Shown here: positions 1 to 39,886 of the stretch, in pieces
How positions within the stretch are numbered: the stretch's first letter is position 1
Layout: each line of letters begins with the position of its first letter
Made by a program: the position numbers and the translations under genes
Notes under the pieces: generated by a model
What the model was told of the DNA's origin: nothing
The model's database searches: none
What the model saw: only the letters and a program-made list of their open reading frames with translations
DNA from: a bacterium
GTDB taxonomy: Bacteria > Zixibacteria > MSB-5A5 > GN15 > FEB-12
Reading direction: 5' to 3'
NCBI GenBank assembly: GCA_030605565.1
Contig: JAUWIB010000040.1
Span: forward strand, 1-39,886
Length of the DNA stretch: 39,886 nucleotides

Positions 1-473
1 TTTGTAAGATCATGGACATATTGACCGATCAGACGACGATTTGAACGGAAAAAAACGTTACTAACGAAAACGCCCTACGATACCACAACTCTGTACGACG
101 GCAATGTAGATTATGACACAGCCTGTCCGCTCAGGGTGACAGGTCTGCTTGTGAAATCTTTCGTAGGTCAGGTTCCTTGCGAACCTGACAATTCAAGCCG
201 GCAACGGTTTGATCAAAGTCCCTTCTCGAGGGACCTTCCAAAAACTACCGGGTGGCGGTGGTTTCTTTCTTTATGAAGTGGTGTGACAATGTGCATTATA
301 GTTTTGTTGCTACTACCGAAGATTCAGTTGTGCGTGTCTCCAGGTCATAGATACTTCCGGGTTCCCGGGTCCATTACGTCCCGGCCGGGACAGGTTTCAA
401 CACCAACGGCCTCCACAGTCCAAGGTATAACATCAGGTTGTGACCGATCTGGCGCCATAGCGTCTCGGCCTGG
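1..473. other. Non-coding region upstream of IS630 remnant
   Basis: I see no convincing gene here. One hairpin is clear at 167-189: GTCAGGTTC, a five-base loop, then GAACCTGAC (nine perfect pairs), preceded by TCGTAG. It belongs to the same kind of repeat as those at 16101-16281 and 37653-37707. A short open frame at 283-522 has no family-like features and runs into the damaged 5' side of the transposase. The missing N-terminal half of the transposase cannot be recognised in this stretch. Confidence 0.5.
167..189. repeat. Hairpin repeat with GTC/GAC base
   Basis: This is a perfect nine-base inverted repeat, GTCAGGTTC and GAACCTGAC, around the loop CTTGC, with TCGTAG just upstream. It is a member of the dispersed hairpin family in this window whose stem base is conserved while the inner stem differs from copy to copy. 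Confidence 0.6.
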
Positions 474-1133
474 GTGCCTACTCCTCCCCAGGTGCAACAT
501 CGTCGCCAGTGTAACAAACTAACCAGATACAAACAGCCCGCCAACCCGGCTGAACCTTTGATATGTATGGACGAGGCAAGCAAACAGTTGGTAAAGGAAA
601 CCCGGAAATTGATTGCCGCCGGACCTGGCAAGCCGACACGCTATGATTATGAATATGAGCGAAATGGTGTTGGCGGCATTTTCATGTTCTATGCGCCTTT
701 TCAAGGGAAACGGTATGTGGCGGTAACCGACAGAAGAACCAGAGCAGATTGGGCGATGCAAATCAAGAATCTTTTGGATGCACTTTATCCAAAAGCCCGG
801 AAGGTCATTTTGGTTATGGACAATCTTAATACTCATAATGGTATATCACTATACGAAACCTTTCCACCAGAAGAAGCCCGCCGACTTCTCGACAGGCTTG
901 AAATACACTATACACCGAAACATGGCAGTTGATTGAACATAGCCGAGATCGAATTGAGTGTTCTTTCACGCCAATGTACAAATCGTCGGATTCCTGATAA
1001 ACAAACACTTGCTCACGAGATTGCCGCCCGGCAAACACAGCGAAACGAAATAGAGGCAAAGGTAGATTGGCGCTTCACCAACGAAGATGCCAGGATTAAA
1101 CTAAAGAGATTGTACCCAACATTATGTGGTTGA
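474..1133 (+). pseudogene. IS630-family transposase remnant (5' truncated, in-frame TGA)
   Basis: This is the C-terminal two thirds of an IS630-family DDE transposase. The translated frame shows the first catalytic Asp in ICMDEASKQLV, the second in VMDNLNTHN, and the final Glu in NIAEIELSVLS, all in family order. A TGA at 930-932 stands where the family has the Trp of HGSWLN, and the frame continues unbroken after it to the normal family end near LYPTLCG, so the break is a single nonsense change. TGA is a stop elsewhere in this window, so recoding is unlikely. The N-terminal helix-turn-helix region is absent, and similarity begins around the family's YKxPxxPxxP segment. No terminal inverted repeats were found. 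The element is dead. Confidence 0.88.
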
Positions 1134-1311
1134 CGGGACACTAGTGTACGCAGGTACCACGCCCGGCACAAGCAATTTGCGGCCAATAATCCTCGATTTC
1201 CATGTTTCCCCTTTCCTTTTCCAACGCTCCAACATTATCTTGTATCATGGCACTAGCAGCAGCGCTCCGGTCGTTCGGCTGTGTGTAGCGCATAACCGTC
1301 GAGGAGATAAT

Positions 1312-2427
1312 ATGTCACGAAGATCATGTCTGGCCGTCGCTCTATTAATAGCATCGCTGGTCGCCGCGTCTTTTGTTCACGGCGCCGACCGCCCGGAACT
1401 CTACCAGTTCGCTCCGCCATACCCGAGATATCTGCCTCCGTTTGCGTCTGACATCAATCCACCTATACTGCAAAAAGAGGCTTTTGTCACCATGCATCTC
1501 CATGTCGATGAAGAAGGGTTGGTGCAGCAACTAACGGCTGACTCTGCCGGCCATTCAGGTTTGATCAAGTACGTCGATGGCTACCTTTGCAGTATTGAGT
1601 TTGTCCCCGCTCTGTTCCGCGGGCAGGAGGTTTCATCTATCCTTCCGGTGGAGGTGCGGCTCCGCGCCGGTGACAGACGGCCACGCTTTGAGTTCCCCAT
1701 CGACAGCGCCGGTAGTCCGGGTGACGGTCGACTTTATTTTGCAACTTTTCCTCCTAATGACATTACGCTACCGGGTGTAGTGCGCTTTCCATCATACTAT
1801 GGGGCGCCTCATCTGGACACCCTCAACGAAATGTATCCATACTTGTTGATGGCGGTCGACCTTGACTCGTCGGGACGGTACATTGACTCGCGGATGATTG
1901 TCGGTACCTGTCCGACGTTTGAATGGCAGTTGTTGACGGCCCTTCTCTGGTCCGAGTTTAAGCCTGCGACTGTGAAAGGAGAGGCAATAACCTCCACATG
2001 TTATCTCTTGGTTTCGTTTTTTGGGTCGGTTGCCTATCCGACGACAATCTGGCTGCCGCTGTCGAGCGACACCGCAAACCTGCTGGAGTGTCTGAGAATC
2101 CGCACTTTTGCGGATCGTGTCGGCCTGCTGACACCGGCGCTGCCAAAACGTCATCCGCACGATACCTACCCCTTGGGAGCCAACCATCCCTTTCAGCGAG
2201 ACACCGTTGTTGCTCTCATTGAGATCGATACTTCCGGTCACGCTCGACTCCTGAGTTGTGATCGAACCCACAGGGAGCTTCGTTTGGCTGTTCGCAAGGC
2301 GGTACACAACTCCAGGTTCTATCCAGCGCTGGATTTCGAGGGAAAACCACAGAAATTCAAGGGTAGTGCCGCTTATGAGTTCAATGGCACACCCAACGTA
2401 CGAATCCGTTACCATTGGCTGAAGTAA
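1312..2427 (+). CDS. Secreted protein with three TonB_C-like modules
   Basis: This 371-residue protein is exported. Residues 1-25 form a signal peptide (MSRRSCLAVALLIASLVAAS, then FVHGA). The ATG at 1312 is chosen because GAGGAGA lies just upstream and the signal peptide follows directly; the frame is open further upstream without a good start. Three segments resemble the TonB C-terminal fold, with the pattern of a strand, 'D-xx-G', a helix with a basic or aromatic end, 'F-x-PA' and a closing strand. They lie around residues 52-118, 175-240 (LDSSGRYID, then EFKPATVKG) and 293-358 (IDTSGHARL, then SRFYPALDFEGKP). There is no transmembrane anchor after the signal peptide. Its position upstream of the ExbBD/TonB genes suggests an envelope role. 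The domain call is by pattern only and the function is unknown. Confidence 0.7.
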   Translation: MSRRSCLAVALLIASLVAASFVHGADRPELYQFAPPYPRYLPPFASDINPPILQKEAFVTMHLHVDEEGLVQQLTADSAGHSGLIKYVDGYLCSIEFVPALFRGQEVSSILPVEVRLRAGDRRPRFEFPIDSAGSPGDGRLYFATFPPNDITLPGVVRFPSYYGAPHLDTLNEMYPYLLMAVDLDSSGRYIDSRMIVGTCPTFEWQLLTALLWSEFKPATVKGEAITSTCYLLVSFFGSVAYPTTIWLPLSSDTANLLECLRIRTFADRVGLLTPALPKRHPHDTYPLGANHPFQRDTVVALIEIDTSGHARLLSCDRTHRELRLAVRKAVHNSRFYPALDFEGKPQKFKGSAAYEFNGTPNVRIRYHWLK

Positions 2428-2442
2428 GGGCCGACGCCCTTA
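2425..2442 (+). terminator. Hairpin at gene end, possible weak terminator
   Basis: The stop codon TAA is the first part of a perfect seven-base stem, TAAGGGC and GCCCTTA, with loop CGAC. There is no T-tract after it, so it may protect the 3' end or terminate weakly rather than act as a classical intrinsic terminator. Confidence 0.35.
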
Positions 2443-2729
2443 GCGCACGCCGAACCACCTGTATAACAAGGGGTTAGAATGTGTATGCGGCCCTCCGCCG
2501 ACACGCTACAGACGCACATTCTGCGCCATCGTTCCCTCACGGACTGCCAGTGTGATTACCGTCCAGCGCAACCGATTGAAGGACAATAGATAATCCGGGG
2601 CGCAGTGGCTGCGGCTGGTTTCCGGCACGATTCTTGTCTCTATATGAAGGCATGAGGCGGCTGAATGCCGTGGGACGAATTGGGAAGAAAATGCTGGCTC
2701 GAATGTATAAGACGCAGGAGTAGGTTGGT
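2428..2729. other. Intergenic region with inverted repeat
   Basis: No gene is supported here. Apart from the hairpin at the end of the preceding gene, the stretch contains an eight-base inverted repeat, AGAATGTG at 2476-2483 and CACATTCT at 2515-2522, separated by 31 bases. No good promoter pair was found before the small gene at 2730. Confidence 0.4.
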
Positions 2730-2933
2730 ATGGAAAGGGCAACACGTGCCATGAATATGGCGTCAGGAGTGATTGTTTTGTTGAGCGGACTCTACATTGA
2801 GTACTCGTTTTCCTCGGTACTTACTATCGAGATCAGAGCCGTCATTGGTGTGCTGGCGACTCTTTATGCGCTGGCGCGGTTAGCCCCCTGGTTGAAAAAC
2901 CTACGCAGAATACGGCGCAGTGCCGCGGGGTGA
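2730..2933 (+). CDS. Small two-TM membrane protein, unknown function
   Basis: This is a 67-residue protein with two likely membrane segments, about residues 11-28 (GVIVLLSGLYIEYSF region) and 34-53 (AVIGVLATLYALARLAP), and a strongly basic tail (KNLRRIRR). A GGAG lies nine bases before the ATG. The coding potential is plausible because hydrophobicity, basic tail and ribosome site agree, but I recognise no family. It precedes the TPR/ExbBD genes but is separated from them by a likely promoter, so it may be transcribed separately. Confidence 0.5.
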   Translation: MERATRAMNMASGVIVLLSGLYIEYSFSSVLTIEIRAVIGVLATLYALARLAPWLKNLRRIRRSAAG

Positions 2934-2951
2934 TCATCTCGAATTATTCCC

Positions 2952-2979
2952 TTGACTTTGAGCACATTTCACGTATTTT
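2952..2979 (+). promoter_or_regulatory. Candidate sigma-70 promoter for the TPR-ExbBD-TonB cluster
   Basis: TTGACT at 2952-2957 and TATTTT at 2974-2979 are spaced by 16 bases, about 25 bases before the chosen start of the TPR gene. The -10 match is only four of six, so this is a moderate candidate. Confidence 0.4.
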
Positions 2980-3004
2980 GGCAAATTATTTTGGGATTCC
3001 TGTT

Positions 3005-4927
3005 ATGAGGGTTCTTGGATTGATGTTAAAACCTCGGCACTGCCGATTCTACACGCTGCTGGCAGCGGCAGTTATTGTCATTAGTGTACCGACCGTAGTG
3101 TCGGGAGAAGTGAAGCCGGCCATTCTGAATGCGCTGGATGCGGCAGACACAGCCAAAGCGATCAATCTTCTCCGGTCGGAGATAGAGATTGATCCCGGCT
3201 ACCATCTCAACTACAACTACCTGGGACGAATCAACTACGAGCGTCGTCAGTACACTCAGGCCAAAGAGTTCTTCCTGAAGGCTGTTGAGAAGAAGAAGAA
3301 GCACTGGGAGTCACTCTACCTGCTCGGTCGATGTCAATTGGAGCTGGGTGAGGTGGATGAGGCCGAACAGACCATGAAGAAAGGCCTCAAGAAGGCCAGG
3401 AATTCCGAGAAGGCCTGGTTTGAAAATGGTTATGGTTTGGTGATGATGGCCCGCGAGAACTATGTCGATGCTGATCGTGCTTTCCGCGCTGCTTTGGTTA
3501 TCGATTCAACCAGCGCCGAGTATCACATCAATCTTGGTGACGCCAACTACTACCAGGGAATTCCGTCTCTGGCTATCAGCGAATATGAGAAGGCGCTTGA
3601 AGTGGACACAGCTTCTCTGGAAGTCTATTTTCATTGGGCCGAAGCCTGTCTCGATATGAAGGATTACAACTGCGCTATCGAAAAGCTGCAAGTAGTTCTC
3701 CAGAAAGACAGCACTCATGCACCGGCCTGGATGCGCGCCGGAGGCATTTATTTCAAGGCGGCGATGTCGACTCGAACACGAGATGAGCGTAAGGCGCGCT
3801 TTTTTGACGCTATCGGCGCTTATCAGCGGTACCTCGAACTGTCGCAGACCAAACCGGATTCGACTCATGTTCGTGGTTTCTTCGAGTTGGCTATGGCCTA
3901 CGTGAATGTTGGTGGTTCCGAGGAGGCCGTAAAGTATTTTGAGGACGTACTGTCGATACCCTACGAAGCGCGCGATATTTACTTCCATTACGGTAAGGCG
4001 CTCTGGGGGGTGCAGGATTTCGAGAAAAGTGCTGAAGTTCTCAACAAACACCTCGAGTGGCTGGAGAATGCAGACAATACCGAGGCCACCAGAGTCAAGG
4101 ATGTAGAGCTGTACCAGTATCTGGGTGATGCTTACTATTATCGCAAGGACAGGAATTTCAGGAAAGCCATAGAGAACTATGAAAAGTCACTTGCGGAAAA
4201 CCCGAATCAGAAGCGGCTGACTTACAACATTGCTGTCTCTTACCACAATGATAAACAGCTTGGTCGGGGTCTTGAGTATTATCAGAAGCGTATCGACATG
4301 GGCGTCGATTCGGCCAAAGCCGGTATCTACAAGAACGCCGGTTACTGTGCGCTGAGCATTGCCGACCAGGGAGACGGTGGTGAAGAGGAAGAGAGCCTCG
4401 AAGAAGAGGATGAGGTCGACCCGGTGGACAATGGGATCGATCCCAATCTGAACTACCGTGAGATCGCGCTGGGCTATCTGGAGCAGTATCTGTCGTTCAA
4501 GCCGGCTGAAATCAAGACTATTCAGTTGGTTGCCTACAACTACCTCAATAAGATGGCCGATTGTACCAACGGGGTGAAGTATTACAAACGGGTTCTGGAA
4601 GTTGAGCCTGACAATTGTGACGCCAAGAAGTCACTGGGGTACGCATACTTCGGTGGCCTTTGCACCAAAAACCATACCAGGGCGCTGACTTATCTGCTTG
4701 ATGCGCAGAGATGCGTCGCTTCGGCCGACGGTGCCTGCGCTGATGTTGATCTTATTCTCTATATCGCGCAATGCTATCATTTAAGAGCGGTAGAAAGATC
4801 CAGGGACAAGGCCGGCGCCAGCGATGATTTCCAGAACGCCAACAAATGGTATGGGAAGTGTCTAAGGTGTGAGCCGGGCAACCAGGCTTGCAAGAAGGGA
4901 CGCGACGACACGAGTTTCGAGTTCTAA
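3005..4927 (+). CDS. Large periplasmic TPR protein of the ExbBD locus
   Basis: This 640-residue protein has a signal peptide at about residues 1-34 (basic KPRHCR, then a hydrophobic run ending VVSG), so it is probably periplasmic or membrane-anchored. The rest is built of tetratricopeptide repeats, with many helices of the type 'YLGRxxYERRQYxxAKEFFLKAV' and 'AYxNxGGSEEAVKYFEDVL', a fold used as a protein-binding scaffold. One acidic, low-complexity loop (GDGGEEEESLEEEDEVDP) interrupts the repeats near residue 460. The frame stays open back to 2930, but ATG 3005 is preferred because the signal peptide begins there and a GGGA lies eight bases upstream. The next genes encode a membrane protein, ExbB, two ExbDs and TonB in the same direction, so I infer a scaffold partner of that motor. 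TPR identity is firm; the role is inferred. Confidence 0.85.
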   Translation: MRVLGLMLKPRHCRFYTLLAAAVIVISVPTVVSGEVKPAILNALDAADTAKAINLLRSEIEIDPGYHLNYNYLGRINYERRQYTQAKEFFLKAVEKKKKHWESLYLLGRCQLELGEVDEAEQTMKKGLKKARNSEKAWFENGYGLVMMARENYVDADRAFRAALVIDSTSAEYHINLGDANYYQGIPSLAISEYEKALEVDTASLEVYFHWAEACLDMKDYNCAIEKLQVVLQKDSTHAPAWMRAGGIYFKAAMSTRTRDERKARFFDAIGAYQRYLELSQTKPDSTHVRGFFELAMAYVNVGGSEEAVKYFEDVLSIPYEARDIYFHYGKALWGVQDFEKSAEVLNKHLEWLENADNTEATRVKDVELYQYLGDAYYYRKDRNFRKAIENYEKSLAENPNQKRLTYNIAVSYHNDKQLGRGLEYYQKRIDMGVDSAKAGIYKNAGYCALSIADQGDGGEEEESLEEEDEVDPVDNGIDPNLNYREIALGYLEQYLSFKPAEIKTIQLVAYNYLNKMADCTNGVKYYKRVLEVEPDNCDAKKSLGYAYFGGLCTKNHTRALTYLLDAQRCVASADGACADVDLILYIAQCYHLRAVERSRDKAGASDDFQNANKWYGKCLRCEPGNQACKKGRDDTSFEF

Positions 4928-4960
4928 CTCGATATGATCGCAAATTAAACGGGAGTCTGA

Positions 4961-5926
4961 ATGGCTGAAGAAGAGAAAAAGGTGTCATCGGCAAAGCGTA
5001 TCAGCGACAAGGAGCGGTTTAGATATATCGGCTTTGATGTCTTCCCTGGCCGTATCAAGAATTTGTTCAAGTCTGATGCGGAGAAAGACAAGCTGGTGGA
5101 TAGGGTTCGGCAGAAGCGAACAAATCGCGACCTCGGAGCGCTGCGCGATGACTGTACATTGCTTGAGGAGCGAGTATCCCTTTCCGACCGCGTTGTCCTG
5201 ACCGTTGCTTGTCTGTTCATGGTTGCAGCTCTGTTTTTCCCGTGGTACTCGGCTTACAACGAGATCGTTGAGGAACCAGCAGAGGAAGCCGCCGTGGTTG
5301 CAGATTCCGGCGCTGTTGAGGATAGTTTACTCACAGACAGTGTCGCCGTCGCTGCCCTTCAGGGAGAAACCGAGGCGATAGTTGACGCTACCACAGAAGC
5401 CGAAGGTGACGTTGCTGCCGAGCAAGAGGTCGTCGAGGGTGATTACTCGGAGGCGCCCAAGGAAGAGATCATCCACGGATACGTGGCCAAGAAGAAGATT
5501 CATAAAGAGTATTCCCGACTTACCGGCCTGGGCTCATTTGCTTCATTAGGCTCGGCCGGTTCACATGTTTTTTCGTCCGGTTTTGTACTGATACTCACCG
5601 GTCTGATGTTTCTGGTTTTGACTTTATCGTGCCTGTTGCTGCCTGCGTATACGTTGTACGGCCTTTTCGGAATCAAGGGCAACAGCGACCAGAAGGCGCT
5701 GAAGTTGAAGTCGATTTTGAAACTGAACTGGCTGCCACTGCTTCTTTTTGTGGCTGCGCTGATTATCTCTTTTGTTGGCGCCGATTACGGTCCGGGAACA
5801 TCGAGCCTGTACACCAGTCTTGGTGACAGCTATGGTATCGGGGTCTTTTTTGGCAGTCTGTCCTGGGGGGTGTTTATAACGCTGGCCGCATCGATTATGT
5901 TGGCCGCGAAAGGTCTTGAAATCTAA
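4961..5926 (+). CDS. Four-TM membrane protein with acidic loop, ExbBD locus
   Basis: This is a 321-residue membrane protein I cannot assign to a named family. The N-terminal 75 residues are charged and probably cytoplasmic. Membrane segments are at about 76-96, 205-235, 256-274 and 291-315. Between the first and second lies a loop of about 100 residues, very rich in Glu, Asp, Ala and Val up to about residue 168, which would face the periplasm if the N-terminus is inside. GGGAG precedes the ATG. It sits between the TPR gene (33 bases upstream) and exbB (28 bases downstream), so it is probably co-transcribed and may be an accessory part of the ExbB-ExbD-TonB complex. Confidence 0.75.
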   Translation: MAEEEKKVSSAKRISDKERFRYIGFDVFPGRIKNLFKSDAEKDKLVDRVRQKRTNRDLGALRDDCTLLEERVSLSDRVVLTVACLFMVAALFFPWYSAYNEIVEEPAEEAAVVADSGAVEDSLLTDSVAVAALQGETEAIVDATTEAEGDVAAEQEVVEGDYSEAPKEEIIHGYVAKKKIHKEYSRLTGLGSFASLGSAGSHVFSSGFVLILTGLMFLVLTLSCLLLPAYTLYGLFGIKGNSDQKALKLKSILKLNWLPLLLFVAALIISFVGADYGPGTSSLYTSLGDSYGIGVFFGSLSWGVFITLAASIMLAAKGLEI

Positions 5927-5954
5927 GTAGTAATTTTTTGGAGGATAGTAACAA

Positions 5955-6713
5955 GTGGTTAAACAAACAATCTTTGTCACACTGAATGCAATTGCCGCTT
6001 TCGCAATCGGCTTCGGCCTGTGGTATGGCGTCTTCAGGACATCGGAAAACCCGATCGTACACTCTATCTATATGGGTGGTCCCTTGGTCGTTCTGTTGAT
6101 TATGATCTTTGTCATGTGTATGGTATTCGTGGTGGAGCGGTATTTTTCGCTGTACGGTGTGGCCAAGGGCAAGAGTTCGGTGCAGGTCTTTTTCAAGAAG
6201 CTCATCCAGTCGATCCAGAAGGATGATTTCGACGGCGCTCTGGCTGCCTGTGACAAGCAGCGCGGCACCACCGCCAACGTTCTGCGCGCCGGCATTGAGC
6301 GTTATCAGGAAGTTAAGGCTCGGGAAGGTATGGAAGGTGAGAAACGAATCCAGTTGACCCAGTCGGCCATCGAAGAAGCCAACGCGCTGGAAGGTCCGCT
6401 GTTGGAACGTAACCTGATCGCCCTGTCGACGATCGCTTCGATCGCTACCATGGTTGGGCTTCTGGGTACTACCATCGGTATGATCCGTGCCTTCGCCGCT
6501 ACCGGTAATGTCGAAGGCGGTCTCATCGACGCCCAGGCGCTGTCCGTCGGTATCTCCGAGGCGTTGGTTAATACTGCCGGTGGACTTCTTTCCGGTATCC
6601 TCGGTATTTTCTTCTACAACTTCTTCGTGAACAAGGTGGATGCCTTTAACTATACGACCGACGAAGCCACCTTTGAGGTTATGCAGATCCTCAAAGACAA
6701 GGAAGGAATCTAA
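5955..6713 (+). CDS. exbB: ExbB/TolQ/MotA-family proton channel protein
   Basis: This 252-residue inner-membrane protein belongs to the MotA/TolQ/ExbB family, which forms the proton-conducting stator that energises TonB or TolA. It has a first membrane helix near residues 8-24, a second near 36-56 (VVLLIMIFVMCMVFVVERYF), a long cytoplasmic helical stretch, and two C-terminal helices near 160-180 and 196-222. The family signature around LLGTTIGMIRAF and the closing helix NTAGGLLSGILGIFFYNFF are clear. The start is a GTG with a strong GGAGG eight to nine bases upstream. The ExbD gene follows three bases after the stop. Whether it serves TonB or Tol cannot be told from this gene, but the neighbouring TonB favours ExbB. 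Confidence 0.93.
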   Translation: MVKQTIFVTLNAIAAFAIGFGLWYGVFRTSENPIVHSIYMGGPLVVLLIMIFVMCMVFVVERYFSLYGVAKGKSSVQVFFKKLIQSIQKDDFDGALAACDKQRGTTANVLRAGIERYQEVKAREGMEGEKRIQLTQSAIEEANALEGPLLERNLIALSTIASIATMVGLLGTTIGMIRAFAATGNVEGGLIDAQALSVGISEALVNTAGGLLSGILGIFFYNFFVNKVDAFNYTTDEATFEVMQILKDKEGI

Positions 6714-6716
6714 TCC

Positions 6717-7193
6717 ATGGCCGGCAAGCGACGCGTTTCCATCAGGATCGACATGACCCCGATGGTGGATATCGCCTTTCTGCTGTTGATCTTCTATATG
6801 GCGACGACGCAGTTTAAGCCGCCGGAAGCGCGTGCGGTCGATTTGCCCGAGTCACATTCGATGATCGAGTTGCCGGATAAGGACGTAATCAATATCACCA
6901 TCACCAAGTACGACTCGATCTACGTTGACTACATCGGGCTGGCCGAGATCGAAATCGAAGGTAAACTGGTCACAACGAAAGTGCGACGGGTACGGCTCTG
7001 TGACAAGTACACGGTGACCACTGAAGTTAACCGGGCGCGAGCACAACTCTTCAAAGCGCTGATCGTCATCAAAGCCGACCACCAGGCGTCTTTTGGTGCG
7101 ATGCAGGATGTGATGAAGAAGATGCAGGAAGACGGACTGGAGCGCTTCCTGATCATTACCGATCTGGAATCGTCGGTCGGCGAGACTGAGTGA
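6717..7193 (+). CDS. exbD: ExbD/TolR-family protein, copy 1
   Basis: This 158-residue protein has one N-terminal membrane helix and a periplasmic domain. It is the ExbD/TolR partner of the ExbB channel. The motif RIDMTPMVDIAFLLLIFYM near residues 10-28 carries the membrane Asp that relays protons. The periplasmic part ends in the usual strand and helix pattern (KADHQASFGAMQDVMKKMQEDGLERFLIIT). The gene begins three bases after exbB, so translation is probably coupled. The same 19-residue motif occurs in the next gene, indicating an old duplication. Confidence 0.93.
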   Translation: MAGKRRVSIRIDMTPMVDIAFLLLIFYMATTQFKPPEARAVDLPESHSMIELPDKDVINITITKYDSIYVDYIGLAEIEIEGKLVTTKVRRVRLCDKYTVTTEVNRARAQLFKALIVIKADHQASFGAMQDVMKKMQEDGLERFLIITDLESSVGETE

Positions 7194-7259
7194 ACGGATG
7201 AACTGGTTCGTGCGTTTAATATATAGAGACGGATATTGACCGAAGGAGTGTGAGCATAT

Positions 7260-7919
7260 ATGGGCGGTGAAGTAGCAGAACGAGCACCCAAGGGTGGAAA
7301 GAAGGGTCTGAGGCGGCCAAAACGCCGGATCTCTATCCGCATCGACATGACGCCAATGGTTGATATCGCCTTCCTCCTGTTGATCTTCTACATGGTAACA
7401 ACAGTGTTCGCCATGCCGCAGGCAATGGAGATCAATCTGCCGCCTATTGATGAAGAAGAGGAGATTGAGATCAAAGAATCCAACCTCCTAACCGTCAGGG
7501 TTGACCATGAAGGTGTCTACTGGTGGAATCTCCGTCGAGTTTCGCCGGACAACCTGCCGCAGTTGATACCAACTGCCGCCAACACTCCGGATACCGTTGC
7601 TTATCGGTTCAATGCCGATAGCCTTCAGGGACTCTTGATCGCCCAGAACCGGGCCAACGATAAACTCAACTCTCTGGTCCTGATTCATCGCGACGCCACT
7701 TATGCCGACATGGTCAATATCCTCGACGAAATCGACCTGATCGAGCGTTCATGGAATGCCTACACCGCCGAGCAGTTGGGTGTCAAGATAGGGGATATCC
7801 CAAGGGACCAGAAGTTCTCCTATCGTTACGCTATCGGCGAGTGGGAAGACAGAGACGACAAGATTATGGATGCGGCGCGAGCGGCCGTAGCGACAGTGCC
7901 GGCAGGAGGTGAAGAATAA
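7260..7919 (+). CDS. exbD: ExbD/TolR-family protein, copy 2 (longer)
   Basis: This is a second ExbD/TolR-like protein, 219 residues, longer than the family's usual 130-160. A basic N-terminal extension (KGGKKGLRRPKRRISIR) precedes RIDMTPMVDIAFLLLIFYM near residues 27-45, identical to the motif of copy 1. The periplasmic domain is bigger, with an acidic linker (PPIDEEEEIEIKE) and an extra C-terminal segment (FSYRYAIGEWEDRDDK) not seen in copy 1. GGAG lies about 12 bases before the ATG. Its TAA overlaps the ATG of the TonB gene by one base. Two different ExbDs with one ExbB suggest a heteromeric ExbD pair, but this is inferred. Confidence 0.92.
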   Translation: MGGEVAERAPKGGKKGLRRPKRRISIRIDMTPMVDIAFLLLIFYMVTTVFAMPQAMEINLPPIDEEEEIEIKESNLLTVRVDHEGVYWWNLRRVSPDNLPQLIPTAANTPDTVAYRFNADSLQGLLIAQNRANDKLNSLVLIHRDATYADMVNILDEIDLIERSWNAYTAEQLGVKIGDIPRDQKFSYRYAIGEWEDRDDKIMDAARAAVATVPAGGEE

Positions 7920-8644
7920 TGGCTGTATATCCTCTATGGTCACCGTACGGCGCGTATGAACTGAAGTCCAAATATCAGCGCAATTTTCTCTACGGTACCG
8001 GGCTTATTCTGGCTCTGGTGCTCTTAATCCTGCTGGTGGCTTGGTTTGTGTCCCGAGAAGATGAGATTGTCGGCGGCGGTGCTCCAGTCTTGGTCATCAA
8101 GACAGTAGCCGATCTCGGCCCGCCGCCGAGTATCGCCCGCAAGCCTCCCCAGGTTTCCGTGCAAGCCCCTCAAACGGTAGCCCCAAAAGTTGGTATTCCC
8201 AAGCCGGTGGCCGACGATGAAGTGCTTGACGAGGATGTTGTGCTGGCTACCCGTGATGAGTTGGCCGAAATCGTGGCGCCTGACATCGCCACCGTAGCCG
8301 GCGACGGCGATATTGAGATCGATATCTCCGAGGACGACTATCTCCCGGCTCCTGACGAATTCGTTCCAGTGGAGATCAATCCGGACATGATCTACACTCC
8401 GCCTTTGGAGTATCCACGGTTGGCCAAACAGGCCGGGATCACCGGTGATGTTTGGGTCCAGGCTTTGGTGGACAAGGACGGCAATGTCCGTGACACTCGG
8501 GTCGGCAAGTCTTCAGGAACCGTCTCTCTGGACGATGCGGCAATCAAGCAGGCGATGCAATGCAAATACAAACCTGGTATTCAGAACGGGCGACCGATAG
8601 CCTGCTGGGTTACGTATAAGGTAGAGTTTACGCTCGATAATTAA
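7919..8644 (+). CDS. tonB: TonB-family energy transducer
   Basis: This 241-residue protein has a cytoplasmic N-terminus, one membrane anchor near residues 24-44 (FLYGTGLILALVLLILLVAW), a short proline-rich stretch (KPPQVSVQAPQTVAPKVGIPKP), an acidic linker, and a C-terminal TonB_C domain from about residue 158 (YTPPLEYPRLAKQAGITGDV to the end). In TonB proteins this domain contacts outer-membrane receptors and transmits energy from ExbB/ExbD. The start overlaps the stop of ExbD copy 2 (TAATG), a sign of coupled translation. No TonB-dependent receptor lies in the window, so its client is unknown. Confidence 0.92.
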   Translation: MAVYPLWSPYGAYELKSKYQRNFLYGTGLILALVLLILLVAWFVSREDEIVGGGAPVLVIKTVADLGPPPSIARKPPQVSVQAPQTVAPKVGIPKPVADDEVLDEDVVLATRDELAEIVAPDIATVAGDGDIEIDISEDDYLPAPDEFVPVEINPDMIYTPPLEYPRLAKQAGITGDVWVQALVDKDGNVRDTRVGKSSGTVSLDDAAIKQAMQCKYKPGIQNGRPIACWVTYKVEFTLDN

Positions 8645-8733
8645 GCGACCGTCACTCATAGATTAGCGGGTAATGGGTATCTGCCGTCACCGGGAGGTGT
8701 CCCATGACTGGTCAACGTCAGGCCTCGGCCTGT

Positions 8734-8996
8734 GCGAGAATCCCAACCCTCTTTCGCGAATCCACCGCCGTTCTCATGAAGGTAACCTATCAGCAGCATA
8801 TGCTGTACGGCATTGCTGTGGCTGTAACAGTCGTCCTCTTGCCCGCTCTGCTGGCATCCTATTGGCCGATGGAACAGGCAGACATGATCGAAGTTTCGCC
8901 TGTGCCACCCAGGGAGCTGCCTTTATGCCGGCCATCAGCAATCGTCAACCGGTGCGATGTTGGGTCTCAATTCCTGTTATGTTTGAATTGGAGTAG
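8734..8996 (+). pseudogene. Decayed second tonB (internal deletion and frameshift)
   Basis: Directly after tonB lie two short pieces that match its ends. From about 8734, and clearly from 8776, one frame reads LMKVTYQQHMLYG followed by a hydrophobic helix, matching LKSKYQRNFLYG and the membrane anchor of the intact TonB. In a different frame, ending at the TAG 8994-8996, the sequence reads MPAISNRQPVRCWVSIPVMF, matching KPGIQNGRPIACWVTYKVEF at the end of TonB_C. Almost all of the linker and TonB_C domain between them is missing. The simplest reading is a tandem duplicate that lost its middle. The first frame stays open to 9030 as 108 residues, so a short anchored peptide could still be made. 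Confidence 0.72.
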
Positions 8997-9074
8997 CTAT
9001 CTGGTCGGTCTTCTCAACAAAACCGGCTAATCTGCCGATATAATCTGACAGGAAAGAAACGGGGACGAACATCT

Positions 9075-9944
9075 ATGACTCAGAGTTCCGATACCAAAGT
9101 AGCTCTTGGCAACATAATTGAAACCGTCGGCGAACTGCCGGCCTCACCCGCGATTGTCAGCGCGGTCATGGGGCTGACGGCCGATCTGGACTCCCGGGTG
9201 GAGGATATTTCAAAGGTTCTGATGAGCGATCAGACTTTGACGGCCAAGGTGCTCAAGCTGTCCAACTCGTCTTTCTATGGTCGCCCCAAGAATGTTGCTA
9301 CCCTTGAAGAGGCGATCATGATTCTCGGTTTCTTCACCGTCCAGTCAATGGTGGTGGCGACGTCGGCGCACTCTATGTATACCAACGACGACCAGGAGGG
9401 TTACAAGGTTAAACTGTGGCGCCACTCTTTGTCGGCGGCGGTATCGGCTCGACAGATTGCCAAGTCGATCCGGCATCCGGAGGCGGAACAGGCTTTCATC
9501 GCAGCGCTGATGCATGATATCGGTAAGCTTGTCATGCTACAGAAAATGCCCGTCCGTTACAAGGAGATCGTTGTTGAGGTGGAAGCCACTCGTGCTTCAT
9601 TTCTGGAGATTGAGACGCGCGAATTAGGGTTTAATCACTGCGACGTCGCCGCGCTGCTTCTGGAAAAGTGGGACTTCCCGCCGAGCCTGATCGACGCGAT
9701 CTTCGCTCACCATTTGCCGGCCCCGTTTAATGAGGACGGTCCTGTACCGGTGGCGCACATTATCCATTTGGCCAATTTCATGGCTAAGACACTGGATGTC
9801 GGGTTCCGTGACGCTGCCGTAGACAACCCGGCTGAGTTGGAGTCGGCACGTATACTATCATTGGATGAAGAAAAGATCAATGAACTGCTCGCTGAAATCA
9901 CTGAACACTACCGAACTGAAATAGGAATTTTTGAAGAATCATGA
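9075..9944 (+). CDS. HDOD-domain signalling protein
   Basis: This 289-residue cytosolic protein consists mainly of an HDOD domain (about residues 10-210), a variant of the HD superfamily used in bacterial signal transduction. Typical pieces are LPASPAIVSAVMGLTADLDS, LSDQTLTAKVLKLSNSSFYG-like text near residues 50-75, and FIAALMHDIGKLVM, which keeps the HD pair, near 135-150. The C-terminal quarter continues with helices typical of the family's tail. It lacks a fused receiver or GGDEF domain. Its last four bases (ATGA) overlap the next HDOD gene, so the two are one transcription unit. A TATAAT at 9039-9044 may be a -10 box, but no matching -35 was found. Confidence 0.9.
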   Translation: MTQSSDTKVALGNIIETVGELPASPAIVSAVMGLTADLDSRVEDISKVLMSDQTLTAKVLKLSNSSFYGRPKNVATLEEAIMILGFFTVQSMVVATSAHSMYTNDDQEGYKVKLWRHSLSAAVSARQIAKSIRHPEAEQAFIAALMHDIGKLVMLQKMPVRYKEIVVEVEATRASFLEIETRELGFNHCDVAALLLEKWDFPPSLIDAIFAHHLPAPFNEDGPVPVAHIIHLANFMAKTLDVGFRDAAVDNPAELESARILSLDEEKINELLAEITEHYRTEIGIFEES

Positions 9945-11407
9945 ATCGTACCCTATCCAAAGAACTCAGACAGAAGCTTGAGAAGTTCTCCAATTTGCCC
10001 TCGATCCCGCAGATTATCTTCAAGATCAAGCAGGTTTCTGATGATCCCAAGTCTTCAGCCGCCGATCTGGCCAACTGTATCCTCTCCGATCATCAACTGA
10101 CCAGCCGGATTCTTCGTATGGCTAACTCAAGCTACTATGGCAACTACGCCGGCAACATCAATACCGTTACTCATGCCATCGTGATGATGGGTTTTCGTGC
10201 CGTACACAATATCGCTATCTCCATGTCGGTCTATGAAGTGGTTAACAAACTCTCTGAGAACAGCAAGTTCGATTTGACTTCCTTCTGGACACGGTCGCTG
10301 GCTTCAGGCGTAATCTCCAAATACCTGGCCCACCACAGCAATCAATCGAGACTGATCGAGGTGGCATTCATCGCTGGCTTCATCCATGATATTGGTCAGG
10401 CGGTTCTGGCCTGCGCCTTTTCGGACAAGTACGGACAGATCAGCAAGCTTGATCCGGATGCCCCCGACATTTGTGGGACGGAGCGAATTCTGTTAGAGAT
10501 CGATCATCAGGAAGCCGGCGAGTACATCGCACGGCTCTGGAACCTGCCGGACAGTCTGTCCAAACCAATATCGAGCCATCATCGTATCGGCCTGCCGCCC
10601 AATGTCAACTCCGAAGAAATCGTTGTCGACCTGGTGTACCTCAGCGACATGCTATATCCCCATGTGATGGGAGGCACCGACCCGGAATCGCCGGCCTACC
10701 GCGCAGTAATTGCTCAGGCCCAGGCGCTGCTCAAGATTTCCAAGCAGGACCTGGTAGATCTTCTGACGGTATGTCGTGAGCAAGTTTCCGAGATCGCCAA
10801 AGACCTCCAGATCGATATCGACGACGAGTTCGAGCAACAGGCGGTGCATGCAACCGATGAAGACGAGCACGGTATGCGTGAACAGATCAGCAATCAGGAA
10901 GTGCAACTGGCTTTCCTGCGCAACTCGACACGTGCCCTGATGGAGGCCAAGGCAGCCGACGAGATTCTGCAGGTAGTCTGCGAGGCGCTCTTCCGCGGCT
11001 TGCAGATGGGCATGGTCATCGTCTTTGAGTACGACTCCAAATGGGATAGTTTCGCCGGCAAGGTCGGTTTTGGGTTGGAATCACAACAAGCCGTGCAGGC
11101 CTTGAACCTGTCAGCCAAAAGTGGTCTGTTCGAGCATCTGCGCAAAACCGGCAACGCCGTCACCTTTTACCAGACGAATCCTGAATTTCAAATGACCAGC
11201 GATGAGATTGATCGACTCAAAGTAGATAGCTTCGCCGCTGTCCCCCTCCGCATTCTGGACGACGTCCAGTTCGTGGTGCTGGCCGCTCCGCCGCGGGATG
11301 CCGGCGCCATTAACGATGATACTCTCGCATCAATAATGTCATTGACCAACCAGGCGGCTATGGTACTGGAGCGCAATTTGCTCAAGGCGAAACTGATGCC
11401 ATCGTAA
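9941..11407 (+). CDS. HDOD plus GAF domain signalling protein
   Basis: This 488-residue protein has an HDOD domain at about residues 10-275 (LPSIPQIIFKIKQVSDDP, then RILRMANSSYYG, then FIAGFIHDIGQAVL) followed by a helical linker and a GAF-like domain at about 325-480 (LMEAKAADEILQVVCEALFRGLQMGMV region, then FAAVPL). GAF domains commonly sense small ligands or bind nucleotides. The gene overlaps its HDOD neighbour by ATGA. Two HDOD proteins of different build in tandem suggest partners in one pathway. The output is not evident. Confidence 0.88.
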   Translation: MNRTLSKELRQKLEKFSNLPSIPQIIFKIKQVSDDPKSSAADLANCILSDHQLTSRILRMANSSYYGNYAGNINTVTHAIVMMGFRAVHNIAISMSVYEVVNKLSENSKFDLTSFWTRSLASGVISKYLAHHSNQSRLIEVAFIAGFIHDIGQAVLACAFSDKYGQISKLDPDAPDICGTERILLEIDHQEAGEYIARLWNLPDSLSKPISSHHRIGLPPNVNSEEIVVDLVYLSDMLYPHVMGGTDPESPAYRAVIAQAQALLKISKQDLVDLLTVCREQVSEIAKDLQIDIDDEFEQQAVHATDEDEHGMREQISNQEVQLAFLRNSTRALMEAKAADEILQVVCEALFRGLQMGMVIVFEYDSKWDSFAGKVGFGLESQQAVQALNLSAKSGLFEHLRKTGNAVTFYQTNPEFQMTSDEIDRLKVDSFAAVPLRILDDVQFVVLAAPPRDAGAINDDTLASIMSLTNQAAMVLERNLLKAKLMPS

Positions 11408-11535
11408 AATCCTCTGCCGGCCCGCCCAACCCGTTTGTGGGCGGCAGACGTCCTCGTCTGCCCCTGTGCTTCGACTGCGCTCAGCATGACATCCACGTGG
11501 CGCACGAGGACGTACACCACGCACAGTACAATCAG
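11408..11535. repeat. Convergent intergenic hairpin repeats
   Basis: Between the convergent HDOD and retropepsin-like genes lies repeat material: a hairpin GGCAGACG, TCCT, CGTCTGCC at about 11443-11462, and the motif CTTCGACTGCGCTCAGCATGAC at 11468-11489. An inverted relative of the latter is at about 36530-36550. These could end both transcripts, but no T-tract follows. Confidence 0.5.
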
Positions 11536-12399
11536 TCACTGCTGGTGCAGGTGGATCTTTTTGCGTTTGTAATCGATGGTGATCTTGTGGCGATATAGAA
11601 AACTCGCGCCGAGAATCCCCTCGAACTCAACCCCTCGTGCCGACTGGCGCAAATTCTGCAAATCGTGTACGGTAACCATCACACGATCAGAAGACACCTT
11701 GTCGTCGAGCTTGATTGACTCAACCGTGGACCGTTTGCCAACTTCAGTGGCTGCGCCCAACCGTGCGGCCAACTCAGGCGTGACAACGGTGTAGGAAGCG
11801 CAGTAGTCGAGGATCATGTCCGCTGTGACGCTGTCGTCAAAAGTTGCTTCGACGAGGATAAAGTGACGCCTGGTCCTGAACGGTACGCTAACGTACTTCT
11901 TAGTAGCAAAGATGTCCGGCTCTTCCATCTGCATCTCAAGCAGGTGGCGCGGATAGTCGACCGTGACGTAGAATCGTCGCAAGAGCTCGTGACCCAGCAA
12001 CCCGTCGGGATACCCTCGACTCTGATCCTTTATCAGGGCGCCGAGATCGATAGCCGCTGCCCGCAGGTTGTACAGTCGTTCCTTGCCTACTTTGAGTGAT
12101 CGCAGTTCCACCCAGGACACGTCGCTGGAACCATCGACACCGATGACCTGTCGCGGCGGCGGTCCCCCCACCTTCGAGAGATTGTTTTTCTCTGCGAAAT
12201 CGCGATCTATGTACAGTCGGTCGGCGCCCGTGTCGATCCCGAAACGTCCTTTGACGCGGCCGTCGATCAGGACCTCAACTTCTACTAACCCGCGTTCAGG
12301 ATGGAACGGAACCTCGACGGCAAACGCGAGCGCGCTCACGGATAAAACAAAGAGCACGACCCTGATGGCTCGCATGGTCATTGACTGAGTTTTGTACAC
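11536..12399 (-). CDS. Secreted double retropepsin-like protein, second active site altered
   Basis: This 287-residue protein has an N-terminal signal sequence (MRAIRVVLFVLSVSALAFA). It contains two copies of a retropepsin-like unit. The first has the active-site type motif GIDTGAD near residue 56 and ends with GLLGHELLRRFYVTVDYPRH. The second, from about residue 180, has MILDYCASYTV where D-T-G is expected (D-Y-C at 198-200) and ends with GILGASFLYRHKITIDYKRK. So the first half keeps a D-T-G and the second does not. The GTG start at 12399 is favoured because GGAG lies six bases before it; ATGs at 12381 and 12375 are alternatives. It follows ccmF by 19 bases as the last gene of the cytochrome cluster. 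A periplasmic protease or binding role in cytochrome maturation is only a guess. Confidence 0.8.
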   Translation of the reverse strand: MYKTQSMTMRAIRVVLFVLSVSALAFAVEVPFHPERGLVEVEVLIDGRVKGRFGIDTGADRLYIDRDFAEKNNLSKVGGPPPRQVIGVDGSSDVSWVELRSLKVGKERLYNLRAAAIDLGALIKDQSRGYPDGLLGHELLRRFYVTVDYPRHLLEMQMEEPDIFATKKYVSVPFRTRRHFILVEATFDDSVTADMILDYCASYTVVTPELAARLGAATEVGKRSTVESIKLDDKVSSDRVMVTVHDLQNLRQSARGVEFEGILGASFLYRHKITIDYKRKKIHLHQQ

Positions 12400-12418
12400 A
12401 GTGTTCTCCGGCCAATTG

Positions 12419-14764
12419 TTACGAGAGATCCTTGCGTCGCCTGGCGAATGATACGACACAGCCAAGCAGCACGATCGTGGTGCCGATCCATACCAGGAGA
12501 ATCATCGGCTTCCTGGTAATATCAAGCACCAGCACTTCCGGCGTGCTGGTGTCCAGTCCGTGGATATCGAGAAGCACAGCACCCTGATCGGCCAGGATCT
12601 TTTCTATGTTTATCGGCATGGCGCCGGCCGAGTCGAGGCAAGCAGGTTCGCTGATGTACCTGGGATTGCCAAACTCGTCGGTGGTCATAATCAGCGCGGG
12701 TGTGATGGTGTCGATGGCGCCTTCATGCTCCACCTCAAGATGTGTTGCTATCCGGAGATCCTCGGTCGACCCTCCGTGGTTGCCCATATCGAAGCCCAGG
12801 AAGGTCAGGCGGTAGCCCTGTAGTTCGTGCGTTTCACCTTTGGCGATCTGCAGTCCGCCGCTTTCCGCTGACTGAATCTGCTGTGGAGCCAGGTAGAGAT
12901 CATTCAGCCAGTATCGTTCGATATGCGGCCGCTTCATAAGCCCGTTCAGCCGGCGTGAGTAGTACAGTTGCGGACGGACCTCGTGAGAACCATCACCATC
13001 ATCAAGGGTAAGGATCAGTTCGTTCTTTGGGTGCATGATGTCGTTGGCCATGCCAAGGTATTCCAACCGCACACCATAGCTGCTGCCGCCCTCTTCAGTA
13101 GTCAGTATCAATTGCTCGCTGGTGGCGAACGCTGACGACGCCAGCACGCCGATCACCATAATACCGAATCCAAAATGGGTCAGATGCCCGGCCATAGAAC
13201 GCCACCCGTTGGGGAGGCTGCCGAAAGCCGCGGTGAGATTGGTAACGGCGGCCATGGACGCCATGGAGAACAACATCAGATAGAGCGGTTCACGCACGCC
13301 GACCAGCAGGGAGATCACCAGACCACCGGCCAGCGCTGCGAATGAAGGAATCAGTCGACCCCACCAGTCAGGTTTCATCAGGTACATCACCATCCCCGTG
13401 GCGACCAGGCCAAAGACCAGCACAAATGCCAGAGAGGCCGTGGATAACAGGAAGAACAGACCTACGCCGATGACCGTTACGGTCAGGGCCACGAATACCA
13501 GGCGCATCGGCCACGACGATAGCCGGAAGCTATCCTGTCGGGTCAGCGGTGAAATAGCCAGAATCAACGAGTAGACTATGGCTAAGGGCAAGGCGAAATC
13601 ATTGTAGGTGGTGACATCAGCCGCGCGTGGTTCATCAGTGAAAACCGATGTAAGAAACGGTAGCGAACTCCAGAAGAGCACAATCATAGCGAAGGCAAAC
13701 AGTAGCGCGGTGGCCGCCACCAGAGTGAAGTCCCGTCCGTAGAAGTTGTAGTCAATCGGGACGTTGCCAATCGACCGCAGTCTCGGCACAAAGAGAGCCA
13801 CCGTCAGCACCACAAATGCAATCATGAATCCGATGAGATAGACATTCGTACCCAAGTTGACAAAACTGTGTACCGAGAAATCGGCCAGCACGCCGCTACG
13901 TGTGAGAAAAGTGCCATAGACTACTAAAATGAAGGTTAGCGCACTCAATAACAGGTTCGTTTTGCGCAAGGCTCCATTGGTTCTCTTCTCCAGAAGCAAA
14001 CCGTGAATCAGAGCAAGTGAAGCGAACCACGGAATCAGCGATGAATTCTCCACCGGATCCCAGGCCCAGTAACCGCCCCAGCCGAGGGTCTTGTAAGCCC
14101 AATATGCTCCCAGGATATTTCCCATGCCGATCATCAGAGCCGACACCGCCACCCAGGGGAAGACGCGCTTGACCCAGTCGGAATAATCGTTGATGATCAG
14201 GGCCGCCATGGCCAGGGCGAACGGTACACCAGTCGCGGCATACCCAACGAATATCACCGGCGGGTGGATCACCATCCACGGATCCTGCAAGAGTGGATTC
14301 AGACCGTAGCCATCAGCCGGGACGACATCGGCCAATGCGAAAGGCGAGAGACGGACAAGGATGAACAGGAAGAAGAGATTGACCAGCGAAAAGACGACCA
14401 TCCCCCAGTCTTTATAAATGCCGCCCCGCTTGATGATTACATAGCCGAATAAGGCGCTGAAGAACAGCCACAACAGGTAGGTGCCTTCCTGACCGGCCCA
14501 CAGCGACGATAGCAAATAGAAGAATTCGAGCGAGCGATCCGAATACTCGGCGACATATTTGATAGCGAAGTTGTGGCTGAAGATAAGATAGAATAGATAC
14601 GCCACAGCCAGGCCGACGCAAGCGACGAAAGTGTGATAGCTCTTTCGCGCCAGACCTTCAAACGAGTGATGGCCGCGCGCCATACGGTAGAAAGCGAATC
14701 CAACCAGCAGGTTCAGGCCAAAGGCGAACAGTACCAGCAGATCTCCGGGGGAATTCCAGCTCAT
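12419..14764 (-). CDS. ccmF: Cytochrome c haem lyase subunit CcmF
   Basis: This 781-residue polytopic membrane protein belongs to the HCCA/CcmF family. CcmF takes haem from holo-CcmE and joins it to CxxCH motifs in System I. The tryptophan-rich WWD motif is intact at about residues 227-246 (LGWGGYWAWDPVENSSLIPW). Conserved family histidines are visible around H167 (WMVIHPPV), H254 (LALIHGLL) and H527/H530 (MAGHLTHFG). It is longer than the roughly 650 residues of the E. coli protein, and the extra length lies mostly in the region from about 550 to 745 before the last membrane helix, predicted to be periplasmic. It starts three bases after the ccmE stop region, so the two are co-transcribed. 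Confidence 0.96.
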   Translation of the reverse strand: MSWNSPGDLLVLFAFGLNLLVGFAFYRMARGHHSFEGLARKSYHTFVACVGLAVAYLFYLIFSHNFAIKYVAEYSDRSLEFFYLLSSLWAGQEGTYLLWLFFSALFGYVIIKRGGIYKDWGMVVFSLVNLFFLFILVRLSPFALADVVPADGYGLNPLLQDPWMVIHPPVIFVGYAATGVPFALAMAALIINDYSDWVKRVFPWVAVSALMIGMGNILGAYWAYKTLGWGGYWAWDPVENSSLIPWFASLALIHGLLLEKRTNGALRKTNLLLSALTFILVVYGTFLTRSGVLADFSVHSFVNLGTNVYLIGFMIAFVVLTVALFVPRLRSIGNVPIDYNFYGRDFTLVAATALLFAFAMIVLFWSSLPFLTSVFTDEPRAADVTTYNDFALPLAIVYSLILAISPLTRQDSFRLSSWPMRLVFVALTVTVIGVGLFFLLSTASLAFVLVFGLVATGMVMYLMKPDWWGRLIPSFAALAGGLVISLLVGVREPLYLMLFSMASMAAVTNLTAAFGSLPNGWRSMAGHLTHFGFGIMVIGVLASSAFATSEQLILTTEEGGSSYGVRLEYLGMANDIMHPKNELILTLDDGDGSHEVRPQLYYSRRLNGLMKRPHIERYWLNDLYLAPQQIQSAESGGLQIAKGETHELQGYRLTFLGFDMGNHGGSTEDLRIATHLEVEHEGAIDTITPALIMTTDEFGNPRYISEPACLDSAGAMPINIEKILADQGAVLLDIHGLDTSTPEVLVLDITRKPMILLVWIGTTIVLLGCVVSFARRRKDLS

Positions 14765-14767
14765 CAG

Positions 14768-15205
14768 CTATGCTCCGGCTACTCTGGCACTGTCGGGATG
14801 TTTTTGCGGGTCCTGGTATTCGCCGCCCTCACCCTGGTACTTGGAAGGGCACTTGACCAGCATCTGGTCGGCCTGAAAGACGCCATCGGCGCTCCTGCCC
14901 TTCAGCACGACCGAGGTGGCTTGTTCGAAATTGCCCGGCACCACACCATAGTACACTACCGGCAGACGGACGGCGGTAGCTTTGTTGGGCGCTTCGACGT
15001 CAAAAATGGCGAACTCCAGACGCCGTTCGTCGGTGTTAAAGTTCACGCGGTCGAAATCGATTTCGCCCATAACCTGCACCATGCGTTCCGACGTCCGGGC
15101 CTGTTCGATCGACACGTACTGAATGGTCGTCTTCATGAATGAATACGCGCCCCAAACAACAAACAGAACGATTATCAAGCCCCCGATAATATACTTGGCG
15201 CTCAA
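14768..15205 (-). CDS. ccmE: Haem chaperone CcmE with CxxxY motif
   Basis: This is a 145-residue CcmE: one N-terminal membrane anchor (residues 3-24) and a periplasmic OB-fold domain. CcmE carries haem from CcmC to CcmF. The classical haem-binding His is replaced: the site reads LVKCPSKYQG, with Cys119 and Tyr123, the CxxxY variant known from Desulfovibrio and archaea and linked to the System I* form of maturation. The start is TTG, overlapping the TGA of ccmD by two bases, with GAGGAAAAG upstream inside ccmD. The C-terminal tail is short and contains one His (H136) that is not in the motif position. Confidence 0.94.
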   Translation of the reverse strand: MSAKYIIGGLIIVLFVVWGAYSFMKTTIQYVSIEQARTSERMVQVMGEIDFDRVNFNTDERRLEFAIFDVEAPNKATAVRLPVVYYGVVPGNFEQATSVVLKGRSADGVFQADQMLVKCPSKYQGEGGEYQDPQKHPDSARVAGA

Positions 15206-15315
15206 CGGTTCTTTTCCTCGAGCCTTTTGACTTTGTTGTCGAGCCTCATCAGATAAAAGAACAACCCGAACCAGACCACCAGTGTCACGGCCATCGCCGC
15301 GTAATTGCCGTCCAT
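15202..15315 (-). CDS. ccmD: CcmD-like small membrane protein
   Basis: This gene encodes 37 residues, with one membrane helix (about 6-23, AAMAVTLVVWFGLFFYLM) followed by a charged helix (RLDNKVKRLEEKNR). Size, topology and position between ccmC and ccmE are those of CcmD, which helps release holo-CcmE from the CcmABC complex. The ATG follows the ccmC TAG without a gap, and its TGA overlaps the TTG of ccmE. It was found by reading the sequence between the two neighbours. Confidence 0.88.
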   Translation of the reverse strand: MDGNYAAMAVTLVVWFGLFFYLMRLDNKVKRLEEKNR

Positions 15316-15975
15316 CTAACTCTCCACATCTTCACGGACGCGAACCAGACGGCCAACACGACCGGACAGGTTCAGCATCCAAAAATATAGTACGGTATAC
15401 AACGCCAGAGATGAGAAAAAGATCGTCCCAACTAACGGATCCATGGTGAATTTCATGCTGGAGTCGACAATCGAGTCCTCCGGGTGCAACGACGGCACCA
15501 TCCGCGGCAGCACAAAAATCAGAAAAGGCACGGTGACAAAAGCGAAAATCGAATAGACTCCCGACAACGCAGCCCGCCGGTCGGGATCCTGAACGGCTCC
15601 TCTGAGTGCGAAATAGGCGCCGTAGATCAGAAGCAACACGAACACCGAGGTCTGCCGAGGATCCCAGCTCCAGAACAACGATCCCCAGGCGATCCTGGCG
15701 AAAATAGAGCCGGTGACCGTCGCCAGCAGGCAGAAAACAAAACCGAGGAGGGCCGTCTCAACAGCGCGGTCATCGAATTCTATGCGACGGCTTCGCAGAT
15801 ATCGAATGGAGTAAACCATCGACATGGCAAAAGCCAGGACGCAAATCCACGCCTGCGGAATATGATAATAGAAAATCCGGCTCGACTCACCGATCTGTTG
15901 TTGCGGGGCCGGCGTGACGTAACTGGCGATAATCATCGCTGTCATGCCGACGAATAATAGAACTTTCCACCACAT
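15316..15975 (-). CDS. ccmC: Haem handling protein CcmC
   Basis: This 219-residue protein has six likely membrane helices and belongs to the same WWD family as CcmF. CcmC loads haem onto CcmE. The WWD motif is at about residues 97-113 (WGSLFWSWDPRQTS), and the two flanking axial-type histidines are visible, H38 (FYYHIPQAW) and H164 (SLHPEDS). It is co-transcribed with ccmD, whose ATG touches its stop. Unlike the usual gene order, a 334-base repeat-bearing gap separates it from ccmB, and a likely promoter lies within that gap. Confidence 0.95.
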   Translation of the reverse strand: MWWKVLLFVGMTAMIIASYVTPAPQQQIGESSRIFYYHIPQAWICVLAFAMSMVYSIRYLRSRRIEFDDRAVETALLGFVFCLLATVTGSIFARIAWGSLFWSWDPRQTSVFVLLLIYGAYFALRGAVQDPDRRAALSGVYSIFAFVTVPFLIFVLPRMVPSLHPEDSIVDSSMKFTMDPLVGTIFFSSLALYTVLYFWMLNLSGRVGRLVRVREDVES

Positions 15976-16012
15976 CTCGATAGTCTCTCACTCACTCATA
16001 CAACTTGGCGCC

Positions 16013-16040
16013 AGTATAACCCAAACTCGGGGGAAATCAA
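16013..16040 (-). promoter_or_regulatory. Candidate internal promoter for ccmCDEF
   Basis: Read on the minus strand, TTGATT (16040-16035) and TATACT (16018-16013) are separated by 16 bases, about 40 bases before the ccmC start. It lies downstream of the repeat array and could restore expression of the distal ccm genes. Confidence 0.42.
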
Positions 16041-16100
16041 CTTGTTTAACCCATCATGTTGGCAAGGGTTCCCGGCTGGTTTGGTTTGTAGTGGCCGAGT

Positions 16101-16250
16101 CCCGTAGGTCGGAACCCTCTTAGCGGTTCCGACTTTCTAGGGCAAGAAGTCCCGTAGGTCGGGACCCTCTTAGCGGTTCCGACTTTCTAGGGCAAGAAGT
16201 CCCGTAGGTCGGAACCCTCTTAGCGGTTCCGACTTTCTAGGGCAAGAAGT
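16101..16250. repeat. Tandem repeat, three copies of 50 bases
   Basis: Three head-to-tail 50-base units start at 16101, 16151 and 16201. They are identical except for one base: GGAACC reads GGGACC in the second unit, a change that still allows G-U pairing. Each unit has a hairpin GTCGGAACC, loop CTCTTAGC, GGTTCCGAC, preceded by CGTAG. The absence of other differences suggests recent expansion. Confidence 0.9.
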
Positions 16251-16251
16251 C

Positions 16252-16281
16252 GGAACCCACAAGGGGTTCCAACCTACGAAG
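16252..16281. repeat. Hairpin half copy in inverse orientation
   Basis: The array ends with GGAACCC, a short loop, GGGTTCC and then AACCTACGA, the reverse complement of the TCGTAGGT that opens related copies. The array is therefore bounded by an inverted terminus. Confidence 0.6.
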
Positions 16282-16309
16282 CTGCCGCCCACAAGATTGA
16301 CGTTGCGCC

Positions 16310-16993
16310 TCAATCCTGCCAAACGAACTTGAAAAGCAGCAGCGAGGCGGTGATCATCACCACGGCATAAGCGAACAAAAACTGAAGTTCAGCGAGAGCC
16401 TCACCCAGTCCGGAGCCGCCGAAGACTTTCTCCGTTGCGGCCACCAGTGCGATGAGTAGCGGCATCAGAATAGGGAACGACAACACCGCGAACAACGCTC
16501 CTTTCACCGAGGCCCGCGAGATGATCGCGGCCACCAAAGTTGTCGCACCGCTTAAACCGATTACGCCCAGTGCAAGGACCGGCAGGAAGGAAATGATATG
16601 TTCTGCGGGAGCGTCGGTGAAGATGAAGAAAAGGGGCGTCACCACCATCGTCATCGTCGTTAGCAAGCTGAAATTGAAAGTCAGTTTGCCTATGTAGACC
16701 GGGTCCGGATCGGCCATAAGTCGCAAGGGCAGAGCGGTGCCGGTTTCCTCCTCACGGATAAACACGTGGGCCAGTCCGGACATGGCCGAGAAGAAAATCA
16801 CTATCCAGAACAGCGCCGAGAGCAGCTTCGGAGACAGCCCACTTTGCCCCAACGAAAACGACACCACGGCCAGAGTTGTAATGGCGAACATCAGGATAGC
16901 GTTCAGAGCGTAGCGACTGCGCAACTCAAGGCGCATGTCCTTGGCGTATACGGCCAACGCTTTACTGACCAAGCCGGCACTGCGCGGTGGCAA
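16310..16993 (-). CDS. ccmB: Haem exporter membrane subunit CcmB
   Basis: This 227-residue protein with six likely membrane helices is the CcmB permease that pairs with CcmA and CcmC to release holo-CcmE using ATP. Family features include the N-terminal DMRLELRSRYALN, FWIVIFFSAMSGLAHVFIREEETG near residues 62-86 and LPLRLMADPDPVYIGK. The start is best placed at TTG 16993, which has GAGGAG seven bases upstream inside ccmA; the genes overlap by 32 bases, implying coupled translation. The usual ccmC is not next but 334 bases away. Confidence 0.93.
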   Translation of the reverse strand: MPPRSAGLVSKALAVYAKDMRLELRSRYALNAILMFAITTLAVVSFSLGQSGLSPKLLSALFWIVIFFSAMSGLAHVFIREEETGTALPLRLMADPDPVYIGKLTFNFSLLTTMTMVVTPLFFIFTDAPAEHIISFLPVLALGVIGLSGATTLVAAIISRASVKGALFAVLSFPILMPLLIALVAATEKVFGGSGLGEALAELQFLFAYAVVMITASLLLFKFVWQD

Positions 16994-17579
16994 GTTGGTA
17001 CTCCTCTTCTTCGTTAGTGGCGATGATCAGGATGCTGTCGGCGCGAAGCTGTTCCACCAGTTGGACCACGATCTTTTTTCCTTCGCGGTCGAGGTTGGAG
17101 GTTGGTTCATCGAGAAACAGATAAGCTGGGTTGCTCAAGAGGGCCAGGGCGTACTTGAGCCGTTGCTTCATGCCTGATGAAAACTCGGCTACCGGATCGA
17201 CACCTCGTCTCTCAAGGCCTACTTGCTGAAGGACGGCGTTGATCTGTTTGCCGGTGACATGGCCGCCGGATACGGTGATGAAGAACTTCAGATTTTCTTC
17301 AGCCGTTAATTGGTCATACAGATTAAGATAAGGCGACACGAAAGATACCAGTCGTCGTCGGGCGGCATCGTCCAGTTCGGTGTCACCCTCGGCGAAAGTG
17401 ACGCTGCCTTTCGTGGGTCGCTGCAACCCCAGCAAGGTCAGTATGAGGGTCGACTTGCCCGAGCCGTTGGGTCCGATCACGGCCAGCGAGTCGCCGGTGG
17501 TCAACTCAAAATTCAGGGCGGAGAAAAGCTTGCGCGCACCGAACCGCTTGGCCAGGTCTTTTGCCGTGAGTCGAAACAT
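16962..17579 (-). CDS. ccmA: ABC-transporter ATPase CcmA
   Basis: This 205-residue ATPase drives the CcmAB complex. It has a Walker A GPNGSGKST near residues 36-44, the signature FSSGMKQRLK, and a Walker B LFLDEPTSNLD. The length is typical of CcmA. ATG 17579 is chosen; a TTG three codons upstream (17588) is also possible, and neither has a clear ribosome site. The downstream ccmB begins inside its 3' end. The upstream gene, 70 bases away, encodes a cytochrome-complex membrane subunit. Confidence 0.93.
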   Translation of the reverse strand: MFRLTAKDLAKRFGARKLFSALNFELTTGDSLAVIGPNGSGKSTLILTLLGLQRPTKGSVTFAEGDTELDDAARRRLVSFVSPYLNLYDQLTAEENLKFFITVSGGHVTGKQINAVLQQVGLERRGVDPVAEFSSGMKQRLKYALALLSNPAYLFLDEPTSNLDREGKKIVVQLVEQLRADSILIIATNEEEEYQLATAQCRLGQ

Positions 17580-17649
17580 ATCGGCCAATTAGTCGGAAGA
17601 TGCAACCAATGCAAGCAAAAAGTACTGTGATAATGGTATCTAACGGGGT

Positions 17650-18666
17650 TCACCGGCGTCCGGCGAAGAAAAGCCTCAGCATGTATACTACAAGCCCGAT
17701 GGCCAGCAGAAAAAAGACCAGGAATAGAGCGAACACCGACCACTGCGGCAGCACCGGAATCGTGGACGGATCCCACATGCCATCCAAGCGCACCAGCCTA
17801 AGGACGTGACGCGCTGCAACCATGCCAAACATCGACGTGAACAACATGATCCCGGCAGGAAGGAACTTCTTTTTGAAAAAGAAATGAATGGACCCCAGTG
17901 ACAGAAAGAAAGCGATTGTCACTATCCAGATACCGCTCGTGCGCATGAACGGCAACAGGAAGTCGCCCAACATAAAGAGATACACCAACCCGGTCAGCAT
18001 CGCCATCACCATTCCGACCAGATAGGCGCGTCGCCCGGTTTCATATACGGCCGGGGTATCCCGGCCCAGCAGACCTACGAAGAAGCCTCCCACCATGAGC
18101 GCTCCGAAGATCGTGTGCAACCATCGATACAAATACGAGCCGACATCCGGATTGATGGCCCACCCACTCTGGGTCTGGAGGTAAAGCGTCCCCATGAGAA
18201 TCGGACGTTCCGCCATCGAGAATACGGAGCTATAGACGAACGAGACGTACAGTAACCCGACCACGGCAACGGCGAGGTAGGCGGGCAGCCGCTTGACAGC
18301 TTTGTCCGCGGAAAACGCTGCTCCGTAGAAGAAGTAGTAAGCGACTATTGCGGCCACGATTATCATCAGCCAGAACCAGCCCGAGACAATAGCGGCAGAA
18401 TAGACCAGACGATGGTAGGTCAGTTGCAGGAACAGAAGCGGCGCCACTCCAAAGGTCACCGCGCCCGCCATCACTGTCGGCAGAAGTCTAATATACTTCT
18501 TCACCGCCGGCTGTTGCCATTTGGCGTCCAATCGGCTGAGCAGCAGAACCATCGTGCCGCCGAATATGAAATTCATGGCGGCAAAGTGGACAGTAAGCGT
18601 CACCAGGTGCAGAATTGTTACTATCCACAAGGGGGCCGACAGGAAGTTATGATCCGGCAGGTTCAT
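17650..18666 (-). CDS. Polytopic membrane partner of the CydA-like cytochrome
   Basis: This 338-residue membrane protein has about eight to nine helices. It begins with FLSAPLWIVTILHLVTLTVHFAAMNFIFGG, where helix histidines and a GG pattern resemble the start of its upstream neighbour, a CydA-like protein. That suggests a distant paralogue rather than a CydB. Other features are a long helix pair near residues 60-110 and a final helix near 305-330. It overlaps the upstream gene by ATGA, so the two products are almost certainly made together and form a complex. I cannot assign a named family. A quinol-facing or haem-carrying membrane subunit is the likely role (inferred). Confidence 0.68.
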   Translation of the reverse strand: MNLPDHNFLSAPLWIVTILHLVTLTVHFAAMNFIFGGTMVLLLSRLDAKWQQPAVKKYIRLLPTVMAGAVTFGVAPLLFLQLTYHRLVYSAAIVSGWFWLMIIVAAIVAYYFFYGAAFSADKAVKRLPAYLAVAVVGLLYVSFVYSSVFSMAERPILMGTLYLQTQSGWAINPDVGSYLYRWLHTIFGALMVGGFFVGLLGRDTPAVYETGRRAYLVGMVMAMLTGLVYLFMLGDFLLPFMRTSGIWIVTIAFFLSLGSIHFFFKKKFLPAGIMLFTSMFGMVAARHVLRLVRLDGMWDPSTIPVLPQWSVFALFLVFFLLAIGLVVYMLRLFFAGRR

Positions 18667-20183
18667 GGCGTCTTGCTCTCCGCTTGTTCGGTCATGAATT
18701 GCAGGTACTCTATAAGGGCCTGTCGCTCGGCGTCGTCACCGGTAAAGGGCGGCATTTCCTCGGCGAAGTCCTCGGCCATGTCGAGAATGTCGTTGATTTC
18801 CTCAGGATCGAGCCCCAGCAAAGATTCCGACTTGTCGTTGTAACCGTAGAATTCGTGACACTTGCCGCAGCGAATATCGTAAACTTTGTGCCCAAGTTCG
18901 GCGCCCTCCAGGGCATACATGGCCTTTAGCGGCCCATGATCGACACGATTATATAAGTGCCCGGCGATCATAGCCGCCTCATTCTCTATTCCCAGAAACG
19001 GTGGCATGTTGCCCTTGAGGGCGTGAGCGCCTTTGATGATACCGGCTATGAATATCTCGTCGGTGCCGTCGAAGGCCGGTTTCAAAGGATGGTATCCATC
19101 GATAGTGTGACAACGACGACAAGCATGGCGTAACAGATCGGCGCCGTCGTCACCGGTCCGGAACACTATATATGGCAGCAGTCCATCCTCTCTGTAATTG
19201 TCCGCCATCGCCAGTGCCAGGCCGTTGCCATACATGTAGTCATAGATGACAAACGGCTTGCGGATCGATTCTCGGAACCACTCGAAGGAGCCAAACCAGG
19301 CCAGCCCCAACGCCATCATGACGACAGCCACGCCCAGTGAAACGTGGCGGCGCATCACCAAACCGAACAGCAGAAAGGCGATCATCAAGGCCATCCCGAA
19401 ACGCCAGGCGAAGCTCCAGGCATCCAGCGGCGTCGGCATCATCTCAATCGCTGTGGTGGTGACCGCGCCGGGGATGCCCTGCCAGTACCACCAGAGAGAG
19501 GGAAGGATGATAGCCATTCCGATAAGTCCCCAGGCGGCATTATAACGCACCGTGCTCGCTTTGAAGTCGCTTCTTGGATATAGCGAAATCACCAGCGTGC
19601 TGTACAGTCCGGCCAGCATGACGCAGACGCCGGTGCGCAGCACCAGCGACGACCAGAAGGTGTCATTGAAAAAGCCGTCGAAGAAACTGCCGGTGGTCAG
19701 CCAGTCGCCGGGTGTCAACATGAACGACAGGATGCCGTTGATGATAAACAGCGACATCCAGGCGGCGCCGAAGTAGATCCATCCGACAACCAGGTGGTTG
19801 CGAGGTGTCATCTTGTCCCAACCGTACAGATAGATGATGGCGGCCAGGATTTCGATCAGGAAGAAGCACCACTCTGACGCCCACGCCCAAACGAAATGGT
19901 GGATCAGCGCCTCGGTGGCGGCCGGGTTCAACAGACCGATTATGAACCAGATGGCAACACCGGTCAGCGCCCCGAACACCAGCGTCACCAGCACGAAGAA
20001 CTTGCTGAGCTTTTTAAGAAAGTTCAGTTTCAGAGTGTCGCTGTTCCGGCGGGCAAAACTCTCGGCCACGACCAGGTAAAGGCCGCCGCCGATGGCGAAA
20101 TGCGATACGAAGACATGCACGACAGCGACAATCGCCATCAACAGGCCATAACCGACCGATATGTCCCAGAATGGATAGTCCAT
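18663..20183 (-). CDS. CydA-like membrane cytochrome fused to two c-type haem domains
   Basis: This is a 506-residue protein. The first 310 residues carry about eight to nine membrane helices resembling cytochrome bd subunit I: histidines in VVHVFVSHFAIGGG, a WASEWCFFLIEILAAIIYLYGW segment where CydA has its acidic helix, followed by NHLVVGWIYFGAAWMSLFIING. The soluble C-terminus has two haem c sites, CRRCH at about 355 and CGKCH at about 439, each followed by a likely axial Met (MPPF at about 393 and 477). So it is probably a quinol- or donor-linked cytochrome of the CydA superfamily with two covalent haems. ATG 20183 is chosen; GTG 20192 is an alternative. It lies upstream of ccmA-F, whose products would attach its haems. 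Whether it reduces oxygen is not decided by sequence. Confidence 0.78.
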   Translation of the reverse strand: MDYPFWDISVGYGLLMAIVAVVHVFVSHFAIGGGLYLVVAESFARRNSDTLKLNFLKKLSKFFVLVTLVFGALTGVAIWFIIGLLNPAATEALIHHFVWAWASEWCFFLIEILAAIIYLYGWDKMTPRNHLVVGWIYFGAAWMSLFIINGILSFMLTPGDWLTTGSFFDGFFNDTFWSSLVLRTGVCVMLAGLYSTLVISLYPRSDFKASTVRYNAAWGLIGMAIILPSLWWYWQGIPGAVTTTAIEMMPTPLDAWSFAWRFGMALMIAFLLFGLVMRRHVSLGVAVVMMALGLAWFGSFEWFRESIRKPFVIYDYMYGNGLALAMADNYREDGLLPYIVFRTGDDGADLLRHACRRCHTIDGYHPLKPAFDGTDEIFIAGIIKGAHALKGNMPPFLGIENEAAMIAGHLYNRVDHGPLKAMYALEGAELGHKVYDIRCGKCHEFYGYNDKSESLLGLDPEEINDILDMAEDFAEEMPPFTGDDAERQALIEYLQFMTEQAESKTP

Positions 20184-20289
20184 TATTGTCACTAATTGGG
20201 TCGGCCGGCTTCTGGTTCAGCATCTACCGACCGGCAGTACTAATGCATGGCGAACCGGCGAGTTGTTGTCAACTAATTTGTCAGAAGAA

Positions 20290-21399
20290 TCAGGACTCGT
20301 TTTCGTGCCAACAGCGAGCCAGCACCCGCAGCCAGTTCTCACGGCACAATTTGGTCAGGGATCCTTCGTCGAAACCGGTGCGGCCCAGGGCTGCCACCAG
20401 CTTTGGCAGCCCCGCGACATCGCCAAGTTCCTTCGGAATCGGGGCACCGTCGAAATCACTGCCGAAGGCTACATGTTCAACGCCGATCCGGTCGGCGATG
20501 TAGGTTATCTGATGCACGATGGCGTCCATCGGTGTGTCCGGATCCAGTTGACCGTCACCACGAAGATCGTTCTTGAAAAAACTGACACCCACGACCCCAT
20601 CGGATTCACCGATAGCGTCGAGTTGCTTGTCAGTCAGGTTGCGCGCAGAACCGCACAGAGCATGAGCCGCGCTGTGCGAAACTATCAGCGGCGCGCTGGT
20701 GATCGCTGCCACATCCCAGAACCCTTTCTCATTAAGGTGGGCCAGATCAAGCATGATACCAAGGCGGTTACACTCGCGCACAAGCTCCCTGCCGGCGTCG
20801 GTGAGGCCGGGACCGACATCCGGCGACGAGGGATACCTGAACGGCACGCCGCACCCGAAAGCATTCGGGCGACTCCAGCAAATACCCAGCGAGCGCAGAC
20901 CGCGGTCATAATACTGTAGCAGGTTAGTTAGATCGGAAGCTATCGTCTCGGCGCCCTCGAAGTGCAGCACGACTGCCAGCACGCTGTTTCCCAAACACTC
21001 TCTGATCTCATCGGTAGAGCGCGCGAGTTGCATTTGACCCTGAGATCGATCGATCAGGTTGAACAGGCTTGTCGTTAGTTTCTCGGTCGTATCACGAGCC
21101 GTGTCGAAATCAACGGGCGCTGCCAGCTTGACGTAGTATCCGTTGTCAGTGAGCGTTACGTCCTCTTTCGGCGGACCTTTCAACCAATCTTCGTTGGTGA
21201 CGAAGACGGCGAACATACCACCACCGAATCCGCCGGCTCTGGCTCGCGACAGATCGATATGCCCTTTGTCGCTTCGTTCAAAGAACGAACGTCCCCCTCC
21301 GCGCTCAGGGTAATAGAGGTTCATAACGGTGTCGTTGTGACCGTCGAAGATGAATGGAGTCGGCGCCGTAGCTATTTCCTTTTCACTTTCTGTTTGCAC
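20290..21399 (-). CDS. M19-family (renal type) dipeptidase
   Basis: This 369-residue zinc dipeptidase-like protein is of the M19 family, which cleaves dipeptides. All expected metal ligands are seen: H21 and D23 in FDGHNDT, E148 in LHFEGAE, H221 in LDLAHLN, H242 in VSHSAAH, and the late Asp in GSDFDGAP (about 315). Length fits the family. There is no signal peptide, so it may be cytosolic. The start is a GTG at 21399 that overlaps the upstream gene by 28 bases, and no ATG exists before the first motif. The upstream M1-like gene and this one are in the same unit. Confidence 0.93.
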   Translation of the reverse strand: MQTESEKEIATAPTPFIFDGHNDTVMNLYYPERGGGRSFFERSDKGHIDLSRARAGGFGGGMFAVFVTNEDWLKGPPKEDVTLTDNGYYVKLAAPVDFDTARDTTEKLTTSLFNLIDRSQGQMQLARSTDEIRECLGNSVLAVVLHFEGAETIASDLTNLLQYYDRGLRSLGICWSRPNAFGCGVPFRYPSSPDVGPGLTDAGRELVRECNRLGIMLDLAHLNEKGFWDVAAITSAPLIVSHSAAHALCGSARNLTDKQLDAIGESDGVVGVSFFKNDLRGDGQLDPDTPMDAIVHQITYIADRIGVEHVAFGSDFDGAPIPKELGDVAGLPKLVAALGRTGFDEGSLTKLCRENWLRVLARCWHENES

Positions 21400-23594
21400 A
21401 GCACGCTGTAGAACTCATTGAAAATGAGTTCCTTGGGTTCGTTGCTGAACGGTCCGAGTTGGAAAGTGTCGTGCAAGCCCTCTATCGGTTCACGGAGAAA
21501 ATGGGAGCTTCCATCGACCCCGACAACCCGCATAACCACCGGCATCCTGAATCCGGCATCGACATCTCGAGTCAACACTTCGCCTTCGACATAGTACCCG
21601 TCGTCCTTATTGACAACACTGTACTCTACGCGGTAGTCGGGGAGGTTGCGGCCGTAAAGCCAGTGTTTGAAGAACCAGTCCAGCGGTTCGCCATAATGCT
21701 TCTCGGCCAGTTTAACAATGTCGTCGTTGGTGAAACTCTTCATGCTGGTAGTCAGCGCCAGTTCGTGCATGAACTTCATGAAAGCACGGTCCGAACCAGT
21801 TTCAACATCGTACATAAGCAGGCGCAGCATGTGCAACACCCACAGGCCCTTGTTCGACCGGATTTCCGTTTTGGCGCGACTGCCGACGGCCAGCGGTGAA
21901 TCCCGCTTGAGGTCATCGGTGCGATAGACGGAGTCACGTCGGTGTAATAGATGGGAGTAGCCGGTGGAACCGAGGGCATCCTGGAGAAACAAGACGGCGG
22001 CGTACTCTGGGGCGGCTTCGGTGATCCACGTTTCACGATCGGTGGCCGGCCGCATCAGGGAACCGAACCACTGTCGCGCCGCCTGCCGTCCGGCCACGGA
22101 GTGAAAACCGCCCAGTGCGTGCATGGCGCCCTCGGTAACACATGCGATCTGCGGTATGCACAAGATGCCAGGCATGCTATAGGTCCCGGCCGGGCCGACA
22201 TACATCGAAAACGCCCCGATCGGCGGACCAAACTGCGAGGCCATGTAGTTGAATGCCTGTGTCGAAACTTCCTGGTACATCTTATGAGGGATAAAACAGT
22301 CCGAATACTTTTTGTCCATCAGTTCCCAATCCAGGAAGTTGAGCGACAGGCCGATGTCGGAAGGGATCACTACGGTGTCGAGACCGGAGGCATAGCATTG
22401 GAAAAAGAACTTGCGGTACAGGTTCTGCGGCGTAACGCTAAATGTCTGCCGTCGGCCGTTCAGCTTTTCCACCGGTCCGGCGCCGGGCATGAAGTAGTTG
22501 TAGTCCTTGGGTGTTATGAAGGTGAAAGCGTGCGGAGTGACCTGAGGGTCCTCCACCCAGGGCATAGCATGATCGAACTGCTTGCCGTGGTACCATAGGG
22601 TAAACGTCATGGTATCGCCCTGGTGACGATAGTGCGGCAGGGCCAGACCAATAAAGGAAAAATCATTGCGACGATGGTAGTCCAGAGGTTGACCGTCGTA
22701 ATATATCGAGTCGGTCTTGAGGTTGGGATGCAGAAACAGCGAGATAAACCTGATGCTGTTGACATTGATTTGTACTTGGATCGTTGTCTGAGCTGCTCGG
22801 AGAAACTTCCCGTCAAGGCCGGACATTTCTATGTCGGCCTGGCGGTCGAGAATGGTGGTGGGATAAGCGATTTCCGACATCCGGGCATCATCGTAGACAT
22901 TGCTCTCTTGTCTTTGAAATGCGGCGCCGACGGTGGCGACAACGTCTCCGCCCTGATACTCATAGGCAACCCTTACTTCCTCCGGTCGGCTCGGATCGAA
23001 AGTGAATGTATACCGATTGAAGTCGATCCAGAAATAGCCGTCAGCCCGCCGTTGGTACAGTGACCTTAACAACTGAAAGTAGTTGTCATAGGTATGATGG
23101 AGGGTTGGCCTGAAGAATATTTCCCCTTGCGGTTTCTTGGCGCCCAGATTGAAATGCTTCCACTTCAACTCGGCAGTGTCGGTGGTAAATCTCTCTTTCA
23201 GTTTCAGATCGAAATCATCCCCGATCCGAATGAAACAAGTCTCAAAGTCCTCATTGACGATACTGTCACGGGCCACCATCAAGAGCGATTGTCGTTCCAG
23301 ATGTGAGGGAATATCGATCTCGGCGTGGCCCTTGCCGATAAAAATGGCCGTCGTAGGGCGGTCGTCAACGTAGCGAAGCAGATAGATAATACCTTCGTGG
23401 AAGGTGACCGTCGCTACGTCCTTCTCATATACGAAATCGCTGACGGTGAGTACTTCGCACGCGTGGTTCATAAGATCCTCGGAGAGGACCTTGTAATCGG
23501 TTTTCATCTTCTTGGCGAATTCGGAATCAGATGCGGTCACCATGCCGGTCAGCGCCACTATCATCAATGCTGTAAACATTATCCTACAAAACAT
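21372..23594 (-). CDS. Secreted M1-peptidase-like protein lacking the zinc motif
   Basis: This 740-residue exported protein has a signal peptide (MFCRIMFTALMIVALTGMVT) and GGGAG before the ATG. It has the overall plan of M1 aminopeptidases: a beta-rich N-terminal part, then a helical domain with QWFGSLMRP (family text QWWGNLVTP), WITEAAPEYAA (family WLNEGFAxY) and a C-terminal segment with LWVLHMLR and WLYGRNLPDY. But the zinc site is gone: where HExxH is expected, residues 502-507 read GRQAAR, and the GAMEN-type substrate motif is absent too. The second-site Glu of TEAAPEY is kept. It is therefore probably a non-catalytic relative, perhaps a binding or scaffold protein. The M19 dipeptidase follows directly. 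Confidence 0.82.
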   Translation of the reverse strand: MFCRIMFTALMIVALTGMVTASDSEFAKKMKTDYKVLSEDLMNHACEVLTVSDFVYEKDVATVTFHEGIIYLLRYVDDRPTTAIFIGKGHAEIDIPSHLERQSLLMVARDSIVNEDFETCFIRIGDDFDLKLKERFTTDTAELKWKHFNLGAKKPQGEIFFRPTLHHTYDNYFQLLRSLYQRRADGYFWIDFNRYTFTFDPSRPEEVRVAYEYQGGDVVATVGAAFQRQESNVYDDARMSEIAYPTTILDRQADIEMSGLDGKFLRAAQTTIQVQINVNSIRFISLFLHPNLKTDSIYYDGQPLDYHRRNDFSFIGLALPHYRHQGDTMTFTLWYHGKQFDHAMPWVEDPQVTPHAFTFITPKDYNYFMPGAGPVEKLNGRRQTFSVTPQNLYRKFFFQCYASGLDTVVIPSDIGLSLNFLDWELMDKKYSDCFIPHKMYQEVSTQAFNYMASQFGPPIGAFSMYVGPAGTYSMPGILCIPQIACVTEGAMHALGGFHSVAGRQAARQWFGSLMRPATDRETWITEAAPEYAAVLFLQDALGSTGYSHLLHRRDSVYRTDDLKRDSPLAVGSRAKTEIRSNKGLWVLHMLRLLMYDVETGSDRAFMKFMHELALTTSMKSFTNDDIVKLAEKHYGEPLDWFFKHWLYGRNLPDYRVEYSVVNKDDGYYVEGEVLTRDVDAGFRMPVVMRVVGVDGSSHFLREPIEGLHDTFQLGPFSNEPKELIFNEFYSVLCKQKVKRK

Positions 23595-23916
23595 CGTTAC
23601 TCCCTTCCAGAGGTTGTTCTTCCCTGTAAGACGTTCAACTCACTGTTAACGTCCAATTGGTCGAGCGATCTTGTGGCTCTTCCACCGGGCAAGAGTGCTC
23701 GTGGCGCTCCATGCCTGCACGTCACGCAGTGAAAAGCCCGGCGTCGCTCAGCGCCGTTGATCCAATAAGGTTACTTTACGTCAAGCGACCTCGACTGTCA
23801 AACGAAAACCGAGCTACTCAGATGCGCAGTCATCCGACCTGAAACGGCGTGTCAGTCCTTGACACTCATAGCCACTGAGCTATACTATAAGGGTAACCCT
23901 CAATTTGGAGGAGTGT
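23595..23916. other. Divergent intergenic region
   Basis: This region lies between the M1-like gene (minus strand) and the GYD gene (plus strand). The plus-strand promoter is described separately. No clear minus-strand promoter was seen. A GC-rich hairpin (CGGCG and CGCCG, around 23731-23752) is the only other structure. Confidence 0.4.
23859..23886 (+). promoter_or_regulatory. Sigma-70-like promoter of the GYD gene
   Basis: TTGACA at 23859-23864 is six of six and TATACT at 23881-23886 five of six, with a 16-base spacer. It lies 30 bases before the ATG, which also has GGAGGAG upstream. Confidence 0.72.
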
Positions 23917-24201
23917 ATGACATCGTATATCATGGCTATGACTCTTAACCCGAATGCCAAGAAGGAACATCCCGATCTAACGCACCAGGTCGATGAGTCC
24001 ATCGATGCCTTTGCCCGCAACGGCATCAAAGTGGATCGGATATTCGCGACGCTGGGACGTTATGATTATCTTGTGCTGTTCATGGCTCAGGATCAGGTGG
24101 TGGCTTTCAAGGTTGCCTCAGACATCAACGCCCTGGGCCTGCTGGAGACTGAGACCTGGCCGGTGATCCCGTACGAGGACTACCAGCAGTTGATGCAGTA
24201 G
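23917..24201 (+). CDS. GYD-domain small protein
   Basis: This 94-residue protein matches the GYD-domain family, small alpha/beta proteins of uncertain function related to dimeric alpha-beta barrels. The namesake motif is present as LGRYDYLVLFMAQD near residues 44-57. Start ATG 23917 is chosen because GGAGGAG lies a few bases upstream; an upstream TTG in frame would include the ribosome site itself. A strong promoter precedes it and hairpin repeats follow it, so it is probably a single-gene unit. Confidence 0.8.
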   Translation: MTSYIMAMTLNPNAKKEHPDLTHQVDESIDAFARNGIKVDRIFATLGRYDYLVLFMAQDQVVAFKVASDINALGLLETETWPVIPYEDYQQLMQ

Positions 24202-24544
24202 CAGTAAGGTTCCGAGAGGCTGTCCGAGAGGCTGTTTCAGTCGCGTAGCGGCGGGGCTTGTCTCCGCCGAGCCAAAAGCGGCGATCATTGGGGTGATACA
24301 AGGCCGCCCTCTGAGCGGGATGTCGCGCGGGGAGTTATTGTCCCAAAAGGTAGTTTCGCAGGGTCCTGATCTCGACACAGTCGGGATTGTGACCCTGCGG
24401 TCTTCCTCAAGCGGTTGAGGAACTGCGCATTAGAAACCGGCGGTTCTCACGACCTCCTTCGGATGTCGAAGGAATCACCAGAACAGCCGCTTTTGCGACG
24501 GCCTCTTGAGGGGTGACGTAAACTTTAGGCCGCCGACCGTTCGC
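24202..24544. repeat. Hairpin-rich intergenic region
   Basis: There is no gene in this stretch. It contains a direct repeat of CGAGAGGCTGT (about 24213-24236), a hairpin GGCGGGG with CTCCGCC (about 24250-24270), a nine-base inverted repeat CGCAGGGTC and GACCCTGCG (about 24358-24402) whose ends are again GTC/GAC, and a perfect hairpin CCTCAAGCGGTTGAGG (about 24406-24421). It separates convergent genes. Confidence 0.55.
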
Positions 24545-25213
24545 TTAATTGCCCTTGATCATGCCCACGGCGACAAAACCGAGGATCAGCAGGACGACAA
24601 ATGCCAAAGCCAGCAGGTTAAAGTATTTGTCGATAAACTGCTGGATGCGGTCCCCATACTTGCGGTACAAGAGACCGATCAAACCGGCGACAACGAAGAA
24701 GCGTAGTGAGCGGCTGACGGCCGAGGCGATGAAGAACGGGATGAAAGCCATGTCGAAGAAGCCGGCTGCAATCGTGAACACCTTGTAAGGTATCGGCGTG
24801 AAGCCCGCAATGCCGACGGCCCAGGAACCGACCTGCATGCCGAACATCTCTTTTTCATTGAACCAGTAGTGGGCCGTCTCGAGCAGGTCTTGCGGATCGC
24901 TTCCCGAAATCCTGGCGGTCAGCATCAGCATTGTCTCGCCGATCAATTCGAAGGCGTAGTGACCGATTAGATATCCCATTACGCCGCCGATCACCGAGCC
25001 TAATGAACATACCAGCGCGAACTTTGCCCAGCGGCGATAGGCTCCCATACACAGCGCGATCAACAGAGCATCCGGCGGTACCGGGAAAAAGGATGCCTCG
25101 GCCATCGACAGAAAAAACAGAGCCCACAAGCTATGTTTGGATTCGCCCCATTTGAGCACCCAGTCATAAAGCGCCCGAGTCCATCTCAGCGGCGCTATCA
25201 GTACGTCGATCAT
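24545..25213 (-). CDS. DedA/YqaA-family membrane protein
   Basis: This 222-residue inner-membrane protein is of the SNARE-associated/DedA superfamily, closest by pattern to the YqaA type. Hallmarks are SMAEASFFPVPPDALLIAL near residues 35-55, GSVIGGVMGYLIGHYAFE near 72-90, and GFTPIPYKVFTIAAGFFDM near 135-155. The family is linked to lipid flipping and envelope homeostasis. It overlaps the CorC gene by ATGA, so they are co-expressed. Confidence 0.87.
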   Translation of the reverse strand: MIDVLIAPLRWTRALYDWVLKWGESKHSLWALFFLSMAEASFFPVPPDALLIALCMGAYRRWAKFALVCSLGSVIGGVMGYLIGHYAFELIGETMLMLTARISGSDPQDLLETAHYWFNEKEMFGMQVGSWAVGIAGFTPIPYKVFTIAAGFFDMAFIPFFIASAVSRSLRFFVVAGLIGLLYRKYGDRIQQFIDKYFNLLALAFVVLLILGFVAVGMIKGN

Positions 25214-26553
25214 CGCTGTCCGTTCTTTGACTTCCCGCCGTCCTCAGTTGAGTTGGGATCATCGATTTCCAGTTTCAAGCGAGCCAGCCGTTTATCTTCC
25301 TTCTCCAGTACGGTGATCTTCATATCGGCAATCCTGAGCGATTCCTTTTCATTCGGCAATCGTCCCAGGGCATCGATAACCAAACCGGCCAGGGTCTCAG
25401 CCTGATCCTCCGGCAGGTGACTGTTCATTAGCTCGTTGACTGCGCCGGGCCAGACGGACCCGTCGGCAAAGGCGATCGAGTCGGAATGACGCACCAACTC
25501 CGGCGCTGCGTCATCGTCCTCCTCCTGGATTTCACCCACTAACTCCTCCAGGACATCCTGTAACGTTACGATCCCGGCGGTACCGCCGAACTCGTCCAGC
25601 ACAATCGCCAGCCGATACTTCTTTCGCTGGAAATCATGCAGCAGCCGCGATGCCGGTAACGAGTCGGGAACAAATGTCGGTTTGCGTAACAGATCGTTGA
25701 GGTGGATCAATTCCGGGTTGAGTTTCTGCAGCACCAGGTCCTTGGTAAAGATGACACCGACGATGTTGTCGATTGTCTTGTCATACACGGGAAACCTGGT
25801 GTAGCCGTGACTAATAACAGTGTTGATGATTTGGTCCGAGGTCGCCTGCTTCTCGATGCCGACCACTTCCGTCCGCGGGGTCATAGCACGACGCACGGTG
25901 GAGTCGGCGAAATCGAACACTGATTTGATCAACTTCTCTTCGATCTCATCAAAGACACCCTTTTGTCGCCCTTCGAAGATCATAAGATTGATCTCTTCCT
26001 CGCTGACCGTGGCGCGACTGGGGTCGGGCCTGACACCCAGCAAACGCACCACCAGGCTGGCGGTACCGCTGAGCAATTGTGAGAAAAAGGAGGATAGTTT
26101 GATGAACAGCGTCATGGGTTGCGCCGAATAACGGGCGTAGCGCTCCGGATAGGACAGGGCAAGATACTTGGGTACCAGTTCACCGAAGATGACCGCCGTA
26201 ACCGTAATGCCAACCGTCACCAACCCGACCGACAAGGGTGTCGCTGCTTGCGCCAGGTAACCTATGGATGAGCGGCTCAGGAGTCCCTGCAGATGTGTGA
26301 CAACCGTCGCTCCACCGATCACTCCCGCCAGCGTGCTGAACAGGGTGATGCCGACCTGGATGGTGGCCAGGAACTTCTCCGGCTGGCGATGCAACTTCTC
26401 TGCTGCCGCCGCACCGCGTTTGCGCTGCTGGACTTTTTGTTTGAGTTTGCTCAGGCGGCTGGCTATGACTGAGAACTCCGCCAGAGCAAAGAAGCCGTTG
26501 GCCATTATCAAGACCAGAATAGCCAGCAACTCGACCATGACCGAACTGGTCAT
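25210..26553 (-). CDS. CNNM/CorC-type membrane protein with CBS pair
   Basis: This 447-residue protein has the CNNM transmembrane domain (DUF21, about residues 5-195; LVLIMANGFFALAEFSVIASR, GITLFSTLAGVIGG), a CBS pair (about 205-335; RAMTPRTEVVGIEK, YTRFPVYDKTIDNIVGVIFTKDL, LDEFGGTAGIVTLQDVLEEL) and a CorC_HlyC domain to the C-terminus. The family acts in magnesium or other divalent metal transport, sometimes annotated as hemolysin C; the metal cannot be told here. GGAGGG precedes the ATG. It lies between htpX and the YqaA gene in one unit. Confidence 0.92.
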   Translation of the reverse strand: MTSSVMVELLAILVLIMANGFFALAEFSVIASRLSKLKQKVQQRKRGAAAAEKLHRQPEKFLATIQVGITLFSTLAGVIGGATVVTHLQGLLSRSSIGYLAQAATPLSVGLVTVGITVTAVIFGELVPKYLALSYPERYARYSAQPMTLFIKLSSFFSQLLSGTASLVVRLLGVRPDPSRATVSEEEINLMIFEGRQKGVFDEIEEKLIKSVFDFADSTVRRAMTPRTEVVGIEKQATSDQIINTVISHGYTRFPVYDKTIDNIVGVIFTKDLVLQKLNPELIHLNDLLRKPTFVPDSLPASRLLHDFQRKKYRLAIVLDEFGGTAGIVTLQDVLEELVGEIQEEDDDAAPELVRHSDSIAFADGSVWPGAVNELMNSHLPEDQAETLAGLVIDALGRLPNEKESLRIADMKITVLEKEDKRLARLKLEIDDPNSTEDGGKSKNGQR

Positions 26554-26607
26554 ACTCTCACCCTCCGCCGAACACCCGTTTGGCGGGGCTTTGCTATGTC
26601 GCCTTGA

Positions 26608-27483
26608 TCAGATCCCTGCATATCCCTGTTGGTAGGGCAACTCCTCGGCTAGTTTGTTGAGTTTCTCGATTCGTTTCTCCACCGGCGGGTGAGTTGAAAA
26701 AAGGGATGACATACCCTTCCCGGAGAGCGGATTGATAATCATCAGATTAGCCGTAGCCGGTTGTCGGTCGAGATTCATGCGAATAGGCGCGCGGTGCAGT
26801 TTGCCCAGGGCCGAGGCCAGGGCCGCCGGCTTGCCGGTGATCCGCCCACCCTGCCGGTCCGCCTTGTATTCGCGCTGGCGCGAGATGGCCATCTGAATAA
26901 CCATTGCCACCAGCGGCGCAACTATAGCTGCAACCAAAAGGCCGATTCCACCGCCCCGGTTGCCATCGCTCCGGCCGTAACCGCCAAAGATCGCGCCCCA
27001 TCGGGCGATGGAGGCAAGGATGCCGATCGCTCCGGCAAAGGTGGCGGCAATAGTCCCTATAAGCATGTCCTTGTTCATTATGTGCGCTATCTCATGCCCG
27101 ATCACACCCTCCAACTCATCCTCGTTGAGCAAGCCGAGAAGTCCTTCCGTAACCGCTACGGCGGCATGTTCGAGGTTGCGACCGGTAGCAAAAGCATTGG
27201 GCGCCTTGGACGGAACAATGTACACCTTCGGCATCGGTATCATCGCCTGCGTTGTGACCCGTTTTACCACCCGGTAGAAACGCGGGTGGTCGGCTTCGGT
27301 GATCTCCCGCGCTCGGTACATCCTCAGCACCATCTTGTCCGAAAACCAGTAGGTGACAAAGTTCATGACGCAGGCCAGCATAAACGCCAGAATCATCCCA
27401 GCCCGGCCGCCCACCAGATACCCCACCCCCATGAATACCACCATCAGGGCGCACATCAGAAATATGATCTTAAGGCTGTTCAT
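26608..27483 (-). CDS. htpX: Membrane zinc protease HtpX
   Basis: This is a 291-residue M48-family protease in the inner membrane, involved in quality control of membrane proteins. The zinc motif HEIAH is at residues 130-134, and the third ligand Glu is in SRQREYKADR (E205). Two N-terminal helices and two after the active site fit HtpX. The conserved NAFATGR before the active site is present. It lies 54 bases upstream of the CorC gene. Confidence 0.95.
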   Translation of the reverse strand: MNSLKIIFLMCALMVVFMGVGYLVGGRAGMILAFMLACVMNFVTYWFSDKMVLRMYRAREITEADHPRFYRVVKRVTTQAMIPMPKVYIVPSKAPNAFATGRNLEHAAVAVTEGLLGLLNEDELEGVIGHEIAHIMNKDMLIGTIAATFAGAIGILASIARWGAIFGGYGRSDGNRGGGIGLLVAAIVAPLVAMVIQMAISRQREYKADRQGGRITGKPAALASALGKLHRAPIRMNLDRQPATANLMIINPLSGKGMSSLFSTHPPVEKRIEKLNKLAEELPYQQGYAGI

Positions 27484-27560
27484 TTCAACTCTCGTTCTCT
27501 ATTCTACGCAAACAGACCACTTCCAGTCAACTCTTTTAAGGGCTGATCCATCGACGACAC

Positions 27561-28082
27561 TCAGAAATAGAAGGTAGCCATCACAGCCGCAGCGGTGTTG
27601 ATGTTGGTTCCGTTGGGATTGCCGAACAGGTAAGAATGCTCATCGGAGAACACAACATTCACCTGAGCCTCGACACCGACGCTGAATTGATCCTGCAAAA
27701 AACATTCGCCGCCAAACATGCCGCCAACGAGATAATCGGTCAGAGCTTTCCCCTCATGGGGAGATCGATGCAAGGCGCCGGCGCGAAGGCCGTAATAAGG
27801 AACAGCTTTGTTGCCGCCGTGATTGACCCGCACCGCCAGCACAAAGCCGACATCGGTGGCGAAATTGCTCACATGTACCACACTCAGCGACGGGGTTACC
27901 ACCAGTTTCTTCGAGGCCCAAACGGGAAACCCGATATCGGTCTGACCACTTTGCCATGACGCCGTTAGACCAACCATGCCTGCGTGGGGAGTGGCCTCTG
28001 CTGCCGCTTTACCGGCGATGAATAAGACCAGCGACACCAGCCAGATAACGGTGACCGGGCGTCTCATCAGCTTAACGATCAT
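27561..28082 (-). CDS. Small outer-membrane beta-barrel-like protein
   Basis: This 173-residue exported protein has a signal peptide (VTVIWLVSLVLFIAGKAAAEA) and alternating strands of the kind found in eight-stranded barrels, ending with aromatic ATFYF as barrel proteins do. ATG 28082 is used because GGAGG lies six bases upstream; an earlier TTG at 28097 is less likely. The downstream gene is htpX (77 bases away) and the upstream one encodes a lipoprotein. I recognise no specific function. Confidence 0.7.
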   Translation of the reverse strand: MIVKLMRRPVTVIWLVSLVLFIAGKAAAEATPHAGMVGLTASWQSGQTDIGFPVWASKKLVVTPSLSVVHVSNFATDVGFVLAVRVNHGGNKAVPYYGLRAGALHRSPHEGKALTDYLVGGMFGGECFLQDQFSVGVEAQVNVVFSDEHSYLFGNPNGTNINTAAAVMATFYF

Positions 28083-28151
28083 GCGAACCTCCATCAATAG
28101 TCTGGTTGGACCAACCTCGATCAGCGGCAGGAATGTTCTGCGGAACTGTCC

Positions 28152-28745
28152 TCATCGCGGATACTCATGGAGGTTGTCGCCGACGAAAATATCAGTAAAA
28201 GTAATCTTCTCTCCCACCGCCAGCCAAATGCGATAGAAACCGTTGGGGGCGGCTGTACCGGCAGAGGTATCACCGCCCCACCTGATGACATAGTGCCCGG
28301 CCTCCCGGTCATCGTCCACCAGCACCTTCACGGGAGCGCCGTCTGACGAAAGGACATCAGCGCCGCCCCATACGACCAGGTCCGATGCGGACTCGCCGGG
28401 ACCAAGGGCGCGCACCAGCCAGAGCGTTACCCGTCCCGGATGGGGCGGTACCACAAAGGTGATGTTAATCGGTGGAACGGAAGGGTTGGGGTAGGCTACA
28501 ATCGAATCAACCGGGTTACCCCAGGCGCCTGTTATGGTGCTTTTGTCGGTCAGCCACATGCCTGTCGCCCGTGGTGTGTGATGATGCAGAGTGCCGGTCG
28601 GGTTAAACTTCTCCCAATCAGTGCAGCCGGGCAAGGTGGTTAACATCAACCCAATCAAAGATACCACCAACAGCACCGCAGCTCGTGCGCGGGTCGTGCG
28701 TCGGGGTACGTCTATTTCCTGAGATCGGTATTTCTGACTCTGCAT
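28152..28745 (-). CDS. Lipoprotein with FlgD-Ig-like domain
   Basis: This 197-residue protein has a lipobox, LPGC (Cys41), preceded by a hydrophobic segment, so it is an envelope lipoprotein. The mature part has the pattern of FlgD-type Ig-like domains: AYPNPSVPPINITFVV, then VTLWLVRAL, a VKVLVDDD stretch, AGHYVIRWGGDTSAG and NGFYRIWLAV. GAGGTG lies six bases before the ATG at 28745. It lies 69 bases upstream of the barrel protein and is probably transcribed with it. The domain call is by pattern; the function is unknown. Confidence 0.7.
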   Translation of the reverse strand: MQSQKYRSQEIDVPRRTTRARAAVLLVVSLIGLMLTTLPGCTDWEKFNPTGTLHHHTPRATGMWLTDKSTITGAWGNPVDSIVAYPNPSVPPINITFVVPPHPGRVTLWLVRALGPGESASDLVVWGGADVLSSDGAPVKVLVDDDREAGHYVIRWGGDTSAGTAAPNGFYRIWLAVGEKITFTDIFVGDNLHEYPR

Positions 28746-29060
28746 GCTATCACCTCGCGAATGGACACAATATGGCATCCATGTCCCTGGTAGTCAAGCG
28801 GCATCGTCTCTGGCCACCACTGATGGCCTTGTTGTTCGATTCCTTAAGTAGCCTGCATAATGACGTGCCCGTGTCGCGTCGGCGTGATCTTCAGATTGCC
28901 CCTGCATGCCAGTCGATATCAGCCGTTACTTCAAGATGGTTCCGTGGGGAGAACCGGGTAGATGTCCGCTGCTCAGACAATAGAGCCGCCGACTGACTGA
29001 CGTAAGTTGTTGTGTGTCTCATGATTAGAAAATGTGAGAGAAAGGCCGAAAATTATTGCC

Positions 29061-29089
29061 TTGACAGACGATAGGGGTAAATGTATTAT
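29061..29089 (+). promoter_or_regulatory. Near-consensus sigma-70 promoter of rex
   Basis: TTGACA at 29061-29066 and TATTAT at 29084-29089 have a 17-base spacer. The start site should fall near 29096, which is the first base of the Rex operator. Confidence 0.85.
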
Positions 29090-29095
29090 TGTTAA

Positions 29096-29113
29096 TTGTG
29101 AAGCATTTCACAT
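29096..29113 (+). promoter_or_regulatory. Rex operator
   Basis: TTGTGAAGCATTTCACAT fits the known Rex site TTGTGAAnnnnTTCACAA with one mismatch at the last base. It lies at the predicted +1 of rex, so the NADH-sensing repressor would block its own transcription. Confidence 0.9.
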
Positions 29114-29152
29114 GAGTATTGAATCGGATTGGCGATTGACTTAGGAGATTCG

Positions 29153-29827
29153 ATGGATATCCCTTCGGGGAGCCCGACCAAAAAGAGGATTTCGGAATCG
29201 ACGATTCACCGGCTCTCTCGGTATTTCCGTACCTTGTCTCTTTTGGAGAAAGAGAACTTCGAGACCGTTTCGTCCAAGGAACTGGCTAAACGAGAAAAAC
29301 TTACGCCGGCTCAGGTGCGCAAAGACCTTTCGTTCTTCGGCTCTTTCGGTACCCGTGGACTGGGTTATCCGGTAGCTGAGCTCAAGGCCAAGGTGTCCAG
29401 GATTCTCGGCATCGATCGGATCTGGCGGGTCGCGTTGATCGGAGTGGGTAATATCGGTTCGGCGATGGTCAGCTACAAGGAGTTCATCAAGCAGGGTTTC
29501 CATATTGTTAAGCTCTTCGATAATGATCAGCGGAAAATCGGCTCGAACCATAAAGGCATAATAGTCTCGGATATCAAGAACCTGCGGACTGAACTACAAG
29601 ATGACCGCATAGAAATGGTTATTGTTGCGGTACCGGCAACGGTAGCACAGTATATCGTGGACGTCGTCGTCAAGGCGGAGGTGAAGGCGATCCTGAATTT
29701 CGCCCCAATCAACCTGAAGGTGCCGCCTGGCGTTCATGTGCGCAACGAGAATATGGCAATGGAGCTTGAGTATCTCTCTTTTGCGATGGTGAACCACCAT
29801 TCACCGAAAGGAATCGGCAAAGCCTAA
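29153..29827 (+). CDS. rex: Redox-sensing repressor Rex
   Basis: This is a 224-residue Rex. It senses the NADH/NAD+ ratio and represses respiratory or fermentative genes when NAD+ is abundant. The N-terminal winged helix contains SSKELAKREKLTPAQVRKDL and FGTRGLGYPV. The Rossmann domain begins with VALIGVGNIGSAM near residues 94-106 and ends with the domain-swapped helix (MELEYLSFAMVNH). ATG 29153 is chosen for its AGGAG. Its own promoter overlaps a Rex operator, so autoregulation is likely. No other Rex site was seen in the window, including near the cytochrome cluster. Confidence 0.95.
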   Translation: MDIPSGSPTKKRISESTIHRLSRYFRTLSLLEKENFETVSSKELAKREKLTPAQVRKDLSFFGSFGTRGLGYPVAELKAKVSRILGIDRIWRVALIGVGNIGSAMVSYKEFIKQGFHIVKLFDNDQRKIGSNHKGIIVSDIKNLRTELQDDRIEMVIVAVPATVAQYIVDVVVKAEVKAILNFAPINLKVPPGVHVRNENMAMELEYLSFAMVNHHSPKGIGKA

Positions 29828-29885
29828 GCCGCTTCAGGGATGGAGCGGCGGGTACCTCTTTTAAGCGTCTTTGCGCTTAAGGGCT

Positions 29886-29920
29886 GACGGCTCGCGAGAG
29901 CGGGCCGTCTGTTATTATTA
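29886..29920 (+). terminator. Intrinsic terminator after rex
   Basis: A ten-base stem (GACGGC, then TCGC paired with GCGG through one G-U, then GCCGTC) with a GAGA loop is followed by TGTTATTATT. A smaller hairpin, TTAAGCG and CGCTTAA, lies just before it at 29861-29880. Confidence 0.75.
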
Positions 29921-29997
29921 GGATCACCCATAATTCCGAGGTGAGTCGCACAATCTTTAATCCCAGGGACAACCACCGAGTATAAGGTCAACGGATT

Positions 29998-30972
29998 ATG
30001 AGACACCAGATGGAAAAACTTCGTATCGGGCTTGCGGCGGTTTCAGCGGTGCTGCTGATCTCCTGCCCCGCCCTCGCAGTGGATTCGCTCGAGACCTACC
30101 TTAAGGCCGGTGCCGACCTGTCGGCCAAAGGAGATGACAACGGGGCGTTGGCCGAATATCAAAATGCTCTTCGACTGGATGCTGACAATCTCGTTGCCAT
30201 CAGAAATATCGGGCGCATCTACTCTCAATTAGATGATCAGAAGCAAGCCAGGGTCTTTCTTGAGCGAGCCTTCGAAATGAATCCGTCCGATGCGCAAGTG
30301 TGTAACAACCTTGGCGCCGTGTTTTCCAATACGGGCAATAGCGGTGACGCAATTCCGTATTTCGAGAAAGCTGTTGCTCTCGATTCCACTAACGAAATGT
30401 ACCTGACCAACCTCGGCCAGGAATATACTAAGGTGGGGCGGATCGGCCTGGCCCTGCCGTTACTGCGTACTGCCCGGGCCCTCGACCGGCGAAACGCGAT
30501 CATTCCGTACAGTCTTGGCAACTGCTTCGCCGCCAGCCAAAGTTACGACAGCGCCGAGTTCTATTACCGGTTGTCGGCCGCATCCGGCGGCCGACCGGCC
30601 GAGCTATACTACCGACTGGGGACGGTTCAGAACCGCTTGGGCAAGACCTGGGAAGCGGCGGAGTCGTTTGAGGAGGCGCTGTCGCGCCATCCTGATTTTC
30701 AAGTGTGTCGCCAGGCGTTGGCCATGCTCTATCTCGCCGACAAACAGTTCAGCGCCGCCGCCGAACAGTTCGAGGTTTTAGCCACGGCCGACAGTTCATT
30801 CTTTCCGGCCTGGATCGGCCTTGGTACGGCTTTCGCTCTTGATGGAAGGGCCGAGGATTCAGACCGGATCCTGAAGCATCTTTTTGCTATTGACTCCACG
30901 CTGGGTTTCAAAATGCTCGAAGTCCTCGCCCAGCAGCAGTTGGACCCAGGTCCGGCTAAAGACGAACCGTAA
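29998..30972 (+). CDS. Exported TPR-repeat protein
   Basis: This 324-residue protein has a signal peptide of about 27 residues (KLRIGLAAVSAVLLISCPALA) and then about eight tetratricopeptide repeats (for example AEYQNALRLDADNLVAIRNI and QVCNNLGAVFSNTGNSGDAI), which suggests a periplasmic binding scaffold. The start ATG 29998 has a weak AAGG ten bases upstream; ATG 30010 is possible. It lies after the rex terminator and is likely an independent unit. The partner is unknown. Confidence 0.85.
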   Translation: MRHQMEKLRIGLAAVSAVLLISCPALAVDSLETYLKAGADLSAKGDDNGALAEYQNALRLDADNLVAIRNIGRIYSQLDDQKQARVFLERAFEMNPSDAQVCNNLGAVFSNTGNSGDAIPYFEKAVALDSTNEMYLTNLGQEYTKVGRIGLALPLLRTARALDRRNAIIPYSLGNCFAASQSYDSAEFYYRLSAASGGRPAELYYRLGTVQNRLGKTWEAAESFEEALSRHPDFQVCRQALAMLYLADKQFSAAAEQFEVLATADSSFFPAWIGLGTAFALDGRAEDSDRILKHLFAIDSTLGFKMLEVLAQQQLDPGPAKDEP

Positions 30973-31099
30973 CCCGAAAATCCTAATACTGTCTCAGAAA
31001 AGCCGTGAGTTCGACAGAGGCTGACTCAATCGTCCCCCACCATAGAGCTTTGCCCTGAAGACGACGGCGGACTGCTCAGGGTATCCGACAGTAGCCGGG

Positions 31100-32398
31100 T
31101 CAGAAGCGACCAAACAGATTCCTTACGCTGTTCCAGATAGCGGCAGGTTGCGACTGAGTCAAGAACGCAATCAACGCGAACGTACCGAGCAGCCACTGAA
31201 ATCCAACGGCGGTCTTTTGTCTGGTGGAGAAGTGGGAAAGAACCCTCCGCTTGAACGTGAGTGGGAAGAATACCATCGAACTGAAGTAAAGGGCATTAAG
31301 GAAACTGTCCACCTTGGACGGCTCTGGCCAGTTCGCCATTCCCTTGAAAACGTATGTGTTTACTGCATTGGTCATCTTCCACTGGTAGTAGAGTGCCCAG
31401 AAGGGGATCAATCCGACAACCCAATAGAACAAGAGGAAGGGTTCATATCCCAATCCCATCGTCCGGTAATAGATAGCTGTCAAACCCCATTGCGGCCATT
31501 TCCAGAACTCGCACGCAGTGTTTCTGGTGTAAGTATGAGATTGGTTTTGATACATCGTCGACCTGGCAAGGAGATAGGACAATTCATGCTGCGCTCCGGC
31601 GTCCTCCTTGAAACTCTTGCGTTTCAAGTGCTCGATAATGTCCTTTTTCGCGAAATAGGAGAGTGTTTCCTTAAGACAAATGTGCTCGAACTTCTCTTCT
31701 TGGATATCCAATTCAACGAGGTTGTTTAGCAACAAAACCGCACCCGGCATGAAGGTCGTGCGTCTGAAGTTAAACTTGTGACTTTTTTCTGAGCCCAGGA
31801 CCAACGTATCACTGAACACAGCGTCCGTAAAACTAGCGGTAGTGTCGAATCGTGCGTTGCTGAAGTTGGTCTTGCCATTGAACTTGGCATTGTTGAAATC
31901 CACGGGGCCAAAGAATTTCACCCCCACAAACCTGACATAGCCGTCAAACCTGGTATTGACAAAACTGGCCCTGGTGTCAAACGTACTCTCCTCGAAACTG
32001 GCTCCATCCCAGAATTCACTAGACGCGAAGCTCGCGGTGTATTCGAAACGAGATAGATCGAATTGTGTATGGCCCTCGAATGTTACAGCGAGGAAATCGG
32101 CCGATCCCTTAAAAACAGCATCGTTAAACCAGGCAATGTCTCTAAAGACTGCGTGGTTGAACCGAACGCCTCTTTGCGGGAAAGTGGCGAACTCAAACTT
32201 AGCCTTCTCTTCGAACATAAGAGGGGGATCCATATTATTCGAAACGAATCCACTACTATTAAGTATCCCGCCGTAGGGATAGGTTGTCGGATTTGAGGGC
32301 AGTCCATTCCCGGCCATAGTTATTGGCGTCATCAATATGGCATAGATTGCCATGTAGAGCACTATGCTCGCAATTCGCATGGGGAATCCGTTCTGCAT
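31100..32398 (-). CDS. Pentapeptide-repeat membrane protein with pore-like C-terminus
   Basis: This is a 432-residue protein. After an N-terminal hydrophobic segment (RIASIVLYMAIYAILMTPI), residues about 65-195 are pentapeptide-type repeats in an eight-residue rhythm, F-xx-A-x-F (NFSNARF, DFNNAKF, SFTDAVF), a right-handed beta-helix fold. A helical linker leads to a C-terminal membrane part with three helices near 310-330, 365-385 and 398-420. The order of helix, LNALYFSSMVFFPLTF, helix is like that of pentapeptide-linked ion-channel proteins (LYFSxVTFTTxGxGD), but the selectivity filter TxGxGD is replaced by PLTFKRR. It may be a channel-derived protein with lost selectivity. Start 32398 has no clear ribosome site; ATG 32380 is an alternative. 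Confidence 0.72.
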   Translation of the reverse strand: MQNGFPMRIASIVLYMAIYAILMTPITMAGNGLPSNPTTYPYGGILNSSGFVSNNMDPPLMFEEKAKFEFATFPQRGVRFNHAVFRDIAWFNDAVFKGSADFLAVTFEGHTQFDLSRFEYTASFASSEFWDGASFEESTFDTRASFVNTRFDGYVRFVGVKFFGPVDFNNAKFNGKTNFSNARFDTTASFTDAVFSDTLVLGSEKSHKFNFRRTTFMPGAVLLLNNLVELDIQEEKFEHICLKETLSYFAKKDIIEHLKRKSFKEDAGAQHELSYLLARSTMYQNQSHTYTRNTACEFWKWPQWGLTAIYYRTMGLGYEPFLLFYWVVGLIPFWALYYQWKMTNAVNTYVFKGMANWPEPSKVDSFLNALYFSSMVFFPLTFKRRVLSHFSTRQKTAVGFQWLLGTFALIAFLTQSQPAAIWNSVRNLFGRF

Positions 32399-32556
32399 CT
32401 AATCAGTTGGTGATACGTACGAAAATACCACTTCATCGGCTCCTTCATAAGGCCCGTCTGCAGGTTCCCCCATAAGTACCTCCCCAACCTGTATCGGCTG
32501 TCGGCGCGTCCTCGGCCCTTACCGCCCAAGGAGTAAATGCCGACCCGGAATACTCG

Positions 32557-33348
32557 TTAGTAGGCGTGAATGCCATGTACCAAGAACGTGCCTGCGGCTA
32601 TGACATCACCCTCCAACACCACGTTTATCTCATAGCTGACGATCTTCGAAATATCTTTCTTGCCGTTATTATGCCGTGTACCGGCTCCCCTGGAAGCGTA
32701 AAAATCATTGAACGGCGCCCGAAGTTTCACCCATCCATTCTTTTCTTTCAGTGTGCCGTTATCGAAGTCGTACCACCACATTTCGTCTACCTTGTGGCCG
32801 TGTTTCTGGAACTCTGCCAGGGACCTAACGTCTGACATGGTGAGACGCAGCTTGGCGTTGGAGGGAAGCTCTACCTGTAATTCGAGTTCGAGTCCCTCGC
32901 ATCCGCTCATGTCCAACACGGATGTAAACTGCTTGCATACGGACAGCCAATTCCCCCATGGAAAATGGGGTGGCAGTTCGTACTCGATCTTCATTACGCC
33001 GTCTCGTCCGTCGACCGAAGGCCAAGACAACCTCGCAGTTGCCCTGTCATAGTAGATGCCATACTCTCCCACCGTGATTGCAGTTTCGTCTCGAAACGGA
33101 AGGTACTCACTCACGGTTGGTTGCTCCGCAAGATTGCCTGTTTCACCACATTGAATCTTCACGCCTGCCAACACCGGCTCGCCTGGCTGGGCGCTGGTTT
33201 CCTTGTCGGCTTGCGGCTCCTGTACGGTCTCAGCCCCGGCTCGATCGGTTGTTGCCTGCTCCTGAGGCTGCTCCGCCTCCTGCTGGCTGCCACATGAGCT
33301 TACCAGAAAAGCAAGGCACGCTAAACATGTAAGCATCGCGTTTCTCAT
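32557..33348 (-). CDS. Lipoprotein with jelly-roll carbohydrate-binding-like domain
   Basis: This 263-residue protein has a lipobox near LVSSC (Cys19), then a Gln/Glu-rich linker (about 20-55). The mature domain is rich in beta strands (LELELQVELPSNAKLRLTMS, NGWVKLRAPFNDF, SYEINVVLEGDVIAAGTFLV), which resembles CBM-like or CIA30-like jelly rolls. GGAGG precedes the ATG. It has a strong promoter with an inverted repeat in its spacer about 210 bases upstream, giving a long 5' leader. The function is unknown. Confidence 0.7.
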   Translation of the reverse strand: MRNAMLTCLACLAFLVSSCGSQQEAEQPQEQATTDRAGAETVQEPQADKETSAQPGEPVLAGVKIQCGETGNLAEQPTVSEYLPFRDETAITVGEYGIYYDRATARLSWPSVDGRDGVMKIEYELPPHFPWGNWLSVCKQFTSVLDMSGCEGLELELQVELPSNAKLRLTMSDVRSLAEFQKHGHKVDEMWWYDFDNGTLKEKNGWVKLRAPFNDFYASRGAGTRHNNGKKDISKIVSYEINVVLEGDVIAAGTFLVHGIHAY

Positions 33349-33817
33349 TAGTACACCTCCTAATGGCTGAATCGTTCTGTGTCACAAGAGGAATACTCTC
33401 ATACCACACTTCTTATTCACAGTTTATAGAGTCCATTCATCCCGATTGGTGGCCTAACCTGTCTCGAAGAAATGCAAACAGCCTGTTCGAATAGTTCCAC
33501 CAACTGATGCCTGGCCAGTCAATTGCCTATCGAAGTCTAACACTGCGTATCGACGAGAGTATAGTTGTCTCACGGACAATAGTCAAGTTCCACCGGTAAT
33601 TCTCTATGCTATTCTCTGTTCAGGTGGTCCTCATGCGTCGTAGACCGTATGTTGGCCCGAAAGCTCTTACTACATGGCGTCAAGCTACGGCTGACCCTGC
33701 TGGTTACTCTCTGTACCGCGCGCAGGGACGTTAATTCACACCAAGTTTCAAATCTGCTGAATCATGGTCCGAGTTTTTTGTTGAAGCATCCATCCGTTAT
33801 CCGCTTTCATTAAGTGT
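33349..33817. other. Divergent intergenic region
   Basis: This stretch lies between the lipoprotein (minus) and the PEGA protein (plus). It holds the lipoprotein's long leader and promoter (33558-33586). I see no gene or tRNA in the remainder (33590-33817) and no clear plus-strand promoter. Confidence 0.5.
33558..33586 (-). promoter_or_regulatory. Promoter of the lipoprotein gene with internal inverted repeat
   Basis: On the minus strand TTGACT (33586-33581) and TATACT (33563-33558) have a 17-base spacer. Within the spacer an inverted repeat, TTGTC and GACAA with five bases between, spans 33565-33579. This position is typical of a repressor or activator site. Confidence 0.65.
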
Positions 33818-34930
33818 ATGTGGCAGTTGTGGAAGTACATGGGAACGTTGCTCGCCTGCGTGGTGCTCCTGGGCGACGTTGGTCGGGCTGAAAACGAGGT
33901 CGGTTACCTTTATGTGGAAAGCGACCCACCCAACGCGCACCTCATTATTGACGGCGACCATGAGCGGTTGTTCCAAACGCCGGCGCTTTGTACGCTGTCG
34001 ATCGGCGAGCATCAACTCACCTTGTACACTGAGTACTATCAACCCAATACGGTCCAGGTCATAATTGCGCCGCGGCAGGTCCTGCGCAAAAAGATACGGC
34101 TGATCGCCTCTCTCAAGGTAGAACGCCAATCGGACAGCGGTATGAATTTCTACAATGTTCCGGGCGATCTAACCATCCTTACCGATATCTTCGGAGTCAC
34201 GGTTTTCCTGGATGGCGTCCGGATAACTATGACCGCCCCGCTGACGCTGCCGTTGGTCCCTTCCGGTGTTCATACAGTCAGAATCGAGCACAACGACCTT
34301 TCATTCGATACCACTGTCACCGTTACGCCGGCCGAGACAACGCTTCTCGAATTGCACCTGCTTGAGTTGTGGGGACTGGATACCTCACAAAGCCAACCCG
34401 ACCCGGTATCGGTGCTGGTCGAGATTGAGTTACCTGGCTGCCGTTATCATCGTCTACGACCTGTCGTGGATAGTTCGCCGTTCGACTCCGCTCAGACTTA
34501 TGAGGGGGATGTGAGCAAGAGAGAACTATACGCCATGAGTCGTCGGTACGAAGTCCCGATCTGGGATGACAGCGCTGTCGGCATGCGTGGAGTAGATCCG
34601 ATTATTCGTGTCCTGACGACCGATACAGTCATAATTATATCGCATCGACGCGCCGTCGAGCTTGGTTTCGCGCGGTTGCCCCAGGCTCATGACCTGGATG
34701 TGGAGATGCCGGCGATGACAGTGAGCCGCGTTTTGAGTTGCCCTCGCGGCCAGGGTGTCAGGTTCGAAATAGAACTGTTCGCGAATCAATCCAACAAGTT
34801 CACGACGTTTGACCAGCTTGAACCGGTTTACAAGCGGTTTCACGTCCCGGCCGACCTCAACGACGGGGGGGAGATCAACGTCCGCATCATAATCGGCGCC
34901 GAAGGGGAAGTACACTTCCGCTACTGGTGA
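33818..34930 (+). CDS. Exported PEGA-domain protein
   Basis: This 370-residue protein has an N-terminal signal peptide (MWQLWKYMGTLLACVVLLGD). Two PEGA-like domains follow, about residues 28-95 (GYLYVESDPPNAHLIIDG) and 116-180 (GDLTILTDIFGVTVFLDG). PEGA domains are extracellular Ig-like modules. The C-terminal half (about 200-370) has no family I recognise; it stops abruptly after INVRIIIGAEGEVHFRYW, which looks like the first strand and turn of a TonB_C-type domain. ATG 33839 is an alternative start, but 33818 gives the better signal peptide. No neighbour is co-directional and close. Confidence 0.72.
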   Translation: MWQLWKYMGTLLACVVLLGDVGRAENEVGYLYVESDPPNAHLIIDGDHERLFQTPALCTLSIGEHQLTLYTEYYQPNTVQVIIAPRQVLRKKIRLIASLKVERQSDSGMNFYNVPGDLTILTDIFGVTVFLDGVRITMTAPLTLPLVPSGVHTVRIEHNDLSFDTTVTVTPAETTLLELHLLELWGLDTSQSQPDPVSVLVEIELPGCRYHRLRPVVDSSPFDSAQTYEGDVSKRELYAMSRRYEVPIWDDSAVGMRGVDPIIRVLTTDTVIIISHRRAVELGFARLPQAHDLDVEMPAMTVSRVLSCPRGQGVRFEIELFANQSNKFTTFDQLEPVYKRFHVPADLNDGGEINVRIIIGAEGEVHFRYW

Positions 34931-34980
34931 GTTGCGCCTGCCTGATCGCTGCGCTGGGTTCTGTCATCGAAGTTGTTTGT

Positions 34981-35156
34981 GGTGGCTGAGTCTTCAGGGC
35001 TTGTTGAAAAACCCTCCACAGCGTCATTGCGAACCCGCAGCAGGCGGGTGTGGCAATCTCAATTCGTTTGAAGACAGCGAAAGAGAGATTGCCGCGCTCC
35101 CAACGACACGAGTGTCTTCGGTCGCTCGCAATGACGAGAAAAGGAGCTTTTTCAAC
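34981..35156. mobile_element. MITE-like foldback element
   Basis: The element core spans 35003-35156 with terminal inverted repeats GTTGAAAAA and TTTTTCAAC. Nested perfect inverted repeats lie inside: CGTCATTGCGA (35022-35032) with TCGCAATGACG (35126-35136), and GGCAATCTC (35052-35060) with GAGATTGCC (35085-35093). A flank of GGCTGAGTCTTCAGGGC precedes it and recurs, altered, near 39702. It encodes nothing. Confidence 0.7.
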
Positions 35157-35184
35157 ATTCGGTAAAACTAGTCTGAACTATCGA

Positions 35185-35727
35185 TCAGGTCCCAGCCGTC
35201 AGAGTGACAACCACCAGGATCGAATCGACGGTGAAGTCGGTCGGGGTTGCAGCCGACATGGCGAAGAACTTGAACTGACCACCTTCGGCCAATGCCTTCA
35301 GCGTTTCAAGGTTGGTGAGATGCGAGAACGAATCGGCGTAACCGACAAACGTTTGTCCGGTTGCAGCCAGTGGTATATCCAGTACTTTGGTAGCCCCTGC
35401 CACTACCTCGCTCTTGGATGATAGACTGTCCAGCGCAGATGTTATCGGGGCAACGTAGCAATTATATGTGTTGGCTACTCCTGATTCATTGGTCACCCAT
35501 AACTCGAATCCGACATTGTCGATATCCTTGATGTTATCCTTGTGGTCAGTCCAGACATCATCGGAGGTGACGTCGACATCAAAGTAGTAAAAATCATCGG
35601 ATCCTGCTACCGGAAAATCTTTGAATAACATCGACACGACAAAAGTACCGCTCAGGATACATCCGACTAGCAGCAGCGAGGTCAGAGTGGCGCCGATCAA
35701 TCCGAATCTGTGCGTTAGTTTTTTCAT
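35185..35727 (-). CDS. Small lipoprotein, unknown function
   Basis: This 180-residue protein has a lipobox LVGC (Cys23) and an otherwise beta-rich, Asp/Ser-rich exterior (DDFYYFDVDVTSDDVWTD). AGGAAGG lies before the ATG. It begins 12 bases after the barrel-protein gene and is probably in the same unit. No family is recognised. Confidence 0.7.
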   Translation of the reverse strand: MKKLTHRFGLIGATLTSLLLVGCILSGTFVVSMLFKDFPVAGSDDFYYFDVDVTSDDVWTDHKDNIKDIDNVGFELWVTNESGVANTYNCYVAPITSALDSLSSKSEVVAGATKVLDIPLAATGQTFVGYADSFSHLTNLETLKALAEGGQFKFFAMSAATPTDFTVDSILVVVTLTAGT

Positions 35728-35739
35728 GGTTGTGCCTTC

Positions 35740-36282
35740 CTACAATGCAAAATGGTAGTTAACGCCTGCGGTTACTATCGCCGCCTTCCTGGACCCACCC
35801 CCCTCGGTGCCGACAACCACGAAACGTCCGCGGGCCTCCAGGCCAAGTTTCGGTCCCAATCCGACCTCCAGGCCGATACCGCCGGAGATACCGACCTCGC
35901 TCTCATCGACCTGCAGTTCGTCGTTCTTGGTTTTGTAGATCCCGATTCCGGCAAAGAAGAAAGAGGAAACTCCCGGGCCACCAATTGAAGAACCCAATAG
36001 GGCATCCAGTCCAAAGGAGGTCAGTTTCGACCCCTCGGGATCACCGATGACATCCTCGAAATCCGGATCGCCGTATTTCGTGAATATGATGTTAGGTTCG
36101 AATGTTATGAACGACGTTTTTATCCGACCCTTGAAACCGAACACCGTGCCTTGTGACTGATCGTCCTGCACGACCGGAATCGCCAAGCCGCCGAAAGCAC
36201 CGGCCCCGGCTGAGATACCGGCCGCCATCGCAGGTTGGATCAGCAGCAACAGGCCGACTGCTAACATCAGTAGCTTTTTCAT
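35740..36282 (-). CDS. Outer-membrane beta-barrel-like protein
   Basis: This 180-residue protein has a signal peptide (KKLLMLAVGLLLLIQPAMAA) and Gly-rich amphipathic strands, ending VNYHFAL, typical of small outer-membrane barrels. A GGAGGAA ribosome site precedes the ATG. A promoter is seen at 36342-36370. The lipoprotein gene downstream is probably co-transcribed, a pairing of barrel and lipoprotein seen in many envelopes. Confidence 0.78.
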   Translation of the reverse strand: MKKLLMLAVGLLLLIQPAMAAGISAGAGAFGGLAIPVVQDDQSQGTVFGFKGRIKTSFITFEPNIIFTKYGDPDFEDVIGDPEGSKLTSFGLDALLGSSIGGPGVSSFFFAGIGIYKTKNDELQVDESEVGISGGIGLEVGLGPKLGLEARGRFVVVGTEGGGSRKAAIVTAGVNYHFAL

Positions 36283-36341
36283 ATTTCCTCCGTGGTCTTA
36301 GGGGAAGAGATTAGACTCCCGCTTGTTTAGCTTGATCCTAC

Positions 36342-36370
36342 AGTCTATCGTGGTGGTCAGGCGATGTCAA
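36342..36370 (-). promoter_or_regulatory. Promoter of the barrel/lipoprotein pair
   Basis: On the minus strand TTGACA (36370-36365) and TAGACT (36347-36342) have a 17-base spacer, about 60 bases before the ATG. The -10 matches four of six. Confidence 0.55.
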
Positions 36371-36707
36371 GACTGAAATGACGAGGTGTCAAGGCAAAAT
36401 AGAAATGTCCTATTCTGTTTTGTGGTCGGCATACGTCCCCGTGCGCCGACAACTTTTCGGGGTGAACGCGGTAGACGAGGATGTCCACCGCGCACGAAAC
36501 ACCAAAGTCAATTTTTGGTATCACAACAACCTCATGCTGAACGGAGTCGAAGGCGATAAATCGCTTTTTTGCGCTACGCGTGTCCCCCCAACCTCACCCT
36601 GAGCGAACAGGATCCCAAACAAGTAAACATCAAAGGTTTTTGGAAAGTCCCGAAGGCCAGAATCCAGTCTTCAATTCCGGGGTGGCCCGGACGTTCGGGC
36701 CACGCAG

Positions 36708-36779
36708 TCTTATAGGGAAAGTTTGTCTTCAAACCTGCCGATTGTGGCGGGTTCGAAGACGGACCCGCCCTACGAATCT
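36708..36779. repeat. 72-base direct repeat, copy A
   Basis: This copy starts TCTTATAGGGAAAG and ends CCTACGAATCT. Inside are hairpins GTTTG/CAAAC and GGCGGGT/ACCCGCC. It is almost identical to copy B at 37014-37085. Confidence 0.85.
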
Positions 36780-37013
36780 GGCGGCGTGAAAATGGGTTCG
36801 TTTTGCGTGTTTTTGTATTCGGATAATAGAATCGGTGGTGATTACGAGGCCGGCATGGTTTGGCGGTGATGAGCGCGGCGGTCTGTTTTGTACAGGTAGT
36901 CATTGGGCCGATCCTTTTGCTAACGGATGTACAGTCGCGTTTTGATTGGAATTGATATTGTTTTTGTGACGAAAGAACCCACCAGCCGCTTCGCTCTTGG
37001 TGGGGTACCGAAA

Positions 37014-37085
37014 TCTTATAGGGAAGGTTTGTCTTCAAACCTGCCGATATTGGCGGGTTCGAAGACGGACCCGCCCTACGAATCT
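37014..37085. repeat. 72-base direct repeat, copy B
   Basis: This is the same unit as copy A with about three differences, including TATAGGGAAGG for TATAGGGAAAG. The hairpin preceding it has an unrelated stem, so the flanking hairpin is not part of the conserved unit. Confidence 0.85.
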
Positions 37086-37098
37086 ACTGGCGAACTGT

Positions 37099-37608
37099 CT
37101 ATGGGCAGTCGGCACAATCACACCGACAGGGTGGCGGACCACCGGTGAACATGTAGTCTACCAAGTGGACCAGATCAGAAATGTCGATTGAACCGTCGCA
37201 GTTCATGTCCGCTTCCTCAAAACACGGTGGAGGATCACCACCGGTGAACATGTAATCCACCAGATAAACCAAATCCGAGATGTCAATGTTGTCACCTGGG
37301 TCGTAATCGACATTACCCCTAAGCGGCGGTATGCAGCAGCCACCAGCGAAATCCTGCCAGTAGCCGTGGCTTAGCCCGTAACTGTCCGAACTCCCCGTAC
37401 CGACAGCGGTCTGACCCACCGTACCCATCAACCTGAAACTGGTCGACGATCCCTCAGTGCCGCCGGAGGAGATGACTTGCCAGTTGATCTGTTCGCCGGT
37501 GGCGGGTTCGGCAATCGACACCTTCGTAGTGTTGGCGCAAAAGCCAATTTGAACAACAACGAGAACAGAAACTGCCAACACAGCCAGTTTTGCAATATCC
37601 TTCTTCAT
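37099..37608 (-). CDS. Small secreted protein with two dockerin-type repeats
   Basis: This 169-residue exported protein has a signal peptide at about residues 1-25. A short module follows (INWQVISSGGTEGSSTSFRL, then VGQTAVGTG and GYWQDF) of a type that often precedes repeats in FCB secreted proteins. The C-terminus has two dockerin-like calcium-binding repeats, GNVDYDPGDNIDISDLVYLV and ADMNCDGSIDISDLVHLV, each with D/N at the loop positions. It ends in a Cys cluster (CRCDCADCP), and CC lies at 91-92. GGAGG precedes the ATG. No cohesin or scaffold gene is near. Lineage-typical, but its partner is unknown. Confidence 0.85.
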   Translation of the reverse strand: MKKDIAKLAVLAVSVLVVVQIGFCANTTKVSIAEPATGEQINWQVISSGGTEGSSTSFRLMGTVGQTAVGTGSSDSYGLSHGYWQDFAGGCCIPPLRGNVDYDPGDNIDISDLVYLVDYMFTGGDPPPCFEEADMNCDGSIDISDLVHLVDYMFTGGPPPCRCDCADCP

Positions 37609-37652
37609 TAATGATAGTCCTCCGTTTCACTTGCTGACGCCGAATTCAATAG

Positions 37653-37707
37653 GTCAAAACTCCTGTAGTTTTGACACCTTAATAGTCAAAAGCGTAGGGC
37701 TTTTGAC
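37653..37707. repeat. Pair of hairpins with GTC/GAC base
   Basis: Two hairpins lie side by side: GTCAAAAC with GTTTTGAC (37653-37675) and GTCAAAAG with CTTTTGAC (37685-37707), the latter followed by CTAC. They share the GTC/GAC base of other family members but have A/T-rich stems. They may also cap the transcript of the gene at 37722. Confidence 0.7.
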
Positions 37708-37721
37708 CTACAAAACTCATG

Positions 37722-38822
37722 TCACTGTCCCGGGCCAACCGCTATCCAGTAGGCACTTCGACCCCCGGGTTGGTTTGGGCGCCCATTGCGTAATGTAAAG
37801 CCAGTTGTCGTCACATTGTAAACGAACCAATTGCCATGTTCATCGCAGCCCTGATCTCCTTTGTAGCCAACAACAACAGAAGGGGGAGCCGCGAACGTTA
37901 CAGTGAATGTCACATCCCGTGTTCCGCACTCAGGGACGTTGTCTTCGTAGCCATAATCCATGATCGGGTTTAAATGGCTTGTTCCATCAACTGTTAAATC
38001 TCCCGTTATGTGGACGTTTCCATCAACTGTCAGTTTTTCGTCCGGCGTTGTTGTGCCGATACCAACGTGACCATTGCCAGCATCAATGAAGAATGCAGCT
38101 GTATCTGCTTCGGACTCGACACGAAAATCAAGACCCCAACCAGTTTCGTTAATGACAACTTTGTCTGGCCCCGGCTCATTATCATACGTGGTGATTATTG
38201 GAATAGTACCGGCAGCAAGTTCAAACTGATTAGGTAGAAACCTCAGGTAGGTATGATTTCCGTTATCGTTGTGATAGATGTATTCATCGACGCCTATGTT
38301 GCCAGCAACGTCAAGCGTGTAGTCAGGACTGGAGTTACCGATTCCGACCAGGTCCGTACTGTCCTGCAGCCTGACGACCGCACCATCGTCAACCCAGCCA
38401 CCGCCTGGGGATAAGGCATACTCTGCCGTGTCAGAGCGGAGCGCGTTATAGGCGTAAGGCACTGACACCAGCCGTGTGCGCGGTGTCATCTCCGGATCAG
38501 AGCGAACTGTTGAACCAAGCCAACGATCTGGATTGACAAATAAAGTGTCTGGAATTGGATTAACTGAACCCAACAGAACACTGAATGCGCCATTCTTGTC
38601 GGTCTCAACAAGGGTAGTTTGGGCCCATAACTCTGTGCTGGTGGTTGAATCATCGTAGATTCTGAACGATACAGTTGCAGTGTCGTTCCGAAGAGGTCTT
38701 CCCGTTGAGTCTTCCAAGACGCCCTGGTAGTTGATCATCTGTGGCACGTCGGCTATGGAAACCGAGACGCACAGAGAGACGGCCACGACAAGTGCCGTCA
38801 GAGTCAAGACACACTGTCTCAT
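37722..38822 (-). CDS. Surface protein with H-type lectin-like C-terminus
   Basis: This 366-residue exported protein has a signal peptide (about 1-24). The N-terminal domain, YQGVLEDSTGRPLRNDTATVSF, is common to fibre-like secreted proteins. The middle has the VGIGTTTPDEKLTVDGNVHI repeat element, as in tail-fibre and intramolecular chaperone proteins. The end (about residues 300-366; TFAAPPSVVVGY, then NVTTTGFTLRNG and SAYWIAVG) has the look of an H-type lectin domain, which binds sugars. There is no S74 peptidase domain. GGAGG precedes the ATG. The promoter is at 38899-38927. Probably exported; sugar binding is inferred. Confidence 0.75.
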   Translation of the reverse strand: MRQCVLTLTALVVAVSLCVSVSIADVPQMINYQGVLEDSTGRPLRNDTATVSFRIYDDSTTSTELWAQTTLVETDKNGAFSVLLGSVNPIPDTLFVNPDRWLGSTVRSDPEMTPRTRLVSVPYAYNALRSDTAEYALSPGGGWVDDGAVVRLQDSTDLVGIGNSSPDYTLDVAGNIGVDEYIYHNDNGNHTYLRFLPNQFELAAGTIPIITTYDNEPGPDKVVINETGWGLDFRVESEADTAAFFIDAGNGHVGIGTTTPDEKLTVDGNVHITGDLTVDGTSHLNPIMDYGYEDNVPECGTRDVTFTVTFAAPPSVVVGYKGDQGCDEHGNWFVYNVTTTGFTLRNGRPNQPGGRSAYWIAVGPGQ

Positions 38823-39238
38823 GATTACCTCCTCTTAGAAGGTTGCGATTTAGGTTAGTACTTTTTCGATGCCATGCAAAATGTCGAATCTATGGTTAAT
38901 GATAGCTGATGTGGCTGGCTATGTCAAGTCCGGAGCCTCGGATTCTCGCAGCCCGAGCGGGTTTTTCGTCTGTAGCTGCTGGTCGAGTGAACCACTTACC
39001 CCTGCATTCGAACATTCCGAAGATACCTTGGAATTTCCTGTCGCTGGTCAGCGCAACCATGAGGTGCCTACCCCCACCCAGAAAACAACTTGTTTTTTGA
39101 ATGGTGAAGGCCTATTTTTCTCTTGAGCGAATAGATATGTGGACGCCATTCGTCCTTGTTTGCCATGCAAGGCAGGCGAGGGACGCGCGTCCGTGAATAG
39201 GCAAGAAAAGGCGAAGCCATAGGATAAGGGGAATCCCG
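38823..39238. other. Divergent intergenic region
   Basis: This region lies between the lectin-like gene (minus) and the STAS gene (plus). It contains the minus-strand promoter. On the plus side, GC-rich repeat material (GGACGC with GCGTCC around 39143-39200) lies before the STAS gene. I see no clear plus-strand promoter. Confidence 0.45.
38899..38927 (-). promoter_or_regulatory. Sigma-70-like promoter of the lectin-like gene
   Basis: On the minus strand TTGACA (38927-38922, six of six) and TATCAT (38904-38899, five of six) have a 17-base spacer, about 75 bases upstream of the ATG. Confidence 0.75.
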
Positions 39239-39574
39239 ATGAAGTTTGAAGACTCACTGTTGGACGACATAGTCATTTTGAATGTCTCAGGCAAGATCAT
39301 GGGCGGCGAAGAAACCACCATGTTTCACGGCAAGCTGCACGAGTATATCAACCAGAACAAGAAGAACATCGTGGTCGACCTTTCCAGAGTCGATTGGGTC
39401 AACTCGGTAGGGTTGGGGATGCTGATATCGGCGCTGACGACGGTTAAGAATGCCGGTGGTCGGTTGGTGTTGGCCAATATCACCAAGATCGAATCGATCC
39501 TGACCATCACACGGTTGATCTCGGTATTTGAGCATTACGACAGTCGCGAAGAAGCGCTGAAGTCGTTCGCCTGA
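39239..39574 (+). CDS. STAS-domain anti-sigma factor antagonist
   Basis: This 111-residue protein is a single STAS domain like SpoIIAA/RsbV: IVILNVSGKIMGG near the start, and the key loop VVDLSRVDWVNSVGLGMLIS near residues 45-64, with Ser56 at the phosphorylation site. Such proteins bind an anti-sigma kinase when unphosphorylated. No kinase or sigma factor is in the window. AGGGG lies about seven bases before the ATG. A strong terminator follows. Confidence 0.92.
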   Translation: MKFEDSLLDDIVILNVSGKIMGGEETTMFHGKLHEYINQNKKNIVVDLSRVDWVNSVGLGMLISALTTVKNAGGRLVLANITKIESILTITRLISVFEHYDSREEALKSFA

Positions 39575-39886
39575 GGATTCGCTGTCAATCGCACAAGCAT
39601 CAAAGCCCCCGACTCGGGGGCTTTTTGCTTAGTAGAGCGATTCCTATCCTTGTGCCCGCTGAGTCTTCAGATTCAGTGGGTCGAGCATGACTCGATCTAT
39701 TCGTGGCCGAGTCTGAAGGGAGTGTTGACAAACCCTGGTTAACGTCCAGGCTGTGTCGCAATACGGTTTCGCTGTGTCTTGGACACGCCAAAGGCGTCGG
39801 CGTGACCCTGCGATTCTTGCTAAGTCGTTGTGGGAATGCAGGCTTTTGAACCGCCAGTTCACACGCTCGCCTTCGGCGAACGCAAG
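39575..39886. other. Intergenic end of the window
   Basis: It holds the STAS terminator, then repeats: GTCTGAAGGGAGTGTTGACA, which resembles the flank of the 35003 element, and GACCCTGCG near 39804, which also occurs near 24394. No gene is supported. Confidence 0.4.
39602..39627 (+). terminator. Intrinsic terminator after STAS gene
   Basis: A perfect stem AAAGCCCCCG and CGGGGGCTTT with a three-base loop (ACT) is followed by a run of T. It lies 27 bases after the stop codon. Confidence 0.92.

Follow-up and report, generated by a model that had tools for sequence, protein, structure and literature searches.

The window analysed here, the whole stretch of DNA at its length of 39,886 nucleotides, carries two adjoining membrane-protein genes on the reverse strand. 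The gene for subunit I (18663..20183, (-)) encodes a protein of 506 residues and opens with an ATG at 20183, with a possible GTG start lying three codons upstream at 20192. The gene for subunit II (17650..18666, (-)) encodes 338 residues, and its start overlaps the subunit I stop (ATGA). Subunit I was assigned as a bd-superfamily subunit I with two fused haem c domains from Pfam matches (PF01654 and PF13442), Foldseek and profile alignment with CydA. An earlier note on this DNA had called its N-terminal half CydA-like, and the HMM check agrees, as PF01654 (cytochrome bd subunit I) matches residues 15-223 with 44.5 bits against a cut-off of 26.2. The C-terminal part was said to carry two CxxCH sites with matching MPPF motifs, and both are there in the sequence. 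Haem c domain 1 (18924..19151, (-)) has its CxxCH at residues 355-359 (C355xxCH359) and MPPF at 393, and haem c domain 2 (18684..18911, (-)) has the corresponding motifs at 439-443 (C439xxCH443) and 477, so that the methionine (M393 and M477) of each site stands 34 residues past its motif's histidine. Across 26 close homologues, neither site shows any change in its Cys, His and Met residues, and domain 2 is present in 30/30 two-haem homologues. Shuffled versions of the protein gave 0.0012 CxxCH per sequence and never two. With a CxxCH and a downstream Met in each domain, the C-terminus has the features of class I cytochrome c, PF13442 matching domain 2 above threshold (E 3.6e-12) and PF00034 falling just sub-threshold over domain 1.

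To compare folds, an AlphaFold2 model of subunit I was built from seven native sequences, giving a confidence of about 90 pLDDT in most membrane helices and mostly below 50 pLDDT in the haem c domains, which were modelled poorly. In a Foldseek search of the PDB, all seven matches under E 0.001 were bd subunit I chains (E 3.8e-6 to 8.1e-4; TM-score (target) 0.49-0.62), with the Mycobacterium smegmatis bd II enzyme as the top hit. The predicted structure thus upholds the likeness to CydA, and together with the CydA profile evidence it rules out an unrelated cytochrome family. The membrane part (residues 1-310; 19254..20183, (-)) contains eight helices in the AlphaFold2 model and is placed N-out/C-out by the positive-inside rule, with two to five Lys and Arg residues in every cytoplasmic loop and none in each periplasmic loop between helices. 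This topology would put the haem c tail in the periplasm, which is where the Ccm system attaches haem.

For the haem ligands, we used a joint alignment of the subunit I family with 31 canonical CydA sequences, E. coli included, and give canonical positions in E. coli numbering. The profile of the family matches that of the 31 canonical CydA sequences with an E of 1.4e-13, the local match covering residues 13-233 only. Here, H23, E104, E111 and H130 map to H19, E99, E107 and H126 of E. coli CydA, respectively. The histidines that had been noticed near the first helix are H23 (the H19 haem ligand) and H28, an extra histidine at the position of E. coli P24 (20100..20117, (-)), and they are conserved in 100% and 93% of 41 homologues. 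Likewise, the acidic helix remarked on earlier corresponds to E104 and E111 (19851..19874, (-)), which keep a spacing of seven and are conserved in 95% and 98% of the same homologues, as in CydA; a one-residue insertion (Leu101) distinguishes this helix in E. coli from that in Geobacillus (PMC6853902). Further along, E305-S-I-R308-K309-P310 (19254..19271, (-)) aligns with E445-Y-G-R448-Q449-P450, the haem ligand motif GRQP, with E305 conserved in 100% and R308 and K309 in 98% of the 41. Because the local profile match stops at residue 233, it is the global and joint alignments that place E305; PF01654 lends help here, as it hits this region in register in six relatives from the class. Subunit I therefore retains the active-site set H19, E99, E107, E445 and R448 as H23, E104, E111, E305 and R308, each 95-100% conserved. 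In the E. coli and Geobacillus enzymes, the residues at these positions are ligands or close neighbours of the two active-site haems, of which the one held by E445 in E. coli is the nearer to the periplasm (PMC6853902; PMC8585947).

The earlier proposal to align the haem b ligands and quinol loop thus gave a divided answer, as both active-site haem positions are kept but CydA's helix 9, quinol loop (Q-loop) and haem b558 histidine have no counterpart. The periplasmic loop between helices 6 and 7 has about 18 residues (238-255), against more than 100 in E. coli, and lacks the K252/E257 region. For the b558 ligand H186, the joint alignment and a list of all histidines show no His in helix 5 and none at or near the H186 position, beside which R183 is conserved in 98%; the counterpart of the other b558 ligand, M393 of E. 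coli, falls in the F262/M264 region, which is not conserved. With the Q-loop reduced and no helix 5 histidine, electron entry by quinol via b558 is very unlikely, and the direct alternative would be through the fused c haems.

Subunit II, predicted to have nine helices and without haem c, had been regarded as a possibly paralogous membrane subunit. Searches with its sequence gave no match in Pfam, NCBIfam or the PDB, and a PDB search with the family profile was also empty. Nonetheless, the profiles of the two subunit families match each other with an E of 3.4e-12, and a Foldseek search with the subunit II model returns bd subunits, both CydB and CydA chains, so the paralogy is confirmed: subunit II is distantly related to subunit I and folds like a bd subunit. 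Its sequence shows no similarity to that of CydB (E 0.26). Membrane subunits of alternative complex III appear as weak fold matches at ranks 15, 18 and 19, with bd subunits ranked higher. By profile alignment, H27 (18586..18588, (-)) occupies the H19/H23 haem ligand position and is found in 100% of 36 sequences, and H184 (18115..18117, (-)), found in 92% of the 36, is placed at E. coli H186, the b558 ligand, by a weak profile alignment (E 0.014). Moreover, R286-H287-V-L-R290 (17797..17811, (-)) pairs with R304-E305-S-I-R308 in the alignment with subunit I. Among distant relatives, H, E, Q, D and A all occur at position 287, and some lack H184. A haem may also be bound by subunit II itself. Nearly every locus long enough to show both genes has them side by side, with no match to the partner gene at the haem-less locus L040 or the divergent locus L047, and the enzyme comprises both genes, not subunit I alone.

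The pair is followed in the window by cytochrome c maturation genes, as the earlier note had said: ccmA (16962..17588, (-); PF00005, with TIGR01189 just below cut-off), ccmB (16310..16993, (-); PF03379), ccmC (15316..15975, (-); PF01578, with TIGR01191 below cut-off), ccmE (14768..15205, (-); PF03100) and ccmF/nrfE (12419..14764, (-); PF01578 and PF16327, with TIGR03145 below cut-off). This arrangement is genus-local, however, and we rejected it as a trait of the family, having seen it just in the window and at the one same-genus locus examined (L096). The CcmE protein has CPSKYQ in place of the usual haem-binding histidine motif and is presumably a Cys-type CcmE (System I*); no ccmH gene was seen beside ccmE in the window. 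Directly upstream of the oxidase genes and in the same direction (20290-23594) are genes for an M19 membrane dipeptidase, also present at the same-genus locus, and a weakly M1-peptidase-like protein. About 9 kb from the oxidase genes, a Rex redox-sensing repressor (29129-29827; NCBIfam above cut-off) is a possible NADH-linked regulator of respiration. A conserved upstream gene of 144 residues in relatives, considered as a regulator, turned out to encode a GNAT acetyltransferase.

The named close relatives of subunit I come from Candidatus Zixiibacteriota MAGs, one Myxococcota-labelled MAG and one Acidobacteriota MAG. In the tree, the family splits from canonical CydA with full support (100/100), and from the tree and loci its members have no, one, two or four haem c motifs. 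A second type within the family (L036, L037, L045 and L046) has one haem c domain on each of its CydA-like subunits. The four-motif form is a 740-residue relative of subunit I with four CxxCH (L035, 3-2222) from a genome (G012) that also holds a two-haem copy; with Gly at the E104 position, this protein may not reduce O2. One-haem versions occur on plasmids of the cultured strains Agrobacterium tumefaciens LN-1, Thermus thermophilus SNM1-7 and Methylosinus sp. C49, where the records name them 'cytochrome c' or 'c-type cytochrome' and the partner 'hypothetical protein' or 'cytochrome C'. In Methylosinus sp. C49 (L110, 7493-9718), the pair is followed by genes for a small c-type cytochrome, an ATP-binding protein and a response regulator, and the last two also trail the Agrobacterium pair, where as in Methylosinus they are perhaps a two-component system. 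The small cytochrome and the regulator genes of Methylosinus are a candidate donor and a candidate regulator for the enzyme.

The source genome is a 3.39 Mb MAG of 96% completeness. It has a single PF01654 match and no other CydA match, and no haem-copper oxidase was found by PF00115 in this 96% complete genome; control searches gave their expected matches. The subunit I/II pair is thus the sole O2 reductase detected, with the reservation that a 96%-complete MAG can miss an oxidase. One cluster (L089, 3081-5911) encodes a Rieske protein, a bc-type cytochrome b and a multihaem cytochrome c, the last with a C-terminal membrane helix and in place of the usual cytochrome c1. No single-domain soluble cytochrome c donor was found in the genome by PF00034. 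Another operon (L090, 1890-6685) encodes heterodisulfide reductase-like and ferredoxin-like proteins, both named by eye, and an NrfD protein (621 residues) fused to a multihaem CxxCH tail.

Across the class, the two-haem type is present in 41 of 132 genomes, with G006 and G010 counted from fragments only. A bc-type cytochrome b was detected in 31/41 of the two-haem genomes versus 45/91 of the others (p 0.007), leaving 10/41 without one, and canonical CydA in 9/41 versus 41/91 (p 0.012), these p-values overstating independence because the genomes are related and some are incomplete. Both differences are read only as consistent with an enzyme fed from a bc-type complex. A haem-copper oxidase is also found in 31/41, and eight two-haem genomes have neither this nor canonical CydA, among them the source genome and G054 and G015 (97-100% complete).

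Taking these observations together, we propose, with a probability of about three in four, that the two genes encode a two-subunit cytochrome c:O2 oxidoreductase of the bd superfamily, fed from a bc-type complex via the c haems of subunit I. The computations themselves establish the fold and homology, the conserved ligand positions, the haem c motifs, the losses at the quinol and b558 sites, the paralogy of the partner and the genome content; O2 as the substrate, cytochrome c as the donor, the electron route, the proton uptake and the haem type are inferred. In the proposed mechanism, the bc-type complex would pass quinol electrons to a periplasmic c-type cytochrome. The C-terminal haem c domains of subunit I would accept them from there, in place of the lost quinol site and haem b558, and deliver them to the high-spin haem on the periplasmic side (ligated by E305, as by E445 in E. 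coli). Electrons would then move on to the other active-site haem, which H23 ligates, and there O2 would be reduced with protons drawn from the cytoplasm past E104 and E111, while subunit II would take the place of CydB. The overall chain would thus run from quinol to the bc-type complex, cytochrome c, the pair and O2. The earlier idea of a bd-superfamily member drawing electrons from cytochromes survives in this proposal. In the literature examined, we found no demonstration of O2 reduction by any member of the family.

The best surviving alternative, though an improbable one, is that the same two-haem site, likewise fed by cytochrome c, serves in the protective reduction of another ligand such as nitric oxide or peroxide. 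A precedent is the quinol peroxidase activity of E. coli cytochrome bd (PMC4899803), and a haem-copper oxidase accompanies the two-haem type in three-quarters of its carriers. Against this, no other O2 reductase was detected in the source genome and seven other carriers, and no conserved NO- or peroxide-linked gene was seen beside the pair in the loci examined. Still less probable is a role akin to that of alternative complex III, in which the pair would oxidise quinol at an undiscovered site and pass the electrons out to cytochrome c through the c haems. Such a role has been considered for the bd-like Nitrospina enzymes that lack a Q-loop (PMC3578206), and it would suit the weak fold likeness of subunit II to alternative complex III membrane subunits; those matches are outranked by bd subunits, however, the O2-site residues are retained, and the genome already has a bc-type complex while lacking any other detected O2 reductase. 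A third reading takes the protein for a membrane cytochrome that scavenges O2 or senses redox state and has no part in respiration, its host being in essence an anaerobe. This would fit the anaerobe-type membrane redox operon in the genome and the ATP-binding protein and response regulator genes of Agrobacterium and Methylosinus, but it is similarly hard to credit, as the bc-type complex and co-directional Ccm genes suit a respiratory chain and as scavenging and respiration share their chemistry and differ in purpose only.

The cytochrome c:O2 oxidoreductase is the preferred reading, in which the source organism most likely uses the pair as its terminal cytochrome c oxidase. Since it is the only O2 reductase found in the genome, O2 respiration in this organism probably runs through a little-studied branch of the bd family. 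More tentatively, and at slightly worse than even odds, this lineage would combine a bc-type complex and a bd-superfamily enzyme into a full cytochrome c-based O2 chain without a haem-copper oxidase; in this chain the two fused c domains would deliver electrons straight to the high-spin haem on the periplasmic side, and CydB would have given way to a CydA paralogue that binds haem (H27, H184 and H287), so that a c oxidase would have evolved within the fold of the bd quinol oxidases. The bd oxidases with solved structures matched here are, we take it, quinol oxidases. If our reading is true, the bd fold, like the haem-copper fold, would serve both donors, and the scoring of genomes for O2 respiration would change, as even the records for Thermus, Agrobacterium and Methylosinus label the pair 'cytochrome c' and 'hypothetical protein'. 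Organisms like the source bacterium would otherwise be wrongly scored as lacking O2 respiration or as having a quinol oxidase. The enzyme type would be testable in its cultured hosts.

Among known systems, the window protein belongs with the bd-superfamily subunit I proteins by homology, fold and active-site residues. It shares with canonical CydAB the fold, the two active-site haem ligand positions, the acidic helix 3 and the GRQP-like motif. On the other hand, it is not a canonical quinol oxidase (qOR), in that it lacks the Q-loop, the b558 ligands, helix 9 and a CydB partner, and has instead C-terminal haem c domains and a CydA-like partner without sequence similarity to CydB. The superfamily was reportedly divided into three families by Murali and co-workers (2021), and citing papers name these qOR, OR-C and OR-N (PMC10839748; PMC12342949). 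OR-N enzymes likely use cytochrome c as donor, although experimental confirmation is lacking (PMC10839748), and this agrees with the remark in the earlier note that few such members are characterised. Like the window pair, the OR-N CydAA' enzymes of Nitrospirota and Nitrospinota consist of a CydA pair, lack quinol-binding residues and have a likely cytochrome c donor (PMC10839748; PMC3578206), whereas the Nitrospina member has 14 helices, three of them replacing the Q-loop (PMC3578206), and the window protein has eight, to which two haem c domains are fused. The plasmid-borne relatives of Thermus, Agrobacterium and Methylosinus share with the window pair the two-gene layout, H23, E104, E305xxRKP and the first haem c site, and differ in having one haem c domain rather than two. 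OR-C, as reportedly described by Murali, Gennis and Hemp in 2021 (ISME J 15:3534), is said to comprise CydA homologues without a quinol site, with haem c motifs and with paired paralogous subunits, presumed to use cytochrome c. Our literature search yielded no detailed description of OR-C, and the window protein, which resembles it in its fused haem c sites and missing quinol site, is a probable OR-C member. What lies at this locus is a real and conserved bd-superfamily enzyme of two subunits, one of them fused to a two-haem cytochrome c entry, and of a kind known in outline.
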